Shown here piece by piece: positions 1 to 64,000 of a stretch of DNA of 64,000 bases. Position numbers and translations under genes: made by a program. The DNA comes from Streptomyces humicola (GTDB lineage: Bacteria > Actinomycetota > Actinomycetes > Streptomycetales > Streptomycetaceae), in NCBI RefSeq assembly GCF_024436035.1, contig NZ_JANFNG010000018.1, forward strand, positions 1-64,000, written 5' to 3'. Position 1 is the first letter of the stretch. Each line of letters starts with the position of its first letter. The notes beneath the pieces are model-generated. The model did no database searches, was not told where the DNA came from, and worked only from the letters and a program-made list of their open reading frames with translations.

Positions 1-3
1 CCG

Positions 4-20
4 CCCCCCCCCCCCCCCCC
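4..20. repeat. 17-base cytosine homopolymer
   Basis: An unbroken run of C occupies positions 4-20, just downstream of the stop codon of the minus-strand TrkA gene. Nothing else in the window resembles it. Such runs slip in replication and in sequencing, so its exact length should be treated as uncertain. Confidence 0.85.
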
Positions 21-55
21 ACCCCTCCCACGTCACGTCGTCGCCGGTCGGCAGC

Positions 56-733
56 TCAGCTGCCCGCGGCCTCGCGTGTCACCGACAGCAGCTCCTCGAG
101 CTGCTCCTCGCGGTCCGGAGCCGCGACGAACAGCATCTCGTCGCCCGCCTCCAGCGCGTCGTCCTTGGACGGTGTGAGCACCCGGTGGCCCCGGATGATC
201 GTCACCAGCGAGGTGTCAGTGGGCCAGTCGACATCACCCACCCTCGTGCCGACGAGAGCGGCATCCGGTGGCAGCGTCAGCTCGACCAGGTTGGCGTCGC
301 CCTGGCTGAACCGCATCAGACGCACCAGGTCGCCGACACTGACCGCCTCCTCGACCAGCGCCGACATCAGCCGCGGTGTGGAGACGGCGACGTCCACGCC
401 CCAGGCCTCGTTGAACAGCCACTCGTTCTTGGGATTGTTGACGCGGGCGACGACCCGCGGCACCCCGTACTCGGTCTTGGCGAGCAGCGAGACGACCAGG
501 TTCACCTTGTCGTCGCCGGTCGCCGCGATGACCACGTTGCAGCGCTGCAGCGCCGCCTCGTCGAGCGAGGTGATCTCGCAGGCGTCGGCGAGCAACCACT
601 CCGCCTGCGGAACCCGCTCCACCGAGATGGAGCCCGGGTTCTTGTCGATGAGCAGGACTTCATGCCCGTTCTCCAGGAGCTCACCCGCGATGGACCGGCC
701 CACCGCGCCCGCTCCGGCTATCGCGACCCTCAT
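56..733 (-). CDS. TrkA-family potassium uptake regulatory protein (second of a pair)
   Basis: A 225-residue cytoplasmic RCK protein expected to bind NAD(H) or nucleotide and gate a Trk/Ktr-type potassium channel. The N-terminus has the Rossmann glycine motif GAGAVG at residues 7-12 and an acidic residue at the end of strand 2 (LLIDKNP). The last ~80 residues fit a TrkA_C domain. Its ATG overlaps the stop codon of the upstream TrkA gene in an ATGA, so the two are translationally coupled. The pair resembles CeoB/CeoC of mycobacteria. No Trk membrane subunit is adjacent; the neighbouring permease is of the APC family. The family call is secure; the partner channel is unknown. Confidence 0.9.
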   Translation of the reverse strand: MRVAIAGAGAVGRSIAGELLENGHEVLLIDKNPGSISVERVPQAEWLLADACEITSLDEAALQRCNVVIAATGDDKVNLVVSLLAKTEYGVPRVVARVNNPKNEWLFNEAWGVDVAVSTPRLMSALVEEAVSVGDLVRLMRFSQGDANLVELTLPPDAALVGTRVGDVDWPTDTSLVTIIRGHRVLTPSKDDALEAGDEMLFVAAPDREEQLEELLSVTREAAGS

Positions 734-1398
734 TTTTGAGCCTCCTCGGGCCCTTCGGCGAACGCCGCCTCGACCTTCTCGACGTCATCGGTGCGCATCA
801 TCACATGCACGAGGTCACCCTCCTGCAGCACCGTGTCCGACGTTGGCAGCATCGCTTCGCCCAATCGGGTGATGAACGCCACGCGCACCCCGGTCTCGGC
901 CTGCAGCTTGCTGATTCGCTGGCCGACCCATGCGGTGGAGGTCGCCACTTCCGCCAGCTGCACCGCGCCGCTCGGGTCGCGCCACAGCGGCTCGGCTCCC
1001 GAGGGCAGCAGACGGCGCAGCATCTGGTCGGCGGTCCACCGCACCGTTGCCACGGTGGGGATGCCGAGCCGCTGGTAGACCTCGGCGCGACGCGGGTCGT
1101 AGATACGGGCCGCCACGTTCTCCACGCCGAACATCTCCCGGGCCACCCGGGCCGCGATGATGTTGGAGTTGTCGCCGCTGCTCACGGCGGCGAACGCGCC
1201 CGCTTCCTCGATGCCGGCCTCGCGCAGGGTGTCCTGGTCGAACCCGACTCCCGTCACCCGGCGTCCGGAGAACCCGGCCCCTAGACGGCGGAACGCCGTC
1301 GGGTCCTGGTCGACCACGGCGACCGTATGACCCTGCTCTTCCAGGGAGTGCGCGAGAGTCGACCCCACTCTCCCGCAGCCCATGATTACGACGTGCAC
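730..1398 (-). CDS. TrkA-family potassium uptake regulatory protein (first of a pair)
   Basis: A 222-residue RCK-type regulator with the Rossmann motif GCGRVG at residues 7-12 and a C-terminal TrkA_C-like domain. The reading frame is open far upstream. The GTG at 1398 is chosen because homologous sequence begins there and a GGAAGGA ribosome site lies about 10 nt ahead. The resulting protein matches its partner in length. It is the promoter-proximal gene of the pair and ends in a 4-bp overlap with the second. Two stacked RCK proteins are commonly needed to form the octameric gating ring, so the pair probably works as a hetero-assembly. Confidence 0.88.
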   Translation of the reverse strand: MHVVIMGCGRVGSTLAHSLEEQGHTVAVVDQDPTAFRRLGAGFSGRRVTGVGFDQDTLREAGIEEAGAFAAVSSGDNSNIIAARVAREMFGVENVAARIYDPRRAEVYQRLGIPTVATVRWTADQMLRRLLPSGAEPLWRDPSGAVQLAEVATSTAWVGQRISKLQAETGVRVAFITRLGEAMLPTSDTVLQEGDLVHVMMRTDDVEKVEAAFAEGPEEAQK

Positions 1399-1832
1399 GC
1401 CTCGCCTGTCCTTCCCGCAGATAACCGCAGATCCAGCTGGTCTCAGGCCCTTCAAGAATCTCAGACCGCGGCCAAAGCTACACAGGCATCGAGTCGACCG
1501 GGAGCCCGCCCGCACATCCGTGCATGGATTCGATTCGGCTCGCGGTCCGCTCAGAGGCGGTTCACGCCCCGCCACGCCGCGGCGGTCGCGGCGACCAGGC
1601 ACGCCGCGATCAGCAGCACGCCGAGGCTCAGCCGGGTGGCGTGGCGCCATGCCAAAACTGGGCGCCGTGGTTGATGTGGTTGGTGAGGAAGCCGTCATGG
1701 AACAGCCGGCTTTGCCGGCGGAGGCCAGCCCGCACGAGCGGAGCCGCCACGGGGGCGCCGGGCGCCGGGACCTCAGCCCTCCGGATACGCGCGCCAGCAG
1801 GTACTCGCGTCAGCCGGTACGCGCGTCAGCCG
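1399..1832. other. intergenic region between TrkA pair and permease
   Basis: This 434-bp stretch separates the permease stop codon from the TrkA pair, all on the minus strand. It must carry the TrkA promoter. The only coding-like signal is a short minus-strand segment at 1551-1702, listed separately. The rest holds no gene I can support. Confidence 0.6.
1551..1702 (-). pseudogene. possible frameshifted remnant of a small membrane protein
   Basis: On the minus strand one frame (about 1700-1650) reads HDGFLTNHINHGAQFWHG and then stops. The frame one base away (about 1655-1551) reads ATRLSLGVLLIAACLVAATA followed by AAWRGVNRL and a stop, with Streptomyces-like third-position GC and a plausible membrane helix. 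One missing base would join the two. No start codon or ribosome site is visible upstream. It may be the eroded tail of a gene once lying between the permease and trkA. The call is tentative. Confidence 0.25.
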
Positions 1833-3707
1833 TCAGCGTGGGACGTCGATGCGGAAGCGCAGCCGGCAGATGACGGCGTCGGTGTAGCGGCGGATGGCCC
1901 GGTCGAGCACCGCGCCGCGCTGGTTCTGCAGCAGACGCTGCCACGGCCGCGGCAGCTGCATCTCGGGGATCAGCACCACCAGGCGGTCGTGCTCGTCCTC
2001 GGCCCCCACGGCGCGCAGATGGTCGACGATAGGCCGGGTCAGGGACCGCGTGCGGCTCGTCAGCACCGTGAGCGGGACATCCGGGTGCCAGGCGTTCCAC
2101 GCATTCCGGACCCGGTCGGTGCCCGCCGCGTCCTGGTCGTCCCGGTCGTCCGGATGGACGACGGTGACGGCGCGGACCTCGTCACCGAGCGACAGCGCCG
2201 CGCTGATCGCCTCCCGGGTGAGGAGGTTGACCGCACCGACGGGGACGACGACCAGCGAGCGGCGCGGCTGCGGCGGCCCCGGGACCTCGCCCAGGTGCAG
2301 CCCGACGCCGATCCGCCGGTAGGTGCGGTGAATCCCCTCGAAGAGCGCGACCAGCACCGCAACCGCGAGGAAGACCAGCCAGCCGCCCTCGCCGAACTTC
2401 GCCACCAGCTCGATGACGAGTGCCACGGCCGTCAACGCCGCCCCGAGACCGTTGAGCGCCGCCCGCCCCTGCCAGCCGAGGCCGCGCTCGATCTGCCAGT
2501 GCCGGACCATGCCGACCTGGGAGATCGTGAAGCCGATGAAGACGCCGATGGCGAAGAACGGCACCAGCGCTTGCGTATCGCCCTGGGCGCCGATCAGCAG
2601 CACAAGCGCGGCTCCGGCGAGCACCAGCACGCCGTGCCGGTAGACCTGCCGGTCGGCGCGGAGCGCAAAGACGTGCGGCAGGTTGTTGTCGCGTGCCAGC
2701 AGAGAAGTGAGGACCGGCATGCCGCCGAACGAGGTGTTGGCGGCGAGCGCCAGCAGCACCATCGTGGCGAACTGCACGATGTAGAACCCGGCGTTGTGGC
2801 CGAACGAGGCGTCGGTGAGCTGCGCCAGCACGGTCTTGGTGCTGTTCGGCGCGACATGGAACTTGCCGATCAGCAGCGAGAGACCGATCAGCATCGCGCC
2901 GAGCAGCGCGCCCAGCGTGAGTTCGGTGCGCTGCGCCCGCTTCACCCTCGGGCTGCGGAAGGTGGGCACGGCATTGGCGATGGCTTCCACACCGGTCAGC
3001 GCCGAGCAGCCGGAGGCGAAGGCCCGCAGCAACAGCAGCACGCCGACGGTCGAGGTGGCGGAGGCCGTCGGATGCGTGGGCGCCGTCGCGGGGTGCGTCC
3101 GCAGCAGCCCGACCACGATGACGGCGAAGACCGCCACGACGAAGACCACGGTCGGCACGATCATCACCTTCGCCGACTCCGCGACCCCGTAGAGGTTGAC
3201 GGCCGTGATCAACCCGAGGACCAGCACGCACAGCCACACCCGGTCGCCGTACAGGCCGGGAAAGGCGGAGGTCAAGGCGGCGACGCCGGCGGAGACGGAG
3301 ACGGCGACGTTCAGCACGTAGTCGATGATCAGCGAGGCCGCCGCCACCAGGCTCACCCGCCGGCCGAGGTGGCGCCCGGCGACCGCGTAGGCGCCGCCGC
3401 CGTTGGGGAAGGCGGCGATCACCTGACGGTACGAGAACGTCAGCGCCGCCAGCAGCACTACGATCGCGCAGGTCACCGGCAGCGTGAAGCCGAGGCCGCG
3501 GCTGCCCGCCACGGCAAGCACCACCACGATCGCTTCGGGTCCGTACGCGACGGAGGCCAGCGCGTCCAACGACAGCGCGGCGAGCCCCTGCGGGACGGTC
3601 AGCCGGTCGCGTTCATGGTCGCTCGCCGGTGCATCGCCGGCCCGGCTCCCCGGCTCCTGGGCGTTCGTAGACTCCACGTCCCACCTCGTGCTCTGTGACC
3701 CCTTCAT
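1833..3707 (-). CDS. APC-family permease with C-terminal cytosolic domain
   Basis: A 624-residue membrane protein of the amino acid-polyamine-organocation superfamily. After a charged N-terminus of about 35 residues come about 12 hydrophobic segments. The first contains the SLDALASVAYGPEA stretch typical of the APC helix-1 substrate loop. The last ~165 residues are soluble and look like a UspA-style regulatory domain. It is the first gene of the minus-strand block leading to the TrkA pair, so a role linked to potassium or amino-acid homeostasis is possible but not shown. The ATG at 3707 has only a weak ribosome site; a slightly later start is possible. Confidence 0.85.
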   Translation of the reverse strand: MKGSQSTRWDVESTNAQEPGSRAGDAPASDHERDRLTVPQGLAALSLDALASVAYGPEAIVVVLAVAGSRGLGFTLPVTCAIVVLLAALTFSYRQVIAAFPNGGGAYAVAGRHLGRRVSLVAAASLIIDYVLNVAVSVSAGVAALTSAFPGLYGDRVWLCVLVLGLITAVNLYGVAESAKVMIVPTVVFVVAVFAVIVVGLLRTHPATAPTHPTASATSTVGVLLLLRAFASGCSALTGVEAIANAVPTFRSPRVKRAQRTELTLGALLGAMLIGLSLLIGKFHVAPNSTKTVLAQLTDASFGHNAGFYIVQFATMVLLALAANTSFGGMPVLTSLLARDNNLPHVFALRADRQVYRHGVLVLAGAALVLLIGAQGDTQALVPFFAIGVFIGFTISQVGMVRHWQIERGLGWQGRAALNGLGAALTAVALVIELVAKFGEGGWLVFLAVAVLVALFEGIHRTYRRIGVGLHLGEVPGPPQPRRSLVVVPVGAVNLLTREAISAALSLGDEVRAVTVVHPDDRDDQDAAGTDRVRNAWNAWHPDVPLTVLTSRTRSLTRPIVDHLRAVGAEDEHDRLVVLIPEMQLPRPWQRLLQNQRGAVLDRAIRRYTDAVICRLRFRIDVPR

Positions 3708-4139
3708 GAGCCCGCGTCACCGCGGAGATCGCCGAACGGAGCTCGGTGCCCCAGTCTGCGTCCGCAGGTCCGTTCCCGCTCGGTCTCCTGGCGCAAGAAA
3801 ACCGTCAATGTTCAGCGGCCGCCGCGTCGGAACGAAGGAGTGAACGAGGGAGTGAACGAAGGAATGGAACGGCGTGATCGTGCTCCCGCAAGACCAGGCG
3901 GTGCGGGCTGCGGCCGGTGATCCCCAGGCGTACGCGGTGCGCCGCAGCGCCCACCGTGCCCGGTCAACGGCGCCGGGGCCGCGCCGCACGGGGCAACAGC
4001 GCCAGTCGCAGGCTGGCGTGGACCACGGGTTTTCGGCTGCACCGCGAAACCGTGCACTGCTTCGCCCGCGCGGATGGGGACCGCGCCGCGACGTACACTG
4101 GACGGCTGTTGTCCGACCAGTCCAGGAGTCTGTTCCGTC
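3708..4139. other. divergent intergenic region
   Basis: This 432-bp gap lies between the divergent permease and RNA methyltransferase genes and must hold both promoters. It contains three tandem 12-bp repeats at 3830-3865 and the AGGAG ribosome site at 4124-4128. I see no supported gene in it. Confidence 0.6.
3830..3865. repeat. three tandem 12-bp repeats
   Basis: The units GAACGAAGGAGT, GAACGAGGGAGT and GAACGAAGGAAT follow one another without gaps, each differing from the first by one base. Each carries a purine-rich GAAGGAG-like core followed by GTG or ATG, resembling repeated ribosome sites, but no open frame of convincing length follows. Confidence 0.75.
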
Positions 4140-5498
4140 GTGAAGAACCGCACCCGTACGAACCGTACGAAGGACCGGACCGACTCCGCGGCCGCCTCCC
4201 TGGTCGGAGAGGCCTACGAGGTCGAGGTCGGCCCGGTGGCGCACGGCGGGCACTGCATCGCACGCCACGAGGGGCGGGTGCTCTTCGTCCGGCACGCGCT
4301 CCCCGGCGAACGGGTCGTCGCCAAGGTCACGGAGGGCGACGAGGACTCCCGCTTCCTGCGCGCCGACGCGGTCGAGGTGCTCGATGCCTCCCCGGACCGG
4401 GTCGCCGCGCCCTGCCCGTTCTCCGGGCCGGGCAAGTGCGGCGGCTGCGACTGGCAGCACGCCGCACCCGGTGCACAGCGGCGGCTCAAGGTCGCGGTGA
4501 TCACCGAGCAGCTCGCCCGCCTCGCCGGGCTCACCCCGCAGGAGGCCGGGTGGGACGGCACCGTCGAGCCCGCCCCCGGCGACAAGGTGCCCAGAGGGCA
4601 GGTCCCGGCGTGGCGCACGCGGGTGCAGTACGCCGTCGACGCCGAGGGACGGGCAGGGCTGCGCCGCCATCGTTCGCACGAGGTGGAACCGATCGACCGC
4701 TGCCTGATCGCCGCCCCCGGGGTGAGCGAGCTGGGCATCGAGAAGCGCACCTGGCCATCGGTCACCGCGATCGAGGCCATCGCCGCCACCGGCTCCTCCG
4801 ACCGGCAAGTGATCATCACCCCTGCCCCGGATGCCAGACTCCCGCTCGTCGAACTGGACCGTCCGGTCTCGGTGATGCGGATCGACGAGCAGGGCGGAGC
4901 ACACCGGGTGCACGGCCGCGACTTCGTACGGGAGCGTGCGGCGGGCCGCACCTGGCGGGTCGGCTCGGGCGGCTTCTGGCAGGTCCACCACCAGGCCGCG
5001 GATCTACTGGTCGACGCGGTGCTCGCCGGGCTCGCGCCGCGGCCGGGGGAGACCGCGCTCGACCTGTACTGCGGCGTCGGCCTCTTCGCGGGCGCGCTCG
5101 CCGACCGGGTGGGGGAGCGCGGCGCCGTGCTGGGCATCGAGTCGGCGAAGCGCGCGGTCGCGGACGCCCGCCACAACCTCGCCGACCTCGACCGGGTCCG
5201 CGTCGAACACGGCACGGTGGAACGGGTGTTGCCGCGTACCGGTATCACCGAGACCGACCTGATCGTCCTCGACCCACCCCGCACGGGCGCGGGCAGGCCG
5301 GTCGTCGAGCATCTCGCCGCCCTCGGCGCCCGGGCCATCGCCTACGTCGCCTGTGACCCGGCGGCGCTCGCCCGCGACCTGTCCTACTTCGCCACATCGG
5401 GCTACCACCCGGTCTCGCTGCGGGCGTTCGACCTGTTCCCGATGACGCATCATGTGGAGTGTGTCGCGATCCTGGAGCCGGTGGAGGAGGCCTCCTGA
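4140..5498 (+). CDS. class I SAM-dependent RNA methyltransferase with TRAM domain (TrmA/RlmD-like)
   Basis: A 452-residue 5-methyluridine-type RNA methyltransferase. An N-terminal TRAM domain (about 15-80) precedes four cysteines, C92, C100, C103 and C188, spaced as in the [4Fe-4S] cluster of the RumA/RlmD family. The catalytic half has the SAM motif DLYCGVGLFAG (from 308), DPPRTGAG (from 378) and a nucleophile Cys405 in YVACDPAALARD. The GTG at 4140 is preferred because AGGAG lies 11 nt upstream and the longer frame adds only unlikely sequence. It acts on rRNA or tRNA; which uridine cannot be told from sequence. Confidence 0.92.
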   Translation: MKNRTRTNRTKDRTDSAAASLVGEAYEVEVGPVAHGGHCIARHEGRVLFVRHALPGERVVAKVTEGDEDSRFLRADAVEVLDASPDRVAAPCPFSGPGKCGGCDWQHAAPGAQRRLKVAVITEQLARLAGLTPQEAGWDGTVEPAPGDKVPRGQVPAWRTRVQYAVDAEGRAGLRRHRSHEVEPIDRCLIAAPGVSELGIEKRTWPSVTAIEAIAATGSSDRQVIITPAPDARLPLVELDRPVSVMRIDEQGGAHRVHGRDFVRERAAGRTWRVGSGGFWQVHHQAADLLVDAVLAGLAPRPGETALDLYCGVGLFAGALADRVGERGAVLGIESAKRAVADARHNLADLDRVRVEHGTVERVLPRTGITETDLIVLDPPRTGAGRPVVEHLAALGARAIAYVACDPAALARDLSYFATSGYHPVSLRAFDLFPMTHHVECVAILEPVEEAS

Positions 5499-5678
5499 CC
5501 TGCGGTGTTGCCGATGCGCACTACGTGCGCTCGGCGCGTTACGCCTGAACTTCGACGCTGGAATGGCGCTCGTCCTGATGGGCCGTCATCGCGGATCTGA
5601 TGCAGGTCGAGGCGTCCGCGGAGGGAGGGGTTTCTGCCGGGGCTTTAGCGAGGCCATGCCCGGGAGTGTCCGATTTTT

Positions 5679-5715
5679 GGCTGTGTCGCAGATTCGCCGA
5701 ATCTGCGACACAGCC
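5679..5715. repeat. 18-bp inverted repeat with a one-base centre
   Basis: The arm GGCTGTGTCGCAGATTCG (5679-5696) is followed by a single C and then its exact reverse complement (5698-5715). Five T residues precede it on the plus strand, but no T-tract follows it in either direction of transcription, so it is not a classical intrinsic terminator. The arm resembles a terminal inverted repeat, so the site may be a back-to-back transposon-end remnant, or a U-less terminator for the convergent genes. Confidence 0.8.
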
Positions 5716-5778
5716 CATCATCTGATAGAGCACCCCGTTGGATATCGACTCGAACGAACCTGATTCAGGTGACCGCGC

Positions 5779-5816
5779 GGCGCCCCGCACTCCCGGGGGG
5801 AGGAGTGCGGGGCGCC
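5779..5816 (-). terminator. terminator hairpin after the chaplin gene
   Basis: A 15-bp perfect GC-rich stem (5779-5793 with 5802-5816) encloses an 8-nt loop. It lies 22 bp beyond the chaplin stop codon, where transcription of that minus-strand gene should end. Confidence 0.75.
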
Positions 5817-5838
5817 CCCATTGAACCGCGCAGGTGGT

Positions 5839-6474
5839 TCAAGACTTCGTGGGCCGGAACCTTCGGTAGAGCAGCGTGCCGCCGAGCAGCATGCCCGCGC
5901 TCGCCGGGAGGGCGAAGCCGAGGGAGTCTGTGCCGGTGTGGGCCAGGGTGGCTGCGGACGTACCCGCGGTGAGCGGAACGGCCGCCCGCGGGGCCGGGGC
6001 CGGCGGGCAGGGTCGGCGGTGCCTGCCGTGACCGGGGGCGTTGACCGCCGTGTTGCCGACGGCCGCATTCCCGATGCCGACGACGTTGACCGAATTGCCG
6101 CTGACGTTGACCGGCAGATCGACCGGCAACTGAATGCCGTTGCCCGAGGCGACGCCGGGGGAGTCCGCCGCGTGCCCGCGAGCGGTGGCACCGCCGCGCA
6201 GCGGGTGCATGTGCCTCGGACCACCGCCGTGCGAGGCATTGACGCAGCTGTTGCCGACCGAAGGGTTGAGCACTCCGACCACGTCGACCGTGTTCCCGCA
6301 CACATTGACGGGGACATCGATCGGGAGCTGCACCAGGTTGCCGGACAGCACGCCCGGTGATCCAACGGCGCTGCCCGCAGCGCCCGAGTCGGCGTGCGCA
6401 TAGCCTGCGGCTGCGGCCAGCATGCCACCGGTGGCCATCGCGGTGACCAGGCCCTTTCTGGCGACCTGTCTCAT
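5839..6474 (-). CDS. long chaplin with two chaplin domains and sortase anchor
   Basis: A 211-residue secreted hydrophobin-like protein that coats aerial hyphae and spores. It has a signal peptide (about 1-28), chaplin domain 1 (about 39-79, cysteines 59 and 77), a linker, chaplin domain 2 (about 105-145), a Pro/Ala-rich spacer, the sortase motif LAHTG (177-181), a hydrophobic segment and a basic tail. This is the ChpA/B/C layout. The second domain keeps the NxVxVVGxxNxAVGNxxVN pattern but has Ser and Ala where the first has its two cysteines, so only one disulfide is possible. A monocistronic gene with a GGAAGG site upstream and its own terminator. Confidence 0.92.
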   Translation of the reverse strand: MRQVARKGLVTAMATGGMLAAAAGYAHADSGAAGSAVGSPGVLSGNLVQLPIDVPVNVCGNTVDVVGVLNPSVGNSCVNASHGGGPRHMHPLRGGATARGHAADSPGVASGNGIQLPVDLPVNVSGNSVNVVGIGNAAVGNTAVNAPGHGRHRRPCPPAPAPRAAVPLTAGTSAATLAHTGTDSLGFALPASAGMLLGGTLLYRRFRPTKS

Positions 6475-6648
6475 AGGTTCCCTGCCTTCCGGAAATCCTC
6501 ACGGGTAACACGCCCGCACCGGAGAGAACGGCCCATGGGCCAATCAGGTTATGGCTCATATGGATTTCACTTCGTCATTACCCCGTTCGGGGTACGTACG
6601 GGTGGACGGAACGGTTCGCCGTGTAAAGCCGTGGCTACGTTCGCGTTC

Positions 6649-7929
6649 ATGAATGCGACCAGCACCCGACCGACCTTGACCGAACTGCGTCTGTCCGCCT
6701 TCAAATCGCATCGTGGCGCCGGATTTTCCCTCGGGCCGGTCACGGTGGTCTCCGGGAGGAGCGGCAGCGGAAAGTCGAGCGTGCTGGAGGCGCTGGGCGT
6801 GCTGACGCGGCTGGCCTGCGGTGACGGCCTGGGAGAGGTCTTCGCGGCGGTCCGCGGGGGTGCGGCGGCCTGCGTCCCGCAGGGCGCGCGGCCGGACGCC
6901 GAGGGGCGTCGCGGCTTGCGGATCGGGTGCACGGTGGACGGGCCGGTCGGCCCGGTGCGTCTCGATCTGGCGGTACAGGCGGAGCCGGAACTCCGCATCG
7001 TCGGGGAGCGTTTGACGGGTGCGGGGGAGGTGCTGTTGAGCACGGCGCTGCGTGATCCGGCGCGCCGCACCGTGCAGGCGGCCTGGCACACTGCGGGCCT
7101 GGCGCCGGTCACCCGGGCGCCGTTGCCCGACGACCGGCTGGCGACGGCGCTGCTGCCGCTGCGGGTCGCGGGCAAGACGCAGGGGCAGCTGCTCGTGCTC
7201 GCCGCCGTCGAGCAGGTGCTCGTTGCGCTGCGGGCGGTCTTCGCCGTCGATCCGCAGCCGCGGCGCATGAGGGGCCCCGTGGGCGTCGGGGACGGGATGC
7301 TGCGCGGCGACTGCGAGAACCTGTCGGCGGTGCTGCACCGCACGCAGGGCGAGTGCAGGACGCGGCACGCGGCACTCGTGGCGGCGGCGCGGGCGGTGTG
7401 CGACGGGCCCGTCGAGGGGCTGACCGTGATGCGGCGGGTGCTCGCACGGTCGGGCGGCGGCGCGGCGCGGGAGGCGGTGATGGCGGCGGTCGACCACGGG
7501 CCGCTGCTGGGGATCACGCCCGTCGACCGGCTCGGCGACGGCGAACTGCGCTTCCTCGCATTGGCGTTGGTGCTGTTGACGGGGCCGGGCGTACTGGAGA
7601 TGGACCAGAGCGCCGAGGTACTGCCGGCGCAGCGCGCGATGACGGTGCTTGCGGATGGGCTTGATTACGGCCTTGACCTGGCACAGACACGGGAGTTGCT
7701 GTCGTTGGCCGTACGGGCGGCGGAGCGCGGGCACGTGCGGCTGGTGGGGACGGTGCACGACGCGTGTCGGGTCGCGCCGGAAGGGTTCGACGGTGTCACC
7801 GTGATCGCGCTCGGGCGCCGGAGCTTGACCGGGGCGATGCGGGAACGCGCGGCCGAACGTGATCCGGGGCGCGCGATCGAGCGCGTGCCGGAGCAGGGTG
7901 GTCGCAGGGAGCCGGCGCCGATGGGGTAG
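6649..7929 (+). CDS. AAA-family ATPase (ABC/RecF-like)
   Basis: A 426-residue protein with a Walker A motif GRSGSGKS at residues 36-43, directly after a hydrophobic strand. This is the arrangement of SMC/RecF/OLD-like AAA ATPases. A likely Walker B strand is VLEMD near residue 320, but the catalytic acid is unclear. No nuclease or membrane domain is visible. The ATG at 6649 lacks a good ribosome site; the AT-rich DNA just upstream suggests a nearby promoter and possibly leaderless translation. The next gene (MazG-like) starts 10 bp after its stop, so the two are probably co-transcribed. Function unknown. Confidence 0.75.
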   Translation: MNATSTRPTLTELRLSAFKSHRGAGFSLGPVTVVSGRSGSGKSSVLEALGVLTRLACGDGLGEVFAAVRGGAAACVPQGARPDAEGRRGLRIGCTVDGPVGPVRLDLAVQAEPELRIVGERLTGAGEVLLSTALRDPARRTVQAAWHTAGLAPVTRAPLPDDRLATALLPLRVAGKTQGQLLVLAAVEQVLVALRAVFAVDPQPRRMRGPVGVGDGMLRGDCENLSAVLHRTQGECRTRHAALVAAARAVCDGPVEGLTVMRRVLARSGGGAAREAVMAAVDHGPLLGITPVDRLGDGELRFLALALVLLTGPGVLEMDQSAEVLPAQRAMTVLADGLDYGLDLAQTRELLSLAVRAAERGHVRLVGTVHDACRVAPEGFDGVTVIALGRRSLTGAMRERAAERDPGRAIERVPEQGGRREPAPMG

Positions 7930-7939
7930 ACCGGGCGTC

Positions 7940-8284
7940 GTGAGCGAGGATCTGAACGCGCTGCGGCGCAGGCTGGCCGATTTCGCGCGGGAGCGCCGAT
8001 GGGGGCCGTACCACACACCGAAGAATCTGGCGGCGGCGTTGAGCGTCGAGGCATCGGAGCTGTTGGAGATCTTCCAGTGGCTCACGGCGGAGCAGTCGCA
8101 GGCGGTGATGGCGGACGAGGCCACCGCGCACCGAGTGGAGGACGAAGTCGCCGATGTGCTGGCGTATTTGCTCCAGTTCTGCGAGGTGCTGGCGATCGAT
8201 CCGCTCGCAGCGCTCGCGAAGAAGATCGACCGGAACGAGAAGCGCTTCCCGGCGCCGGGCGAGGGGCTCGTCGACGGCGAGTGA
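7940..8284 (+). CDS. MazG-like nucleotide pyrophosphohydrolase
   Basis: A 114-residue all-alpha NTP pyrophosphatase of the MazG/RS21-C6 group, which removes pyrophosphate from (d)NTPs, often non-canonical ones. The metal-binding signature is complete: E40xxE43 in the first helix pair and E69xxD72 in the second (motif ExxE...ExxD). The GTG at 7940 is chosen because the family begins about there. It follows the ATPase gene by 10 bp and looks like the second gene of a two-gene operon. Substrate not predictable. Confidence 0.88.
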   Translation: MSEDLNALRRRLADFARERRWGPYHTPKNLAAALSVEASELLEIFQWLTAEQSQAVMADEATAHRVEDEVADVLAYLLQFCEVLAIDPLAALAKKIDRNEKRFPAPGEGLVDGE

Positions 8285-8502
8285 GACGGCGGGTGATCCG
8301 TTGCGCGCTCTGCCGTCTGTCCCTTTCGGGTGAGCGAGTTGTCCACAGCGGCGCGGTTGTCCACCGTTGTCCTTCCCGCTCTTTCCTTCCCGGACACGAT
8401 CCGTCACGCTGAGTAATGGAAGGGTTGGAAGGAAGGGCTGGATCCGCGGGACGCGGAGGGACGGGGGAGGGGGCACCTCCCGCCGTGGGCAGGGGGAGGA
8501 CC

Positions 8503-8967
8503 ATGGACGCGGCACGACTCATCGTGGCGACCCGGCATGCTCTGGACCGGGCGCGGGATGTGCGGGATCTCATCGCGGAGGCCTGGCAGGCGCAGGCGCT
8601 CGCCGAGGCGGTGGGCGGCCACATCGCTCTGCACGGCGATCCGGCGCTTCGTCCGGCCGCATTGTCGCTGTGCGAGGCAGGTGGCCGCGCGTGCGGCATG
8701 CTGCAGCGGACGGGTGGTGCCAGGGCTGCGCCCTTGCGCGCGGCGAGACTCAGCGGGGTGCGGGACCCGAGAGCGGTGCTGCGCGGGCTGCTGGGGATAT
8801 TGGGGGAGGTGGTCGTCGCGCTGGTCGCCGCCGTCTGTGCCACCGAGGACGAAGAGCTGTACTGGCAGTGCATCGACGCGGTGGACGCTGCCGACGACTC
8901 CAAGGACCGGGTATGTGCGTTGCTCTGCGTCTGGGAAGGGCTGAGACCTGGCGGTGACAGCGGGTGA
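8503..8967 (+). CDS. conserved hypothetical protein (possibly DUF6099)
   Basis: A 154-residue, Ala-rich, mostly helical protein beginning MDAARLIVATRHAL. The start is set by the strong ribosome site GGGGGAGGA at 8492-8500. From memory it resembles a Streptomyces-restricted family annotated DUF6099, but I cannot confirm this. No signal peptide and no catalytic motif are visible. There is one hydrophobic stretch (LLGILGEVVVALVAAVCA), more likely a buried helix than a membrane anchor. It stands alone between the MazG gene and a minus-strand small gene. Confidence 0.7.
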   Translation: MDAARLIVATRHALDRARDVRDLIAEAWQAQALAEAVGGHIALHGDPALRPAALSLCEAGGRACGMLQRTGGARAAPLRAARLSGVRDPRAVLRGLLGILGEVVVALVAAVCATEDEELYWQCIDAVDAADDSKDRVCALLCVWEGLRPGGDSG

Positions 8968-9002
8968 GCTGACGATGTGGCATGAGCCCGGCCCGCGAGG
9001 TG

Positions 9003-9200
9003 TCAGTGCGCGGCGGCGTCGTCCTCCGGGAGCGTGCGCCCGGCCGTGGCCTGCAGACGGGCGTCGAGGCCGGCGATATCCGCGTTGACGGCGGCCAGCA
9101 GGGCCTCCAACTGTTCCAGCAGCCCGCCGGGTGTTCCGGGTGACGCGTGGGCGGCGCAGTCGCCATCGGCGCCCTGGTGCGGGAAGGTCTCCTGGTCCAT
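9003..9200 (-). CDS. small hypothetical protein
   Basis: A 65-residue acidic protein starting MDQETFPHQGADGDC, with a helical middle (GLLEQLEALLAAVNADIAGL) that could form a coiled coil. The ATG at 9200 has an excellent GAGGAGG ribosome site 6 nt upstream, the main reason to believe the gene. A longer frame exists upstream but reads like non-coding sequence. No family recognised. Confidence 0.55.
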   Translation of the reverse strand: MDQETFPHQGADGDCAAHASPGTPGGLLEQLEALLAAVNADIAGLDARLQATAGRTLPEDDAAAH

Positions 9201-9554
9201 CGCGGCCTCCTCGGGCGGCGCGGTCCGGGCGGTCCGGATCCGCCCCGGCCAACGATCACGGCCGGTATGAGTCACTGTCCGTCGGCCCGTGCGGGAGTGA
9301 GGTTGACGGCGTCTCGGCCGCGGTGCTCCAGTTCCGGAGGCGAGCAGATCAAGCCGGAAGCGGCCGTGGGGGATTGGCTGCCTCCGCGTCGGGCAGAGGG
9401 GTGAGGGAGTTTGGGGTGTCCCACAAAAAATCGAACAAATTTTCACATGTCATGCGGTGGCGTCGTGATCGTGATGCAGTGGAATGGAGTGCGGTCCCAG
9501 AGGGTTGTCGTTGCGCGTTCGTGGTCAGCGTCCGTCGAGTGAAGGAGCCCGGCG
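9201..9554. other. intergenic region carrying the egt promoter
   Basis: This 354-bp gap lies between the divergent small gene and egtA. A markedly AT-rich island at about 9424-9456, with A6 and TTTT tracts, stands out from the surrounding ~70% GC and is the likely promoter or operator region of the egt operon. A GAAGGAG ribosome site for egtA ends the region. No other gene is seen. Confidence 0.6.
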
Positions 9555-10847
9555 ATGCCGAGTACCCGTCCCATCAGTGAGCCCGAGGCCGAAGCACTGG
9601 CACGCGGGATCTGCTTCAAGAACGGCCCGCCGCGTCGTATCGGCGTGGAACTGGAGTGGCTTGTCCACGACGCCTTCGACTCGACACGACCCGTCGCCCC
9701 GTCCCGGCTCGCCGCGGCCGTCGCCGAGCTGCGATCGGTGCCACTGCGGTCGTCCCTCACCCAGGAACCCGGTGGCCAGATCGAGCTCAGCTCGCCTCCG
9801 GCCGCCTCACTCACCGAGTGCGTCGAGACCATGACGTGCGATCTCGCCGCCGTGAGGGAGCGCCTCGGCCACCACGGTTTGCGTCTCGCCGGGTACGGTC
9901 TCGACCCCTGGCATCCGCCCCGCCGCATCCTCGAACTGCCGCGCTACGCCGCCATGGAGGAGTTCTTCGACCGGGGCGGCCCCTTCGGCCGGTCGATGAT
10001 GTGCAGCTCCGCCTCCGTCCAGGTCTGCCTCGACGCCGGCGTCGAGGGGCCCGGTCCCGGCGGCTACCTCGCACGCTGGCGCCTGGCCCATATGCTGGGC
10101 CCGGTCCTGGTGGCGGCGTTCGCCAACTCCCCCCTCAGCCAGGGCCGTCCGACCGGGTTGCGCTCCTCCCGCCAGGGGGTATGGACGGCGATGGACCCGG
10201 GCCGCACTCTCGCGCCGCATCAGACCACGGATCCCCGCGACGCCTGGGCGCGCTACGCGCTCGACGCGGACGTGCTGCTGGTGCGCCGCGACGGCGACTG
10301 CTGGCACGCGCCGCGCGGACTCACCTTCCGCCGCTGGCTGCGCACCGGTCTGCCACGGCCGGCCACCGCCGACGACCTCGCCTACCACCTGACCACCCTC
10401 TTCCCGCCGGTGCGGCCGCGCGGACACATCGAATTCCGCATGATCGACGCGCAGCCGGGCGACGACGGCTGGATCGTGCCGCTCGCCGTCACCGCTGCGC
10501 TGCTGGACGATCCAGTGGCGGCGACCGCGGCGCACCGGGCCGTACTCGCCCTCGGCGGGCCGCCGGCGCCGCCTGCGCCCCGTAATCCGCTGTGGCGTCG
10601 CGCCGCCCGCCACGGTCTTGCCGACCCGGCAATCCACCAAGCCGCCCTCGCCTGTTTCGCCGCGGCGCAGCAAGCCCTGCCCAGACTCGACGCGTCGCCG
10701 GCCATACGCACCGCAGTGGACGAGTTCTACGCCCTGCGCCTCGCCCGCGGCCGATGTCCCGCCGACGACCTACTGGACGCCGTGACCGCGGAACCCGGGG
10801 CCGGCGCCCGCAACGCCCACCTCATCGGAAAGGACGGCCGGTCATGA
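9555..10847 (+). CDS. egtA: ergothioneine biosynthesis glutamate-cysteine ligase EgtA
   Basis: A 430-residue GCS2-type ligase making gamma-glutamylcysteine, the sulfur donor for EgtB. Family features include GVELEW near residue 30, the QEPGGQIELSSPP metal/substrate motif (about 70-82), and FFDRGGPFGRSMMCSSASVQVCLDAG. The ATG at 9555 has GAAGGAG 8 nt upstream. It is the first gene of a tightly packed operon; its TGA overlaps the egtB ATG. Actinobacteria use mycothiol rather than glutathione, so with egtBCD alongside, the ergothioneine role is favoured over glutathione synthesis. Confidence 0.93.
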   Translation: MPSTRPISEPEAEALARGICFKNGPPRRIGVELEWLVHDAFDSTRPVAPSRLAAAVAELRSVPLRSSLTQEPGGQIELSSPPAASLTECVETMTCDLAAVRERLGHHGLRLAGYGLDPWHPPRRILELPRYAAMEEFFDRGGPFGRSMMCSSASVQVCLDAGVEGPGPGGYLARWRLAHMLGPVLVAAFANSPLSQGRPTGLRSSRQGVWTAMDPGRTLAPHQTTDPRDAWARYALDADVLLVRRDGDCWHAPRGLTFRRWLRTGLPRPATADDLAYHLTTLFPPVRPRGHIEFRMIDAQPGDDGWIVPLAVTAALLDDPVAATAAHRAVLALGGPPAPPAPRNPLWRRAARHGLADPAIHQAALACFAAAQQALPRLDASPAIRTAVDEFYALRLARGRCPADDLLDAVTAEPGAGARNAHLIGKDGRS

Positions 10848-12208
10848 CCACCGCACACCGCGACACGGGCCCAGGAACAGAGGCCGATGCCGACCCGGAG
10901 ACCTTGCGCCGGCGTGCGCTGGACCGGCTCATCACCGCCCGCAGCCGTACCCGGACTCTCACCACCTGCGTCGACGACCACGACCTGACCGCCCAGCACT
11001 CGCCGCTGATGTCGCCCCTGGTGTGGGACCTCGCCCACATCGCCAACCAGGAAGAGCTGTGGCTGCTGCGCAACGTCGGCGGCCGGGACCCGATGCACCC
11101 CGAGATCGACCCGATCTACGACGCCTTCGAACACCCCAGGGCCGAACGGCCGACCCTGCCGCTGCTCGCCCCCGCCGAAGCACGCGGCTATGCCGCGGAG
11201 GTGCGCGGCCGGGTGCTCGACCTCCTCGACTCCACCGAGCTGCGTGGCACTCCCCTGCTCGACGCCGGCTTCGCCTTCGGCATGATCGCCCAGCATGAAC
11301 AGCAGCACGACGAAACCATGCTGATCACCCATCAGCTCAGAAGGGGGCCCGCCGCACTCGACGCGCCGCCGCCCGCCCCCGCGCCCGCCGACGCACTGAG
11401 GCTGCCCGCGGAAGTGCTCGTTCCCGGCGGCCCGTTCACGATGGGCACCTCCACGGAGGCCTGGGCGCTGGACAACGAACGCCCAGCGCACACGGTGGAC
11501 ATCGCGCCCTTCTTCCTCGACACCACCCCCGTCACCTGCGGCGACTACCTCGCCTTCATCGAGGACGGCGGATACCACGAGCCTCGCTGGTGGGCACCCG
11601 ACGGCTGGGCCATGGTGCGCGAACACACCTTGACCGCACCGCTGTTCTGGAGCCGTGAGGGCGGCCAGTGGCTGCGCCGCCGCTTCGGCCTCATCGAGCC
11701 GGTACCCCGCGAGGAGCCGGTGCTCCACGTCAGCTGGTACGAGGCCGACGCCTACGCCCGCTGGGCCGGCCGCAGGCTGCCCACCGAGGCCGAATGGGAG
11801 AAGGCCGCACGCCACGACCCGGCCACCGGCCGTTCGCGCCGCTTCCCCTGGGGCGACGCGGACCCCGGCCCGGACCACGCCAACCTCGGCCAGCGCCACC
11901 TGCGGCCCGCGGCCGCCGGGAGCTACCCGCAAGGCGCCTCACCGCTCGGCATACGCCAGCTCATCGGCGACGTCTGGGAGTGGACGGCAAGCGACTTCCT
12001 GCCCTATCCGGGCTTCCGCGCCTTCCCCTACCGCGAGTACTCGGAAGTGTTCTTCGGCAGCGCGTACAAGGTCCTGCGCGGCGGAGCGTTCGCCGTCGAC
12101 CCGGTGGCCTGCCGCGGCACCTTCCGCAACTGGGACTACCCGGTCAGGCGACAGATCTTCGCCGGATTCCGCACCGCCCGCGACGCCGCGCCCTCGGAGG
12201 CCGTCTGA
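10844..12208 (+). CDS. egtB: ergothioneine sulfoxide synthase EgtB
   Basis: A 454-residue non-heme iron enzyme that couples gamma-glutamylcysteine (or cysteine) to hercynine with O2. An N-terminal DinB-like domain carries the iron ligands H65 (in WDLAHIANQEE) and H151/H155 (HEQQHDE). The C-terminal formylglycine-enzyme-like fold (about 195-450) shows GGPFTMG, WYEADAYARWAGRRLPTEAE and RGGAFAVDP. The start overlaps egtA by ATGA and the stop shares its A with the egtC start. Confidence 0.95.
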   Translation: MTTAHRDTGPGTEADADPETLRRRALDRLITARSRTRTLTTCVDDHDLTAQHSPLMSPLVWDLAHIANQEELWLLRNVGGRDPMHPEIDPIYDAFEHPRAERPTLPLLAPAEARGYAAEVRGRVLDLLDSTELRGTPLLDAGFAFGMIAQHEQQHDETMLITHQLRRGPAALDAPPPAPAPADALRLPAEVLVPGGPFTMGTSTEAWALDNERPAHTVDIAPFFLDTTPVTCGDYLAFIEDGGYHEPRWWAPDGWAMVREHTLTAPLFWSREGGQWLRRRFGLIEPVPREEPVLHVSWYEADAYARWAGRRLPTEAEWEKAARHDPATGRSRRFPWGDADPGPDHANLGQRHLRPAAAGSYPQGASPLGIRQLIGDVWEWTASDFLPYPGFRAFPYREYSEVFFGSAYKVLRGGAFAVDPVACRGTFRNWDYPVRRQIFAGFRTARDAAPSEAV

Positions 12209-12960
12209 TGTGCCGTCATATCGCCTATCTCGGCGACCGTGTGCCCATAGCCGCGGTGCTCACCGAGCCGCCGCACTCGCTGTACCGGCAGGCCTGGGAG
12301 CCACGCAGGCAGCGCTACGGCACGGTCAACGCGGACGGGTTCGGCGTCGGCTGGTACGCGGACGGCGACCCCGTGCCCGCTCGCTACCGCCGCGCCGCCC
12401 CGATCTGGGCCGACCCCTCCTTCACCGACCTCGTCCGCGTGGTCCGCACCGGCGCGCTGCTCGCCGCCGTGCGCGACACCACCGACGGCTCCGTCCCCGA
12501 CGAGTCCGCCGCCGCACCCTACGGCTTCGGCCGCTGGTTGTTCAGCCACAACGGAGCCCTGCCCGGCTGGCCCGGCTCGGCCGCCGACCTCGCTGCGGAA
12601 CTCGCCCCCGAGGAGTTGCTCGCCCTCGAAGCGCGCTGCGACTCCGCACTCGTCTGGGCCCTCGTCCTGCACCGCCTGCGCGCCGGCCACGCGCCCGCGC
12701 AAGCGCTCGCCGACACCGTCTCGGCCATCGCGGTAAGCCTGCCCGCGCGGCTGAACCTGCTGCTCACCGACGGCACCGCGATCGCCGCGACCACCTGGGG
12801 GGACACCCTGTGGCACCGGCTGGACCCGGGCCGGAGCGTCGTCGTCGCCTCCGAGCCGTACGACGACGACCCGGCGTGGACCGAACTGCCCGACCACACC
12901 CTGCTTCTCGCAACCCGCGAGGAGATCGACGTGACCCCTCTCAAGGAGCCACCCGCATGA
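12208..12960 (+). CDS. egtC: ergothioneine biosynthesis amidohydrolase EgtC
   Basis: A 250-residue class II glutamine amidotransferase-fold hydrolase that removes glutamate from gamma-glutamyl-hercynylcysteine sulfoxide. Met1 is followed by the nucleophile Cys2 (MCRHIAYLG), exposed after Met removal. NADGFGVGWY and FSHNGALPGW are the usual Ntn-hydrolase motifs. It starts within the egtB stop (TGATG) and ends overlapping the egtD start (ATGA), so translation of the whole operon is coupled. Confidence 0.95.
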   Translation: MCRHIAYLGDRVPIAAVLTEPPHSLYRQAWEPRRQRYGTVNADGFGVGWYADGDPVPARYRRAAPIWADPSFTDLVRVVRTGALLAAVRDTTDGSVPDESAAAPYGFGRWLFSHNGALPGWPGSAADLAAELAPEELLALEARCDSALVWALVLHRLRAGHAPAQALADTVSAIAVSLPARLNLLLTDGTAIAATTWGDTLWHRLDPGRSVVVASEPYDDDPAWTELPDHTLLLATREEIDVTPLKEPPA

Positions 12961-13937
12961 GCAGGTTCACCCTCACCAGGCAGCTGCCCGAAGACGCCAC
13001 CTCCGCCGCCCTGCGCGACGATGTCGTCACCGGCATGACCTCGGAACCCAAGTGGCTGCCGCCCAAGTGGTTCTACGACACCCGGGGCAGCGAGCTCTTC
13101 GAGGAGATCACCCGTCTGCCCGAGTACTATCCCACCCGCGCCGAGCGGTCGATACTCGACCGCCGCGCCGCCGACATCGCAGCGGCGACTGGCGCCCGCA
13201 CCCTCGTGGAGCTCGGTTCGGGCTCGTCGGAGAAGACCCGGCTGCTGATCAACGCCTTGCGTGACCACGGCACCCTGCGCACCTACGTCCCCGTCGACGT
13301 CAGCGAGTCCGCCCTCGAACAGGCTGCGGCCGCGCTGCTCGCCGACTACCCGGGCCTCGGCGTGCACGCGCTGATCGCCGACTTCCAGGCGGGCCTGCGC
13401 CTGCCCGTGGGCGAAGCCGAGACGGACGGCCCACGGCTGATCGCGTTCCTCGGGGGCACCATCGGCAACCTGCTCCCCGCCGAACGGGCCGAGTTCCTCG
13501 CCGCTGTGCGCGCCGCCCTCGCTCCGGACGACGCGTTGCTCCTCGGCACCGATCTGGTCAAGGACGAGCGGGTGTTGGTCGCCGCATACGACGACGCGGC
13601 AGGCGTCACCGCGGCCTTCAACAAGAACGTCCTGGCCGTGCTCCGGCGCGAACTCGGCGCGGATCTCGACCCGCGCGACTTCGACCACGTCGCCGTCTGG
13701 GACCGTGAGCGCGAGTGGATCGAGATGCGGCTGAGGGCCCGCACGGCGTTCACCGCGAAGTTCCCTGCGCTGGACCTGGCCGTCGATTTCGCCGAGGGCG
13801 AGGAGCTGCGCACCGAGGTGTCGGCCAAGTTCCGCGAGGCCGGGGTGCGCAAGGAACTGGCTGCCGCCGGGATGCGGCTCGACCGGTGGTGGACCGATCC
13901 GCAGAATCGTTTCGCCCTCTCGCTGGCCAGGCCTTAG
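12957..13937 (+). CDS. egtD: L-histidine N(alpha)-methyltransferase EgtD
   Basis: A 326-residue SAM-dependent enzyme that trimethylates histidine to hercynine, the first committed step. It has the N-terminal EYYPTRAE segment (about 56-63) that helps bind the substrate, SAM motif VELGSGSSEKT (84-94), and FLGGTIGNL. It is the last gene of the egt operon; a strong hairpin follows 34 bp after the stop. No egtE (C-S lyase) is present nearby, as is common in actinobacteria where egtE can be elsewhere or its step done by another PLP enzyme. Confidence 0.95.
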   Translation: MSRFTLTRQLPEDATSAALRDDVVTGMTSEPKWLPPKWFYDTRGSELFEEITRLPEYYPTRAERSILDRRAADIAAATGARTLVELGSGSSEKTRLLINALRDHGTLRTYVPVDVSESALEQAAAALLADYPGLGVHALIADFQAGLRLPVGEAETDGPRLIAFLGGTIGNLLPAERAEFLAAVRAALAPDDALLLGTDLVKDERVLVAAYDDAAGVTAAFNKNVLAVLRRELGADLDPRDFDHVAVWDREREWIEMRLRARTAFTAKFPALDLAVDFAEGEELRTEVSAKFREAGVRKELAAAGMRLDRWWTDPQNRFALSLARP

Positions 13938-13971
13938 CCGTTGCGGCTCGCACCGGACCGGTCCCCCCACA

Positions 13972-14000
13972 GGGTGCGCTGCGCGCCGCGCAGCGCACCC
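13972..14000 (+). terminator. terminator hairpin after egtD
   Basis: Perfect 13-bp stem (GGGTGCGCTGCGC with GCGCAGCGCACCC) and a 3-nt loop, 34 bp past the egtD stop and just before the next gene. Confidence 0.75.
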
Positions 14001-14017
14001 CGGTGCAGGATGGGTGC

Positions 14018-14941
14018 ATGGATCTGCGAATTTTCACCGAGCCCCAGCAAGGGGCCTCCTATGACACCCTGCTCACCGTTGCCCGGGCCACCGAGGAATG
14101 CGGCTTCGACGCCTTCTTCCGCTCCGACCACTATTTGCGGATGGGTACCGCCGACGGTCTGCCCGGTCCCACGGATGCCTGGATCACCCTCGCCGGGCTC
14201 GCCCGCGAGACCTCGCGAATCCGCCTCGGCACCCTGATGACCGCCGGGACCTTCCGGCTGCCCGGTGTGCTCGCCATCCAGGTCGCGCAGGTCGACCAGA
14301 TGTCCGGCGGGCGCGTCGAGCTCGGCATCGGTGCCGGGTGGTACGAGGCGGAGCACACCGCATACGGCATCCCGTTCCCGAAGAACCGATTCGCCCGACT
14401 GGAGGAGCAACTCGCCGTCCTCACCGGCCTGTGGAGCACCCCGCTCGGCGAGACCTTCACCCACGACGGCACGTATTACCAACTCAAGGAGTGTCCCGCG
14501 CTGCCCAAGCCCGCCCAGCCTCGCGTGCCGGTCATCATCGGCGGTCACGGCGCGGAGCGCACTCCCCGGATCGCGGCCCGCTTCGCCGACGAGTTCAACA
14601 TCCCCTTCGCCTCGATCGAGGACACCGAGCGCCAGTTCGGCCGGGTGCGTGCGGCCGCCGAAGACATCGGCCGCACGCCGGGCGATCTCGTCTACTCCAA
14701 CGCACTCGTCGCGTGCGTGGGCGAGAACGACGCCGAGATCGCCCGCCGTGCCGCAGCCATCGGCCGTGAGGTCGACGAGCTCAAGACGAACGGCCTTGCA
14801 GGCTCGCCGGACGAGGTGGTCGAGAAGATCAAGCTGTACGAGGCCATCGGCACCTCGCGCATCTATCTGCAGATCCTCGACCTCGGCGATCTCGCCCACC
14901 TGGAGCTCATCGCCTCCCGCGTCCTGCCACAGCTCGGCTGA
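14018..14941 (+). CDS. F420-dependent LLM-class oxidoreductase
   Basis: A 307-residue TIM-barrel flavin/F420 oxidoreductase of the luciferase-like monooxygenase class (TIGR03560-like group). It begins MDLRIFTEPQQGASYDTLL. FFRSDHYLRM, the strand-4 RIRLGTLMTAGTFRLP and ELGIGAGWYEAEH are typical F420-binding barrel segments. Streptomycetes make F420, so use of that cofactor rather than FMN is likely. The ATG at 14018 is the first in-frame start of the family; the ribosome site is only fair (GCAGGATGGG). It sits between the egt terminator and the methyltransferase gene. Substrate unknown. Confidence 0.85.
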   Translation: MDLRIFTEPQQGASYDTLLTVARATEECGFDAFFRSDHYLRMGTADGLPGPTDAWITLAGLARETSRIRLGTLMTAGTFRLPGVLAIQVAQVDQMSGGRVELGIGAGWYEAEHTAYGIPFPKNRFARLEEQLAVLTGLWSTPLGETFTHDGTYYQLKECPALPKPAQPRVPVIIGGHGAERTPRIAARFADEFNIPFASIEDTERQFGRVRAAAEDIGRTPGDLVYSNALVACVGENDAEIARRAAAIGREVDELKTNGLAGSPDEVVEKIKLYEAIGTSRIYLQILDLGDLAHLELIASRVLPQLG

Positions 14942-15012
14942 CCGCACCGGTCCCATCCGTCCCGTCCGTCCCATCCAGTCCTATTCGCCCCGCACATCAA
15001 GGAGCAGCCGCG

Positions 15013-15930
15013 GTGCCCGCACCGACCGCCCCGCTCGCCGACGCCCTCGCCGCCGGGCCGGTCGTCCTCGACGGCGGCCTGTCCAACCAACTCGCGGACC
15101 AGGGTTGCGACCTGACCGACGAGCTCTGGTCGGCCAGGCTGCTCGCCGACGCCCCCGAGCAGATCGAGGCGGCGCATGCGGCTTACGTCAGGGCGGGCGC
15201 GCAGGTGTTGATCACCTCCAGCTACCAGGCCGCCTACGAGGGCTTCGCCCGGAGCGGCCTGACTCGCGGCGAGGCGGCCGGCCTGCTGCGCCGCAGCGTC
15301 GGCCTCGCCCGGCGGGCGGCGCAGAGCGGGCGGGACGAGGTGTGGGTGGCGGCGTCGGTCGGCCCGTACGGAGCGATGCTCGCCGACGGCAGCGAGTACC
15401 GGGGCCGCTACGGGCTGACCGTCGCCGAGCTGGAACGCTTCCACCGCCCCCGCATCGAGACGCTCGCCGAGGCCGCCCCCGATGTGCTGGCCCTGGAGAC
15501 CGTGCCGGACACCGACGAGGCGGAAGCGCTGCTGCGCGTGGTGGCGGGAAGGGGCCTGCCGGTGTGGCTGTCGTACACCATCGACGGCGGTAGGACCCGT
15601 GCGGGACAGCCGCTGGATGAGGCCTTCGCCCTCGCCGCCGGCATTCCCGAGGTGATCGCGGTCGGCGTCAACTGCTGCACCGCGCATGACGCCGGCCCCG
15701 CCGTCGAGCTGGCACACAAGACCACCGGCAAGCCGGTGGTGGTCTACCCCAACAGCGGCGAGCGCTGGGACGCGACGGCCCGCGCCTGGCGCGGCCTCAC
15801 GACCTTCGATCCTTCCGCCGTCCGCGACTGGCAGGCTGCGGGCGCCCGGCTGATCGGCGGCTGCTGCCGCGTCGGCCCCGGCCGCATCGCCGAGCTCGCC
15901 GCCCTGCTGGGCCGAAAGCGCTGTGATTGA
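15013..15930 (+). CDS. mmuM: homocysteine S-methyltransferase (S-methylmethionine type)
   Basis: A 305-residue zinc enzyme that transfers methyl from S-methylmethionine (or SAM) to homocysteine, giving methionine. DGGLSNQL near residue 20 and the zinc cysteines C221/C222 (GVNCC) and C284/C285 (GGCC) are intact. GTG start at 15013 with AAGGAG about 9 nt upstream. The length is that of MmuM, far shorter than the cobalamin MetH, so no B12 domain is expected. It precedes arcA by 48 bp and may be read with it. Confidence 0.9.
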   Translation: MPAPTAPLADALAAGPVVLDGGLSNQLADQGCDLTDELWSARLLADAPEQIEAAHAAYVRAGAQVLITSSYQAAYEGFARSGLTRGEAAGLLRRSVGLARRAAQSGRDEVWVAASVGPYGAMLADGSEYRGRYGLTVAELERFHRPRIETLAEAAPDVLALETVPDTDEAEALLRVVAGRGLPVWLSYTIDGGRTRAGQPLDEAFALAAGIPEVIAVGVNCCTAHDAGPAVELAHKTTGKPVVVYPNSGERWDATARAWRGLTTFDPSAVRDWQAAGARLIGGCCRVGPGRIAELAALLGRKRCD

Positions 15931-15978
15931 CGGTACGGACGGGTACAGCCGCCGCGCGCCGTGGGAAGGTCTTCCTTC

Positions 15979-17202
15979 ATGGGCTTCCATGTTGATTCCG
16001 AGGCCGGGCGGCTGCACCGCGTCATCCTGCACCGCCCCGATCTGGAGCTGAAGCGGCTCACCCCTACCAACAAGGACCAGCTGCTCTTCGACGACGTGCT
16101 GTGGGTGAGGAGGGCGCGCGCGGAGCACGACGGGTTCGCCGACATACTGCGTGACCGCGGGGTCGAGGTGTACCTCTTCGGGGATCTGCTGCGCGAGACG
16201 CTCGCCGTCACCGAAGCGCGCCGCCTGATCCTGGACCGGGTATTCGACGAGAAGGAGTTCGGCCCGCTCGCCACCGATCACCTGCGCGCCGCCTGTGAGG
16301 AGCTGCCGGACGCAGAGTTGGTGGAGGCGCTGGTCGGCGGGCTCACCAAACGCGAGTTCCTCGCCCGGCACCCAGAGCCGACCTCCGTGCGCTTCCATGC
16401 CATGGATCTGGACGACTTCCTGCTCAGTCCGCTGCCGAACCACATCTTCACCCGGGACACCTCGTGCTGGGTGTACGACGGGGTGAGCATCAACGCGATG
16501 CGCTGGCCCGCACGTTGGCGCGAGACGGTGCACTTCGAGGCGATCTACCGCTACCACCCGCTCTTCCGGGGCGGCGGTTTCCACATCTGGTCCGAGGGGC
16601 AGTCGGCGTACCCCTCGACCATCGAGGGCGGGGACGTCCTGGTGATCGGCAATGGCGCGGTGCTGATCGGCATGAGCGAGCGGACGACACCGCAGGCGGT
16701 GGAGATGCTCGCGCGGGGCCTGTTCGAGGCGGGCTCGGCGAAGACGATCGTGGCCCTCGACATGCCGAAGACCCGGGCGTTCATGCACCTCGACACGGTG
16801 CTGACGATGATCGACGGCGACACCTTCACCAAGTACGCGGGCCTCGGCATGCTCCGCTCCTACACGATCGAGCCGGGAGCGGGAGATCTCGAGCTGAAGG
16901 TCACCGATCATCCGCCCGAGCACATGCACCGGGCGATCGCGGCCGCGCTCGGCCTCGACGACATCCGGGTGCTCACCGCGACGCAGGATGTGCACTCCGC
17001 CGAACGCGAGCAGTGGGACGACGGGTGCAATGTGCTCGCCGTCGAGCCGGGTGTGGTCGTGGCCTACGAGCGCAACGTGACCACCAATACGTATCTGCGC
17101 AAGCGCGGGATCGAGGTGATCACCATTCCCGGGAGCGAGCTGGGACGCGGCCGGGGCGGTCCGAGGTGCATGAGCTGCCCGATCGAAAGGGACCCTGTGT
17201 AG
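15979..17202 (+). CDS. arcA: arginine deiminase
   Basis: A 407-residue guanidino-modifying enzyme converting arginine to citrulline and ammonia. Visible family marks are the N-terminal [40 protein letters not shown] (catalytic His region) and the nucleophile C400 in [11 protein letters not shown] near the C-terminus. The ATG at 15979 is preferred over GTG 15961 because GGAAGG lies between them at the right spacing. The next gene makes ornithine carbamoyltransferase, so citrulline could pass to it, but no carbamate kinase gene or arginine/ornithine antiporter is here. Confidence 0.93.
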
Positions 17203-17215
17203 TCGGCCACGCGCT

Positions 17216-17244
17216 CGCATAAGGATGCGGTATATCGTATAGAC
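17216..17244 (+). promoter_or_regulatory. candidate ARG-box/promoter region ahead of ornithine carbamoyltransferase
   Basis: In the 104-bp gap before the next gene lies the short palindrome CGCAT-AAGG-ATGCG (17216-17229), followed directly by an AT-rich GTATATCGTATAGAC that offers -10-like TATAGA or TATCGT hexamers. Paired GCAT-type half sites are what ArgR operators look like in Streptomyces, but the match is loose. Confidence 0.35.
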
Positions 17245-17306
17245 TTCCAAGCGCCGATGCCGGAGTCGGCCGATGTCACTTGTACCGCTGCGACCGAGGA
17301 GCCTCC

Positions 17307-18308
17307 ATGGCCATCGACCTCACGGGCCGCCACTTCCTCAAGGAGCTCGACTTCACGCCCGACGAGTTCCGCCACCTGGTGGAGCTGGCCGCGCAGCTGA
17401 AGGCGGCCAAGCGCGCCGGCGCCGAGAAGCAGTGGCTCAAGGGCCGCAACATCGCGTTGATCTTCGAGAAGACCTCGACGCGCACCCGTTGCTCCTTCGA
17501 GGTCGCGGCCGCCGACCAGGGCGCCTCGACCACCTACCTTGACTCGCGTGGCTCGCAGATCGGCCACAAGGAGTCGGTGAAGGACACCGCGCGTGTGCTC
17601 GGCCGGATGTTCGACGGCATCGAGTACCGGGGCAGCGGCCAGGATGTCGTCGAGGAGCTCGCCGCCTACGCGGGCGTGCCGGTCTGGAACGGCCTGACCG
17701 ACGAGTGGCATCCGACGCAGATGCTCGCCGACGTGCTCACCATGACCGAGCACACCACCAAGCCGCTCGGCGACATCGCGTACGCCTACCTCGGCGACGC
17801 CCGCTCCAACATGGGCAACTCGCTGCTGGTCACCGGTGCCCTGCTCGGCATGGACGTACGCATCGTGGCGCCCGAGCAGCTGTGGCCTGCGCAGCCGGTG
17901 ATCGCTGAGGCGCGCCGGCTCGCGGCGTCCGGCGGGGCGCGGATCACTCTCACCGAGGACGTGGCCGAGGGCGTGCGCGGTGCCGACTACGTGCACACCG
18001 ATGTGTGGGTCTCGATGGGCGAGCCGAAGGAGGTGTGGGACGAGCGGATCTCTCTGCTGCACCCCTATGCGGTGACCATGGACGTGATACGGACCACCGG
18101 CAACCCCGACGTGAAGTTCATGCACTGCCTGCCCGCCTTCCACGACCTGGGCACGCAGATCGGCCGTGAGATCCACGAGCGCCACGGCCTGACCTCGCTC
18201 GAAGTGACCGACGACGTCTTCGAGTCCGAGCACGCGGTCGTCTTCGACCAGGCGGAGAACCGGATGCACACCATCAAGGCGGTCCTCGTCGCCACGCTGG
18301 GAGGGTGA
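17307..18308 (+). CDS. argF: ornithine carbamoyltransferase
   Basis: A 333-residue transcarbamylase joining ornithine and carbamoyl phosphate to citrulline. It has the carbamoyl-phosphate loop STRTRCSF (about 56-63), SMGEP and the ornithine-side HCLPAFHD with its conserved Cys. ATG at 17307 with GAGGAG upstream. Position next to arcA suggests a catabolic ArcB. However, in Streptomyces the main arg cluster usually lacks argF, and this locus is thought to be the only OTC, hence also biosynthetic. A separate promoter region upstream fits independent control. Confidence 0.93.
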
Positions 18309-18337
18309 CGCACGCGGAACCGCCTATCTCGTACTCG

Positions 18338-18349
18338 TGACGGAAGTCA
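18338..18349 (+). promoter_or_regulatory. candidate PaaX-family operator 1 (TGAC-N4-GTCA)
   Basis: TGACGGAAGTCA is the core of an 18-bp perfect palindrome (TCGTGAC-GGAA-GTCACGA, 18335-18352), 70 bp upstream of the hydratase start. It shares 12 of 16 positions with a site in the divergent ligase/dehydrogenase promoter (24077-24092). Confidence 0.5.
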
Positions 18350-18418
18350 CGAAGCAGTGATAGCTTCGCAGGGCAGGCGTTCGCCGTCCCACTCGTCCCG
18401 GCGAAGGAGAGCGTGCCC

Positions 18419-19246
18419 ATGAGTCCGATGCTTGGCTCCGCGACCATCACCGAGGAGTGGCGGCACCTGCTCCTGGAGCGGGCAGGCGGCATCACCACCG
18501 TCACGCTCAACCGGCCCGACAAGCTCAACGCGCTCACCTTCGGCGCCTACGCCGACCTGCGGGACCTCCTCGCCGAGCTCGCCCTCGACGGGCAGACGCG
18601 CGTCCTGGTCCTCGGCGGGGCGGGCCGGGGCTTCTGCTCCGGCGGCGACGTCGACGAGATCATCGGTGCGACGCTGGCCATGGGCGCCTGCGACCTGTTG
18701 GACTTCACCCGGATGACCGGCCAGGTGGTGCGGGCGCTGCGCGAGTGCCCGTTCCCGGTGATCGCCGCCGTGCACGGGGTCGCCGCCGGTGCAGGCGCCG
18801 TCCTGGCGCTGGCGTCGGACTTCCGGGTCGTCGAGCGCTCCGCCCGCTTCGCCTTCCTCTTTACCAAGGTCGGGCTCTCCGGCGCCGACATGGGTGCCGC
18901 ATATCTGCTGCCGCGCGTGGTGGGCCTCGGCCACGCCACACGGCTGCTGATGCTGGGCGACCCGGTCGACGCCGACCAGGCCGAACGTCTCGGCCTGGTG
19001 AGCGAGCCGGCCGAGGACGGCCGGGCCGACGCCGTCGCGGCAGCCCTCGCGCAGCGGCTCGCCGAAGGGCCCGCGCTGGCGTACCGGCAGACCAAGGCGC
19101 TGCTCACCGCGGAGCTCGACATGCCGCTCGGCGCATCGGTCGAGATGGACGCGGCCACCCAGGCGCTGCTGATGACCAGCGGCGACTACGCGGAATTCCA
19201 TGCCGCGTTCACGGGCAAACGCCCGCCCAAGTGGGAAGGGCGCTGA
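18419..19246 (+). CDS. enoyl-CoA hydratase/isomerase family protein
   Basis: A 275-residue crotonase-fold protein. The oxyanion-hole segments are RGFCSGGDVDE (about 71-81) and AAVHGVAAGAGAVLALASDFRV. The second catalytic Glu of true hydratases is not at its usual place (FTKVGLSGADMGAAYLLP has Ser-Gly-Ala-Asp), as in ring-opening or specialised crotonases. ATG 18419 is preferred to GTG 18413 on spacing from GAAGGAGA. The next gene follows by 2 bp, so both act in one pathway, probably on ring-derived CoA esters. Confidence 0.87.
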   Translation: MSPMLGSATITEEWRHLLLERAGGITTVTLNRPDKLNALTFGAYADLRDLLAELALDGQTRVLVLGGAGRGFCSGGDVDEIIGATLAMGACDLLDFTRMTGQVVRALRECPFPVIAAVHGVAAGAGAVLALASDFRVVERSARFAFLFTKVGLSGADMGAAYLLPRVVGLGHATRLLMLGDPVDADQAERLGLVSEPAEDGRADAVAAALAQRLAEGPALAYRQTKALLTAELDMPLGASVEMDAATQALLMTSGDYAEFHAAFTGKRPPKWEGR

Positions 19247-19248
19247 CC

Positions 19249-21543
19249 GTGCCGCCCGGACGGCCGGCGGCACGGATCGCGGTGATCGGTGCCGGGCCCG
19301 GCGGTCTGTACGCCGCGGCCCTGCTCAAACGGCTCGACCCGCAGCGCGAGATCACCGTCTGGGAGCGCAACCCTCCCGACGACACCTTCGGCTTCGGCGT
19401 CGTGCTCTCCGACGAGACGCTCGGCGGGATCGAACACGCCGACCCGGTGGTGTACCGGGCACTGCAGACCGAGTTCACCCGCTGGGACGCGATCGACGTC
19501 GCGCATCGGGGCACCGTGGTCCGCTCCGGCGGCCACGGCTTCGCCGCAGTGAGCCGGCGACGCCTCCTCGCCCTGCTGCAGGACCGCTGCCGGGACCTCG
19601 GCGTGGCCCTGCGCTTCGGCCTTCCCGCCCCCGACGCCGCCGAACTGGCGCAGCGCCACGACCTGGTGATCGCCGCCGACGGCGTGGGCAGCCCCACCCG
19701 CACCGCACACGCACACGCCCTCGCGCCACAGCTCACCACCCACCGCTGCCGCTACATCTGGCTGGCAACCGACCTCGTTCTGGACGCCTTCCGCTTCGAG
19801 ATCGCCGAAACCCCGGCCGGGGTGATACAGGCGCACGGCTACCCCTACCGGCCGGACGCGAGCACCTTCATCGTCGAGATGCGCGAGGAGGTGTGGCGCC
19901 GCGCCGGCCTGGACCTGCTCGACGAGCAGGGGTCGATCGCCGCATGCGAGAAGGTCTTCGCCGAACTGCTGCGCGGCCACCGACTGCACGGCAACCGCTC
20001 CCACTGGACCGCCTTCACCACCGTGACCAATGCGATCTGGCACACCGGCCGCATCGTGCTGCTGGGCGACGCCGCCCACACCGCGCACTTCTCCATCGGA
20101 TCTGGCACCAAGCTCGCCATGGAAGACGCGCTGGCGCTCGCCGCCTGCCTCGAAGAACACGACACGGTCGAGGCGGCGTTGACGGCCTACGAGGACGAGC
20201 GGCGGCCGGTGGTGGAGTCCACCCAGCGCGCCGCCGACGCCAGCCGGGAGTGGTTCGAGGAGCTGGCGCAGTACACTGACCAGCCGATGCGCCAGTTCGC
20301 CTTCAACCTTCTCACCCGCAGCCGCCGCGTCACCCACGACAACCTCCGGTTGCGCGATCCCGCCTTCACCGCCGCCGTCGAGGCCGACTTCGGCGCCGAC
20401 GACGGCACGCCGCCGATGTTCACCCCTTTCACGCTGCGCGGACTGACCCTGCACAACCGGGTCGTGGTCTCGCCCATGGACATGTACTCGGCGACCGACG
20501 GCACACCCGGCGACTTCCACCTCGTCCACCTCGGGACCCGCGCGCTGGGCGGTGCCGGCCTGGTGATGACCGAGATGGTCTGCGTCAGCCCGCAGGGGCG
20601 GATCACTCCCGGCTGCGCGGGGCTGTACACCGACGAGCACGAGGCCGCCTGGCGCCGGATCGTCGACTTCGCGCACGCGCAGTCCGGCGCGGCGATCGGG
20701 CTCCAGATCGGGCACAGCGGCCGCAAGGGCTCGACGCGGCTGATGTGGGAGGGCATCGACGAGCCCCTGCCCGACGGCAACTGGCCGCTTGTCGCCGCCT
20801 CCCCGCTGCCGTACCGGTCCGGCGTCAACCAGGTGCCTCACGAGCTGGACGAGGACGGACTCGCGCGGATCCGCGAGGAGTTCACCGAGGCTGCGCGGCG
20901 CGGGGCACGCGCAGGATTCGACCTGCTCGAACTGCACTGCGCCCACGGCTACCTGCTCTCCGGCTTCCTCTCGCCGCTCACCAACCGCCGGACCGACCGC
21001 TACGGCGGCGACCTGGCCGGACGGCTCCGCTTCCCGCTCGACGTCTTCGACGCCGTACGGTCGGTGTGGCCGCAGGAACGGCCCATGACGGTGCGGATCT
21101 CCGCAACCGACTGGGTGGACGGCGGCACCACCGCCGCCGACGCGGTCGCCGTCGCCCGTGCGTTCGCCGAGCACGGCGCCGACGCCATCGACGTCTCCAC
21201 CGGCCAGGTCGTCCCCGACGACCGTCCCGCCTTCGGCCGCTCGTACCAGGCCCCCTATGCCGACCGGATCCGGAACCTCACCGGCATCCCCGTGATCGCG
21301 GTGGGCGCCATCTCCTCCTGGGACGACGTCAACTCCCTGATCCTCGCCGGACGCGCCGACCTGTGTGCGCTCGCCCGCCCTCATCTGTACGACCCCAACT
21401 GGACGTTGCATGCCGCCGCCGAACAGGGCTACGCCGGTCCGGGGATCAGCTGGCCGCTCCCGTACCAGGCGGGCAGCCGCCGCCCGCCCACCGGCCGTAC
21501 CGACGGCCCCAAGCCGCGCCTGACACTTGGAGAAATGACGTAA
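19249..21543 (+). CDS. bifunctional salicylyl-/2-aminobenzoyl-CoA monooxygenase-reductase
   Basis: A 764-residue fusion. Residues 1-~385 are a group A FAD monooxygenase (GAGPGG at 14-19; GDAAHTAHFSIGSGTKLAMED near 272-290). Residues ~390-764 are an Old Yellow Enzyme-type reductase (PMDMYS, QIGHSGRKGS, HCAHGYLLSGFLSPLTNRRTD, VGAISS). This is the layout of Azoarcus 2-aminobenzoyl-CoA monooxygenase/reductase and of proteins annotated salicylyl-CoA 5-hydroxylase in Streptomyces. It hydroxylates, then reduces, the aromatic CoA ester to a non-aromatic product. GTG start 2 bp after the hydratase stop. Anthranilate is the favoured substrate because of the ligase and RidA nearby; salicylate remains possible. 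Confidence 0.88.
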   Translation: MPPGRPAARIAVIGAGPGGLYAAALLKRLDPQREITVWERNPPDDTFGFGVVLSDETLGGIEHADPVVYRALQTEFTRWDAIDVAHRGTVVRSGGHGFAAVSRRRLLALLQDRCRDLGVALRFGLPAPDAAELAQRHDLVIAADGVGSPTRTAHAHALAPQLTTHRCRYIWLATDLVLDAFRFEIAETPAGVIQAHGYPYRPDASTFIVEMREEVWRRAGLDLLDEQGSIAACEKVFAELLRGHRLHGNRSHWTAFTTVTNAIWHTGRIVLLGDAAHTAHFSIGSGTKLAMEDALALAACLEEHDTVEAALTAYEDERRPVVESTQRAADASREWFEELAQYTDQPMRQFAFNLLTRSRRVTHDNLRLRDPAFTAAVEADFGADDGTPPMFTPFTLRGLTLHNRVVVSPMDMYSATDGTPGDFHLVHLGTRALGGAGLVMTEMVCVSPQGRITPGCAGLYTDEHEAAWRRIVDFAHAQSGAAIGLQIGHSGRKGSTRLMWEGIDEPLPDGNWPLVAASPLPYRSGVNQVPHELDEDGLARIREEFTEAARRGARAGFDLLELHCAHGYLLSGFLSPLTNRRTDRYGGDLAGRLRFPLDVFDAVRSVWPQERPMTVRISATDWVDGGTTAADAVAVARAFAEHGADAIDVSTGQVVPDDRPAFGRSYQAPYADRIRNLTGIPVIAVGAISSWDDVNSLILAGRADLCALARPHLYDPNWTLHAAAEQGYAGPGISWPLPYQAGSRRPPTGRTDGPKPRLTLGEMT

Positions 21544-21548
21544 CGTCA
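21536..21548. promoter_or_regulatory. palindrome TGACGTAACGTCA over convergent stop codons
   Basis: A 13-bp perfect inverted repeat contains the TAA of the monooxygenase gene and the TGA of the convergent paaX-type gene. It has the same TGAC...GTCA ends as the two promoter palindromes of this cluster, with a 5-base spacer. It may be a third regulator site, or chance. Confidence 0.35.
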
Positions 21549-22364
21549 GGCTGGAGTGTGCACGAATGCGGCCCCGGCGTCCCGCAGCCGCTTGTGCAGC
21601 GCCGTGAACACCTCGGCGGCGCGCCCGCCCGGCCAGTGCGCGGGCAGCAGCTGCGCCGGCAGGCCCGGATCCGCGTACGGCAGCCGCCGCCAGGCGTCGA
21701 GCGCCCGCAGATAGTCGGGAAACGCCTCCCGCGGCGTCACCGACGACCGGCGTGACCAGCGCTCCAGCACCGGCTCATGAGCGTCGAGGAAGTCACGGTG
21801 CAGTGCGGCGATCGCCTCTAGATCCCACCACCGCCGCACTGCGCTCCGCGTCGGCTCGAAACCCAGATGCGTCCCGCGGAACAGGTCGACATATGTGTCG
21901 AGTTCCAGCCGCTCCAGCGTGTGCCGCGCCTCCTCGTACAGCCGGGCAGGGGCGAGCCACACCCCCGGCGCCGCTGTGCCGAACGCCAGCCGCGCCAGCC
22001 TGGAGCGCAGCAGATGCCGCTTGTGCCGCTCGCTCTCCGGCACCGAGAACACCGCGAGCACCCACCCCTCGTCGGGCGGTGAGGTGAGCGGCCGGTAGAT
22101 GCGCCGGTCGCCGTCGGCGAGCACCTGCTCCGCATCCGCCGACAGCGCGTACCCGGCGGCTCCGCCGGCCCGCGAGGGCACCAGCAGCCCGCGCCGCTTC
22201 AGCCGCGAGACCGCCGACCGCACCGACGGCGGATCGGCCCCGGCCGCACCCATCAGCCGGATGAGTGAGGCCACGTCGATCCGGCCACCGAGCTCGGCAC
22301 GTCCGTAGGCGCCGAAGAACGTCACGATCAGCGAGCCCGGCGTGCCGGCAGAGTGCCCTTCCAC
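21546..22364 (-). CDS. PaaX-family transcriptional repressor
   Basis: A 272-residue regulator with an N-terminal winged-helix domain (about 12-85, LKRRGLLVPSRAGGAAGYALS as wing), a central PaaX domain (WVLAVFSVPESERHKRHLLRSRL...GVWLAP) and a C-terminal PaaX_C segment. E. coli PaaX represses phenylacetate genes and is released by phenylacetyl-CoA. By analogy this one should sense the aromatic CoA thioester made by the adjacent ligase. GTG start at 22364 has a poor ribosome site, but the gene lies only 9 bp after the ligase stop, so translation may be coupled. Ligase and repressor form one minus-strand operon. Confidence 0.85.
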   Translation of the reverse strand: MEGHSAGTPGSLIVTFFGAYGRAELGGRIDVASLIRLMGAAGADPPSVRSAVSRLKRRGLLVPSRAGGAAGYALSADAEQVLADGDRRIYRPLTSPPDEGWVLAVFSVPESERHKRHLLRSRLARLAFGTAAPGVWLAPARLYEEARHTLERLELDTYVDLFRGTHLGFEPTRSAVRRWWDLEAIAALHRDFLDAHEPVLERWSRRSSVTPREAFPDYLRALDAWRRLPYADPGLPAQLLPAHWPGGRAAEVFTALHKRLRDAGAAFVHTPA

Positions 22365-22373
22365 GCGATCACT

Positions 22374-23996
22374 CTAGGACTGACCGAGACGGTGCACCTC
22401 GCGCAGTCTGAAGCGCTGCAGCTTGCCGGTGGGGGTGCGGGGCAGCGCGTCGAGGAAGACGATCTCGCGTGGGCACTTGTACGGGACGATCTCCTCCTTG
22501 GTGAAGTCGCGCAGCATGCGGACCGTGCGCTCACCGCGCTCCACGCCGTCGCGCAGCACCACGAACGCCTTGGCGATCTGCCCCCGCTCCTCGTCCGTTA
22601 CGCCGACGACGGCCGCCTCCCGTACGTCCGGGTGGCGCAGTAGCGCCTCCTCGACCTCCGGGGCGGCGATGTTGTACCCGGCGGAGATGATCATGTCGTC
22701 GGCGCGCGCCACGTAGTGGAAGTAGCCGTCGGCGTCCCGCACATACGTATCGCCGGTGAGATTCCAGCCGTCGCGCACGTAGTCGCGCTGGCGTTCGTCG
22801 GCGAGATAGCGGCAGCCCGTAGGCCCGCGCACGGCCAGCAGCCCCGGCTCCCCGTCGGGGACGGGACGCCCGCTCGCGTCGACGATGCGCGCCTCGTAGC
22901 CGGGCACGGGCAGGCCGGTGGAGCCGGGACGTGCGTCCTCGTCGGCGGCCGAGATGAAGATGTGCAGCATCTCCGTCGCCCCGATGCCGTTGATGAGCTT
23001 GATGCCGGTGCTCCGGTGCCAGGCGTCCCAGGTGGCGGCGGGCAGGTTCTCGCCGGCGGAGACGCAGCGCCGCAGGGACGACAGATCGCAGCCGTCCTGT
23101 TGCGCGAGCATCGCCCGGTACGCGGTCGGGGCAGTGAACAGCACGCTCACCCGGTGCCGGTCGACCGCCTCCAACAGCTGCTCGGGTCCGGCCTGTTCGA
23201 GCAGGAGCGAGGAGGCGCCGGCGCGCAAGGGGAAGATCACCAGTCCGCCGAGGCCGAAGGTGAAACCGAGCGGCGGGCTCCCGGTGAAGACGTCGGACGG
23301 CAGCGGCCGCAGCACCCGTGCCGAGAAGGTGTCGGCGATCGCCAGTACATCGCGGTGGAAGTGCATGCAACCCTTCGGCCGTCCGGTGGTGCCGGAGGTG
23401 AAGGCGATCAGCGCCACGTCGTCGGCGGAGGTGGCCACCGCCGGGAAGCGGCCGGGCCTGCCGTGCGCCAGCCGCACCAGGTCGTCCGGTCCCTCGCCGC
23501 CGTACGCGGTGATGCGCAACCCGGGTACGTCGGCCTTCACCAGGTCGTCAAGCGACCGGATGTCGCACAGCGCATGACCCACCCGCGCGATCCGGCAGAT
23601 CACCGCCAGCTCACGGGAGCGCTGCGCGGCCAGCACGGTCACCGCCACCGCGCCCGCCTTCATCACCGCGAACCAGCACGCCACAAGCCACGGCGTGGTC
23701 GGCCCGCGCAACAGCACCCGGTTGCCGGGCACCACGCCGAGGTCGTCGGTGAGCACGTGGGCAATGCGGTCCGAGGCGGCACGCAGATCCTCGTACGACC
23801 AGACCTCACCGCCCGGCATCCGCAGGCATGGCCGGTGCGGGCCGAAGCGCTCCGCGCTCGCGTCCAGCACCTCGCTGCCGCAGTTGAGCCGTTCCGGCAC
23901 AGCCTGCCCGAGGGGCAGCAGGTCGGGCCACTGATCCCAGGGCGGCAGGCTGTCGCGTGGGAAGGTGTCCAGATGGGCGGATGGCAGCAGGTCCAT
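22374..23996 (-). CDS. aromatic acid CoA ligase (2-aminobenzoate-CoA ligase-like)
   Basis: A 540-residue ANL-superfamily AMP-forming ligase. The N-terminus PSAHLDTFPRDSLPPWDQWP and ERLNC are characteristic of benzoate/2-aminobenzoate-CoA ligases. The ATP loop FTSGTTGRPKG is at 199-209, the adenylation motif is NGIGATEML, and the catalytic C-terminal lysine is K525 in PTGKLQ. It would activate anthranilate (or salicylate) for the monooxygenase encoded convergently. The ATG at 23996 lies about 120 bp from the divergent dehydrogenase start. Its putative -35 TTGACT (24090-24085) overlaps operator 2. Confidence 0.87.
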   Translation of the reverse strand: MDLLPSAHLDTFPRDSLPPWDQWPDLLPLGQAVPERLNCGSEVLDASAERFGPHRPCLRMPGGEVWSYEDLRAASDRIAHVLTDDLGVVPGNRVLLRGPTTPWLVACWFAVMKAGAVAVTVLAAQRSRELAVICRIARVGHALCDIRSLDDLVKADVPGLRITAYGGEGPDDLVRLAHGRPGRFPAVATSADDVALIAFTSGTTGRPKGCMHFHRDVLAIADTFSARVLRPLPSDVFTGSPPLGFTFGLGGLVIFPLRAGASSLLLEQAGPEQLLEAVDRHRVSVLFTAPTAYRAMLAQQDGCDLSSLRRCVSAGENLPAATWDAWHRSTGIKLINGIGATEMLHIFISAADEDARPGSTGLPVPGYEARIVDASGRPVPDGEPGLLAVRGPTGCRYLADERQRDYVRDGWNLTGDTYVRDADGYFHYVARADDMIISAGYNIAAPEVEEALLRHPDVREAAVVGVTDEERGQIAKAFVVLRDGVERGERTVRMLRDFTKEEIVPYKCPREIVFLDALPRTPTGKLQRFRLREVHRLGQS

Positions 23997-24077
23997 GGCG
24001 GGTGCGCCCCTTTGCGCCGGTCCCGTTGACTTATGGCCGTACGAACCGTGGAATGCCGAATCAGCGTAACGTGATGG

Positions 24078-24089
24078 TGACGACAGTCA
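24078..24089. promoter_or_regulatory. candidate PaaX-family operator 2 in divergent promoter (TGAC-N4-GTCA)
   Basis: TGACGACAGTCA sits between the divergent ligase and acyl-CoA dehydrogenase genes. Its right half overlaps a minus-strand TTGACT (-35-like), with TACGCT 16 nt downstream as a possible -10. A second, weaker inverted repeat CGTAAC-N6-GTGACG (24065-24082) overlaps it. Binding here would control both directions. Confidence 0.5.
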
Positions 24090-24116
24090 ACAGCTCGCGA
24101 TACGAGGAGACCGTAG

Positions 24117-25232
24117 GTGCCCGCATTCGCGCTCGACCCGGATCAGCTCACCTGGTGTGCCCAGATCCGCACCCAGGCCGCCACCCGGCTGCGCCCGCTC
24201 GCCGAGGCGGGTGAACCCGGCCGCGTCAACCGCCCGCTCCTCGCCGCGCTCGCCGAACTCGGGCTGCTGGAACGGCTCTTCCCGTGGGGCGGGCGCCCCT
24301 CCGCCACCGATCTGTGCCTGTTGCGTGAATCGCTCGCCCGCGAGTGCGTCGAGGCCGAGACCGCCCTCGCACTGCAGGGCCTCGGCGCTCACCCGGTCCT
24401 CCGTTCGCCGAACCTCGCCGCGCGCTGGATCCCCGAGGTCGTCGCCGGACGGGCGGTGCCCGCCTTCGCCCTCACCGAACCGTCGGCAGGATCCGACGCG
24501 GCCGCCCTCGATCTCAAGGCAGCGCCGGACGGGGACGGTTGGCGGCTCAGCGGCGAGAAGTGCTGGATCTCCAATGCCCCCGAAGCCGACTTCTACACCG
24601 TCTTCGCGCGCACCACACACGGCGCGGGAGCCCGCGGGGTGACCGCCTTCCTGCTCCCCGCCGACCGGCCGGGCGTGACCGGCGAGCATCTCGACATGCT
24701 CTCGCCGCACCCGATCGGCCGGCTGCTCCTCGACGAGGTGCCCGTCGGCCCGCAGGACGTGCTCGGCGAACGGGACCGCGGGTTCCGGGTCGCCATGGAG
24801 ACGCTCAATCTCTTCCGGCCGAGCGTCGGGGCTTTCGCGGTCGGCATGGCACAGGCCGCCCAGGACGCGGCGATCGCGCATGCGGGCCGGCGCACCGCGT
24901 TCGGCGGTCCGCTGAAGGAGCTGCAGTCCGTCGGCCACACCCTCGCCGAGATGGCCACCCGTACCGAGGCGGCACGGCTGCTGGTGTACGCGGCGGCCGC
25001 GGCCTACGACACCGGAGCCCCCGACATCGCCAAGCGCTCGGCCATGGCGAAGCTCTTCGCGACCGAGACCGCCCAGTACGTCATCGACTCCGCCGTACAG
25101 CTGCACGGCGCCCGCGCCCTGCAACGCGGCCATCTCCTCGAACACCTTTACCGCGAGGTCCGCGCACCCCGCATCTACGAAGGCGCGACCGAGGTCCAGC
25201 GCACCATCATCGCCAAGGAGCTGTACCGGTGA
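24117..25232 (+). CDS. acyl-CoA dehydrogenase
   Basis: A 371-residue FAD enzyme oxidising an acyl- or cyclohexenyl-CoA. PAFALTEPSAGSDAA (about 119-133) and KCWISNAPEADFYTVFA are the FAD/substrate motifs, RTAFGGPLKELQSVGHTLAEM follows, and QLHGARALQRGHLLEHLYREVRAPRIYEGATEVQR gives the active-site glutamate region EGATE. The GTG at 24117 has GAGGAGA 7 nt upstream. It overlaps the next gene by GTGA. In the pathway it probably re-oxidises the reduced ring product before cleavage. Confidence 0.9.
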   Translation: MPAFALDPDQLTWCAQIRTQAATRLRPLAEAGEPGRVNRPLLAALAELGLLERLFPWGGRPSATDLCLLRESLARECVEAETALALQGLGAHPVLRSPNLAARWIPEVVAGRAVPAFALTEPSAGSDAAALDLKAAPDGDGWRLSGEKCWISNAPEADFYTVFARTTHGAGARGVTAFLLPADRPGVTGEHLDMLSPHPIGRLLLDEVPVGPQDVLGERDRGFRVAMETLNLFRPSVGAFAVGMAQAAQDAAIAHAGRRTAFGGPLKELQSVGHTLAEMATRTEAARLLVYAAAAAYDTGAPDIAKRSAMAKLFATETAQYVIDSAVQLHGARALQRGHLLEHLYREVRAPRIYEGATEVQRTIIAKELYR

Positions 25233-25627
25233 CGCCCGAAAGGATCAACCCGCCCGACCTCTCCCCGCCCACCGGCTTCAGCCATGCCGTCACCGCGACC
25301 GGCGGCCGCTTGGTCTTCCTCGCGGGCCAGACCGCGCTCGACGGCGACGGCAAGGTCGTCGGCGACACCCTGCCCGAACAGTTCGCCCGGGCGCTGGCCA
25401 ATCTGCTCCATGCGCTGTCGGCCGCCGGGGGCACCGCCGCCGATCTCGTGCGCGTCACCGTGTACACCACCGATGTCCCCGCCTACCGCGCCGCGGCCCG
25501 CCGGCTCGGCGCGATCTGGCGCGAGTCGGCGGGCCGTGACTATCCGGCGATGGCGGTGATCGGTGTGGTGCGGCTCTGGGACGAGCAGGCGTTGGTGGAG
25601 CTGGACGGCATCGCCGTCATCGACTGA
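25229..25627 (+). CDS. RidA-family (YjgF/YER057c/UK114) deaminase
   Basis: A 132-residue trimeric RidA-fold protein that hydrolyses enamine/imine intermediates to ketones and ammonia. FLAGQTALDGDGKVVG, DLVRVTVYTTD and PAMAVIGVVRL match the family. The arginine normally contacting the substrate carboxylate appears to be in GVVRLWDE. Coupled to the dehydrogenase gene (GTGA overlap). In this setting it fits removal of the amino group of an anthranilate-derived ring intermediate, an inference from context. Confidence 0.88.
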   Translation: MTPERINPPDLSPPTGFSHAVTATGGRLVFLAGQTALDGDGKVVGDTLPEQFARALANLLHALSAAGGTAADLVRVTVYTTDVPAYRAAARRLGAIWRESAGRDYPAMAVIGVVRLWDEQALVELDGIAVID

Positions 25628-25717
25628 CCGTCAGCTTTCACCAGACGCCGTCGGCTGTCACTTGGATGTCGCACCCACCGGCTACCGCGACCGATTCCGA
25701 TCCACCAGGGAGTACGT

Positions 25718-26323
25718 ATGACCACCTACGGCCTGCTGACCTTCGACGGTGCCGAGGAGTTGGACTTCACCGGGCCGTGGGAGGTGTTCACCGCCTCCTC
25801 CATGCTTCGCGACCACGCCGACACCGTGCTGCTCATCGCCGAACACCCGGGCGCCGTCCGCTGCAACAAGGGCATGCGGGTCCTGCCGGACCACACCCTC
25901 AACGATCACCCTCCGCTGGACGTTCTGCTGGTCCCGGGGGGCAACGGGACCCGTCGCGAAGTGTCCAACCCCGTACTCATCGACTGGATCCGCAAGACCG
26001 CCGCCAACGCCGCCTGGACCACCAGCGTGTGCACCGGAGCCCTGCTCCTGCACGAGGCAGGCCCGGCCCGCGGCCGCAGGGTCGCAACCCACTACCTGTT
26101 CGAGGACGCCCTGCAGGCCAGGGGCGACATCACCGTGGTCCGCGATGCCCGCTACATCGTCGACGGGAACCTCGTCACCAGCCAGGGTGTCTCAGCCGGA
26201 ATTGATATGGCCCTGTGGCTCATCGGCCGCCTCCATGGCCGCGACCACGCTCGCGCCGTCCGCAGGTACATCCAGTACGAGCCCGCGCCGCCCCACCTCG
26301 CCGACGAGCCGGTCGCCGGCTGA
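25718..26323 (+). CDS. DJ-1/PfpI family protein (isonitrile hydratase-like)
   Basis: A 201-residue DJ-1/PfpI fold with the nucleophile elbow TSVCTGALLL (Cys105) and PGGNGTRRE. Members close to this arrangement include isonitrile hydratase (InhA) and the amidase-like domain of AraC regulators. Here no helix-turn-helix domain follows, so it is a stand-alone enzyme. ATG at 25718 with CAGGGAG upstream. It lies 90 bp after ridA on the same strand and could belong to the aromatic operon or be independent. Substrate unknown. Confidence 0.83.
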   Translation: MTTYGLLTFDGAEELDFTGPWEVFTASSMLRDHADTVLLIAEHPGAVRCNKGMRVLPDHTLNDHPPLDVLLVPGGNGTRREVSNPVLIDWIRKTAANAAWTTSVCTGALLLHEAGPARGRRVATHYLFEDALQARGDITVVRDARYIVDGNLVTSQGVSAGIDMALWLIGRLHGRDHARAVRRYIQYEPAPPHLADEPVAG

Positions 26324-26690
26324 ACCCTGGGATCACTCAGCTCCTCGCCGCTGGTGAGGTGAGGAAGTCATAAGTGTTGTGGTTTGAGAACTGCGTGAGC
26401 GAGGGAGCGCGGGTTAGGGCTCGTCGGCCCGCGGCCGAGGCGCCGGCGTGCCTGGTGACGGTCAACCACGGCGCGCCCACGCTCGTACGTCGTTTTTCCG
26501 CTCGCGATGGAGCGCAGCGCACGGTCGACCGACCGGGGGAACGGGTGGCCCAGATGCGCTGCGTAAGTATGCTCACTTCCTACCCCGCGAGGGTGCACGA
26601 GGCGGCGCGGCCACCGACGCCGTCTTCGGGTAGCCCGCGCCGGACCGGAGCAGCGCGGTTGTGCAAAGTCTCCGAGAAGTCCCACGGGTG
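26324..26690. other. intergenic region without recognised gene
   Basis: 367 bp between the DJ-1 gene and the murA terminator. Both strands have open frames, but none has a ribosome site or family-like sequence. The base composition is a little more AT-rich at its left end (26366-26392). It may contain decayed DNA; nothing can be named. Confidence 0.5.
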
Positions 26691-26741
26691 CCGCCCCACC
26701 CCGTCTGACCCGCATTATTGCAGGTCAGACGGGGTGGGCGG
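26691..26741 (-). terminator. terminator hairpin after murA
   Basis: Inverted repeat of about 19 bp with one bulge (CCGCCCCACCCCGTCTGACC against GGTCAGACGGGGTGGGCGG), 12-nt loop, 10 bp beyond the murA stop on the minus strand. Confidence 0.85.
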
Positions 26742-26751
26742 CCTGTGTCGA

Positions 26752-31180
<4,429 letters not shown>

Positions 31181-31192
31181 AGCGTCACCCTT

Positions 31193-31230
31193 ACAGGGCC
31201 GCACACCGCTTTGGCGGTGTGCGGCCCTGT
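31193..31230 (+). terminator. terminator hairpin after acnA
   Basis: Perfect 17-bp stem (31193-31209 with 31214-31230), TTTG loop, then TGCTTGTTG. Confidence 0.92.
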
Positions 31231-31324
31231 TGCTTGTTGCAGTGTTGAACAAACCGGAGCACAGGTCTCAACTCGGGAAAGGTTATGGAGCCATGGCGCT
31301 TTCGATCTTGCCCTGTGAACGGAA

Positions 31325-31340
31325 AGTGGACTATACCTGT
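31325..31340. promoter_or_regulatory. candidate DasR-responsive element upstream of ngcE
   Basis: AGTGGACTATACCTGT keeps the TGG...CTA...ACC core of the DasR operator (consensus ACTGGTCTAGACCACT). Its reverse complement matches 13 of 16 positions of the dasA-promoter site as I remember it. It is about 115 bp before the ngcE start. DasR is the GntR-family GlcNAc-responsive repressor. Confidence 0.5.
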
Positions 31341-31455
31341 CGGCGTCCAGCGGCCCAGAGCCTCGGTCGCCGACTACGACCCAGCTTCAATCGACAGCGG
31401 TAGCCGGTCGGTTCCGGTGCACCGCCTGAGTCCTGGAGAAGGCGAGGACTTGAGC

Positions 31456-32862
31456 ATGGGATCCACCTTCGAGCCGAACCGGCTCAACCGCCGTGACCTG
31501 ATCAAGCGCGCAGCCGCACTCGGCGCCGTCGCCGTTCCTGCGAGCGGGTTGCTCAGCGCGTGCGCCGCCAGCGGGGGAGGGACTGGTCAGCAGGAAACGG
31601 GGACGAAGTCCGCGAGTAATCCGCTCGGCGTGGCCGACAGCGCGTCGCTCGACGTCGTCATCTTCGACGGCGGATTCGGCGACGCCTATGCGAAGCAGTT
31701 CGAGAAGCTGTACGCGAAGGAATTCCCCAAGTCCAAGGTTTCGCATACCGCTACTCAGAACATCACCGGCCTGTTGCAGCCCCGCCTCAACGGGGGCAAT
31801 CCGCCGGACATCGTGGACGACTCGGGAAACCAGCAGATCAAGCTGGACGTCCTGCAGAAGAACGGGCAGCTCACCGACCTCACGCCGCTGCTTGACGCGC
31901 CATCCATCGACGATCCGAGCAAGAAGGTCCGCGACACCCTGATGCCGGGCACCGTTGAGCTGGGCACCGTCGGCGGGAAGTTCGTCACACTGCAGTACGT
32001 CTACACCGTGTTCGGCCTGTGGTATTCGGGCAAGCTGTTCAGCCAGCACGGCTGGAGCGAGCCGAAGACCTGGGCGGATTTCATCTCGCTCGGTGCGGAG
32101 ATCAAGAAGACGGGTATTGCGCCCTTCGCCCACCAAGGCAAGTACCCGTACTACATCAACGTCGCCATCGTCGACCTGGCCATCAAGAACGGTGGCACGG
32201 ACTTCCTCAACCGTCTCGACCAGATGGATCCGACGATCTGGGATGAGGACCCGGCGAAGAACGCGATCGAGGCGATCTACGAGATCGTCAGCAACAACTA
32301 TCTTCTGCCCGGCACCAACGGCATGACGCACATCGAGTCGCAGACCGCCTGGAACGAGTACAAGGCGGCGTTCATCCCTTGCGGTGCCTGGCTGGAGAAC
32401 GAGCAACTCAAGGCGACGCCGTCCGACTTCCAGATGACGTTCATGCCGATGCCGTCGCTCTCGGGCGACAAGATGCCGTTCGAGGCGATCCGCGGTGGCG
32501 CCAACGAGCCGTACATCGTGCCGAAGGCGGCGAAGAACGCCAACGGCGGCATGGAGTTCATGCGCATCATGCTCAGCAAGGCCGCTGCCACGGCGTTCGC
32601 CCAGACCGCGAACTCGCTCACCGTGCTCAAGGACGGCATCAGCCCGGGTGTGCAGCTGCGCCCCGGGACGCAGTCCACCGTCACGGCACTCAAGGCCGCC
32701 GGAAGCAACGTCTTCAACCCGACCTATCTGACGAACTACAGCTCGCTCGATGTGGACATGGGCAACTCCAGCGCCGACCTGATGGCCAATCGCATCAAGC
32801 CTGCCCAATGGCTGAGCCAGGTCAAGGCCGCTGCGGTGAAGGCGCAAAAGGGCGGAGCCTGA
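31456..32862 (+). CDS. ngcE: GlcNAc/chitobiose ABC transporter substrate-binding lipoprotein NgcE
   Basis: A 468-residue family 1 solute-binding protein. The N-terminus has a twin-arginine motif NRRDLIKR (11-18), a hydrophobic stretch and a lipobox LLSAC with Cys36, so it is a Tat-exported lipoprotein. The long SBP body follows (DVVIFDGGFGDAYAKQFEKLY..., PYIVPKAAKNANGGMEFMRIML). ATG at 31456 is chosen because the signal peptide starts there. First gene of ngcEFG, upstream of the ROK regulator, the same order as S. coelicolor SCO6005-6008. Substrate is assigned by synteny. Confidence 0.88.
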   Translation: MGSTFEPNRLNRRDLIKRAAALGAVAVPASGLLSACAASGGGTGQQETGTKSASNPLGVADSASLDVVIFDGGFGDAYAKQFEKLYAKEFPKSKVSHTATQNITGLLQPRLNGGNPPDIVDDSGNQQIKLDVLQKNGQLTDLTPLLDAPSIDDPSKKVRDTLMPGTVELGTVGGKFVTLQYVYTVFGLWYSGKLFSQHGWSEPKTWADFISLGAEIKKTGIAPFAHQGKYPYYINVAIVDLAIKNGGTDFLNRLDQMDPTIWDEDPAKNAIEAIYEIVSNNYLLPGTNGMTHIESQTAWNEYKAAFIPCGAWLENEQLKATPSDFQMTFMPMPSLSGDKMPFEAIRGGANEPYIVPKAAKNANGGMEFMRIMLSKAAATAFAQTANSLTVLKDGISPGVQLRPGTQSTVTALKAAGSNVFNPTYLTNYSSLDVDMGNSSADLMANRIKPAQWLSQVKAAAVKAQKGGA

Positions 32863-32941
32863 CGGCGCGTAGGGAAGACTCGGTGGCGGTACGCCAAATC
32901 GGCTGCCGCCACCGCCGGCAGCAGGAGCAGGGGCAGGAGCC

Positions 32942-33874
32942 ATGCGACACCGTAAGTATCCGTTCATCATCGGATTTCTCATCGCGCCGGTCGGGCTGTA
33001 CGCCCTGCTGATGCTGTGGCCGTATCTGCAGACTTTCGGTTACTCGCTCACCGACTGGAGCGGCGAGTCGTCGGTGATGCATTTCGTCGGGCTGAAGAAC
33101 TACACAACGCTCTTCTCCGACTCGGTCTTCCAGCAGGCGCTGCTGCACAACCTGCTGTTGCTCCTGCTGCTGCCGGTGATCACCATCCTGCTGGCGCTGT
33201 TCTTCGCCTTCATGCTCAACGTCGGAGGGCGCGGCGGCACCGGCGGGGTGCAGGGCGTACGCGGCTCGGCGGCATACCGTGTGGTCTTCTTCTTCCCGCA
33301 GTTGCTGTCCATCGCGATTCTCACCGTCATGTTCGAGGGGGTCTTCCGCAGCGATGCCAGTGGGCTGCTCAACGGCATCCTGGTGAAACTGGGACTGGAG
33401 AACGCGCAGAACCCCATCGAGTGGCTGAACGACCCCAACACGGTGCTGTGGACGGTTCTTGCGGTCACCGTGTGGTGGTGGGTCGGCTTCTATCTCGTCT
33501 ACTTCTCCGCCGCGATGCAGGCCATCCCCAAGGACATCTACGAGGCGGCGCTCCTCGACGGCGCGGGCCGGGTGCATACGTTCTTCCGGATCACCCTCCC
33601 GCTGCTGTGGGACAGCCTGCAGACCGCATGGGTCTATCTGGCCATCGTGGCCATGGACTTCTTCGCCCAGGTCTCCACGCTGACACCCGGCGTGGCGTAT
33701 GGCGGTGGCCCCGACTACCACAGCGAAGTCCTGTCCACCTATCTGATGAGGAACTTCCTCTACTACGGCAAGAGCGGCTACGCCTGCGCCATGGGCGTCG
33801 TGATCCTCTTCCTCACCCTGATCGTGTCACTGGTCGCGCTGCGGTCCACCCGCCGCGGACGCATCGAGTTCTGA
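32942..33874 (+). CDS. ngcF: carbohydrate ABC transporter permease NgcF
   Basis: A 310-residue MalF-type inner permease with about six membrane helices. The EAA loop reads YEAALLDGAGRVHTFFRITLPLL (about 200-222), the site that contacts the ATPase. The N-terminus starts MRHRKYPFIIGFLIAPVGLYALLML. GCAGGAG ribosome site. Partner of NgcE/NgcG; no ATPase gene is in the operon, so the shared ATPase MsiK, encoded elsewhere in Streptomyces, probably energises it. Confidence 0.9.
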   Translation: MRHRKYPFIIGFLIAPVGLYALLMLWPYLQTFGYSLTDWSGESSVMHFVGLKNYTTLFSDSVFQQALLHNLLLLLLLPVITILLALFFAFMLNVGGRGGTGGVQGVRGSAAYRVVFFFPQLLSIAILTVMFEGVFRSDASGLLNGILVKLGLENAQNPIEWLNDPNTVLWTVLAVTVWWWVGFYLVYFSAAMQAIPKDIYEAALLDGAGRVHTFFRITLPLLWDSLQTAWVYLAIVAMDFFAQVSTLTPGVAYGGGPDYHSEVLSTYLMRNFLYYGKSGYACAMGVVILFLTLIVSLVALRSTRRGRIEF

Positions 33875-33889
33875 GCGGGGATACGCACG

Positions 33890-34837
33890 ATGAGCGCTAC
33901 ACCCATTACGAAGACCTCCGACGAGCCCGAGGAGGGCCGCGGCCCGGCCACACCGCCCGCCGGCGGACGCAGGATGCCCAAGGAGCAGCGGTTCGGTGAC
34001 GCCGGCGGGGTGCTCAACGTCTTCTCGCACGGGTTCCTCGTGCTGTGGACAGTAATGATCATCCTACCCCTGCTGTGGATCGTGCTCGGCTCCTTCAAGA
34101 CCGACGCACAGATCGGCGGCAGCGCGTGGGCGTGGCCGGCGAACTGGTCCTTCAGCGTCTTCGGCCGCGCCTGGGACAAGGGGATCGGGGGATTCTTCCT
34201 CAACACGGTGATCGTGCTGGGCTTCTCCGTGCCGCTGACGATGCTGTTCGGCTCGATGGCCGCGTACGTGCTGGCGCGATACGAGTTCCCGGGCAACCGG
34301 TTCCTGTACTACCTGTTCGTCGCGGGTGCGATGTTCCCGCCCTACCTCGCCCTCGTGCCGCTGTTCTTCATGGTGCGCAACCTGGGGATGCTCAACACGT
34401 ACCAGGGGCTGATCCTGGTCTATGTCGCGTTCTCGATGCCGTTCACCGTGTTCTTCATGCATTCGTTCTTCCGTACGCTGCCGACGGCGGTGCACGAGGC
34501 GGCCATGATCGACGGGTGCTCGCACACCCGTGCGTTCTTCCAGGTCATGCTGCCGATCGCCAAGCCCGGCCTGATCAGCGTTGGCATCTTCAACCTGCTC
34601 GGGCAGTGGAACCAGTACATCCTGCCGCTGACCTTGATGCAGAAGCAGAGCGGCACGGACCACGACCGGTCCGTGCTCACCCAGGGTCTGGTCAACCTCT
34701 CCCTCCAGCAGGGGTACTCGGGCGACTATCCGGCGCTCTTCGCGGGCATGACGCTCGCCATGCTGCCCGTGCTGGTGGTCTACCTCTCCTTCCAGCGCCA
34801 GGTGCAGTCCGGCCTGTCGGCCGGTGTGCTCAAGTAG
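33890..34837 (+). CDS. ngcG: carbohydrate ABC transporter permease NgcG
   Basis: A 315-residue MalG-type permease with six predicted helices and the EAA loop HEAAMIDGCSHTRAFFQVMLP. The first ~45 residues are a soluble Pro/Gly-rich tail. Starts 15 bp after ngcF. The operon ends with a GC hairpin at 34868-34896 before the ROK gene. Confidence 0.9.
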   Translation: MSATPITKTSDEPEEGRGPATPPAGGRRMPKEQRFGDAGGVLNVFSHGFLVLWTVMIILPLLWIVLGSFKTDAQIGGSAWAWPANWSFSVFGRAWDKGIGGFFLNTVIVLGFSVPLTMLFGSMAAYVLARYEFPGNRFLYYLFVAGAMFPPYLALVPLFFMVRNLGMLNTYQGLILVYVAFSMPFTVFFMHSFFRTLPTAVHEAAMIDGCSHTRAFFQVMLPIAKPGLISVGIFNLLGQWNQYILPLTLMQKQSGTDHDRSVLTQGLVNLSLQQGYSGDYPALFAGMTLAMLPVLVVYLSFQRQVQSGLSAGVLK

Positions 34838-34867
34838 CGGCGCCCGGGCCGGCGGCCCAGGATCCGG

Positions 34868-34896
34868 CGGCCCGGCGGCCTGTCCCCGCCGGGCCG
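34868..34896 (+). terminator. terminator hairpin after ngcG
   Basis: Stem CGGCCCGGCGG / CCGCCGGGCCG (11 bp) with a 7-nt loop, 30 bp after the ngcG stop. Confidence 0.65.
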
Positions 34897-35000
34897 TCCC
34901 CTGCTTACGATCTGTGATCATCCGGGGTTCTTAGCGTTCAACGTCTTGACGCGGCTGACCCCCTCCGGCTGTGCTTGGAGTTCAAAGGTTGGAGGAGTGG

Positions 35001-36212
35001 ATGATCGTGGAGACTCCGGGATCGCAGTCGTCGCTGCACCGGGCCAATCTGGAGCGCGTGGTCCGGGCGGTACGCCTCGCGGGGTCGCTCACCCAGGCGG
35101 AGATCGCCCGCACGACCGGTCTGTCCGCGGCGACGGTCTCCAACATCGTCCGTGAGCTGCGGGACAACGGCACCGTGCAGGTCACGCCGACCTCGTCGGG
35201 TGGCCGCAGGGCGCGTAGCGTCTCGCTCTCCGGTGACGCGGGAATCGTTGTCGGCGTCGACTTCGGCCACTCCCACCTGCGTGTCGCCGTGGGCAATCTC
35301 GCCCATCAGGTGCTCGCCGAGCAGTCCGAGCCGATCGACGTGGACGCCTCGGCCGCCGAGGGGTTCGATCGGGCGGAGCAGCTGGTCGGGCAGCTGATCG
35401 AGGCGACCGGGATCGGACGGGACAAGGTCATCGGTGTTGGGGTCGGCGTGCCGGGCCCGATCGACATCGCCTCCGGGGTGCTCGGCTCGTCCGCGATCCT
35501 CCCCGGCTGGGGCGGGGTGAACCCGCGCGAGGAGCTGGCCGTGCGTCTCGGCATGCCGGTGCACGTCGACAACGACGCCAACCTCGGCGCCCTCGGCGAG
35601 CTGGTCTGGGGCGGCGGCCGCGGCGTGAAGGACCTCGCGTACATCAAGGTGGCCAGCGGTGTGGGCGCGGGCCTGGTGATCAACGGACGGATCTACCGCG
35701 GTCCCGGCGGCACCGCGGGGGAGATCGGGCACATCACGCTGGACGAGTCGGGGCCGGTGTGCCGCTGCGGCAACCGCGGCTGCCTGGAGACCTTTACCGC
35801 GGCCCGCTACGTCCTCGAGCTGCTGCGCGCCAGCCACGGCCCCGAGCTGACCGTGCCGAAGATGGTGCAACTCGCCCGTGAGGGCGACCCCGGCTGCCGC
35901 CGCGTGATCGCGGACGTCGGACGCCATGTCGGGATGGGCGTGGCCAATCTCTGCAACGTGCTCAACCCGAGCCGGGTGGTGCTCGGCGGCGACCTGGCGG
36001 AGGCGGGGGAGCTGGTACTCGGCCCGATCAGGGAGTCGGTGGCGCGCTATGCGATCCCAAGTGCCGCGCGACAGCTGTCCGTTGTCCCCGGCGGGCTCGG
36101 TGCCCGTGCCGAAGTGCTCGGCGCGCTCGCCCTCGTGCTGAGTGAAATGGGCGATTCACCGCTTTTGGCGGATTCGGTGGATTCGGTGCCTGCCGCGCCT
36201 GCATTCACATAG
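35001..36212 (+). CDS. ROK-family transcriptional regulator (Rok7B7-like)
   Basis: A 403-residue regulator. An N-terminal winged helix (about 20-70, TQAEIARTTGLSAATVSNIVRELRDNG) precedes a ROK sugar-kinase-like fold with VGVDFGHSHLRVAV, the sugar site HVDNDANLGALGE, GEIGH and the zinc motif C254-R-C256-GNRG-C261. ATG at 35001 has GGAGGAG 4 nt upstream. Position between ngcEFG and xylFGH equals S. coelicolor rok7B7 (SCO6008), reported to control xylose uptake, carbon catabolite repression and antibiotic production. Expected to act on both flanking operons. Confidence 0.92.
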   Translation: MIVETPGSQSSLHRANLERVVRAVRLAGSLTQAEIARTTGLSAATVSNIVRELRDNGTVQVTPTSSGGRRARSVSLSGDAGIVVGVDFGHSHLRVAVGNLAHQVLAEQSEPIDVDASAAEGFDRAEQLVGQLIEATGIGRDKVIGVGVGVPGPIDIASGVLGSSAILPGWGGVNPREELAVRLGMPVHVDNDANLGALGELVWGGGRGVKDLAYIKVASGVGAGLVINGRIYRGPGGTAGEIGHITLDESGPVCRCGNRGCLETFTAARYVLELLRASHGPELTVPKMVQLAREGDPGCRRVIADVGRHVGMGVANLCNVLNPSRVVLGGDLAEAGELVLGPIRESVARYAIPSAARQLSVVPGGLGARAEVLGALALVLSEMGDSPLLADSVDSVPAAPAFT

Positions 36213-36214
36213 AT

Positions 36215-36266
36215 AACGAGGCCTTTCGTTGTCATCTCGTTAATGATTTACTTCTTGACGTTAACG
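36215..36266. promoter_or_regulatory. xylF promoter region with candidate operators
   Basis: In the 118 bp between the ROK gene and xylF are AACGA-N6-TCGTT (36215-36230) and CGTTAACG (36259-36266), the latter touching a TTGACG hexamer (36255-36260). The region is AT-rich for this genome. These are candidate ROK or sugar-regulator sites; no consensus was tested. Confidence 0.4.
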
Positions 36267-36330
36267 CGTCCTCGGAGTTGACTCCTCTCACCTCGGCCGC
36301 GACGTCGCGGCCCTGTCAGGGAGGTACTCC

Positions 36331-37431
36331 GTGAACACCACTCTGCGCCGTACCGCCATAGGGGTCGTGGCCGTGTCCATGGCCTTGTCAGTGGCGGCGT
36401 GTGGAAAGGCCGGCGGCTCTTCGTCGAGCGCGGCCAGCGTCAGCAGCGGCTTCAAGATAGGTCTGGCTCTCCCCGAGAACCAGACCGCGCGTTACGAGGC
36501 GTACGACCGCCCGATGATCGAGAAGAAGATCAGCGAGCTCTGTCCCAAGTGCACGGTCGAGTACGAGAACGCCACGCAGAACGCCAACACCCAGCAGCAG
36601 CAGATCGACACGCTGATCAACGACGGCGTGAAGGTCATCATTCTCGACTCCGTCGACTACAAGGCGATCCAGCCGTCGGTTCAGAAGGCGCACGACAAGG
36701 GCATCAAGGTCGTGGCATACGACCGTCTCGCCCAGGGCCCGGTCGACGCCTACACCTCCTTCGACAACTACAAGGTCGGCCAGCAGCAGGCGCAGGGCCT
36801 GCTCACGGCACTCGGTTCGAAGGCGACGCCGAACAACAAGATCATCATGGTCAACGGCGACCCGGGTGACCCCAACGCCGCCCAGTTCAAGGCCGGTGCG
36901 CTCTCCGTCCTCAAGGGCAAGATTGACATCGCCGCCAGCTACGACACCAACGGCTGGCTCGCCAACAACGCCAACCAAGAGGTCGCCGGCGCCGTCACCC
37001 GGCTCGGAAACAACGGTTTCGTCGGCGTCTACTCGGCCAACGACGGCATGGCCGCCGGTGTCATCAGCGCCCTGCAGGCCGCCCATATCAACCCGATCCC
37101 GCCGGTCACCGGCCAGGACTCGCAGCTCGACGGTGTCCAGCGGGTCGTCGCGGGCCTCCAGGCGCTGTCCATCTACAAGCCGTACCGCGACGAGGCCAAC
37201 GCCGCCGCCGAGATGGCGATCGACCTGGCCACCGGAAAGTCGCTCTCCGGCGTCGCCACCGGAACCTCGAACAGCGCGACCAACAAGGGAATCCCGTCAG
37301 AGCTCATCCCGACGACGATCCTGACGCAGCAGAACATCCAGCAGACCGTCATCTCGGGCGGCCTCTACACCGTCAGCCAGATCTGCACCCCGCAGTACGC
37401 CGCGGCGTGCGCCAAGATCGGGCTGAAGTAA
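36331..37431 (+). CDS. xylF: sugar ABC transporter substrate-binding lipoprotein XylF (xylose type)
   Basis: A 366-residue periplasmic-binding-protein family 2 lipoprotein. Signal peptide with lipobox VAAC (Cys24), then FKIGLALPENQTARYE, DGVKVIILDSVDYKAIQP and VTGQDSQLDGVQRVVAGLQALSIYKPY, all typical of xylose/ribose-type binders. GTG at 36331 with GGAGG 7 nt ahead. First gene of xylFGH; a weak hairpin follows it, the usual device to make more binding protein than membrane subunits. Confidence 0.9.
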   Translation: MNTTLRRTAIGVVAVSMALSVAACGKAGGSSSSAASVSSGFKIGLALPENQTARYEAYDRPMIEKKISELCPKCTVEYENATQNANTQQQQIDTLINDGVKVIILDSVDYKAIQPSVQKAHDKGIKVVAYDRLAQGPVDAYTSFDNYKVGQQQAQGLLTALGSKATPNNKIIMVNGDPGDPNAAQFKAGALSVLKGKIDIAASYDTNGWLANNANQEVAGAVTRLGNNGFVGVYSANDGMAAGVISALQAAHINPIPPVTGQDSQLDGVQRVVAGLQALSIYKPYRDEANAAAEMAIDLATGKSLSGVATGTSNSATNKGIPSELIPTTILTQQNIQQTVISGGLYTVSQICTPQYAAACAKIGLK

Positions 37432-37441
37432 CGCCGTAACA

Positions 37442-37470
37442 GCGACCAGCGGGAGATTCCCCGCAGTCGC
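37442..37470 (+). terminator. attenuating stem-loop between xylF and xylG
   Basis: GCGAC-CA-GCGGG pairs with CCCGC-A-GTCGC around a short loop. Interrupted stem, no T-tract; fits partial termination or transcript stabilisation inside the operon. Confidence 0.5.
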
Positions 37471-37579
37471 CTGCAGAAGAAACGCTCCGGCATCCCGTTG
37501 CCCCATGAATACCCCGCTGCCGGACATCGGGGTGCCGGATTCATCCCCCGCCGGAGAGGCGGCGAAGGAGATGGTTCAC

Positions 37580-38359
37580 GTGACCGCTACGCCCGTGCTG
37601 GCGTTGCGCGGGATTTCCAAGCGGTTCGGTGCCGTACAGGCGCTCACCGATGTCGAGTTGGAAATCCACGCCGGTGAAGTGCTCGCCCTGGTGGGCGACA
37701 ACGGCGCCGGAAAATCGACGCTCGTCAAGACGATCGCAGGTGTTGAGGCGATCGACGACGGCGTCATCGAATGGGAGGGCCGGCCCGTCACCATCCACCG
37801 CCCGCACGACGCACAGGAGTTGGGGATCGCCACCGTTTACCAGGACCTCGCGCTGTGCGACAACCTGGATGTGGTGCAGAACCTCTTCCTCGGCCGCGAG
37901 ATACGCAAGGTCGGTGTGCTCGACGAGGTCGAGATGGAGAAGCGCTCCCGCGAACTGCTCAACACACTCTCCATCCGCATTCCCAGCGTCCGGATCCCGA
38001 TCGCCTCGCTCTCTGGCGGTCAGCGCCAGACCGTGGCGATCGCCCGCTCGCTCATCGGCGACCCCAAGGTCGTCATCCTCGACGAGCCGACGGCCGCACT
38101 CGGCGTCGAGCAGACGGCGCAGGTGCTCGACCTCGTGGAGCGGCTGCGCGAACGCGGCCTCGCCGTGATCCTCATCAGCCACAACATGGTCGACGTCAAG
38201 GCGGTCGCGGACCGCGTCGCCGTGCTCCGACTCGGCTGCAACAACGGCGTGTTCGGGGTCAAGGAGACCAGCCAGGAACAGATCATCTCCGCCATCACCG
38301 GCGCCACGGACAACGCCGTGACCCGCCGTCAGGCGCGCACCGGGGAGGCAGCCAAGTGA
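37580..38359 (+). CDS. xylG: sugar ABC transporter ATP-binding protein XylG (single-domain)
   Basis: A 259-residue ATPase with Walker A GDNGAGKST, Q-loop VYQDLALCDNLDV, signature LSGGQRQ, Walker B VVILDEPTAAL and the H-loop LISHNM. Enterobacterial XylG/RbsA carry two fused ATPase domains (~500 residues); this has one and must dimerise. GTG 37580 is preferred: AAGGAG ends 9 nt before it, while the in-frame ATG 37571 would abut the ribosome site. Overlaps xylH by GTGA. Confidence 0.9.
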   Translation: MTATPVLALRGISKRFGAVQALTDVELEIHAGEVLALVGDNGAGKSTLVKTIAGVEAIDDGVIEWEGRPVTIHRPHDAQELGIATVYQDLALCDNLDVVQNLFLGREIRKVGVLDEVEMEKRSRELLNTLSIRIPSVRIPIASLSGGQRQTVAIARSLIGDPKVVILDEPTAALGVEQTAQVLDLVERLRERGLAVILISHNMVDVKAVADRVAVLRLGCNNGVFGVKETSQEQIISAITGATDNAVTRRQARTGEAAK

Positions 38360-39690
38360 GCGACAACCTCACCAAGGGCCCGGCCGAGGCCGGCAGCGAA
38401 GGATCCGGCGTACAGCAGGCCGCGGGCGCGGACGGGGCGGTCGCCGCCCCCTCGGCCGCCGCGGACGCGATCGTGGCGGTCGACCCGCGACTGCTGGTGC
38501 GCGAGGAGGGCTTCGCCGGATACCTCAGGGAGTTCAAGCGCCGGATGCGCAGCGGTGACCTCGGCTCGATGCCGGTCATCGTCGCGCTGATCCTGATCTG
38601 GGGCATCTTCCAGGGCTTGAACAGCTCGTTCCTGTCGGCCAACAACCTGTCGACCGTCGCGTTCAACGTGGTGGGCATCGGCATGATCGCGGTCGGCATC
38701 GTCTTCGTCCTGCTGCTCGGCGAGATCGACCTGTCGGTCTCCTACGTCAGCGGCCTGGCCGGTGCCGTCTTCGCCGTCCTCAGCGTGTATCACGGAGTGC
38801 CGGACTATCTGGCGCTGGTGCTCGGCCTGGTCACCGGCGCCGCGATCGGCGCGCTGCAGGGCTTCTTCTTCGCCAAGGTCGGCGTGCCCGCGTTCGTCGT
38901 CACCCTGGCGGGCTTCCTCGCCTGGAACGGCGCCATGCTGTGGGTGCTCGGCAAGAACGGCACCATCAACCTGCCGACCAACGGGCTCCTCTACAACCTG
39001 TACAACTACACGTTCTCCGACGTCGCGGCGGCCTACGGCCTCGCCCTGATCGGGACCGTGGTCTACCTGGCGGCCTCGCTGTGGGAGACCAGGCGGCGCC
39101 GTTCGGCAGGCGTGCCGTTCCGTCCGCTCAGCGAGATCGTCGTCAAGACCGTGCTGCTCGCGATCGTCGCCTTCGGCGCGGCCGCGGTGCTCAACCAGGC
39201 GTCGGGCCTGCCGTTGTGTGTCTTGATCTTCCTTCTCGTCGTGGTCGGTCTCGACCTGGTGCTGCGGCGCACCGCTTACGGCCGTCAGGTGTTCGCGGTC
39301 GGCGGCGGCATCGAGGCGGCGCGACGGGCGGGCATCAACGTCGCATGGGTCCGCATCTCGGTCTTCATGATCTCCGGCACGATGGCGGCGCTCGGCGGCA
39401 TGTTCCTCGCCGGACAGGTCAACTCCGCCCAGTCGACCCAGGGCGGCGGCAACACCCTGATGGAGGCGATCGCCGCGGCTGTCATCGGCGGGACGAGCCT
39501 GTTCGGCGGCCGGGGCAAGACCTGGTCCGCTCTGCTCGGTGCGCTGGTGATCGTCTCCATCCAGCAGGGCATGTACATCCTCAACCTCAACACCGCGATC
39601 CAGTACATGATCACCGGTGCGGTGCTGCTGGCCGCGGTGGTGGTGGACTCCGTCTCCCGCAGGACCCAGAAGGCCTCCGGCCGCGCGTAG
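38356..39690 (+). CDS. xylH: sugar ABC transporter permease XylH
   Basis: A 444-residue BPD_transp_2-family permease. A ~75-residue soluble N-terminus is followed by about ten hydrophobic helices with LLGEIDLSVSYVSGLAGA and AIAAAVIGGTSLFGGRGK, hallmarks of the xylose/ribose permease group. The start overlaps the xylG stop (GTGA). Operon ends at a clear terminator. Sugar assigned from synteny with S. coelicolor xylFGH. Confidence 0.92.
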   Translation: MSDNLTKGPAEAGSEGSGVQQAAGADGAVAAPSAAADAIVAVDPRLLVREEGFAGYLREFKRRMRSGDLGSMPVIVALILIWGIFQGLNSSFLSANNLSTVAFNVVGIGMIAVGIVFVLLLGEIDLSVSYVSGLAGAVFAVLSVYHGVPDYLALVLGLVTGAAIGALQGFFFAKVGVPAFVVTLAGFLAWNGAMLWVLGKNGTINLPTNGLLYNLYNYTFSDVAAAYGLALIGTVVYLAASLWETRRRRSAGVPFRPLSEIVVKTVLLAIVAFGAAAVLNQASGLPLCVLIFLLVVVGLDLVLRRTAYGRQVFAVGGGIEAARRAGINVAWVRISVFMISGTMAALGGMFLAGQVNSAQSTQGGGNTLMEAIAAAVIGGTSLFGGRGKTWSALLGALVIVSIQQGMYILNLNTAIQYMITGAVLLAAVVVDSVSRRTQKASGRA

Positions 39691-39714
39691 CGCGCGCTCG
39701 TGCCTATACGCAGG

Positions 39715-39744
39715 CGACCGGCCCGGAACCCTCCGGGCCGGTCG
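39715..39744 (+). terminator. terminator hairpin after xylH
   Basis: Perfect 13-bp stem (39715-39727 with 39732-39744), ACCC loop, then TTGG; 25 bp past the xylH stop. Confidence 0.88.
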
Positions 39745-40005
39745 TTGGCCTGACGACGCGCGCGAGGCAGCCGGGCCGTGGATGGGGCGGTGCCCGCGGT
39801 GTCGCCTCGCGGGCGGAGAAGTCAGGCAGGGCTGCGCTGTCTGCGTCTTCGTCTTCGTCGGTCTGCGTCCTTGCAGGTACGCCCGGGTGACGTAGCTCGC
39901 ACGGGCCGACCGGCGACGCCGAGAACGCACTACTAGACTCGGCTGACCGATGTTTTCGTCAGGCCCGACGATCTCGGCCGGCCAACCGCGAACAAGGAGG
40001 CACGG

Positions 40006-41925
40006 GTGGCGTTGCTGACCCGCATCAAGGGACCGCGCGACCTCGACCGGCTCAATCAGGAGCAGCTGGTCGAGTTGGCGGGCGAGATCCGGAGCTTCCT
40101 GGTGGACGCGGTCTCCAAGACCGGCGGGCACCTGGGCCCGAACCTCGGTGTGGTCGAGCTCACCATCGCCCTGCACCGCGTCTTCCGTTCGCCCAGGGAC
40201 AAGGTGCTCTTCGACACCGGCCACCAGTGCTACGTGCACAAGCTGCTCACCGGCCGCCAGGACTTCTCCAAATTGAAGAAGAAGGGCGGTTTGTCCGGTT
40301 ACCCGTCGCGGGCCGAGTCCGAGCACGATGTGATCGAGAACTCGCATGCCTCGACCGTGCTGGGCTGGGCGGACGGCCTGGCGAAGGCCAACGAGGTGCT
40401 GGGCCGGACCGACCACGTCGTCGCCGTGATCGGTGACGGTGCGCTGACCGGGGGCATGGCCTGGGAGGCGCTCAACAACATCGCCGCGGCCAAGGACCGC
40501 CCGCTGGTCATCGTCGTCAACGACAACGAGCGCTCCTACGCACCGACCATCGGCGGCCTCGCCAACCACCTGGCGACCCTGCGCACCACCGACGGCTACG
40601 AACGCTTCCTCGCCCGCGGCAAGGAGATGCTGGAGCGCACGCCCGTCATCGGCCAGCCGCTCTACGAGACGCTGCACGGCGCCAAGAAGGGGCTGAAGGA
40701 CTTCATCGCCCCGCAGGGCATGTTCGAGGACCTGGGCCTGAAGTACGTCGGCCCGATCGACGGCCACGACATCGCCGCCGTCGAGTCCGCGCTGCAGCGG
40801 GCCAAGCGCTTCGGCGGTCCGGTCATCGTGCACTGCCTCACCCAGAAGGGCCGCGGCTACCAGCCGGCCGAGCAGGACGAGGCCGACCGCTTCCACGGCA
40901 TCGGCCCCATCCACCCCGACACCGGACTGCCCATCTCCTCCGGCGGCGCCGACTGGACGTCGGTCTTCGGAGAGGAGATGGTCAAGCTCGGCCACGAGCG
41001 CGAGGACATCGTCGCGATCACCGCGGCAATGCTGCAGCCCGTCGGCCTCGAAGGGTTCGCCAAGGCGTTCCCCGACCGGGTCTACGACGTCGGCATCGCC
41101 GAGCAGCACGCGGCGGTCTCCGCCGCGGGGCTCGCCACCGGCGGCCTGCACCCGGTGGTCGCCGTCTACGCCACCTTCCTCAACCGCGCCTTCGACCAGG
41201 TGCTGATGGATGTCGCCCTGCACAAGTGCGGCGTCACCTTCGTCCTCGACCGTTCGGGTGTCACCGGCAGTGACGGCGCCTCGCACAACGGCATGTGGGA
41301 CATGTCGATCCTGCAGGTGGTCCCGGGCCTCAGGATCGCCGCACCCCGCGACGCCGAACAGGTCCGCCTCCAGCTGCGCGAGGCCATCGAGGTCGACGAT
41401 GCGCCGACCGTGGTCCGCTACTCCAAGGGCACGGTCGGGCCGTCCGTGGAGGCCGTCGGCCGGATCGGCGGGATGGACGTGCTGCGGCACCCCACCGAGT
41501 CCACCGACCGCCCCGATGTGCTGCTGGTCTCGGTCGGCGCACTGGCGCCGATGTGCCTCGAAGCCGCCGAGCTCCTCGACGCCCAGGGCATCTCCAGCAC
41601 CGTCGTCGACCCGCGCTGGGTCAAGCCCGTCGACGAGGCGCTGCCGGGCCTCGCCGCTCAGCACCGCGTCGTCGTCACCGTCGAGGACAACGGGCGCGCC
41701 GGCGGCGTCGGTTCCGCCGTATCGCAGGCGCTGCGGGACGCCGGCGTCGACGTCCCGCTGCGCGACTTCGGGATCCCGCAGCGCTTCCTCGACCACGCCT
41801 CCCGCAAGGAGGTGCTCGCCGAGATCGGCCTCACCGCCCCCGCCATCGCGCGTCAGGTGACCGGTCTGGTGGCCAGGCTCGAAGGCCGCTACGAGGACGA
41901 GCCGGCCGAGGTCTCCCGGGACTGA
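40006..41925 (+). CDS. dxs: 1-deoxy-D-xylulose-5-phosphate synthase
   Basis: A 639-residue thiamine-diphosphate enzyme condensing pyruvate and glyceraldehyde-3-phosphate, the entry step of the MEP isoprenoid pathway. [18 protein letters not shown] (ThDP/Mg motif, about 143-160), [27 protein letters not shown] (catalytic Glu) and [15 protein letters not shown] are all present. GTG at 40006 with ACAAGGAGG upstream. Stands alone between two strong terminators; a TAGACT hexamer at about 39934 may be its -10. Confidence 0.97.
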
Positions 41926-41957
41926 TCCCGCGCCCCTCCGCACCCTTACGCTCCGAC

Positions 41958-42013
41958 ACGCCGATGGGCCGGGCTGACCACTCCTTCGGGTGGTCAGCCC
42001 GGCCCATCGGCGT
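41958..42013 (+). terminator. strong terminator hairpin after dxs
   Basis: A 24-bp perfect stem (41958-41981 with 41990-42013) encloses the loop TCCTTCGG. It is the longest perfect hairpin in the window and lies 32 bp past the dxs stop. Confidence 0.95.
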
Positions 42014-42113
42014 AACCGTCCGAGCGCCCTTTCCGGTGACAGGGCGTCGAGGGTGCTGGGATGGCCGACTGCGGTCCTCACGATGTGAGCAGGCCAACTG
42101 CGGAGGTGCGTCG

Positions 42114-43634
42114 ATGCCCACGGAAACACCCCAGCCGGCGGAGGGGAACCACGAACGGAGCGCACGGTTGCGCACATTGCTGCGGACCAAGTCCGTCGAG
42201 CAGTCGATCACCGACACCGAGGAACCCGCACACGCGCTCCGCAAGTCGCTCTCCGCCCTCGATCTGACGGTCTTCGGGGTCGGCGTGATCATCGGCACCG
42301 GCATCTTCGTCCTCACCGGTCAGGTCGCCAGGAACTACGCCGGGCCCGCCACGGCGCTCGCTTTCGTCGCCGCGGGAGTGGCCTGCGCACTTGCCGCGCT
42401 CTGCTACGCCGAGTTCGCCTCCACCCTCCCGGTCGCCGGATCCGCCTACACCTTCTCGTACGCGTCGATCGGTGAACTGCCCGCCTGGATCATCGGCTGG
42501 GACCTGGTACTGGAGTTCGCACTCGGCTGTGCCGTCGTCGCCGTCGGCTGGTCCGGCTACATCCGCTCGCTGCTCGGCACCGCGGGATACCCGATGCCCC
42601 GGGCCCTGTCCGGGAGCGAGTCGGGTGGCTTCGACCTGCTCGCCTTCGCACTCGTCCTCGTGATCACCGGGGTGCTCGTCGCCGGGATGAAGCTGTCCGC
42701 CCGCGTCACCTCCGTGATCGTGGCGATCAAGGTGACCGTCGTCCTGCTCGTGATCATTGCCGGGGCGTTCTACCTCTCGGGCGCCAACTACCGGCCGTTC
42801 CTGCCGCCCGCCCGGCCGTCCACCGGGGCCAGGGCCGGTCTGGGCGCGCCGCTGGTGCAGGTGATCTCCGGGTACAAACCGACGATGTTCGGCGTCATGG
42901 GCATCTTCACCGCCGCCGCAGTGGTGTTCTTCGCCTTCATCGGCTTCGACATCGTCGCGACCGCCGCAGAGGAGACCAACAACCCGCAACGGGACATGCC
43001 GCGCGGCATCCTCGGCTCGCTCGCCATCTGTACCACGCTCTACGTCGCCGTGTCGGTCATCGTCACCGGCATGCAGAAATACACCGCCCTCTCGGTGGAC
43101 GCCCCGCTCGCCGGTGCCTTCAAGGCGGTCGGCGCACCCGTCTGGGCCGGGGTGATCAGCTTCGGCGCCGCGGTGGGACTCACCTCGGTGTGCATGATCC
43201 TCCTGCTCGGGCAGAGCCGCGTCTTCTTCGCGATGAGCCGTGACGGGCTGCTGCCGAGGTTCTTCTCCCAGGTCCACCCGCGGTTCGGCACGCCCTACCG
43301 CTCCACGGTGCTGCTCGGCGTCGTCGTCGCGGTCGTCGCCGGGTTCACCAGCATCGCCGAGCTGTCGGAGCTGGTGAATATCGGCACGCTCTTCGCGTTC
43401 GTCGTGGTCGCACTCGGCGTCATCGTCCTGCGCCGCACCCGGCCCGATCTGCCGCGCACCTTCCGTACCCCCCTGGTACCGCTCATCCCCGTGCTCTCGG
43501 TGCTCGCCTCCCTCTGGCTGATGGTGAACCTGCCGGCGGAGACGTGGGTGCGGTTCGTGATCTGGATGGCGCTCGGGTTCGTCGTGTACTTCCTGTACGG
43601 GCAGCGGCACAGCCGGGTCGGCGCGTCCGCCTGA
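42114..43634 (+). CDS. APC-family amino acid permease (cationic amino acid transporter type)
   Basis: A 506-residue permease with 12 or more hydrophobic segments. Helix 1 shows [15 protein letters not shown], the unwound substrate loop of APC transporters. [34 protein letters not shown] and [28 protein letters not shown] place it in the CAT/YfnA group. A ~60-residue soluble N-terminus precedes helix 1. ATG at 42114 with CGGAGG upstream. Same position as the permease following dxs in S. coelicolor. Amino-acid specificity unknown. Confidence 0.9.
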
Positions 43635-43702
43635 CCGGGAGACCTCCTCCGGCCGGTAAACCTCCTTTCGGGCGTTCCGGGGCGGCCGGTACGTTGGAAC
43701 GC

Positions 43703-45244
43703 ATGCCGTCCGTGCCCCATATCACCGCAGCGAAGCTGCCTTCGCAGCGGGGAGTGGTACGGAGGAGCCCGGTCTCGGTGATCCGGCGGCCGGCGGCCGG
43801 CGGCGGTCACCGCTTCTGGGTACGGCTGCTGCCCGTCCTGGCGGCGCTCGCCGTCCTCACCCACCTGCCGTCCTTCCTGCGCACCGTATGGAACCCGGAC
43901 GAGGGGTTCCTCGCCACGCAGGCGCGCCTGCTGGCCCACGGCGGCGTCCTCTACGAGACGGTCGTCGACCGCAAGCCGCCGATACTGCCGTGGCTGTACG
44001 AGGCGCTGCTCGGCGCGTTCGGCTACGGCTCGCTGTGGCCGCTGCGGACGGCGGCGCTCCTCGCCCATATCGCCACGGCCGCACTGCTCGCCTCCACGGC
44101 GCGTCGCCGCTGGGGTGGGCGGGCCGGCGTGGCGGCAGGCGCCGGGTACCTGCTCGTCTCGGCGGGCCTCGCTCCGGCGGACACGCAGGCGGCCACCTTC
44201 GAGGTCTTCATGCTGCCGTGGACGGCCGCGGCCTTCTGGTGCGCGGACCGCCGCCGGTGGATGTGCGCTGGGCTAGCGGCCGCCGGGGCGGCGCTGACGA
44301 AGCAGACGGGCGGCGCGGTGCTGCTGCCGTTGGCCTGGATGGCGTGGCGGGCGGCGCGGGGGAGCGGCGAGCACGGCGAGCGGGGCGCACGCCGGGAGCG
44401 CATCCGGGCCAGGACGCGGCTCGCGCTGGGCTTCCTGGTGCCACTGATCGCGGTCGCCGCCGCGCTCGGGCCGGGACGGTTCCTGTTCTGGACGGTCACC
44501 GGATCCGGCTCGTACATCTCGGCGAGCGGTGCATGGCTCGTCGTGGCGGGGCGCGCGCTGGGCAACACGGGCATCCTGCTGGTCTCCTGCGCCGGGCTCG
44601 CCGTACCGGTGGCGTGGCTGGCCGTCCGCAGGAGCCTGCCCGGCGTCGTCGATCTGTGGATATGGCTGGCCGCCTCCGCCATGGCCGTGATCACCGGCTT
44701 CCAGTTCTACGGCCACTACTTTCTGCAGCTGCTGCCGCCGCTGGTGCTGCTCGGCGTCGCGGCCCTGCGCCGGCTGCCGCGCTGGCGCCGCCCCGCTGCG
44801 GCATGGACCGCCCTGGCCGCATGCGGCTTCCTGGCGTGGGGCCTTTCGGTGCCGCGCACGGACCTCGACCACTCCGAGGAGGTCGCGGCGGCGATCGGGC
44901 ACCGCACCACACCCGGCGAGCGGGTTCTGGTGTGGGGCATGCACCCCGAGGAGTACTGGCTCGCCGACCGCATCCCCGCCAGCCGCTATCTGACGGCCGG
45001 TTTCCTCACCAACTTCAGCGGTGGCCGAGGCGACGCCAGGGTCGGCGAGCGCTTTGCGGTGCCGGGGGCATGGCAGGCGTTCCGCCGCGAGATGGCACAG
45101 CACCCCCCCGCGCTGATAGTCGACGATTCACGCGGCGCTCCGTACGGGCCGCGGCACGTGCAGGACTTCAAGAAGTTGCTGGACAGCCAATACCGTCCGG
45201 TCGGCAGCGCGGGCGGCGCGGTGCTCTACGCCCGCAGGCGGTGA
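43703..45244 (+). CDS. GT39/GT83-like integral membrane glycosyltransferase
   Basis: A 513-residue polytopic membrane protein. After a basic N-terminus and helix 1 comes WNPDEGFLATQARLLAHGGVLY, the acidic first-loop motif of polyprenyl-phosphate-dependent (PMT/ArnT-like) glycosyltransferases, followed by VDRKPPILPWLYEALLGAFG. About ten more helices and a soluble C-terminal domain (~120 residues) follow. It would transfer a sugar from a lipid carrier on the outer membrane face. Converges with the next gene, 8 bp between stops. Acceptor unknown. Confidence 0.75.
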   Translation: MPSVPHITAAKLPSQRGVVRRSPVSVIRRPAAGGGHRFWVRLLPVLAALAVLTHLPSFLRTVWNPDEGFLATQARLLAHGGVLYETVVDRKPPILPWLYEALLGAFGYGSLWPLRTAALLAHIATAALLASTARRRWGGRAGVAAGAGYLLVSAGLAPADTQAATFEVFMLPWTAAAFWCADRRRWMCAGLAAAGAALTKQTGGAVLLPLAWMAWRAARGSGEHGERGARRERIRARTRLALGFLVPLIAVAAALGPGRFLFWTVTGSGSYISASGAWLVVAGRALGNTGILLVSCAGLAVPVAWLAVRRSLPGVVDLWIWLAASAMAVITGFQFYGHYFLQLLPPLVLLGVAALRRLPRWRRPAAAWTALAACGFLAWGLSVPRTDLDHSEEVAAAIGHRTTPGERVLVWGMHPEEYWLADRIPASRYLTAGFLTNFSGGRGDARVGERFAVPGAWQAFRREMAQHPPALIVDDSRGAPYGPRHVQDFKKLLDSQYRPVGSAGGAVLYARRR

Positions 45245-45252
45245 CGGACGGG

Positions 45253-45660
45253 TCAGCCGCGCACCGCCCTCGGGCCGGCGCACCGTGCGCCGAGCGCGGC
45301 AGCGCGGGCGCGCAGCTGCCGGTCGGCGGTGATCAGCAGCAGCGGCCGCCCGGGTGTCTCGCGGGCGGCGTGTGCGAGCAGCTCCACGATGAGGTCGTCT
45401 CCGCTGCCGTCCGCGGCCTCCACTCGCACCCCGTCCACCGGTTGCACGCCGCGGGCCGCGCCCTCCACCACGAGCAGGACGTCGAGCGGTGCCCCGGACG
45501 CCCACGCGGGCACGTCCTCGCGCGCGGGGAGACCGACAGCGGCCAGTGCGGCGAGGGCGTCGCGCAGCCGCTCGGTGGCGCCCCGCCGGTCGCGCCACCA
45601 GCCGTCGGGCACCGATCCGACCGTGTTCGCGGCGTCCACGACAACGAGGGGGAGCTCCAT
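45253..45660 (-). CDS. small PIN/NYN-like domain protein (annotated elsewhere as NTP pyrophosphohydrolase)
   Basis: A 135-residue protein beginning MELPLVVVDAANTVGSVPDGWW. A hydrophobic strand ends in Asp-Ala-Ala-Asn, and later LLLITADRQLRARAAALGA resembles the TxDxxLRxxA motif of YacP/NYN nucleases. Related proteins carry the label NTP pyrophosphohydrolase, which the sequence does not support; a metal-dependent RNase fold is likelier. ATG 45660 is used because the upstream codons read like leader DNA. Alone on the minus strand. Confidence 0.7.
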   Translation of the reverse strand: MELPLVVVDAANTVGSVPDGWWRDRRGATERLRDALAALAAVGLPAREDVPAWASGAPLDVLLVVEGAARGVQPVDGVRVEAADGSGDDLIVELLAHAARETPGRPLLLITADRQLRARAAALGARCAGPRAVRG

Positions 45661-45746
45661 GAGGCCACCCTGCCACGCCGCCCGCATGGCCGGCGGTGGT
45701 ATACAGGCGCGGTACGGCATCGGCAGGAACGGGATTGGGACGCGTG

Positions 45747-46649
45747 ATGGCAGAGTCCAAGGGGCCGCAGGACGCCCAGGGGCAGACGGACCCGAAGGCG
45801 TCGGGCGCGGCGGGTCCCCGGCGCAGCGGGATGGCCCGCTGGCGTCCCTACACCGCCGCGATCGTCGCGGTGGGTGTGATTTTCGCCGCCTCGGCGCTGA
45901 TCGGCATGCAGGTACGGTCCGGCCAGACCGGTAAGGTCACGGTGCCGACGGGCGTGCCGAGTGAGGCTCCTCTCGCCATCGGCATCAACCCGGCGGTGCC
46001 CGTCACGCTCACCGTCTACGAGGACCTGCGCAATCCGCAGTCGCGGATCTTCTACCAGCAGTACGGCTCCACCCTCGACACGATCCTCAACAGCGGTATG
46101 GCGAGGGTTGAGTACCGCTTCGTCACCTCGGTCGACAAGCAGTACGGCGGTGACGGCTCCGTGATGGCAGCCAACGCGGCCGCCTGCGCGCAGGACCAGG
46201 GCAAGGACCAGTTCGTGTCCTTCATGAAGGAGCTGTGGAGCCACCAGCCCGAGCGCCGGCACGACCGCTTCGCCAGCGAGGCGTACCTGGAGAACCTGGC
46301 CAAGAAGGTCAAGCACCTGGATGCCGCGACGTTCGCTCCGTGCGTCCACAACAAGGACCACGTGGGGTGGGTCGACGCCTCGCAGAAGGACTACCTGCGA
46401 GCCGGACTCGGTGAGGTGCCCGTCGTGCAGATCAACGGGCAGACGCTGTACCCGCTGAAGGACAAGATCTCGCCGGCCGGGCTGCAGGAGGCGGTCCGGC
46501 AGGCGGCGGTGAAGGCGCAGAACAGCCTGGCACCCTCCACGTCCCCCTCCTCCTCGCCGTCGCCGTCCGCGTCACGCCCGGCGTCCCCGTCGGCCGCACC
46601 TTCCGCGTCCGCCTCCGCCTCGTCGGCGCCCTCGGGTTCGCCGAGCTGA
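45747..46649 (+). CDS. membrane-anchored thioredoxin-fold protein lacking CXXC
   Basis: A 300-residue DsbA/thioredoxin_4-like protein. A cytoplasmic tail (1-33) and one membrane helix (34-55) lead to an extracellular domain. At the redox site, where relatives read YEDxxCPxC, this has YEDLRNPQSRIF (91-102), with no cysteine. Two cysteines remain, in NAAACAQD and FAPCVHNK, which may pair. PVVQINGQTLYP gives the cis-Pro loop. The C-terminus (~255-300) is Ser/Pro/Ala-rich, a wall-spanning or O-glycosylated tail. Start ATG 45747 (GTG 45744 also possible). Not a standard oxidoreductase. Confidence 0.82.
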   Translation: MAESKGPQDAQGQTDPKASGAAGPRRSGMARWRPYTAAIVAVGVIFAASALIGMQVRSGQTGKVTVPTGVPSEAPLAIGINPAVPVTLTVYEDLRNPQSRIFYQQYGSTLDTILNSGMARVEYRFVTSVDKQYGGDGSVMAANAAACAQDQGKDQFVSFMKELWSHQPERRHDRFASEAYLENLAKKVKHLDAATFAPCVHNKDHVGWVDASQKDYLRAGLGEVPVVQINGQTLYPLKDKISPAGLQEAVRQAAVKAQNSLAPSTSPSSSPSPSASRPASPSAAPSASASASSAPSGSPS

Positions 46650-46687
46650 CGGCTGCGCTGTCGGACCCCGGTGCCAGACTGAGCGTC

Positions 46688-47104
46688 ATGGCGACCTGGC
46701 AGCAGTTCGAAGAGGAAGCACCGCGGCTTGCTGCCGCCGTGCGGGCGCGTTTCGAGGCTCATCGGCATCACGTGCTGGCCACCCTGCGCAAGGACGGATC
46801 CCCGCGGGTGAGCGGCACGGAGGCCCGCATACGGGATGGGCAGCTCACGCTCGGTTCGATGCCGGGTGCGGTCAAGGCACGGGATCTGCGGCGCGACGCG
46901 CGGTTCGCCCTCCATGCCAATCCCGGGGACGGTTCGATGGACGGCGGTGACGCCAAGGTGGCGGGCCGGGCCGTGGAGGTCGCGGATCACGCATTCCGGC
47001 TCGAGCTGACGGAGGCCGTGCTGACCTCCGTCCAGGACGGCGAACGCCTGCTCATACAGCTGTGGCGCCCGGGCAGCGCCGTCCGCGAGATACGCCGTAG
47101 CTGA
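46688..47104 (+). CDS. pyridoxamine 5'-phosphate oxidase family protein
   Basis: A 138-residue split-barrel flavin/F420 or heme-type protein. HHVLATLRKDGSPRVSGTEARIRDGQLTLG is the first strand set, with KARDLRRDARFALHA following. It is shorter than true PdxH and lacks its PLP-specific C-terminus, so it is more likely an FDOR-type reductase or binding protein. ATG at 46688, 38 bp after the thioredoxin-like gene. Ends at a bidirectional terminator shared with fadB. Confidence 0.82.
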   Translation: MATWQQFEEEAPRLAAAVRARFEAHRHHVLATLRKDGSPRVSGTEARIRDGQLTLGSMPGAVKARDLRRDARFALHANPGDGSMDGGDAKVAGRAVEVADHAFRLELTEAVLTSVQDGERLLIQLWRPGSAVREIRRS

Positions 47105-47159
47105 AGGCACCCGGAGTCGTCCGGCGGCTTCCGGAGAGATCCGGGCCCGGGCAGGCGCA

Positions 47160-47195
47160 AGGGCCGCCCGGGACGGTGAAGTCCCGGGCGGCCCT
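47160..47195. terminator. bidirectional terminator between convergent genes
   Basis: Perfect 15-bp stem (47160-47174 with 47181-47195) around GGTGAA, midway between the PNPOx-family gene and fadB. Confidence 0.88.
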
Positions 47196-47217
47196 CGCAA
47201 CCGGCCTGCGGCCCCCG

Positions 47218-49347
47218 CTACGCCGGGACGCTCGCGACGCCCGGGGCGAGGAACGGCTTGCCGTTCACGCGCTGGGAGACGCCCTCGCGGTCCAGGTACG
47301 GGGTGATGCCGCCGAGGTGGAACGGCCAGCCCGCGCCGGTGATCAGGCACAGGTCGACGTCCTGCGCCTCGGCCACCACGCCCTCGTCCAGCATCAGCTG
47401 GATCTCCTGGGCGATGGCGTCGAGCGCCCGCTCGCGCACCTGCTCCTCGGTGAGCACCGTGTCACCGACCTCGAAAAGCGCGGCGACCTCCGGGTCGATC
47501 TCCGGCTTCCCCGAGTCGTAGGTGTACAGGTTGCGCTTGCCGGCCTCCACGATGCGGCCGAGGTTCTCCGAGACGCCGAAGCGGTCCGGGAAGGCGGCGT
47601 GCAGCGTGCCGGCCACGTGGTGGGCGACGGCCGGCCCGACGAGTTCGAGGAGCACGATCGGCGTCATGGGCAGGCCGAGCGGCGCCAGCGCGTTGTCGGC
47701 CACCTCGACCGGCGTGCCCTCGTCGATCGAGCGCAGCACCTCGCCGAGGAAGCGGGTGAGCACGCGGTTGACGACGAACGCCGGGGCGTCCTTGACCAGC
47801 ACCGCGGTCTTCTTCAGCTTCTTGGCGACCGCAAAGGCCGTGGCCAGGGAGGCGTCGTCGGTCTTCTCGGCGCGCACGATCTCCAGCAGCGGAAGGACGG
47901 CGACGGGGTTGAAGAAGTGGAAGCCGACGACCCGCTCGGGGTGCTTCAGCTTCGAGGCCATCTCGGAGACCGACAGCGAGGAGGTGTTGGTGGCGAGGAT
48001 GGCGTGCTCGGGCACGACCGCCTCGACCTCGGCGAACACCTGCTGCTTGACGCCCATCTCCTCGAAGACCGCTTCGATGACGAAGTCCGCGTCGCCGAAG
48101 GCCGAGGCCTTGTCGAGGGAGCCGGTGACGAGGGCCTTGAGGCGGTTGGCCTTGTCCTGGTTGACCCGGCCCTTGAGCAGCAGCATGTCGATCTGCTCGT
48201 GGACGTAGCCGACGCCCTTGTCGATGCGCTCCTGGTCGATGTCGGTCAGCACGACCGGCACCTCGAGGCGGCGCACGAACAGCAGCGCCAGCTGAGAGGC
48301 CATCAGACCGGCGCCGACGACGCCGACCTTGGTGACCGGGCGCGCCAGGTTCTTGTCCGGGGCGCCGGCCGGGCGCTTGCCGCGCTTCTGCACCAAATTG
48401 AAGGCGTAGATACCGCTGCGCAGTTCGCCGCCCATGATCAGGTCGGCGAGCGCCTGGTCCTCGGCGTCGAAGCCCTGCCGCAGGTCGCCGTTCTTCGCAG
48501 CGGCCATGATGTCCAGGGCCCGGTACGCGGCCGGTGCCGCGCCGTGCACCTTGGAGTCGGCGATGGCCTTGCCGCGCTGGACCGCCTGGTCCCAGCCGTC
48601 ACCGCGGTCCACGGCCTGGCGAGCGACCTCGGTTTCGCCCGTGAGGACGGACGCCGTCCACGCCAGCGACTGCTCCAGGAAGTCCGCACCCTCGAAGATC
48701 GCGTCGGCGATCCCGAGCTCGTGGACCTGCTTCCCCTTGAGCTGCTTGTTCTGGTTGAGCGAGTTCTCGATGATCACCGTGACGGCACGGTCGGCACCGA
48801 TCAGGTTCGGCAGCAGCGTGCAGCCGCCCCAGCCCGGCACCAGTCCCAGGAAGACCTCGGGCAGCGAGAACGCCGGGATCGCGGCCGAGACCGTGCGGTA
48901 GGTGCAGTGCAGCCCGACCTCGACACCGCCGCCCATCGCCGCGCCGTTGTAGTACGCGAAGGTGGGCACGGCCAGCGCGGCGAGCCGCTTGAAGACGTCG
49001 TGGCCGCCCTTGCCGATGGCCAGCGCGTCCTCGTGGCGCTTGAGCAGCTCCACGCCCTTCAGGTCGGCGCCGACCGCGAAGATGAACGGCTTGCCCGTGA
49101 TGCCGGCGCCGACGATCTCGCCGTCCGCGGCCTCCTTCTCGACCTGGTCGATCGCGGCGTTGAGGTTCGCCAGCGACTGCGGGCCGAAGGTGGTCGGCTT
49201 GGTGTGGTCCAGGCCGTTGTCCAGCGTGATGAGCGCGAACTTCCCCGCGCCCTGCGGGAGGTCGAGATGGCGCACGTGCGCCTGCGTGACGACCTCGTCC
49301 GGGAACAGCTCCGCCGCTCCCTTCAACAGCTCAGCGGTGCTGCTCAC
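47218..49347 (-). CDS. fadB: multifunctional fatty-acid oxidation complex alpha subunit
   Basis: A 709-residue fusion. An N-terminal enoyl-CoA hydratase (about 1-300, catalytic glutamates in GGGVEVGLHC and LPEVFLGLVPGWGG) is followed by a 3-hydroxyacyl-CoA dehydrogenase (NAD motif VGVVGAGLMAS; NTSSLSVSEM; catalytic His in GFHFFNPVAVLPLLE) and the C-terminal dehydrogenase dimer domains. GTG at 49347 overlaps the thiolase stop (GTGA), giving a coupled fadAB operon for beta-oxidation. The same gene pair is SCO6026/6027 in S. coelicolor. Confidence 0.94.
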   Translation of the reverse strand: MSSTAELLKGAAELFPDEVVTQAHVRHLDLPQGAGKFALITLDNGLDHTKPTTFGPQSLANLNAAIDQVEKEAADGEIVGAGITGKPFIFAVGADLKGVELLKRHEDALAIGKGGHDVFKRLAALAVPTFAYYNGAAMGGGVEVGLHCTYRTVSAAIPAFSLPEVFLGLVPGWGGCTLLPNLIGADRAVTVIIENSLNQNKQLKGKQVHELGIADAIFEGADFLEQSLAWTASVLTGETEVARQAVDRGDGWDQAVQRGKAIADSKVHGAAPAAYRALDIMAAAKNGDLRQGFDAEDQALADLIMGGELRSGIYAFNLVQKRGKRPAGAPDKNLARPVTKVGVVGAGLMASQLALLFVRRLEVPVVLTDIDQERIDKGVGYVHEQIDMLLLKGRVNQDKANRLKALVTGSLDKASAFGDADFVIEAVFEEMGVKQQVFAEVEAVVPEHAILATNTSSLSVSEMASKLKHPERVVGFHFFNPVAVLPLLEIVRAEKTDDASLATAFAVAKKLKKTAVLVKDAPAFVVNRVLTRFLGEVLRSIDEGTPVEVADNALAPLGLPMTPIVLLELVGPAVAHHVAGTLHAAFPDRFGVSENLGRIVEAGKRNLYTYDSGKPEIDPEVAALFEVGDTVLTEEQVRERALDAIAQEIQLMLDEGVVAEAQDVDLCLITGAGWPFHLGGITPYLDREGVSQRVNGKPFLAPGVASVPA

Positions 49348-50564
49348 TTGCCTGCTCCCTCGAAGTGCGGGTTCTCCCAGATGACCGTGCCGCCCATGCC
49401 GAAGCCGACGCACATGGTGGTCAGGCCGTAGCGGACGTGCGGCTGCTCCTCGAACTGGCGGGCCAGCTGCGTCATCAGCCGGACACCGGAGGAGGCGAGC
49501 GGGTGGCCGAAGGCGATGGCGCCGCCGTACTGGTTGACGCGCTCGTCGTCGTCGGCGATGCCGTAGTGCTCGAGGAAGGCGAGCACCTGCACGGCGAACG
49601 CCTCGTTGATCTCGAACAGGCCGATGTCGGAGATCGACAGGCCCGCCTTGGCCAGCGCCTTCTCGGTCGCCGGGACCGGGCCGATGCCCATCACCTCGGG
49701 CTCGACGCCCGCGAAGGCGTAGGAGACCAGGCGCATCTTCACCGGCAGGCCGAGCTCGGCGGCCACGTCCTCGGCGGCGAGCAGCGAGGCGGTCGCACCG
49801 TCGTTGAGGCCGGCCGCGTTGCCGGCGGTGACCCGGCCGTGCGGGCGGAACGGGGTCTTGAGGGAGGCCAGGCTCTCCAGCGTGGTGCCCGGTCGCATCG
49901 GCTCGTCGGCGGTGGCCAGGCCCCAGCCGGTCTCGCCGCCCTCTGGGTTGGTGCGGCGGATCGCGATCGGCACCAGGTCCTGCTGGATCTTGCCGTTGGC
50001 GTAGGCCTTGGCGGCCTTCTCCTGGCTGCGCACCGCGTACTCGTCGGCCCGCGCCTTGGAGAGCTGCGGGAAGCGGTCGTGCAGGTTCTCCGCCGTCATG
50101 CCCATGAACATGGCGGACTCGTCGACCAGCTTCTCGGAGACGAAGCGCGGGTTGGGGTCCACGCCCTCGCCCATCGGGTGGCGGCCCATGTGCTCGACGC
50201 CACCGGCGACGACGACGTCGTAGGCACCGAAGGCGATGCCGCCCGAGGTGGTGGTGACGGCGGTCATCGCACCCGCGCACATGCGGTCGATGGAGAAGCC
50301 CGGGACGGTCTTGGGCAGACCCGCCAGGATCCCGGCGGTGCGGCCCAGAGTCAGTCCCTGGTCACCGATCTGCGTGGTGGCGGCGACGGCGACCTCGTCG
50401 ATCCGCTCGGCGGGCAGGTCCGGGTTGCGCCGCAGCAGCTCCCGGATGCACTTGATCACCAGGTCGTCGGCGCGGGTCTCGTGGTAGATGCCCTTGGGTC
50501 CCGCCTTGCCGAACGGGGTGCGGACGCCGTCGACGAAGACGACGTCCCTAGCGGTACGAGGCAC
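49344..50564 (-). CDS. fadA: acetyl-CoA acyltransferase (thiolase)
   Basis: A 406-residue thiolase cleaving 3-ketoacyl-CoA. Nucleophile Cys96 in DRMCAGAM, INEAFAVQ, GGAIAFGHPLASSG (catalytic His) and the second Cys in TMCVGFGMGG are intact. GTG start at 50564 with GGAGGAGA 6 nt upstream. First gene of the operon with fadB. A palindrome TACT-TGCG-AGTA lies about 95 bp upstream. Confidence 0.95.
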   Translation of the reverse strand: MPRTARDVVFVDGVRTPFGKAGPKGIYHETRADDLVIKCIRELLRRNPDLPAERIDEVAVAATTQIGDQGLTLGRTAGILAGLPKTVPGFSIDRMCAGAMTAVTTTSGGIAFGAYDVVVAGGVEHMGRHPMGEGVDPNPRFVSEKLVDESAMFMGMTAENLHDRFPQLSKARADEYAVRSQEKAAKAYANGKIQQDLVPIAIRRTNPEGGETGWGLATADEPMRPGTTLESLASLKTPFRPHGRVTAGNAAGLNDGATASLLAAEDVAAELGLPVKMRLVSYAFAGVEPEVMGIGPVPATEKALAKAGLSISDIGLFEINEAFAVQVLAFLEHYGIADDDERVNQYGGAIAFGHPLASSGVRLMTQLARQFEEQPHVRYGLTTMCVGFGMGGTVIWENPHFEGAGK

Positions 50565-50659
50565 TTTGGCTCTCCTCCAGACGCGGGGGCTCTGCAGGGC
50601 ACGCCGCGGGTTCGTCCCGTGTGGTCACGGGAAGCCCACGGCGGCTCACACCGCCATGC

Positions 50660-50671
50660 TACTTGCGAGTA
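50660..50671. promoter_or_regulatory. candidate TetR-type operator upstream of fadA
   Basis: TACT-TGCG-AGTA is a 4+4+4 inverted repeat (minus strand reads TTACTCGCAAGTAG) in the fadA promoter region. Actinobacterial TetR-type regulators of beta-oxidation bind similar TTAC...GTAA palindromes. A short match, so tentative. Confidence 0.35.
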
Positions 50672-50770
50672 ACCAAAGTGCACAGTCCCCCCGCCCGGAG
50701 CGTTGAAGGTCACATCGGTGCGAGGGGGCGGGTGGGGCTCCCGAGCCGTCGGCGAGAAGCGGGCAGAACC

Positions 50771-52015
50771 TCAGGAGTCGGGGGCGATGGCGCTCAGCGC
50801 CTCCGCGACCACGCCCGAGACGAGCTCCACCTGCCACGGCCGGGCCCCGCGCTCGACGAGCCGCTCGGCGACCGCCGTGACGCTTGGCTCGGCCGGCGGC
50901 TCCCAGCACAGCCGGCGCACGGCGTCCGGTGCGATCAGATTCTCCTGCGGAAGACCGAGCTCCTCCGCCAGCCGGGTGACAGCGGCGCGTGCGGCGCTGA
51001 GCCGCGCGGCGGCGGCCGGGTCCTTGTCGGCCCAGGCGCGGGGTGGGGGAGGACCGCCGAGCGGAGGTGCGGCCTGCGGCAGCTCACGCTCCGGCAGGGT
51101 ACGCGCACGGTCGACGGCCCCCTGCCAGGCGTCGAGCTGGCGGCGGCTCATGCGATTGCCGAATCCGGGCAGCGCGCCGAGCCCCTGGGCGCTGGTCGGC
51201 ATCGCCAGCGCGGCGGCGACGATCGCGGCGTCGGAGAGCACCCGTCCCGGCGAGACATCCCGCTCCTGGGCGATCCTGTCCCGTACCGTCCACAGCTCGC
51301 GCACGGCGGCGAGCTGGCGGCGGCGGCGCACCTTGTGCATGCCGGAGGTGCGGCGCCACGGATCGGTGCGCGGCGCGGGCGGGGGCGCGGAGACGATCGC
51401 CGCGAACTCCTGCAGCGCCCATTCGAGCTTGCCCTGCGTACGCAGCTCCTCCTCCAGCGCGTCGCGCAGGTCGACGAGGAGCTCGACGTCGAGCGCGGCG
51501 TAGCGCAGCCACGGATCGGGTAGCGGACGCGTGGACCAGTCGACGGCCGAGTGGCCCTTCTCCAGTGCGTAGCCGAGGACGTTCTCGACCATGGCGCCGA
51601 GGCCGACCCGGGCGAATCCGGCGAGGCGGCCGGCGAGCTCGGTGTCGAACAGCTGGTCGGGACGCATTCCGATCTCGGCCAAGCACGGGAGGTCCTGGGT
51701 GGCCGCGTGCAGCACCCACTCGGTCCCGGCGAGGGCATCGCCCAGCGCGGTGAGGTCGGGACATGCGACGGGGTCGATCAGCGCGGTCCCCGCTCCGGCT
51801 CGGCGTAGCTGGACCAGGTAGGCCCGCTGCCCGTACCGGTAGCCGGATGCGCGCTCGGCGTCGACGGCGACAGGACCGGTGCCCGCGGCGAAAGCCTCCA
51901 CAACGGCGGCGAAGGCCTCCGGGCTGGCGGTCACCGGCGGGATGCCCTCGCGCGGGTCCAGCAGCGGGACCGGCGCCGGGGGTGCTTCGTTGGCGGTCTC
52001 TCGGGCGTCGGTCAC
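50771..52015 (-). CDS. rnd: ribonuclease D
   Basis: A 414-residue 3'-5' exoribonuclease for tRNA and small-RNA maturation. DEDDy residues appear in PVAVDAERASGYRY, HAATQDLPCL, FDTELAGRLAG and RYAALDVELLVDL (Tyr...Asp). An HRDC domain follows (about 225-300, RRRRQLAAVRELWTVRDRIA). GTG start at 52015 has no clear ribosome site. Separated from whiI upstream by a hairpin. Confidence 0.9.
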   Translation of the reverse strand: MTDARETANEAPPAPVPLLDPREGIPPVTASPEAFAAVVEAFAAGTGPVAVDAERASGYRYGQRAYLVQLRRAGAGTALIDPVACPDLTALGDALAGTEWVLHAATQDLPCLAEIGMRPDQLFDTELAGRLAGFARVGLGAMVENVLGYALEKGHSAVDWSTRPLPDPWLRYAALDVELLVDLRDALEEELRTQGKLEWALQEFAAIVSAPPPAPRTDPWRRTSGMHKVRRRRQLAAVRELWTVRDRIAQERDVSPGRVLSDAAIVAAALAMPTSAQGLGALPGFGNRMSRRQLDAWQGAVDRARTLPERELPQAAPPLGGPPPPRAWADKDPAAAARLSAARAAVTRLAEELGLPQENLIAPDAVRRLCWEPPAEPSVTAVAERLVERGARPWQVELVSGVVAEALSAIAPDS

Positions 52016-52081
52016 CCGTCAAGGGTAGCCGGGCATAGGCGCGCGACCCATGCCGAAGAGCGCCGGGGGTGCGGGCACGGC

Positions 52082-52119
52082 GAAGGCCCGTGGCCGGAAC
52101 GCTCCGTCCACGGGCCTTC
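52082..52119 (-). terminator. terminator hairpin after whiI
   Basis: 12-bp stem GAAGGCCCGTGG / CCACGGGCCTTC with a 14-nt loop, 22 bp past the whiI stop. Confidence 0.75.
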
Positions 52120-52140
52120 CCCAGGCCGTGCGAGACCAGG

Positions 52141-52803
52141 TCAGTGGATGATGCCGGTACGCAGCGCGACCGCGACCATTCCGGCGCGGTCGCCGGTGCC
52201 GAGCTTGCGGGCGATACGGGCGAGGTGGCTCTTCACGGTGAGCGCGGACAGCCCCATCGAGACGCCGATGGCCTTGTTCGACTGGCCCTCCGCGACCAGC
52301 CGGAGCACCTCGACCTCACGGCCGGACAGCTCCCGGTAGCCGCCGGGGTGCCCGGGCGCGCCCGGCGGGCGGCGCTGCATGCGGGCACCCGGGGCGCCGA
52401 TCGGGGCGGCGCCGGGACGCTGTGCCAGGCCGACGTTGGTGCGGGTGCCGGTGACGACGTAGCCCTTGACGCCGCCGGCGAGCGCGTTGCGCACGGCGCC
52501 GATGTCGTCGGCGGCGGACAGGGCGAGTCCGTTCGGCCAGCCTGCCGCCCTGGTCTCGGCGAGGAGCGTGAGACCGGAGCCGTCGGGGAGGTGGACGTCG
52601 GCGACACAGATGTCGCGCGGGGTGCCGACCCGGGGGCGAGCCTCCGCGATGGACGAGGCCTCGATCACGTCGCGCACGCCGAGTGCCCACAGATGTCGTG
52701 TGACGGTGCTGCGGACGCGCGGGTCGGCGACGACGACCATGGCCGTCGGCTTGATCGGACGGTAGGCGACCAGGCTTGTGGGGTGGTCGAGAAGAACCGA
52801 CAC
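52141..52803 (-). CDS. whiI: orphan atypical response regulator WhiI
   Basis: A 220-residue NarL/LuxR-type regulator needed for sporulation septation; known to act with BldM. The receiver (about 18-130) keeps D69 (CVADVHLPDG) but has Ala26-Asp27 where normal receivers have two acidic residues, and GYVVTG where the conserved Lys belongs, so ordinary phosphorylation is unlikely. The C-terminal HTH (about 155-215) has LSGREVEVLRLVAEGQSNKAIG. GTG start at 52803 with AGGAGG. No kinase gene nearby. A sigma-WhiG-like promoter lies upstream. Confidence 0.93.
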   Translation of the reverse strand: MSVLLDHPTSLVAYRPIKPTAMVVVADPRVRSTVTRHLWALGVRDVIEASSIAEARPRVGTPRDICVADVHLPDGSGLTLLAETRAAGWPNGLALSAADDIGAVRNALAGGVKGYVVTGTRTNVGLAQRPGAAPIGAPGARMQRRPPGAPGHPGGYRELSGREVEVLRLVAEGQSNKAIGVSMGLSALTVKSHLARIARKLGTGDRAGMVAVALRTGIIH

Positions 52804-52882
52804 CGGGCCTCCTGTGGGGTGGCGGGACGGGCCCGGCCGGAGGGGAAGGGCCGGGACATCCGCGGTGGAATGGTCACAGTCT

Positions 52883-52910
52883 CCTTCGGCACTATCGGAA
52901 CGTGGCTTTA
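52883..52910 (-). promoter_or_regulatory. candidate sigma-WhiG promoter of whiI
   Basis: On the minus strand TAAA (52910-52907) is followed after 16 nt by GCCGAAGG (52890-52883), close to the flagellar/WhiG consensus TAAA-N15/16-GCCGATAA. It is about 80 bp upstream of the whiI start, and whiI is a known WhiG target in S. coelicolor. Confidence 0.5.
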
Positions 52911-53094
52911 GGGGAAGATCACGATTTATTGAGTAACAATTCGGGCAAGTCGGGTGGGCAGGCGATCGATTACCAACGAAAGAGTTAACTGTCCGATCAC
53001 TTCAGTACAGATGACGGGCCGACAAGAACACCGGGGCCCGGCGACGGCGTCGAACGCGCCCGGTGTGCTCGGTGTGCTCGGTGTGCTCGTGCGC

Positions 53095-53718
53095 TTAGCG
53101 CGGTCCGCGGCGGTTCGGCAGCGAGACCACGCCGGTGGCACCCGGATCGGCCGCCGCCGGCGGCAGCCCGGCGCACGTGCACAGCAGCTCGCACCAGGCC
53201 GAAAGGTGCGCCGCCGCGTCCGGCCCGCCGGCCGCCGTCTCGCCCGGCGTCCACGACGCCCTGACCTCGATCTGCGTCGAGTCGGGCCGGTCGGCGAGCC
53301 CGCCGAAGTGGTGCGAGGAACTGCGCGAGACCGTGCCGCTCACTTCCGTGTACACCGCACCGCGCGCTTCGAGCGCACCCGTCAGCCACGACCAGCACAC
53401 CTCGGGCAGCAGCGGGTCCGCGGCCATCTCCGGCTCCAGCTCCGCCCGGGCCAGCGTCACCAGGCGGAACGAGCCGTGCCACCCCTCCGGTTCACCTGGG
53501 TCGTGCAGCAGCACCAGACGCCCGTCCGCGAGCTCCTCGCCCTCGACGGTGACGGCCGCCTCCAGCGCGTAGGCGTACGGAGCCAGCCGCTTCGGCGCGG
53601 GGGTCGCTTCGAGTGCCACTTCCTGCCGTACCCGCGCGGTCCGCAGCGCGCCGACCGCTCGACGGAAGGCGAGTGGTGTACCGTCCTCGCCCTCGAGGTG
53701 CTCCTGAGCCGCAGCCAT
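53095..53718 (-). CDS. DUF3000 family protein
   Basis: A 207-residue soluble protein of an actinobacteria-restricted family of unknown function (DUF3000), recognised from FRRAVGALRTARVRQEVALEATPAPKRLAPYAYALEA and its place beside hemE, as in S. coelicolor. No signal peptide or catalytic motif. ATG 53718 is chosen since the upstream frame overlaps the divergent hemE region. Divergent from hemE by 92 bp. Confidence 0.85.
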   Translation of the reverse strand: MAAAQEHLEGEDGTPLAFRRAVGALRTARVRQEVALEATPAPKRLAPYAYALEAAVTVEGEELADGRLVLLHDPGEPEGWHGSFRLVTLARAELEPEMAADPLLPEVCWSWLTGALEARGAVYTEVSGTVSRSSSHHFGGLADRPDSTQIEVRASWTPGETAAGGPDAAAHLSAWCELLCTCAGLPPAAADPGATGVVSLPNRRGPR

Positions 53719-53810
53719 GCCCGGAAGACTAGGACGCTGGCACGCTCCCATACGGGAGGAACACCGGTGTGGGCGGGTCGTTGTCACGGCCGCATGCGAA
53801 GATTCAGGAC

Positions 53811-54896
53811 GTGAGTGCAGACGAGCAGACCGCAGACGATCCACGCCCCACCCGCGCCGCCGCCGCGACCGCGGATTCCGCGTTCATCCGCGCGTGCCGC
53901 CGCGAGCCGGTGCCGCACACACCGGTGTGGTTCATGCGCCAGGCCGGGCGCTCGCTGCCCGAGTACCGCAAGGTGCGCGAGGGCACGGGAATGCTCGAAT
54001 CGTGCATGCGCCCCGACCTCGTCACCGAGATCACGCTGCAGCCGGTCCGCCGTCACAAGGTCGACGCCGCCATCTACTTCAGCGACATCGTCGTACCACT
54101 CAAGGCGATCGGCCTCGACCTGGACATCAAGCCGGGCATCGGGCCCGTGGTCGCGCAGCCGATCCGGACACGCGCCGACCTCGACCGGCTGCGGCCGCTC
54201 GACCCGGACGACGTCTCCTACGTCGCCGAGGCCGTCGGGATGCTCACCGAGGAGCTCGGCAGCACACCGCTGATCGGTTTCGCCGGCGCACCGTTCACTC
54301 TCGCGAGTTATCTGGTCGAGGGCGGCCCGTCCCGCAATCACGAACACACCAAGGCGCTCATGTACGGAGAGCCTCAGCTGTGGGCCGATCTGCTCGACCG
54401 GCTCGCCGGGATCACCGCCGCCTTCCTGACCGTGCAGATCGAGGCGGGCGCCTCGGCGGTGCAGCTCTTCGACTCCTGGGTCGGCGCCCTGGCGCCCGAC
54501 GACTACCGGCGGTCGGTGATGCCCGCGTCGGCGAAGGTCTTCGACGCCGTGGCCCGCTACGGCGTGCCCCGCATCCACTTCGGCGTCGGCACGGGCGAAC
54601 TGCTCGGCCTGATGGGGCAGGCCGGTGCCGACGTCGTCGGCGTCGACTGGCGCGTCCCGCTCGACGAGGCGGCGAGCAGGGTCGGGCGCCACAAGGCGCT
54701 GCAGGGCAACCTCGATCCTGCGGTGCTCTTCGCACCGCGTCAGGTCGTCGAGACCAAGGCGCGCGAGGTGCTGCACGCTGCGCAGGCCGGGCCCGGCCAC
54801 ATCTTCAACCTCGGCCACGGTGTGCTGCCGAGCACCGATCCGGACGCGCTCACCCGGCTCGTCGAGTTCGTGCACACCACCACCGAGGCGCGCTGA
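53811..54896 (+). CDS. hemE: uroporphyrinogen decarboxylase
   Basis: A 361-residue cofactor-free decarboxylase giving coproporphyrinogen [18 protein letters not shown] near the N-terminus (substrate-binding Arg), the catalytic Asp in [30 protein letters not shown] and [14 protein letters not shown] are all present. GTG at 53811 with a CAGGA site upstream. First of hemE-hemG-hemQ, with gaps of 21 and 5 bp. Confidence 0.96.
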
Positions 54897-54917
54897 CGAC
54901 ACTGGGAGACTGGTGTC

Positions 54918-56366
54918 ATGAGCGAATCGAAGCCCCGCGTCCTCGTCGTCGGCGGCGGCATCTCCGGTCTCGTCGCCGCGTACGACCTGTCGCGCAGCGG
55001 TGCGCAGGTCGTCGTCGCCGAGTCGTCCGAGCGGCTCGGCGGCAAGCTGTACGCCGACGAGATCGCGGGCGTGCCGGTGGACCTGGGCGCCGAGTCGATG
55101 CTCGCGCGGCGGCCCGAGGCCGTACAGCTGGCGCGGGAGGTCGGGCTCGCCGAGGAGCTCCAGCCGCCTGCCATCGCACAGGCCGCGCTGTGGACCCGGG
55201 GCAGGCTCCGCCCGATGCCGCGCGGCCACATCATGGGCGTCCCCGGCGACCTCGGGCCGCTGTCGGCCTCCGGGGTGATCTCCGCGGCCGGGCTCGCCCG
55301 GCTCCCGCTCGACCATGTGCTGCCGCGCACGCCCGTCGGCGACGACGTCGCGATCGGCGAGTACGTGGCAGCGCGGCTCGGACACGAGGTCGTCGACCGC
55401 CTCGTGGAGCCCCTGCTCGGCGGCGTCTACGCGGGCAACGCCTACCGGATCTCCATGCGCGCCGCGGTGCCGCAGCTGTTCGAGGCCGTGGCGCAGGGCG
55501 GACGGTCACTGATCGAGGGCGTACGCCAGGCCCAGCGCAGGGCCGCCGCGGCCGCGCCGCAGGACGGTCCCGTCTTCATGGGGATCCGCGGCGGCGTGGG
55601 ACGCCTGCCGCTGGCGGTCGCCGACGCATGCCGCGCCGCGGGCACCCGGATTCTCGACCGGACGGCGATGCGCGAGCTGAAGCGCACACCGCGCGGCTGG
55701 CAGGCCGTCGTGGACGGGCCCGACGGCCGGACACTGCTCGACGTGGATGCGGTCGTGCTCGCCGCTCCCGCGCCCGTCGCCTCACGGCTGCTGAGCGCCG
55801 AATCCCCCGCGGCCGCCGCCGAGTTGGCGTCCGTGGAGTACGCGAGCGTGGCGCTGGTCACCATGGCCTTCCGCCGCCGCGATCTGCTGAATCTGCCGAA
55901 CAGCAGCGGTTTCCTGGTTCCGCCGGTCGAGGGACGCACCGTCAAGGCGTCGACGTTCGCCAGTCGCAAGTGGGGCTGGATCCGCGATGCGAGTCCCGAC
56001 ACCGTCGTCCTGCGCACCTCGGTCGGCCGCCACGGTGAGGAGCACCACCTCGAACGGGAGGACACCGACCTCGTGCGGCTCTCCCGCGAGGATCTCTCAG
56101 CCGCGATCGGGCTCACCGCCGCGCCCGTGGCGGCGCGTGTGACGCGGTGGGACAGCGGCCTCCCGCAGTACCCGGTGGGACATCTGCAGCGGGTCGCCCG
56201 GATCCGTGAGCACGTCGCGAAGCTGCCCGGACTCGTCGTGTGCGGCGCCGCGTACGACGGTGTGGGCATCCCGGCGTGCATCGCCGGTGCGCGGGAGGCG
56301 GCGCGTTACCTGTCCCAGCAACCGGGGACCCTGGAGCGGCCGGCCTCCGGCGGCGCGCGAGAATAG
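54918..56366 (+). CDS. hemG: coproporphyrinogen/protoporphyrinogen III oxidase (HemY/CgoX type)
   Basis: A 482-residue FAD oxidase. FAD motif [19 protein letters not shown] (about 11-29), [10 protein letters not shown], and the C-terminal FAD segment [23 protein letters not shown]. In actinobacteria this HemY-family protein oxidises coproporphyrinogen III to coproporphyrin III (CgoX), although usually named HemG or protoporphyrinogen oxidase. hemQ directly downstream supports the coproporphyrin route. ATG 54918 with GGGAG upstream. Confidence 0.94.
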
Positions 56367-56371
56367 GTGAC

Positions 56372-57094
56372 ATGACCGACAACGCTGAACCCGCCAAGGC
56401 CCCGAACGCGGGCAAGAAGGCCCGCGAGCTCAACGACGTGATCCGCTACACGCTGTGGTCGGTGTTCCGGCTCCGTGACGTGCTGCCCGAGGACCGCAGC
56501 GGATACGCCGCCGAGGTCGAGGAGCTCTTCGAGCAGCTCGCGGCCAAGGACGTCGTCGTCCGCGGCACCTACGACGTCTCCGGGCTGCGCGCCGACGCCG
56601 ACCTCATGATCTGGTGGCACGCCGAAACGGCCGACGCCCTCCAGGACGCGTACAACCGCTTCCGCCGCACCAAGCTCGGCCGCGGCCTCGAACCGGTCTG
56701 GTCGAACATGGCGCTGCACCGCCCGGCCGAGTTCAACAGGTCGCACGTCCCGGCCTTCCTCGCCGAGGAGACCCCGCGCAGCTACGTCAGCGTCTACCCG
56801 TTTGTTCGCTCCTACGACTGGTACCTGCTGCCCGACGAGGAGCGCCGCCAGATGCTCGCCGACCACGGCAAGATGGCGCGTGGCTTCCCGGACGTGCGTG
56901 CCAACACCGTCGCCTCCTTCTCGCTCGGCGACTACGAGTGGATCCTCGCCTTCGAGGCCGACGAGCTGCACCGCATCGTCGACCTCATGCGCCACCTGCG
57001 AGGCTCCGAGGCGCGCAGGCACGTCCGCGAAGAGGTGCCGTTCTTCACCGGCCGGCGCAAGCCCGTCGCGGAGCTGGTGGCGGGACTGGCCTGA
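56372..57094 (+). CDS. hemQ: coproheme decarboxylase HemQ/ChdC (chlorite dismutase family)
   Basis: A 240-residue heme-binding protein that decarboxylates coproheme to heme b, the last step of the coproporphyrin-dependent pathway. [14 protein letters not shown] holds the reactive tyrosine region, [30 protein letters not shown] the proximal His segment. The distal Arg of true chlorite dismutases is not apparent, so chlorite detoxification is unlikely. Starts 5 bp after hemG. Confidence 0.95.
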
Positions 57095-57104
57095 TCCCGT
57101 CCGC

Positions 57105-57124
57105 GGGCCGTCCACGGGCGGCCC
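57105..57124. terminator. short hairpin between convergent hemQ and peptidase genes
   Basis: GGGCCG pairs with CGGCCC around an 8-nt loop, 10 bp past hemQ. Small and without a T-tract; a weak candidate. Confidence 0.4.
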
Positions 57125-57136
57125 TTCCGGGGCACG

Positions 57137-58717
57137 TCATGGCTGCGGCTGCGGATGCGGGTCGCAGGTGACGTCCCCGTCGAAGGTGTCGCCGTGCAGC
57201 AGATACGCGTCGACGTGTGCATTGACGCAACGGTTCGGGCCGCCGGAGATGCCGTGCGAGCCCGAGCCCTTCTCCGTCACCAGGACGGAGTCCGGCAGCC
57301 GCCGGTGCGCGTCGAGCGCGCCCGCGTAGGGGGTCGCCGCGTCGCGTTCTGCGGCGAGCATCAGCACGGGGGGCAGTTCACCGGGGGCGAGGGAGACGTC
57401 GACGGGTGTGCCGCTCGGTGCCCGCCAGTACGCGCACGGCAGGTTCATCCACGCATTGCCCCAGGTCTCGAAGGGCGCACGGCGGGCGAGGCTGCTGTTG
57501 TCCCGGTCCCAGGTGGCGAAGGAACGCGGCCACGGGCCGTCGGCGCATTCGACGGCGGTGTAGACGGCGTTCTCGTTCTCCGCGGCGGCGGCGGCATGCG
57601 CCTGGTTGGGGGCGGCCTGCGCCACCAGCTCCTCGGGCCTGCCGTGCACGTACGCCGAGAGGGCCTTGGCGAGCTTGGGCCATGTCTGGTCGTAGTAGCC
57701 CGCATTGAGATAGGCCGCCTGCAGCTCTCCGCCGCCGATCACCCCGCCCGCCGGGTGCTTGTCCACCGCGGTGCGCACCCGGTCGTAGGCCCGCTGTACC
57801 GCCTGCGGTGTGGTGCCGAGGTGGTAGATCGCGTCGTGCCGGGCGACCCAGGAGCACCAGTCGAGCCACCGGCGTTGGAACGCGAGGTCCTGGTCGAGGT
57901 TGGCCCGGTACCAGATGCGGTCGGGGGCGGGGTCGACGACGCTGTCGAGCACCATGCGGCGAACATGGCCGGGGAAGAGCGCGGCGTACACCTCGCCGAG
58001 ATACGTGCCGTAGGAGGCGCCCAGGAAGTTCAGCTGCGGCTCGCCGAGCGCCGCCCGGATGACGTCGAGGTCGCGTGCGTTGTTCGCCGTGGTCAGATAC
58101 GGCAGCATCCGGCCCGACCGGCGCTCGCACCCGTCCGCATAGGCCTTGGCGGCGGCGATCCTGCGCTCCTTGTCGGCCTGCGTGACGGGATCGGGGTCCG
58201 GGGTGGGGGCCTTGGTGAACTGCGCGGGCGACTCGCACGAGATGGCCTCGGAGCGACCCACACCCCGTGGATCGAAGCCCACGAAGTCGTAGGCGCGGGC
58301 GAGGTGCGCCCAGCCGCGAAGGTGGCGCAGCGCGTACATGGGGAAGTAGAGCCCGGAGGCCCCCGGGCCGCCCGGGTTGTAGACGAGCGCGCCCTGACGC
58401 CGGACCGCGGGGCCGGTGGCGGCCAGCCGGCTGACGGTCAGGGCGATCCGGGTGCCCTCGGGGTGCGCGTAGTCCAGGGGGACGGAGACCGTGCCGCAGC
58501 GGATCGGGCGCGGCAGGCCGGTGGCGGGCGCGCACGGCCCGAACTTCACCCCGGTGGCCTGCGCCTGCGCCGCGGCCACCGCCACACCGCGCTCATCGGC
58601 GACCGTCGCCGGGTCGGACGAGGCCGGGGCGGCCGGTGCGGCAGGGGCCGTGGACAGGGCGGCGAATCCCGCGAGGGCCACGGCGGCCACGCCACCGTAC
58701 AGCGCTGCTGCTCTCAT
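57137..58717 (-). CDS. secreted alpha/beta-hydrolase, tripeptidyl aminopeptidase (TAP/Slp) type
   Basis: A 526-residue serine peptidase. Signal peptide (about 1-30, AAALYGGVAAVALAGFAALS), catalytic Ser235 in GASYGTYLG, Asp in LMLAAERDAATPY and His in GSGSHGISG near the C-terminus; the TAP_C domain holds both of the latter. NPGGPGASG and FDPRGVGRS are the oxyanion and strand motifs of this family. Probably trims peptides outside the cell, as SlpD/SlpE do. ATG 58717 with AAAGGGA upstream. Divergent from the small ATPase gene. Confidence 0.92.
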   Translation of the reverse strand: MRAAALYGGVAAVALAGFAALSTAPAAPAAPASSDPATVADERGVAVAAAQAQATGVKFGPCAPATGLPRPIRCGTVSVPLDYAHPEGTRIALTVSRLAATGPAVRRQGALVYNPGGPGASGLYFPMYALRHLRGWAHLARAYDFVGFDPRGVGRSEAISCESPAQFTKAPTPDPDPVTQADKERRIAAAKAYADGCERRSGRMLPYLTTANNARDLDVIRAALGEPQLNFLGASYGTYLGEVYAALFPGHVRRMVLDSVVDPAPDRIWYRANLDQDLAFQRRWLDWCSWVARHDAIYHLGTTPQAVQRAYDRVRTAVDKHPAGGVIGGGELQAAYLNAGYYDQTWPKLAKALSAYVHGRPEELVAQAAPNQAHAAAAAENENAVYTAVECADGPWPRSFATWDRDNSSLARRAPFETWGNAWMNLPCAYWRAPSGTPVDVSLAPGELPPVLMLAAERDAATPYAGALDAHRRLPDSVLVTEKGSGSHGISGGPNRCVNAHVDAYLLHGDTFDGDVTCDPHPQPQP

Positions 58718-58947
58718 GCGCGGTCCCTTTCCGCGTACGGTTCCGTACGCTGCGTGACGTGATCGCTACGACGGATGCTCGGCGCGTGCGCGGGTGATGT
58801 AAAGCACCCGGAGGCTCATGTCGCACTTCCGGAAAGTCCGATGAACGCTGCGCCGAACGCCGTCGAACGCCGTCGCGTCCGGGCACTGGGTGCTATTTGA
58901 GCCAGGGGTATGGCGGGACGCCCGGCCGCGGACCACACTGGCGCGCC

Positions 58948-59532
58948 ATGGCGGGCGAAAATCACGGGGAGCGCGACGGCCGGGACGAGGCCGTCGCGGG
59001 CACGGTGGACGTCCTGGTGATCTGCGGGGCCGCTGGCGTCGGCAAGAGCGAGACCGCGCGCGAGATCTCGCACCGGCTCAGCGAAGCCGGTACCGCGCAT
59101 GCGGTGGTGGACTGCGACGAGCTGGACCGGGTGCACCCCTGGCCCGTGCCGGGCCTGCCGCCGTGGGAGCCGGCACGCCGCAACCTTGCGGCGGTGTGGG
59201 CCAATTACGCCCGTCTCGGCCATACCCGGCTGATGCTCTGCGGGGTCCTCGCCGATCTCCGCCAGGAGCTGCCGTGGATCGCGCAGGCGGTACCCGATGC
59301 CGCCTTCACCGTCGTCCGGCTCACCGCCGGCATCGACGAGCTCCACGAGCGGGTGCGCCGCCGCGGCCCGGGCACCGGCAGGCGGGAGCAACTGTGCCGT
59401 ACCGCACGCCAGGTGGAGCAGATCGCGGCCACCGATCCGCCGGCCACTCTCGTCGTCGACACGACGGGCCTCGACGTCCCCGCCGTCGCCGCGCGCGTCA
59501 TCGCGCTGTGGCCGGCTGTCGCCCCGGCCTAG
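58948..59532 (+). CDS. small P-loop ATPase/kinase-like protein
   Basis: A 194-residue nucleotide-binding protein with Walker A GAAGVGKSE and a kinase-like body (VVDCDELDRVHPW, TVVRLTAGIDELHERVRRRGPGTGRREQL, LVVDTTGLDV). It resembles shikimate/gluconate-kinase-fold proteins and many AAA-labelled Streptomyces orphans; substrate unknown. The ATG at 58948 lacks a good ribosome site, so leaderless translation or another start is possible. Its last bases overlap the stop of the convergent Pth2-like gene. Confidence 0.75.
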   Translation: MAGENHGERDGRDEAVAGTVDVLVICGAAGVGKSETAREISHRLSEAGTAHAVVDCDELDRVHPWPVPGLPPWEPARRNLAAVWANYARLGHTRLMLCGVLADLRQELPWIAQAVPDAAFTVVRLTAGIDELHERVRRRGPGTGRREQLCRTARQVEQIAATDPPATLVVDTTGLDVPAVAARVIALWPAVAPA

Positions 59533-60233
59533 GCCCTTAGCGCGGGGTGGTCGGCGACGGCCGTGCACGAACCCGGGGCGATCTCCGTGAAGCCGGCGTC
59601 ACGGACCAACGGCAGGCCGCTCGTGGTCAGTTCGGACCAGCGGCCGGCGTCGGCGGTGCGCGCTGCGAGCGCGAACCCGGCCTCGCGCCACTCGGCCCGC
59701 GCCGCGGACGGCAGCGCCCACCAGGCCAGTTGTGCGGCATGGCCGACCTGGGCCATGGCCTTCCCCGCCGACATGCCGAGATCCGGGTTGAGCCACAGCA
59801 CGGGCACGTCAGGGTCCACCGGTCCCGGCGCCCGTGGCTCCTCCAGCTCGGTACCGGAGACCTGCAGCCGTGCGAGCTCTTTCGGCCAGCCGTCCAGCGG
59901 CACCGGCGGAAACACTCGCACCTGTGCCGTTCCGCCCTCGACCGTGATGCCCGGCACCGCCTCCGCGCGCCGCCACTCGGCGCCGCGCGCACGGCGCACC
60001 ACCTTGCGGATGCGGCCGTCCTCCCAGCCGTGCCGTGCCTGCGCCCACGGTCCCTCACCCGCCGCACGCTCGTCGGCGAGGAAGGCCAGGACGGCACGCG
60101 CCGCCGTCTCGAGCGCATCGGTGCGGGCCGGCGGAGCGTCCCGTTCGATGCGGACCACGAGCGGCAGCACGAACTGCGGTGCTGCGTCACGGTCCGCGGC
60201 GGCCGGCGCGGTGAAGGGATCGGTGCTGGTCAC
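59529..60233 (-). CDS. peptidyl-tRNA hydrolase 2 (Pth2)-like protein
   Basis: A 234-residue protein. The C-terminal half (about 140-234) carries GMSAGKAMAQVGHAAQLAWW, the Pth2 motif in which Lys and His act on the ester of peptidyl-tRNA. The N-terminal half is an unfamiliar actinobacterial extension. Ordinary Pth will be encoded elsewhere, so this is probably an accessory hydrolase. GTG 60233 is the only good start. Overlaps the stop of the convergent gene by 4 bp. Confidence 0.83.
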   Translation of the reverse strand: MTSTDPFTAPAAADRDAAPQFVLPLVVRIERDAPPARTDALETAARAVLAFLADERAAGEGPWAQARHGWEDGRIRKVVRRARGAEWRRAEAVPGITVEGGTAQVRVFPPVPLDGWPKELARLQVSGTELEEPRAPGPVDPDVPVLWLNPDLGMSAGKAMAQVGHAAQLAWWALPSAARAEWREAGFALAARTADAGRWSELTTSGLPLVRDAGFTEIAPGSCTAVADHPALRA

Positions 60234-60269
60234 CGGACCAGCATGGCACGAGGCCCTCAGCTGACGGCC

Positions 60270-60447
60270 ATGAGGCTGGAGGGGGTCGGACGCCGCTACC
60301 GCAGGCGCGGGCCGTGGGTGCGGCGCGGTATCGGCCTCGACGTGCCCCGTGAGGCGCTGCTGCGCGCCCCTCGTCCCACTCGCCGTCGCGGCCGTCGCCG
60401 CGCTCGCTGCGACGGCGGTCAGCTGCCGCCTCGCAGCGCGCCGTTGA
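60270..60447 (+). pseudogene. deletion scar joining an ABC ATPase N-terminus to a permease C-terminus
   Basis: From ATG 60270 the frame reads MRLEGVGRRYRRRGPWVRRG then IGLDVPREALLR, the N-terminal strand region of a Streptomyces ABC ATPase, but Walker A never appears. At about 60364 another frame becomes coding-like: APLVPLAVAAVAALAATAVS then CRLAARR and a stop (60445), a final membrane helix with a basic tail, as at the end of an ABC permease. Most of both genes has been lost. S. coelicolor has an ABC pair in the matching interval, as I recall. No function is expected. Confidence 0.65.
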
Positions 60448-60468
60448 CCGCAGGGGAGGACGCGCCGG

Positions 60469-60948
60469 CTACTCGACCGCCGGCCGGGGGCTCGGCAACG
60501 GCGGCCGGCGGCACGCCCCCTTCGCGCGCTGCCGCCGGGCGGACCTGCACACCACGATCAGCGCATCCTCGATCAGCTTGACCTGGTCGCGCATGGCGCA
60601 GGCCCAGGCCTGCTCACGGGCGTAGACGGCCGCGGTGTCGGGGTGGGCACCGTGACCGCCGAGGGTCGCTTTGTGCGGCATCAGGGAGTCACGCAGCGAG
60701 CGCAGCCCCGTCTGCATCGCGGCGATGTCGGCCTCCAGCTGCAGCCTGACCATGTGCGCGAGCTCGACGGGGTTCTTGTGCAGTACGTCCTCGTACCGCC
60801 AGCGAGCCGGCGCCAGGTCGAACAGCCATGCCTTGGCCGACTGCTCGAAGCCGGGTGAGTCCGGCGGCCTGACGGCACCCGGCCACCGCGCCGACGGGGT
60901 GGAGCCGTGGCCTTTGACCGGGTCTGGTTCGGGTGTCGTTGGTGCCAT
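60469..60948 (-). CDS. conserved hypothetical protein
   Basis: A 159-residue soluble protein with a long helical centre (YEDVLHKNPVELAHMVRLQL then EADIAAMQTGLRSLRDSLMP) and a basic tail. It occurs next to msrB in Streptomyces, but no domain is recognised. ATG 60948 with AGGGAA upstream. A hydrophobic CAMRDQVKLIEDALIVVCRS segment holds two cysteines. Follows the ABC remnant. Confidence 0.72.
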   Translation of the reverse strand: MAPTTPEPDPVKGHGSTPSARWPGAVRPPDSPGFEQSAKAWLFDLAPARWRYEDVLHKNPVELAHMVRLQLEADIAAMQTGLRSLRDSLMPHKATLGGHGAHPDTAAVYAREQAWACAMRDQVKLIEDALIVVCRSARRQRAKGACRRPPLPSPRPAVE

Positions 60949-61126
60949 GTGAGTTCCCTAACCCTGGTTCCCGCCTGTCCGGGGCTCCTCGGCCGATGGG
61001 ACCGCACCTGGGGCGTAAGGGCGGCATCGGTGGAGGAGTGGGCAAACAGTACCTACACCGCGGTATGCGTACAAGAGTTTGCTCGGTGACGCTGGGTGAC
61101 CGGGTGCCGACGGGGCACTCGACGGG

Positions 61127-61531
61127 TCACTCCGTGGGCGTCAATCGCAGCGAGATGCTGTTGATGCAGTACCGCTGGTCGGTCGGGGTCGGGTAGCCCT
61201 CGCCCTCGAAGACATGGCCCAGGTGCGAACCGCAGCGGGCGCAGCGCACCTCCGTGCGCACCATCCCGTGTGAACGGTCCTCCAGCAGCTCGACGGCCTT
61301 GCTGTCGGCCGGGTCGTAGAAGCTCGGCCAGCCGCAGTGCGAGGCGAACTTGGTGTCGGAGCGGAAGAGTTCGGCGCCGCAGGCGCGGCAGGAGTAGACC
61401 CCTTCGGTCTTGGTGTCGGTGTACTCGCCGGTGAAGGCGGGCTCGGTGCCGGCCTGGCGCAGCACGGCGTACTCCGCGGGCGTCAGCTCCTCGCGCCACT
61501 GCTCTTCGGACTTCTCGACCTCGTAGGACAT
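61127..61531 (-). CDS. msrB: peptide-methionine (R)-S-oxide reductase
   Basis: A 134-residue repair enzyme reducing methionine-R-sulfoxide. Catalytic Cys122 in RYCINS, Cys66 (HCGWPSF) as probable resolving residue, and zinc cysteines C48/C51 and C97/C100. Lies 21 bp after murC on the same strand, so the two are probably co-transcribed. ATG 61531 with GAGGAA upstream. Confidence 0.95.
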   Translation of the reverse strand: MSYEVEKSEEQWREELTPAEYAVLRQAGTEPAFTGEYTDTKTEGVYSCRACGAELFRSDTKFASHCGWPSFYDPADSKAVELLEDRSHGMVRTEVRCARCGSHLGHVFEGEGYPTPTDQRYCINSISLRLTPTE

Positions 61532-61552
61532 GGCCGGTTCCTCGGCTTCCTC

Positions 61553-62965
61553 TCAGGCGAAGCTTTCCAGGCGGGACAGGATCCGCGGGCCGAGCTCGGT
61601 GACGTCGCCCGCGCCCATGGTGAGAACGAGATCGCCGGGCTTCGCCATTCCGGCGATCACCTCCGGGACGGCGTCCTTGTCGTGCTCGGCGGTCACGTCG
61701 GCGCCCTTCGCCGCCGCCGCGTCGACGATCAGAGCGCTGGTGACGCCGGGGATCGGGTCCTCCCGGGCCGGGTAGATGTCGAGCACCACACAGGCGTCGG
61801 CGAGCGTGAGCGCCTCGCCCATCTCGGTGGCGAGCCGCTGGGTGCGGCTGAACAGATGCGGCTGGAAGACGACGAGCACGCGCCCGTCGCCCGCGCCGCC
61901 GCGGATCGCTTCGAGGTCGGCGGCGATCTCGGTCGGGTGGTGGGCGTAGCTGTCGATCACCTGGACGCCCGCCGCCGTGCCCTTCAGCTGCAGACGGCGC
62001 TTGACGCCGGTGTACGAGCCGAGGGCGGCGGCGAGGTCGTGGGCCGGGACGCCTGCGGCGACACCGGCGGCGAGCGCGGCGACCGCGTTGTGCGCGTAGT
62101 GGCTGCCGGGCACGGAGACGGTGAACGTCAGCTCCTCACCCGCGAGGGCGACCGTCACCTCACTGGTCAGGCCGTGCGGGACGATCTCGAGGATGCGCAC
62201 GTCGGCGTCGGCGGCCTCGCCGTAGGTGACCACCCGCGGCCGGCCGTCGCCGGCAGCCGTGACGCGCGCGGTCAGCTCACGGGCGCCGGCGTGGTCGGCG
62301 GAGACGACGAGCGTGCCGCCGGGCACGATGCGTGCGGCGAAGGTCTCGAAGGACTCGTAGATTTCGTCCATCGAGGCGTAGTTGGCGTGGTGGTCGAGCT
62401 CCACGTTGAGCACGATCGCCACCTCGGGCGCGTACTTGTGGAAGCTGCGGTCGCTCTCGTCCGCCTCTGCCACGAAGATCTCCCCGGCGCCCTGGTGCGC
62501 GTTGGAGCCGGGCGCGTCCAGGTCACCGCCGATCGCGTACGACGGGGCGAGACCGAGCGTGGTCAGCGCGACCGCCAGCATCGACGTCGTCGTGGTCTTG
62601 CCGTGCGTGCCGGCCACCGCGATCGGGCGCGCCCCCTCCATCAGCGCCGCGAGCGCGTCGGAGCGGTGCACGACGGGGATGCCGCGCTCATGGGCGGCGG
62701 TCAGCTCCGCGTTGTCCTGGCGGATGGCGCTGGAGACGACGACGCAGGTCGCGTCCGGCGCCAGGTGTTCGGCGGCGTGGCCGATGTGCACGGTGACGCC
62801 GAGCTCCCGCAGCGCCGCGACCGTGCCCGATGCGCGCGCGTCACTGCCCCCGACCCGTGCCCCGCGCTGCGCGAGGATCTTCGCGATGCCCGACATCCCG
62901 GCGCCGCCGATGCCGATGAAGTGCGGTCGGTCCATGGCGGGCGGAGTGGGAACGGCGGATGCCAT
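61553..62965 (-). CDS. murC: UDP-N-acetylmuramate-L-alanine ligase
   Basis: A 470-residue ATP-dependent Mur ligase adding the first alanine of the peptidoglycan stem peptide. N-terminal UDP-binding motif FIGIGGAGMSGIAKIL, P-loop GTHGKTTTTSM, VEADESDRSF, and the C-terminal domain YAHHPTEIAADL. The open frame runs upstream, but ATG 62965 has GAGGGAGA and begins the conserved sequence. It lies outside the dcw cluster, as in other Streptomyces. Operon with msrB. Confidence 0.95.
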   Translation of the reverse strand: MASAVPTPPAMDRPHFIGIGGAGMSGIAKILAQRGARVGGSDARASGTVAALRELGVTVHIGHAAEHLAPDATCVVVSSAIRQDNAELTAAHERGIPVVHRSDALAALMEGARPIAVAGTHGKTTTTSMLAVALTTLGLAPSYAIGGDLDAPGSNAHQGAGEIFVAEADESDRSFHKYAPEVAIVLNVELDHHANYASMDEIYESFETFAARIVPGGTLVVSADHAGARELTARVTAAGDGRPRVVTYGEAADADVRILEIVPHGLTSEVTVALAGEELTFTVSVPGSHYAHNAVAALAAGVAAGVPAHDLAAALGSYTGVKRRLQLKGTAAGVQVIDSYAHHPTEIAADLEAIRGGAGDGRVLVVFQPHLFSRTQRLATEMGEALTLADACVVLDIYPAREDPIPGVTSALIVDAAAAKGADVTAEHDKDAVPEVIAGMAKPGDLVLTMGAGDVTELGPRILSRLESFA

Positions 62966-63087
62966 GCGCGGGTCTCCCTCGTGGTGCGGATCGTGCCTGC
63001 CGTCGGCAGCCGGTCGGCCTTGATTGTCGCACCCGCGGCACTCGCACCCGTCAAGGCCGACCGGCCGCATGCGTCACGCTTCGCGTG

Positions 63088-63546
63088 TCATTCGTTGTGG
63101 GCGTAGAGCTTGAGGACGGGGACGCCGACCTTGTGGCGCGCCTGGGAGGCCCAGTCGCGGTGGAAGAACTCCTCGACCAGGTGCGGGGCGGTCAGCACGA
63201 TCACCTCGTCGGCCTTGGTCTTCTCCACGACCGAGCGCAGCATGTCCAGCGGGTGCTCCTGGACGATCTCACCCACCGCCTCGTTGCCGGCCTTCCGCAG
63301 TGCGGCCAGGCTGTGGTGGAGGGCGTTGACGGCGGCTTGGTCGCCCTTGATCTCTTCCTCCTCGTGGGCGACCTTGTCCAGCTCGCCGAGGGCGACGTCG
63401 TCGAGGGCCCGGAGCAGCCGCTCCTGGTCGCCGCGCGGCTGCATCAGGACGACGAAGGACACGGGCTCGTCGCCGTGCAGGGTAGTGACGAGATCCACGT
63501 CGACGGGGGCGAGCGGCTTCTCGATCATGAGTACGGTCGTGATCAC
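63088..63546 (-). CDS. conserved actinobacterial protein of unknown function
   Basis: A 152-residue soluble alpha/beta protein: PVDVDLVTTLHGDEPVSFVVL, a Glu/Lys-rich helix (LGELDKVAHEEEEIKGDQAA), then VVEKTKADEVIVLTAPHLVE and a C-terminal GVPVLKLYAHNE. The pattern is like a UspA/Rossmannoid fold. Relatives are sometimes labelled indole-3-glycerol-phosphate synthase, which the sequence does not support. GTG 63546 with AAGGA upstream. 122 bp before murC on the same strand. Confidence 0.75.
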   Translation of the reverse strand: MITTVLMIEKPLAPVDVDLVTTLHGDEPVSFVVLMQPRGDQERLLRALDDVALGELDKVAHEEEEIKGDQAAVNALHHSLAALRKAGNEAVGEIVQEHPLDMLRSVVEKTKADEVIVLTAPHLVEEFFHRDWASQARHKVGVPVLKLYAHNE

Positions 63547-63670
63547 GGACTCGTCCTTCTTTCTTACGGGCCAGCGGCCCCCACAGGAACCATCCTGCCC
63601 CGTCCACGGCCGGGGCACGTGAGCAAACCCTTACCCCCCGCGACAGCAAACGGAACGAGGGATTCCGGGC

Positions 63671-63712
63671 GGTTGAACGGCATTGGTTGAACTGCACTGG
63701 TCGAACGGCACG
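63671..63712. repeat. three tandem 14-bp repeats
   Basis: GGTTGAACGGCATT, GGTTGAACTGCACT and GGTCGAACGGCACG follow without gaps between the reductase stop and the upstream side of the unknown gene at 63546. Each shows a GGTyGAACnGCA core. They could be a regulator array or a slipped-strand relic. Confidence 0.7.
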
Positions 63713-63725
63713 CCGGCAGGCGGGT

Positions 63726-64000
63726 TCAGCTGTCGCGCTCGCGGGCGTGGCGTTCGCGGACGTAGCGGCCGAAGAGGAAGCCGTCCTCCTCCAGCAGCCC
63801 CGCGAGGCGGAAGCGCTCGGGCACGGCGATGCCCGGGCCGTTCATGATCCGCGGCGCATCGCCCGCGGTGACCAGCGGCGCGATCGACAGGCACAGCTCG
63901 TCCAGCACGTCGGCGGCGGCGAACTGCGCCAGCAGCCTCGGTCCGCCCTCAGCCAGCAGCCGCGTCAGGCCGCGGTCGGCCAGCTCGCGCAGCGCCTGCG
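63726..64000 (-). CDS. pyrimidine reductase family protein (RibD C-terminal), partial
   Basis: Only the C-terminal ~91 residues are inside the window; the gene continues beyond 64000. The visible part reads ELADRGLTRLLAEGGPRLLA, then DVLDELCLSIAPLVTAGDAP and FLFGRYVRER, the end of the RibD_C dihydrofolate-reductase-like fold with its EGGPxLL NADPH motif. Family members reduce a pyrimidine in riboflavin synthesis or act as DHFR-like reductases. Start not visible. Confidence 0.88.
   Translation of the reverse strand, partial: QALRELADRGLTRLLAEGGPRLLAQFAAADVLDELCLSIAPLVTAGDAPRIMNGPGIAVPERFRLAGLLEEDGFLFGRYVRERHARERDS

Follow-up and report, generated by a model that had tools for sequence, protein, structure and literature searches.

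A conserved 38-bp two-tier dyad is the predicted operator of the PaaX-type regulator in actinobacterial aryl-CoA clusters

Introduction

The closest described system is the phenylacetate (paa) cluster of Escherichia coli, whose regulator PaaX responds to phenylacetyl-CoA and has the operator TGATTC(N27)GAATCA, 39 bp end to end (PMC9493321). PaaR, a TetR-family protein of phenylacetate clusters, likewise acts as a repressor of an aryl-CoA pathway and responds to the aryl-CoA, but it belongs to a protein family unrelated to PaaX, and its operator is 15 bp long, such as ACCGACCGGTCGGTT in Burkholderia (PMC9493321). According to a 2022 review, no structure of a PaaX–operator complex was known (PMC9493321). 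For gene content, the nearest relatives of the cluster studied here are the 2-aminobenzoyl-CoA monooxygenase/reductase and salicylyl-CoA 5-hydroxylase pathways, which share its fusion monooxygenase, ligase, hydratase and acyl-CoA dehydrogenase genes. In the open-access literature searched, we found no operator for a cluster of this type. The initial annotation of this DNA had considered the site undescribed to the best of its knowledge, and the same search returned no description of an actinobacterial PaaX operator; most subscription papers lay outside its scope, and an earlier account is possible.

Results

An aryl-CoA cluster encoding a PaaX-type regulator

The window is a stretch of 64,000 nucleotides from Streptomyces humicola, and its aryl-CoA cluster comprises the following genes, with one neighbor upstream:

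17280–18308: ornithine carbamoyltransferase gene, just upstream of the hydratase operon
18413–19246, + strand: enoyl-CoA hydratase family gene (NF006107, 378.6 bits; cut-off 330)
19249–21543, + strand: FAD monooxygenase/old-yellow-enzyme fusion (NF006101, 1203 bits; cut-off 1078; Pfam Oxidored_FMN and FAD_binding_3)
21546–22364, – strand: PaaX-type regulator (Pfam PaaX, PaaX_M and PaaX_C; helix VRSAVSRLK, residues 48–56)
22374–23996, – strand: benzoate-CoA-ligase-like AMP ligase (TIGR02262, 347 bits, below the cut-off of 375)
24117–25232, + strand: acyl-CoA dehydrogenase (Pfam Acyl-CoA_dh_1/M/N)
25232–25627, + strand: RidA-family protein gene (Pfam Ribonuc_L-PSP), overlapping the dehydrogenase stop

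The fusion monooxygenase is of the 2-aminobenzoyl-CoA monooxygenase/reductase or salicylyl-CoA 5-hydroxylase type, the family covering both; RidA and the non-aromatic CoA enzymes in the cluster appear to favor anthraniloyl-CoA as the substrate type. The ligase gene lies 9 bp upstream of paaX, and this gap is mostly below 80 bp in 70 loci; the two genes presumably form one operon. A DJ-1/PfpI-like gene (25718–26323) is located just 3' of RidA, with a counterpart in one of 80 related loci (L012), elsewhere in the locus.

The 21546–22364 product carries all three domains by which membership of the PaaX family is defined (PF07848, PF20803 and PF08223, corresponding to an N-terminal wHTH, a Cas2-like middle domain and PaaX_C), each scoring above its cut-off. 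Its AF2 model (mean pLDDT 83) places the wHTH recognition helix at residues 45–57 and has E. coli PaaX (8a39) as its best solved match (E 1.9e-14, TM 0.79), indicating the same fold. By comparison, the protein scores 148.7 bits against the PaaX equivalog model TIGR02277, below the cut-off of 264.55.

Like E. coli PaaX, the regulator is associated with a catabolic cluster that encodes an aryl-CoA ligase, is predicted here to be an autoregulated repressor, and has a long-spaced predicted operator. The pathways differ, as do the recognition helices (VRSAVSRLK in the window, VRTALFRLN in E. coli) and the operators: TGATTC-N27-GAATCA in E. coli stands against a 38-bp TATCnCG/TGAC-N4-GTCA dyad in the window. 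No paaABCDE-type epoxidase genes neighbor the regulator gene; its neighbors encode the hydratase, fusion monooxygenase, ligase, dehydrogenase and RidA. TGATTC is absent from both window promoters, and the two-tier dyad was not found at the E. coli K-12 paa promoters, where exact TGATTC-N27-GAATCA was not found either, only half-sites. The half-site consensus of E. coli PaaX is CGYGWT. Its resemblance to the outer arm CGYGATA of the dyad is taken here as a lead only.

Architecture of the two predicted operators

The initial annotation had pointed to three TGAC-N4/5-GTCA palindromes as shared operators, and all three are present in the window: TGACGGAAGTCA (18338–18349), TGACGACAGTCA (24078–24089) and the N5-spaced TGACGTAACGTCA (21536–21548). 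The first two agree at 12 of 16 positions, as had been claimed, in the register beginning one base 5' of TGAC. Shuffling predicts 1.1 copies of the N4 form in the window, which has three, a number reached in 9 of 100 shuffles, and 1.0 of the N5 form, which is present twice, so the N4 counts, with the window taken alone, have no significance. Genome-wide, the N4 form occurs 138 times in 7.07 Mb, a rate at which the chance of finding it in both short intergenic promoters is ~5e-6, a post-hoc figure. As the window counts are not unusual, the operator claim hinges on conservation.

Alignment of the sites reveals that the conserved element is a two-tier dyad, TATCnCG-N6-TGAC-N4-GTCA-N6-CGnGATA, of 38 bp. 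The predicted operators and putative promoters are as follows:

18325–18362, + strand: predicted hydratase-monooxygenase operator dyad, TATCTCGTACTCGTGACGGAAGTCACGAAGCAGTGATA (core 18338–18349; 16/16 dyad positions, top score in the window)
18337–18366, + strand: putative hydratase promoter, overlapped by the dyad (–35 GTGACG 18337–18342, 18-bp spacer, –10 TAGCTT 18361–18366)
24065–24102, + strand: predicted operator dyad of the divergent ligase-paaX/acyl-CoA dehydrogenase promoter (core 24078–24089; 13/16, second best in the window)
24063–24090, – strand: putative ligase-paaX promoter (–35 TTGACT 24090–24085, 16-bp spacer, –10 TACGCT 24068–24063)

The dyad at the hydratase promoter is also the best match to the 38-bp pattern in the genome. 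Counted from the first T of TGAC, its outer tier consists of TATCGCG at –13 to –7 and GTGATA at +19 to +24, and the divergent promoter carries CGCGATA at +18 to +24 (24096–24102), the exact inverse of the left arm of the hydratase site; CGTAACG stands in place of its own left arm. The outer arms and the TGAC-N4-GTCA core share one common axis of symmetry.

At the hydratase promoter, the –10 element reads TA[AG]CTT across loci, with TA and TT varying little or not at all among 79 of them, and overlaps the right arm of the dyad. At the divergent promoter, TTGACT (AGTCAA on the + strand) falls inside the operator core, and AGCGTA, 99–100% conserved, occupies the place of the left arm and reads TACGCT on the ligase strand. 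Both ligase-paaX hexamers are 99–100% conserved in 67 loci, and TTGACT/TACGCT appears to be a good –35/–10 pair for ligase-paaX. No –10 element is evident for the dehydrogenase at this promoter. Since both dyads lie over promoter hexamers, a repressor bound there would be in place to obstruct RNA polymerase, and with paaX directly behind the ligase gene, the dyad over their promoter would let paaX control itself.

Conservation and locality of the dyads

One scan with the monooxygenase yielded 80 related loci, all of them Streptomyces-like. The loci are syntenic, and 70 of 81 have PaaX inside the cluster, contig ends cutting most of the remainder. With the window included, 79 of 80 loci have an exact TGAC-N4-GTCA ahead of the hydratase gene and 67 of 68 have one between the divergent ligase and dehydrogenase genes (expected, ~0.007 and ~0.004 per region, respectively), and the two exceptional loci have one mismatch each. 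The motif thus withstood the refutation test set in the initial annotation, namely its conservation at orthologous hydratase and ligase promoters. Pairwise identity is 0.78 for the hydratase 38-mers and 0.86 for the ligase/dehydrogenase 38-mers, against 0.29–0.33 in the flanks. In a blind whole-locus scan with the 16-position dyad, 79 of 81 loci had their best match at the hydratase promoter, and the divergent promoter was among the top two matches in 68; the best match elsewhere usually reached 10–11/16.

The element is also sparse. The source genome of ~7 Mb contains only two sites with up to three mismatches to the 38-bp pattern. Across 150 Streptomycetaceae genomes, TGACGNNAGTCA-N7-GNGATA was matched ~105 times; the 68 genomes concerned have one or two matches each, mostly paired 5–9 kb apart, which fits the two promoter types, and a reversed-pattern control gave no match in the same genomes.

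The palindromes at 18338 and 24078 are, on this comparative evidence, the cores of real, widely conserved 38-bp predicted operators. The earlier formulation of the site as TGAC-N4/5-GTCA holds for the N4 core at the two promoters and fails in its extent and its N5 variant: the full element is the 38-bp dyad, and the N5 form, dropped as an operator form, plays no part. The palindrome at 21536 marks the point where the two convergent stop-codon regions join. It is missing from the four closest relatives, and across 70 convergent regions such palindromes are sporadic and occur in long regions, as chance predicts; this site was therefore dropped as an operator for want of conservation.

Association of the dyad with PaaX

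With PaaX homologues called at E up to 1e-50, the dyad occurs in 68 of the 98 Streptomycetaceae genomes with PaaX and in none of the 52 without (Fisher 3e-19, with genomes counted as independent of phylogeny). In three genomes (G372, G457 and G471) the orthologous PaaX is kept, the cluster is lost, and the dyads are lost too. In L143–L145, an orthologous PaaX (68–69%) still lies near ornithine carbamoyltransferase in loci that have lost the hydratase, monooxygenase, ligase and dehydrogenase genes. The motif is absent from distant PaaX-less clusters with related enzymes (L137, L138, L139 and L141).

The dyad also extends to paralogous clusters. The type B cluster encodes a ligase, a monooxygenase, fumarylacetoacetate-hydrolase-like and maleate-isomerase-like proteins and a ~50% identical PaaX, and in 27 of 29 loci its locus-best dyad precedes the ligase gene, mostly by 56–67 bp. 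Type B loci (L126, L157–L161) perhaps encode a gentisate-type route, and their monooxygenase promoter sometimes has a second, weaker dyad. In type C (e.g., L146–L154 and L174), a variant dyad such as TATCTCG-N6-TCACGGCCGTCA-N6-GTCAATA lies upstream of RidA, where the locus-best dyad is found in 11 of 14 loci. Over the 0.88 Mb of paralogous loci, 38 of the 39 sites matching at least 13/16 positions are no more than 250 bp ahead of the start of a cluster gene. One locus (L136) lacks a dyad but encodes a ligase-monooxygenase pair and a 50% PaaX whose helix is the same.

Outside Streptomycetaceae, 11 genomes have a dyad within ~10 kb of a 52–59% PaaX homologue, against 0.005 expected, and in L190–L201 the dyads lie at promoters of related gene sets. 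In L190–L192 and L196–L198, from another family, the best dyad is ~785–806 bp upstream of the hydratase, which suggests that an extra gene heads the hydratase operon. Two dyads stand side by side at 4050–4123 of L193, where the paaX and ligase genes diverge, and a weaker one lies at the monooxygenase.

The recognition helix co-varies with the site. VRSxxSRLK is found in nearly all dyad-linked PaaX proteins: 126 loci with this helix combine cluster genes with a dyad of at least 12/16, and 4 have a weaker or missing dyad. By comparison, the clusters of PaaX proteins with the E. coli-like VRTAVFRLK, only two loci (L167 and L204), lack the dyad.

Discussion

Our comparison indicates that the dyads are almost certainly bound by the PaaX-type repressor of the same cluster. 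The earlier proposal of a locally acting operator set for this repressor is borne out by the two sites per genome, the association with PaaX-containing genomes, the recurrence of the dyad in three PaaX-linked cluster types and the co-variation of the helix. We put at about 0.86 the probability that the PaaX-type protein is a local, autoregulated repressor of the aryl-CoA cluster that binds both dyads, keeps RNA polymerase off the promoters and lets go in response to an aryl-CoA. In the predicted mechanism, a PaaX dimer, or a pair of dimers, would bind each 38-bp dyad, one over the hydratase-monooxygenase promoter and one over the divergent ligase-paaX/dehydrogenase promoter, and would exclude RNA polymerase because the dyads cover the –35 and –10 elements. 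The ligase would then make an aryl-CoA thioester, anthraniloyl- or salicylyl-CoA, whose binding to PaaX would release it. The binding, repression, dimer stoichiometry and effector in this scheme are all predicted from sequence.

Another regulator, Crp-like or some other trans-acting factor, might own the sites, with the PaaX link being mere linkage. The Streptomyces Crp consensus is GTG-N6-GNCAC. It fits 46 of 79 hydratase sites but none of the 67 ligase/dehydrogenase sites, and Crp was rejected on this ground as reader of the whole operator. In type A, three clusters (L013, L056 and L142) have lost paaX and retain both sites, as a foreign owner would allow; each of these genomes has another PaaX (49–56%) with the VRS helix elsewhere, which could act on the retained sites in trans. 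About two sites per genome is unlike a global factor, the dyad accompanies PaaX into paralogous clusters and other families, and genomes without PaaX have no dyads, so ownership by another factor is improbable.

Slightly less probable still is that the PaaX-type protein binds the sites as an activator, or as activator and repressor. Conservation gives the position of a site and not the direction of control, but the –35/–10 region is the usual place of a repressor, and E. coli PaaX is a repressor that, at Px, acts by getting in the way of RNA polymerase (PMC9493321). That the palindromes reflect mere –35/–10 conservation or chance, with no operator, is highly improbable. Parts of the dyad do coincide with promoter hexamers, and the window counts alone lack significance; the core and outer arms beyond the hexamers are nevertheless nearly invariant and symmetric on one axis, and the dyad recurs ahead of a variety of genes, RidA in type C among them. 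Chance accounts for the third site only.

Returning to PaaX as the reader, the two tiers may correspond to separate contacts. The outer arms and the inner palindrome could engage two distinct PaaX dimers, for instance, or two DNA-reading surfaces of each dimer, in a recognition mode undescribed for the family and used by a class-wide VRSxxSRLK branch of PaaX governing anthraniloyl/salicylyl-CoA monooxygenase clusters; we give this tentative proposal slightly less than an even chance.

For the aryl-CoA degradation clusters of many Actinomycetes, the analysis predicts the operator, the regulon and the regulator. The A-, B- and C-type sites, together with the VRTAVFRLK outliers, constitute matched pairs for working out how PaaX reads DNA, and the PaaX–operator pair could serve as an aryl-CoA sensor.
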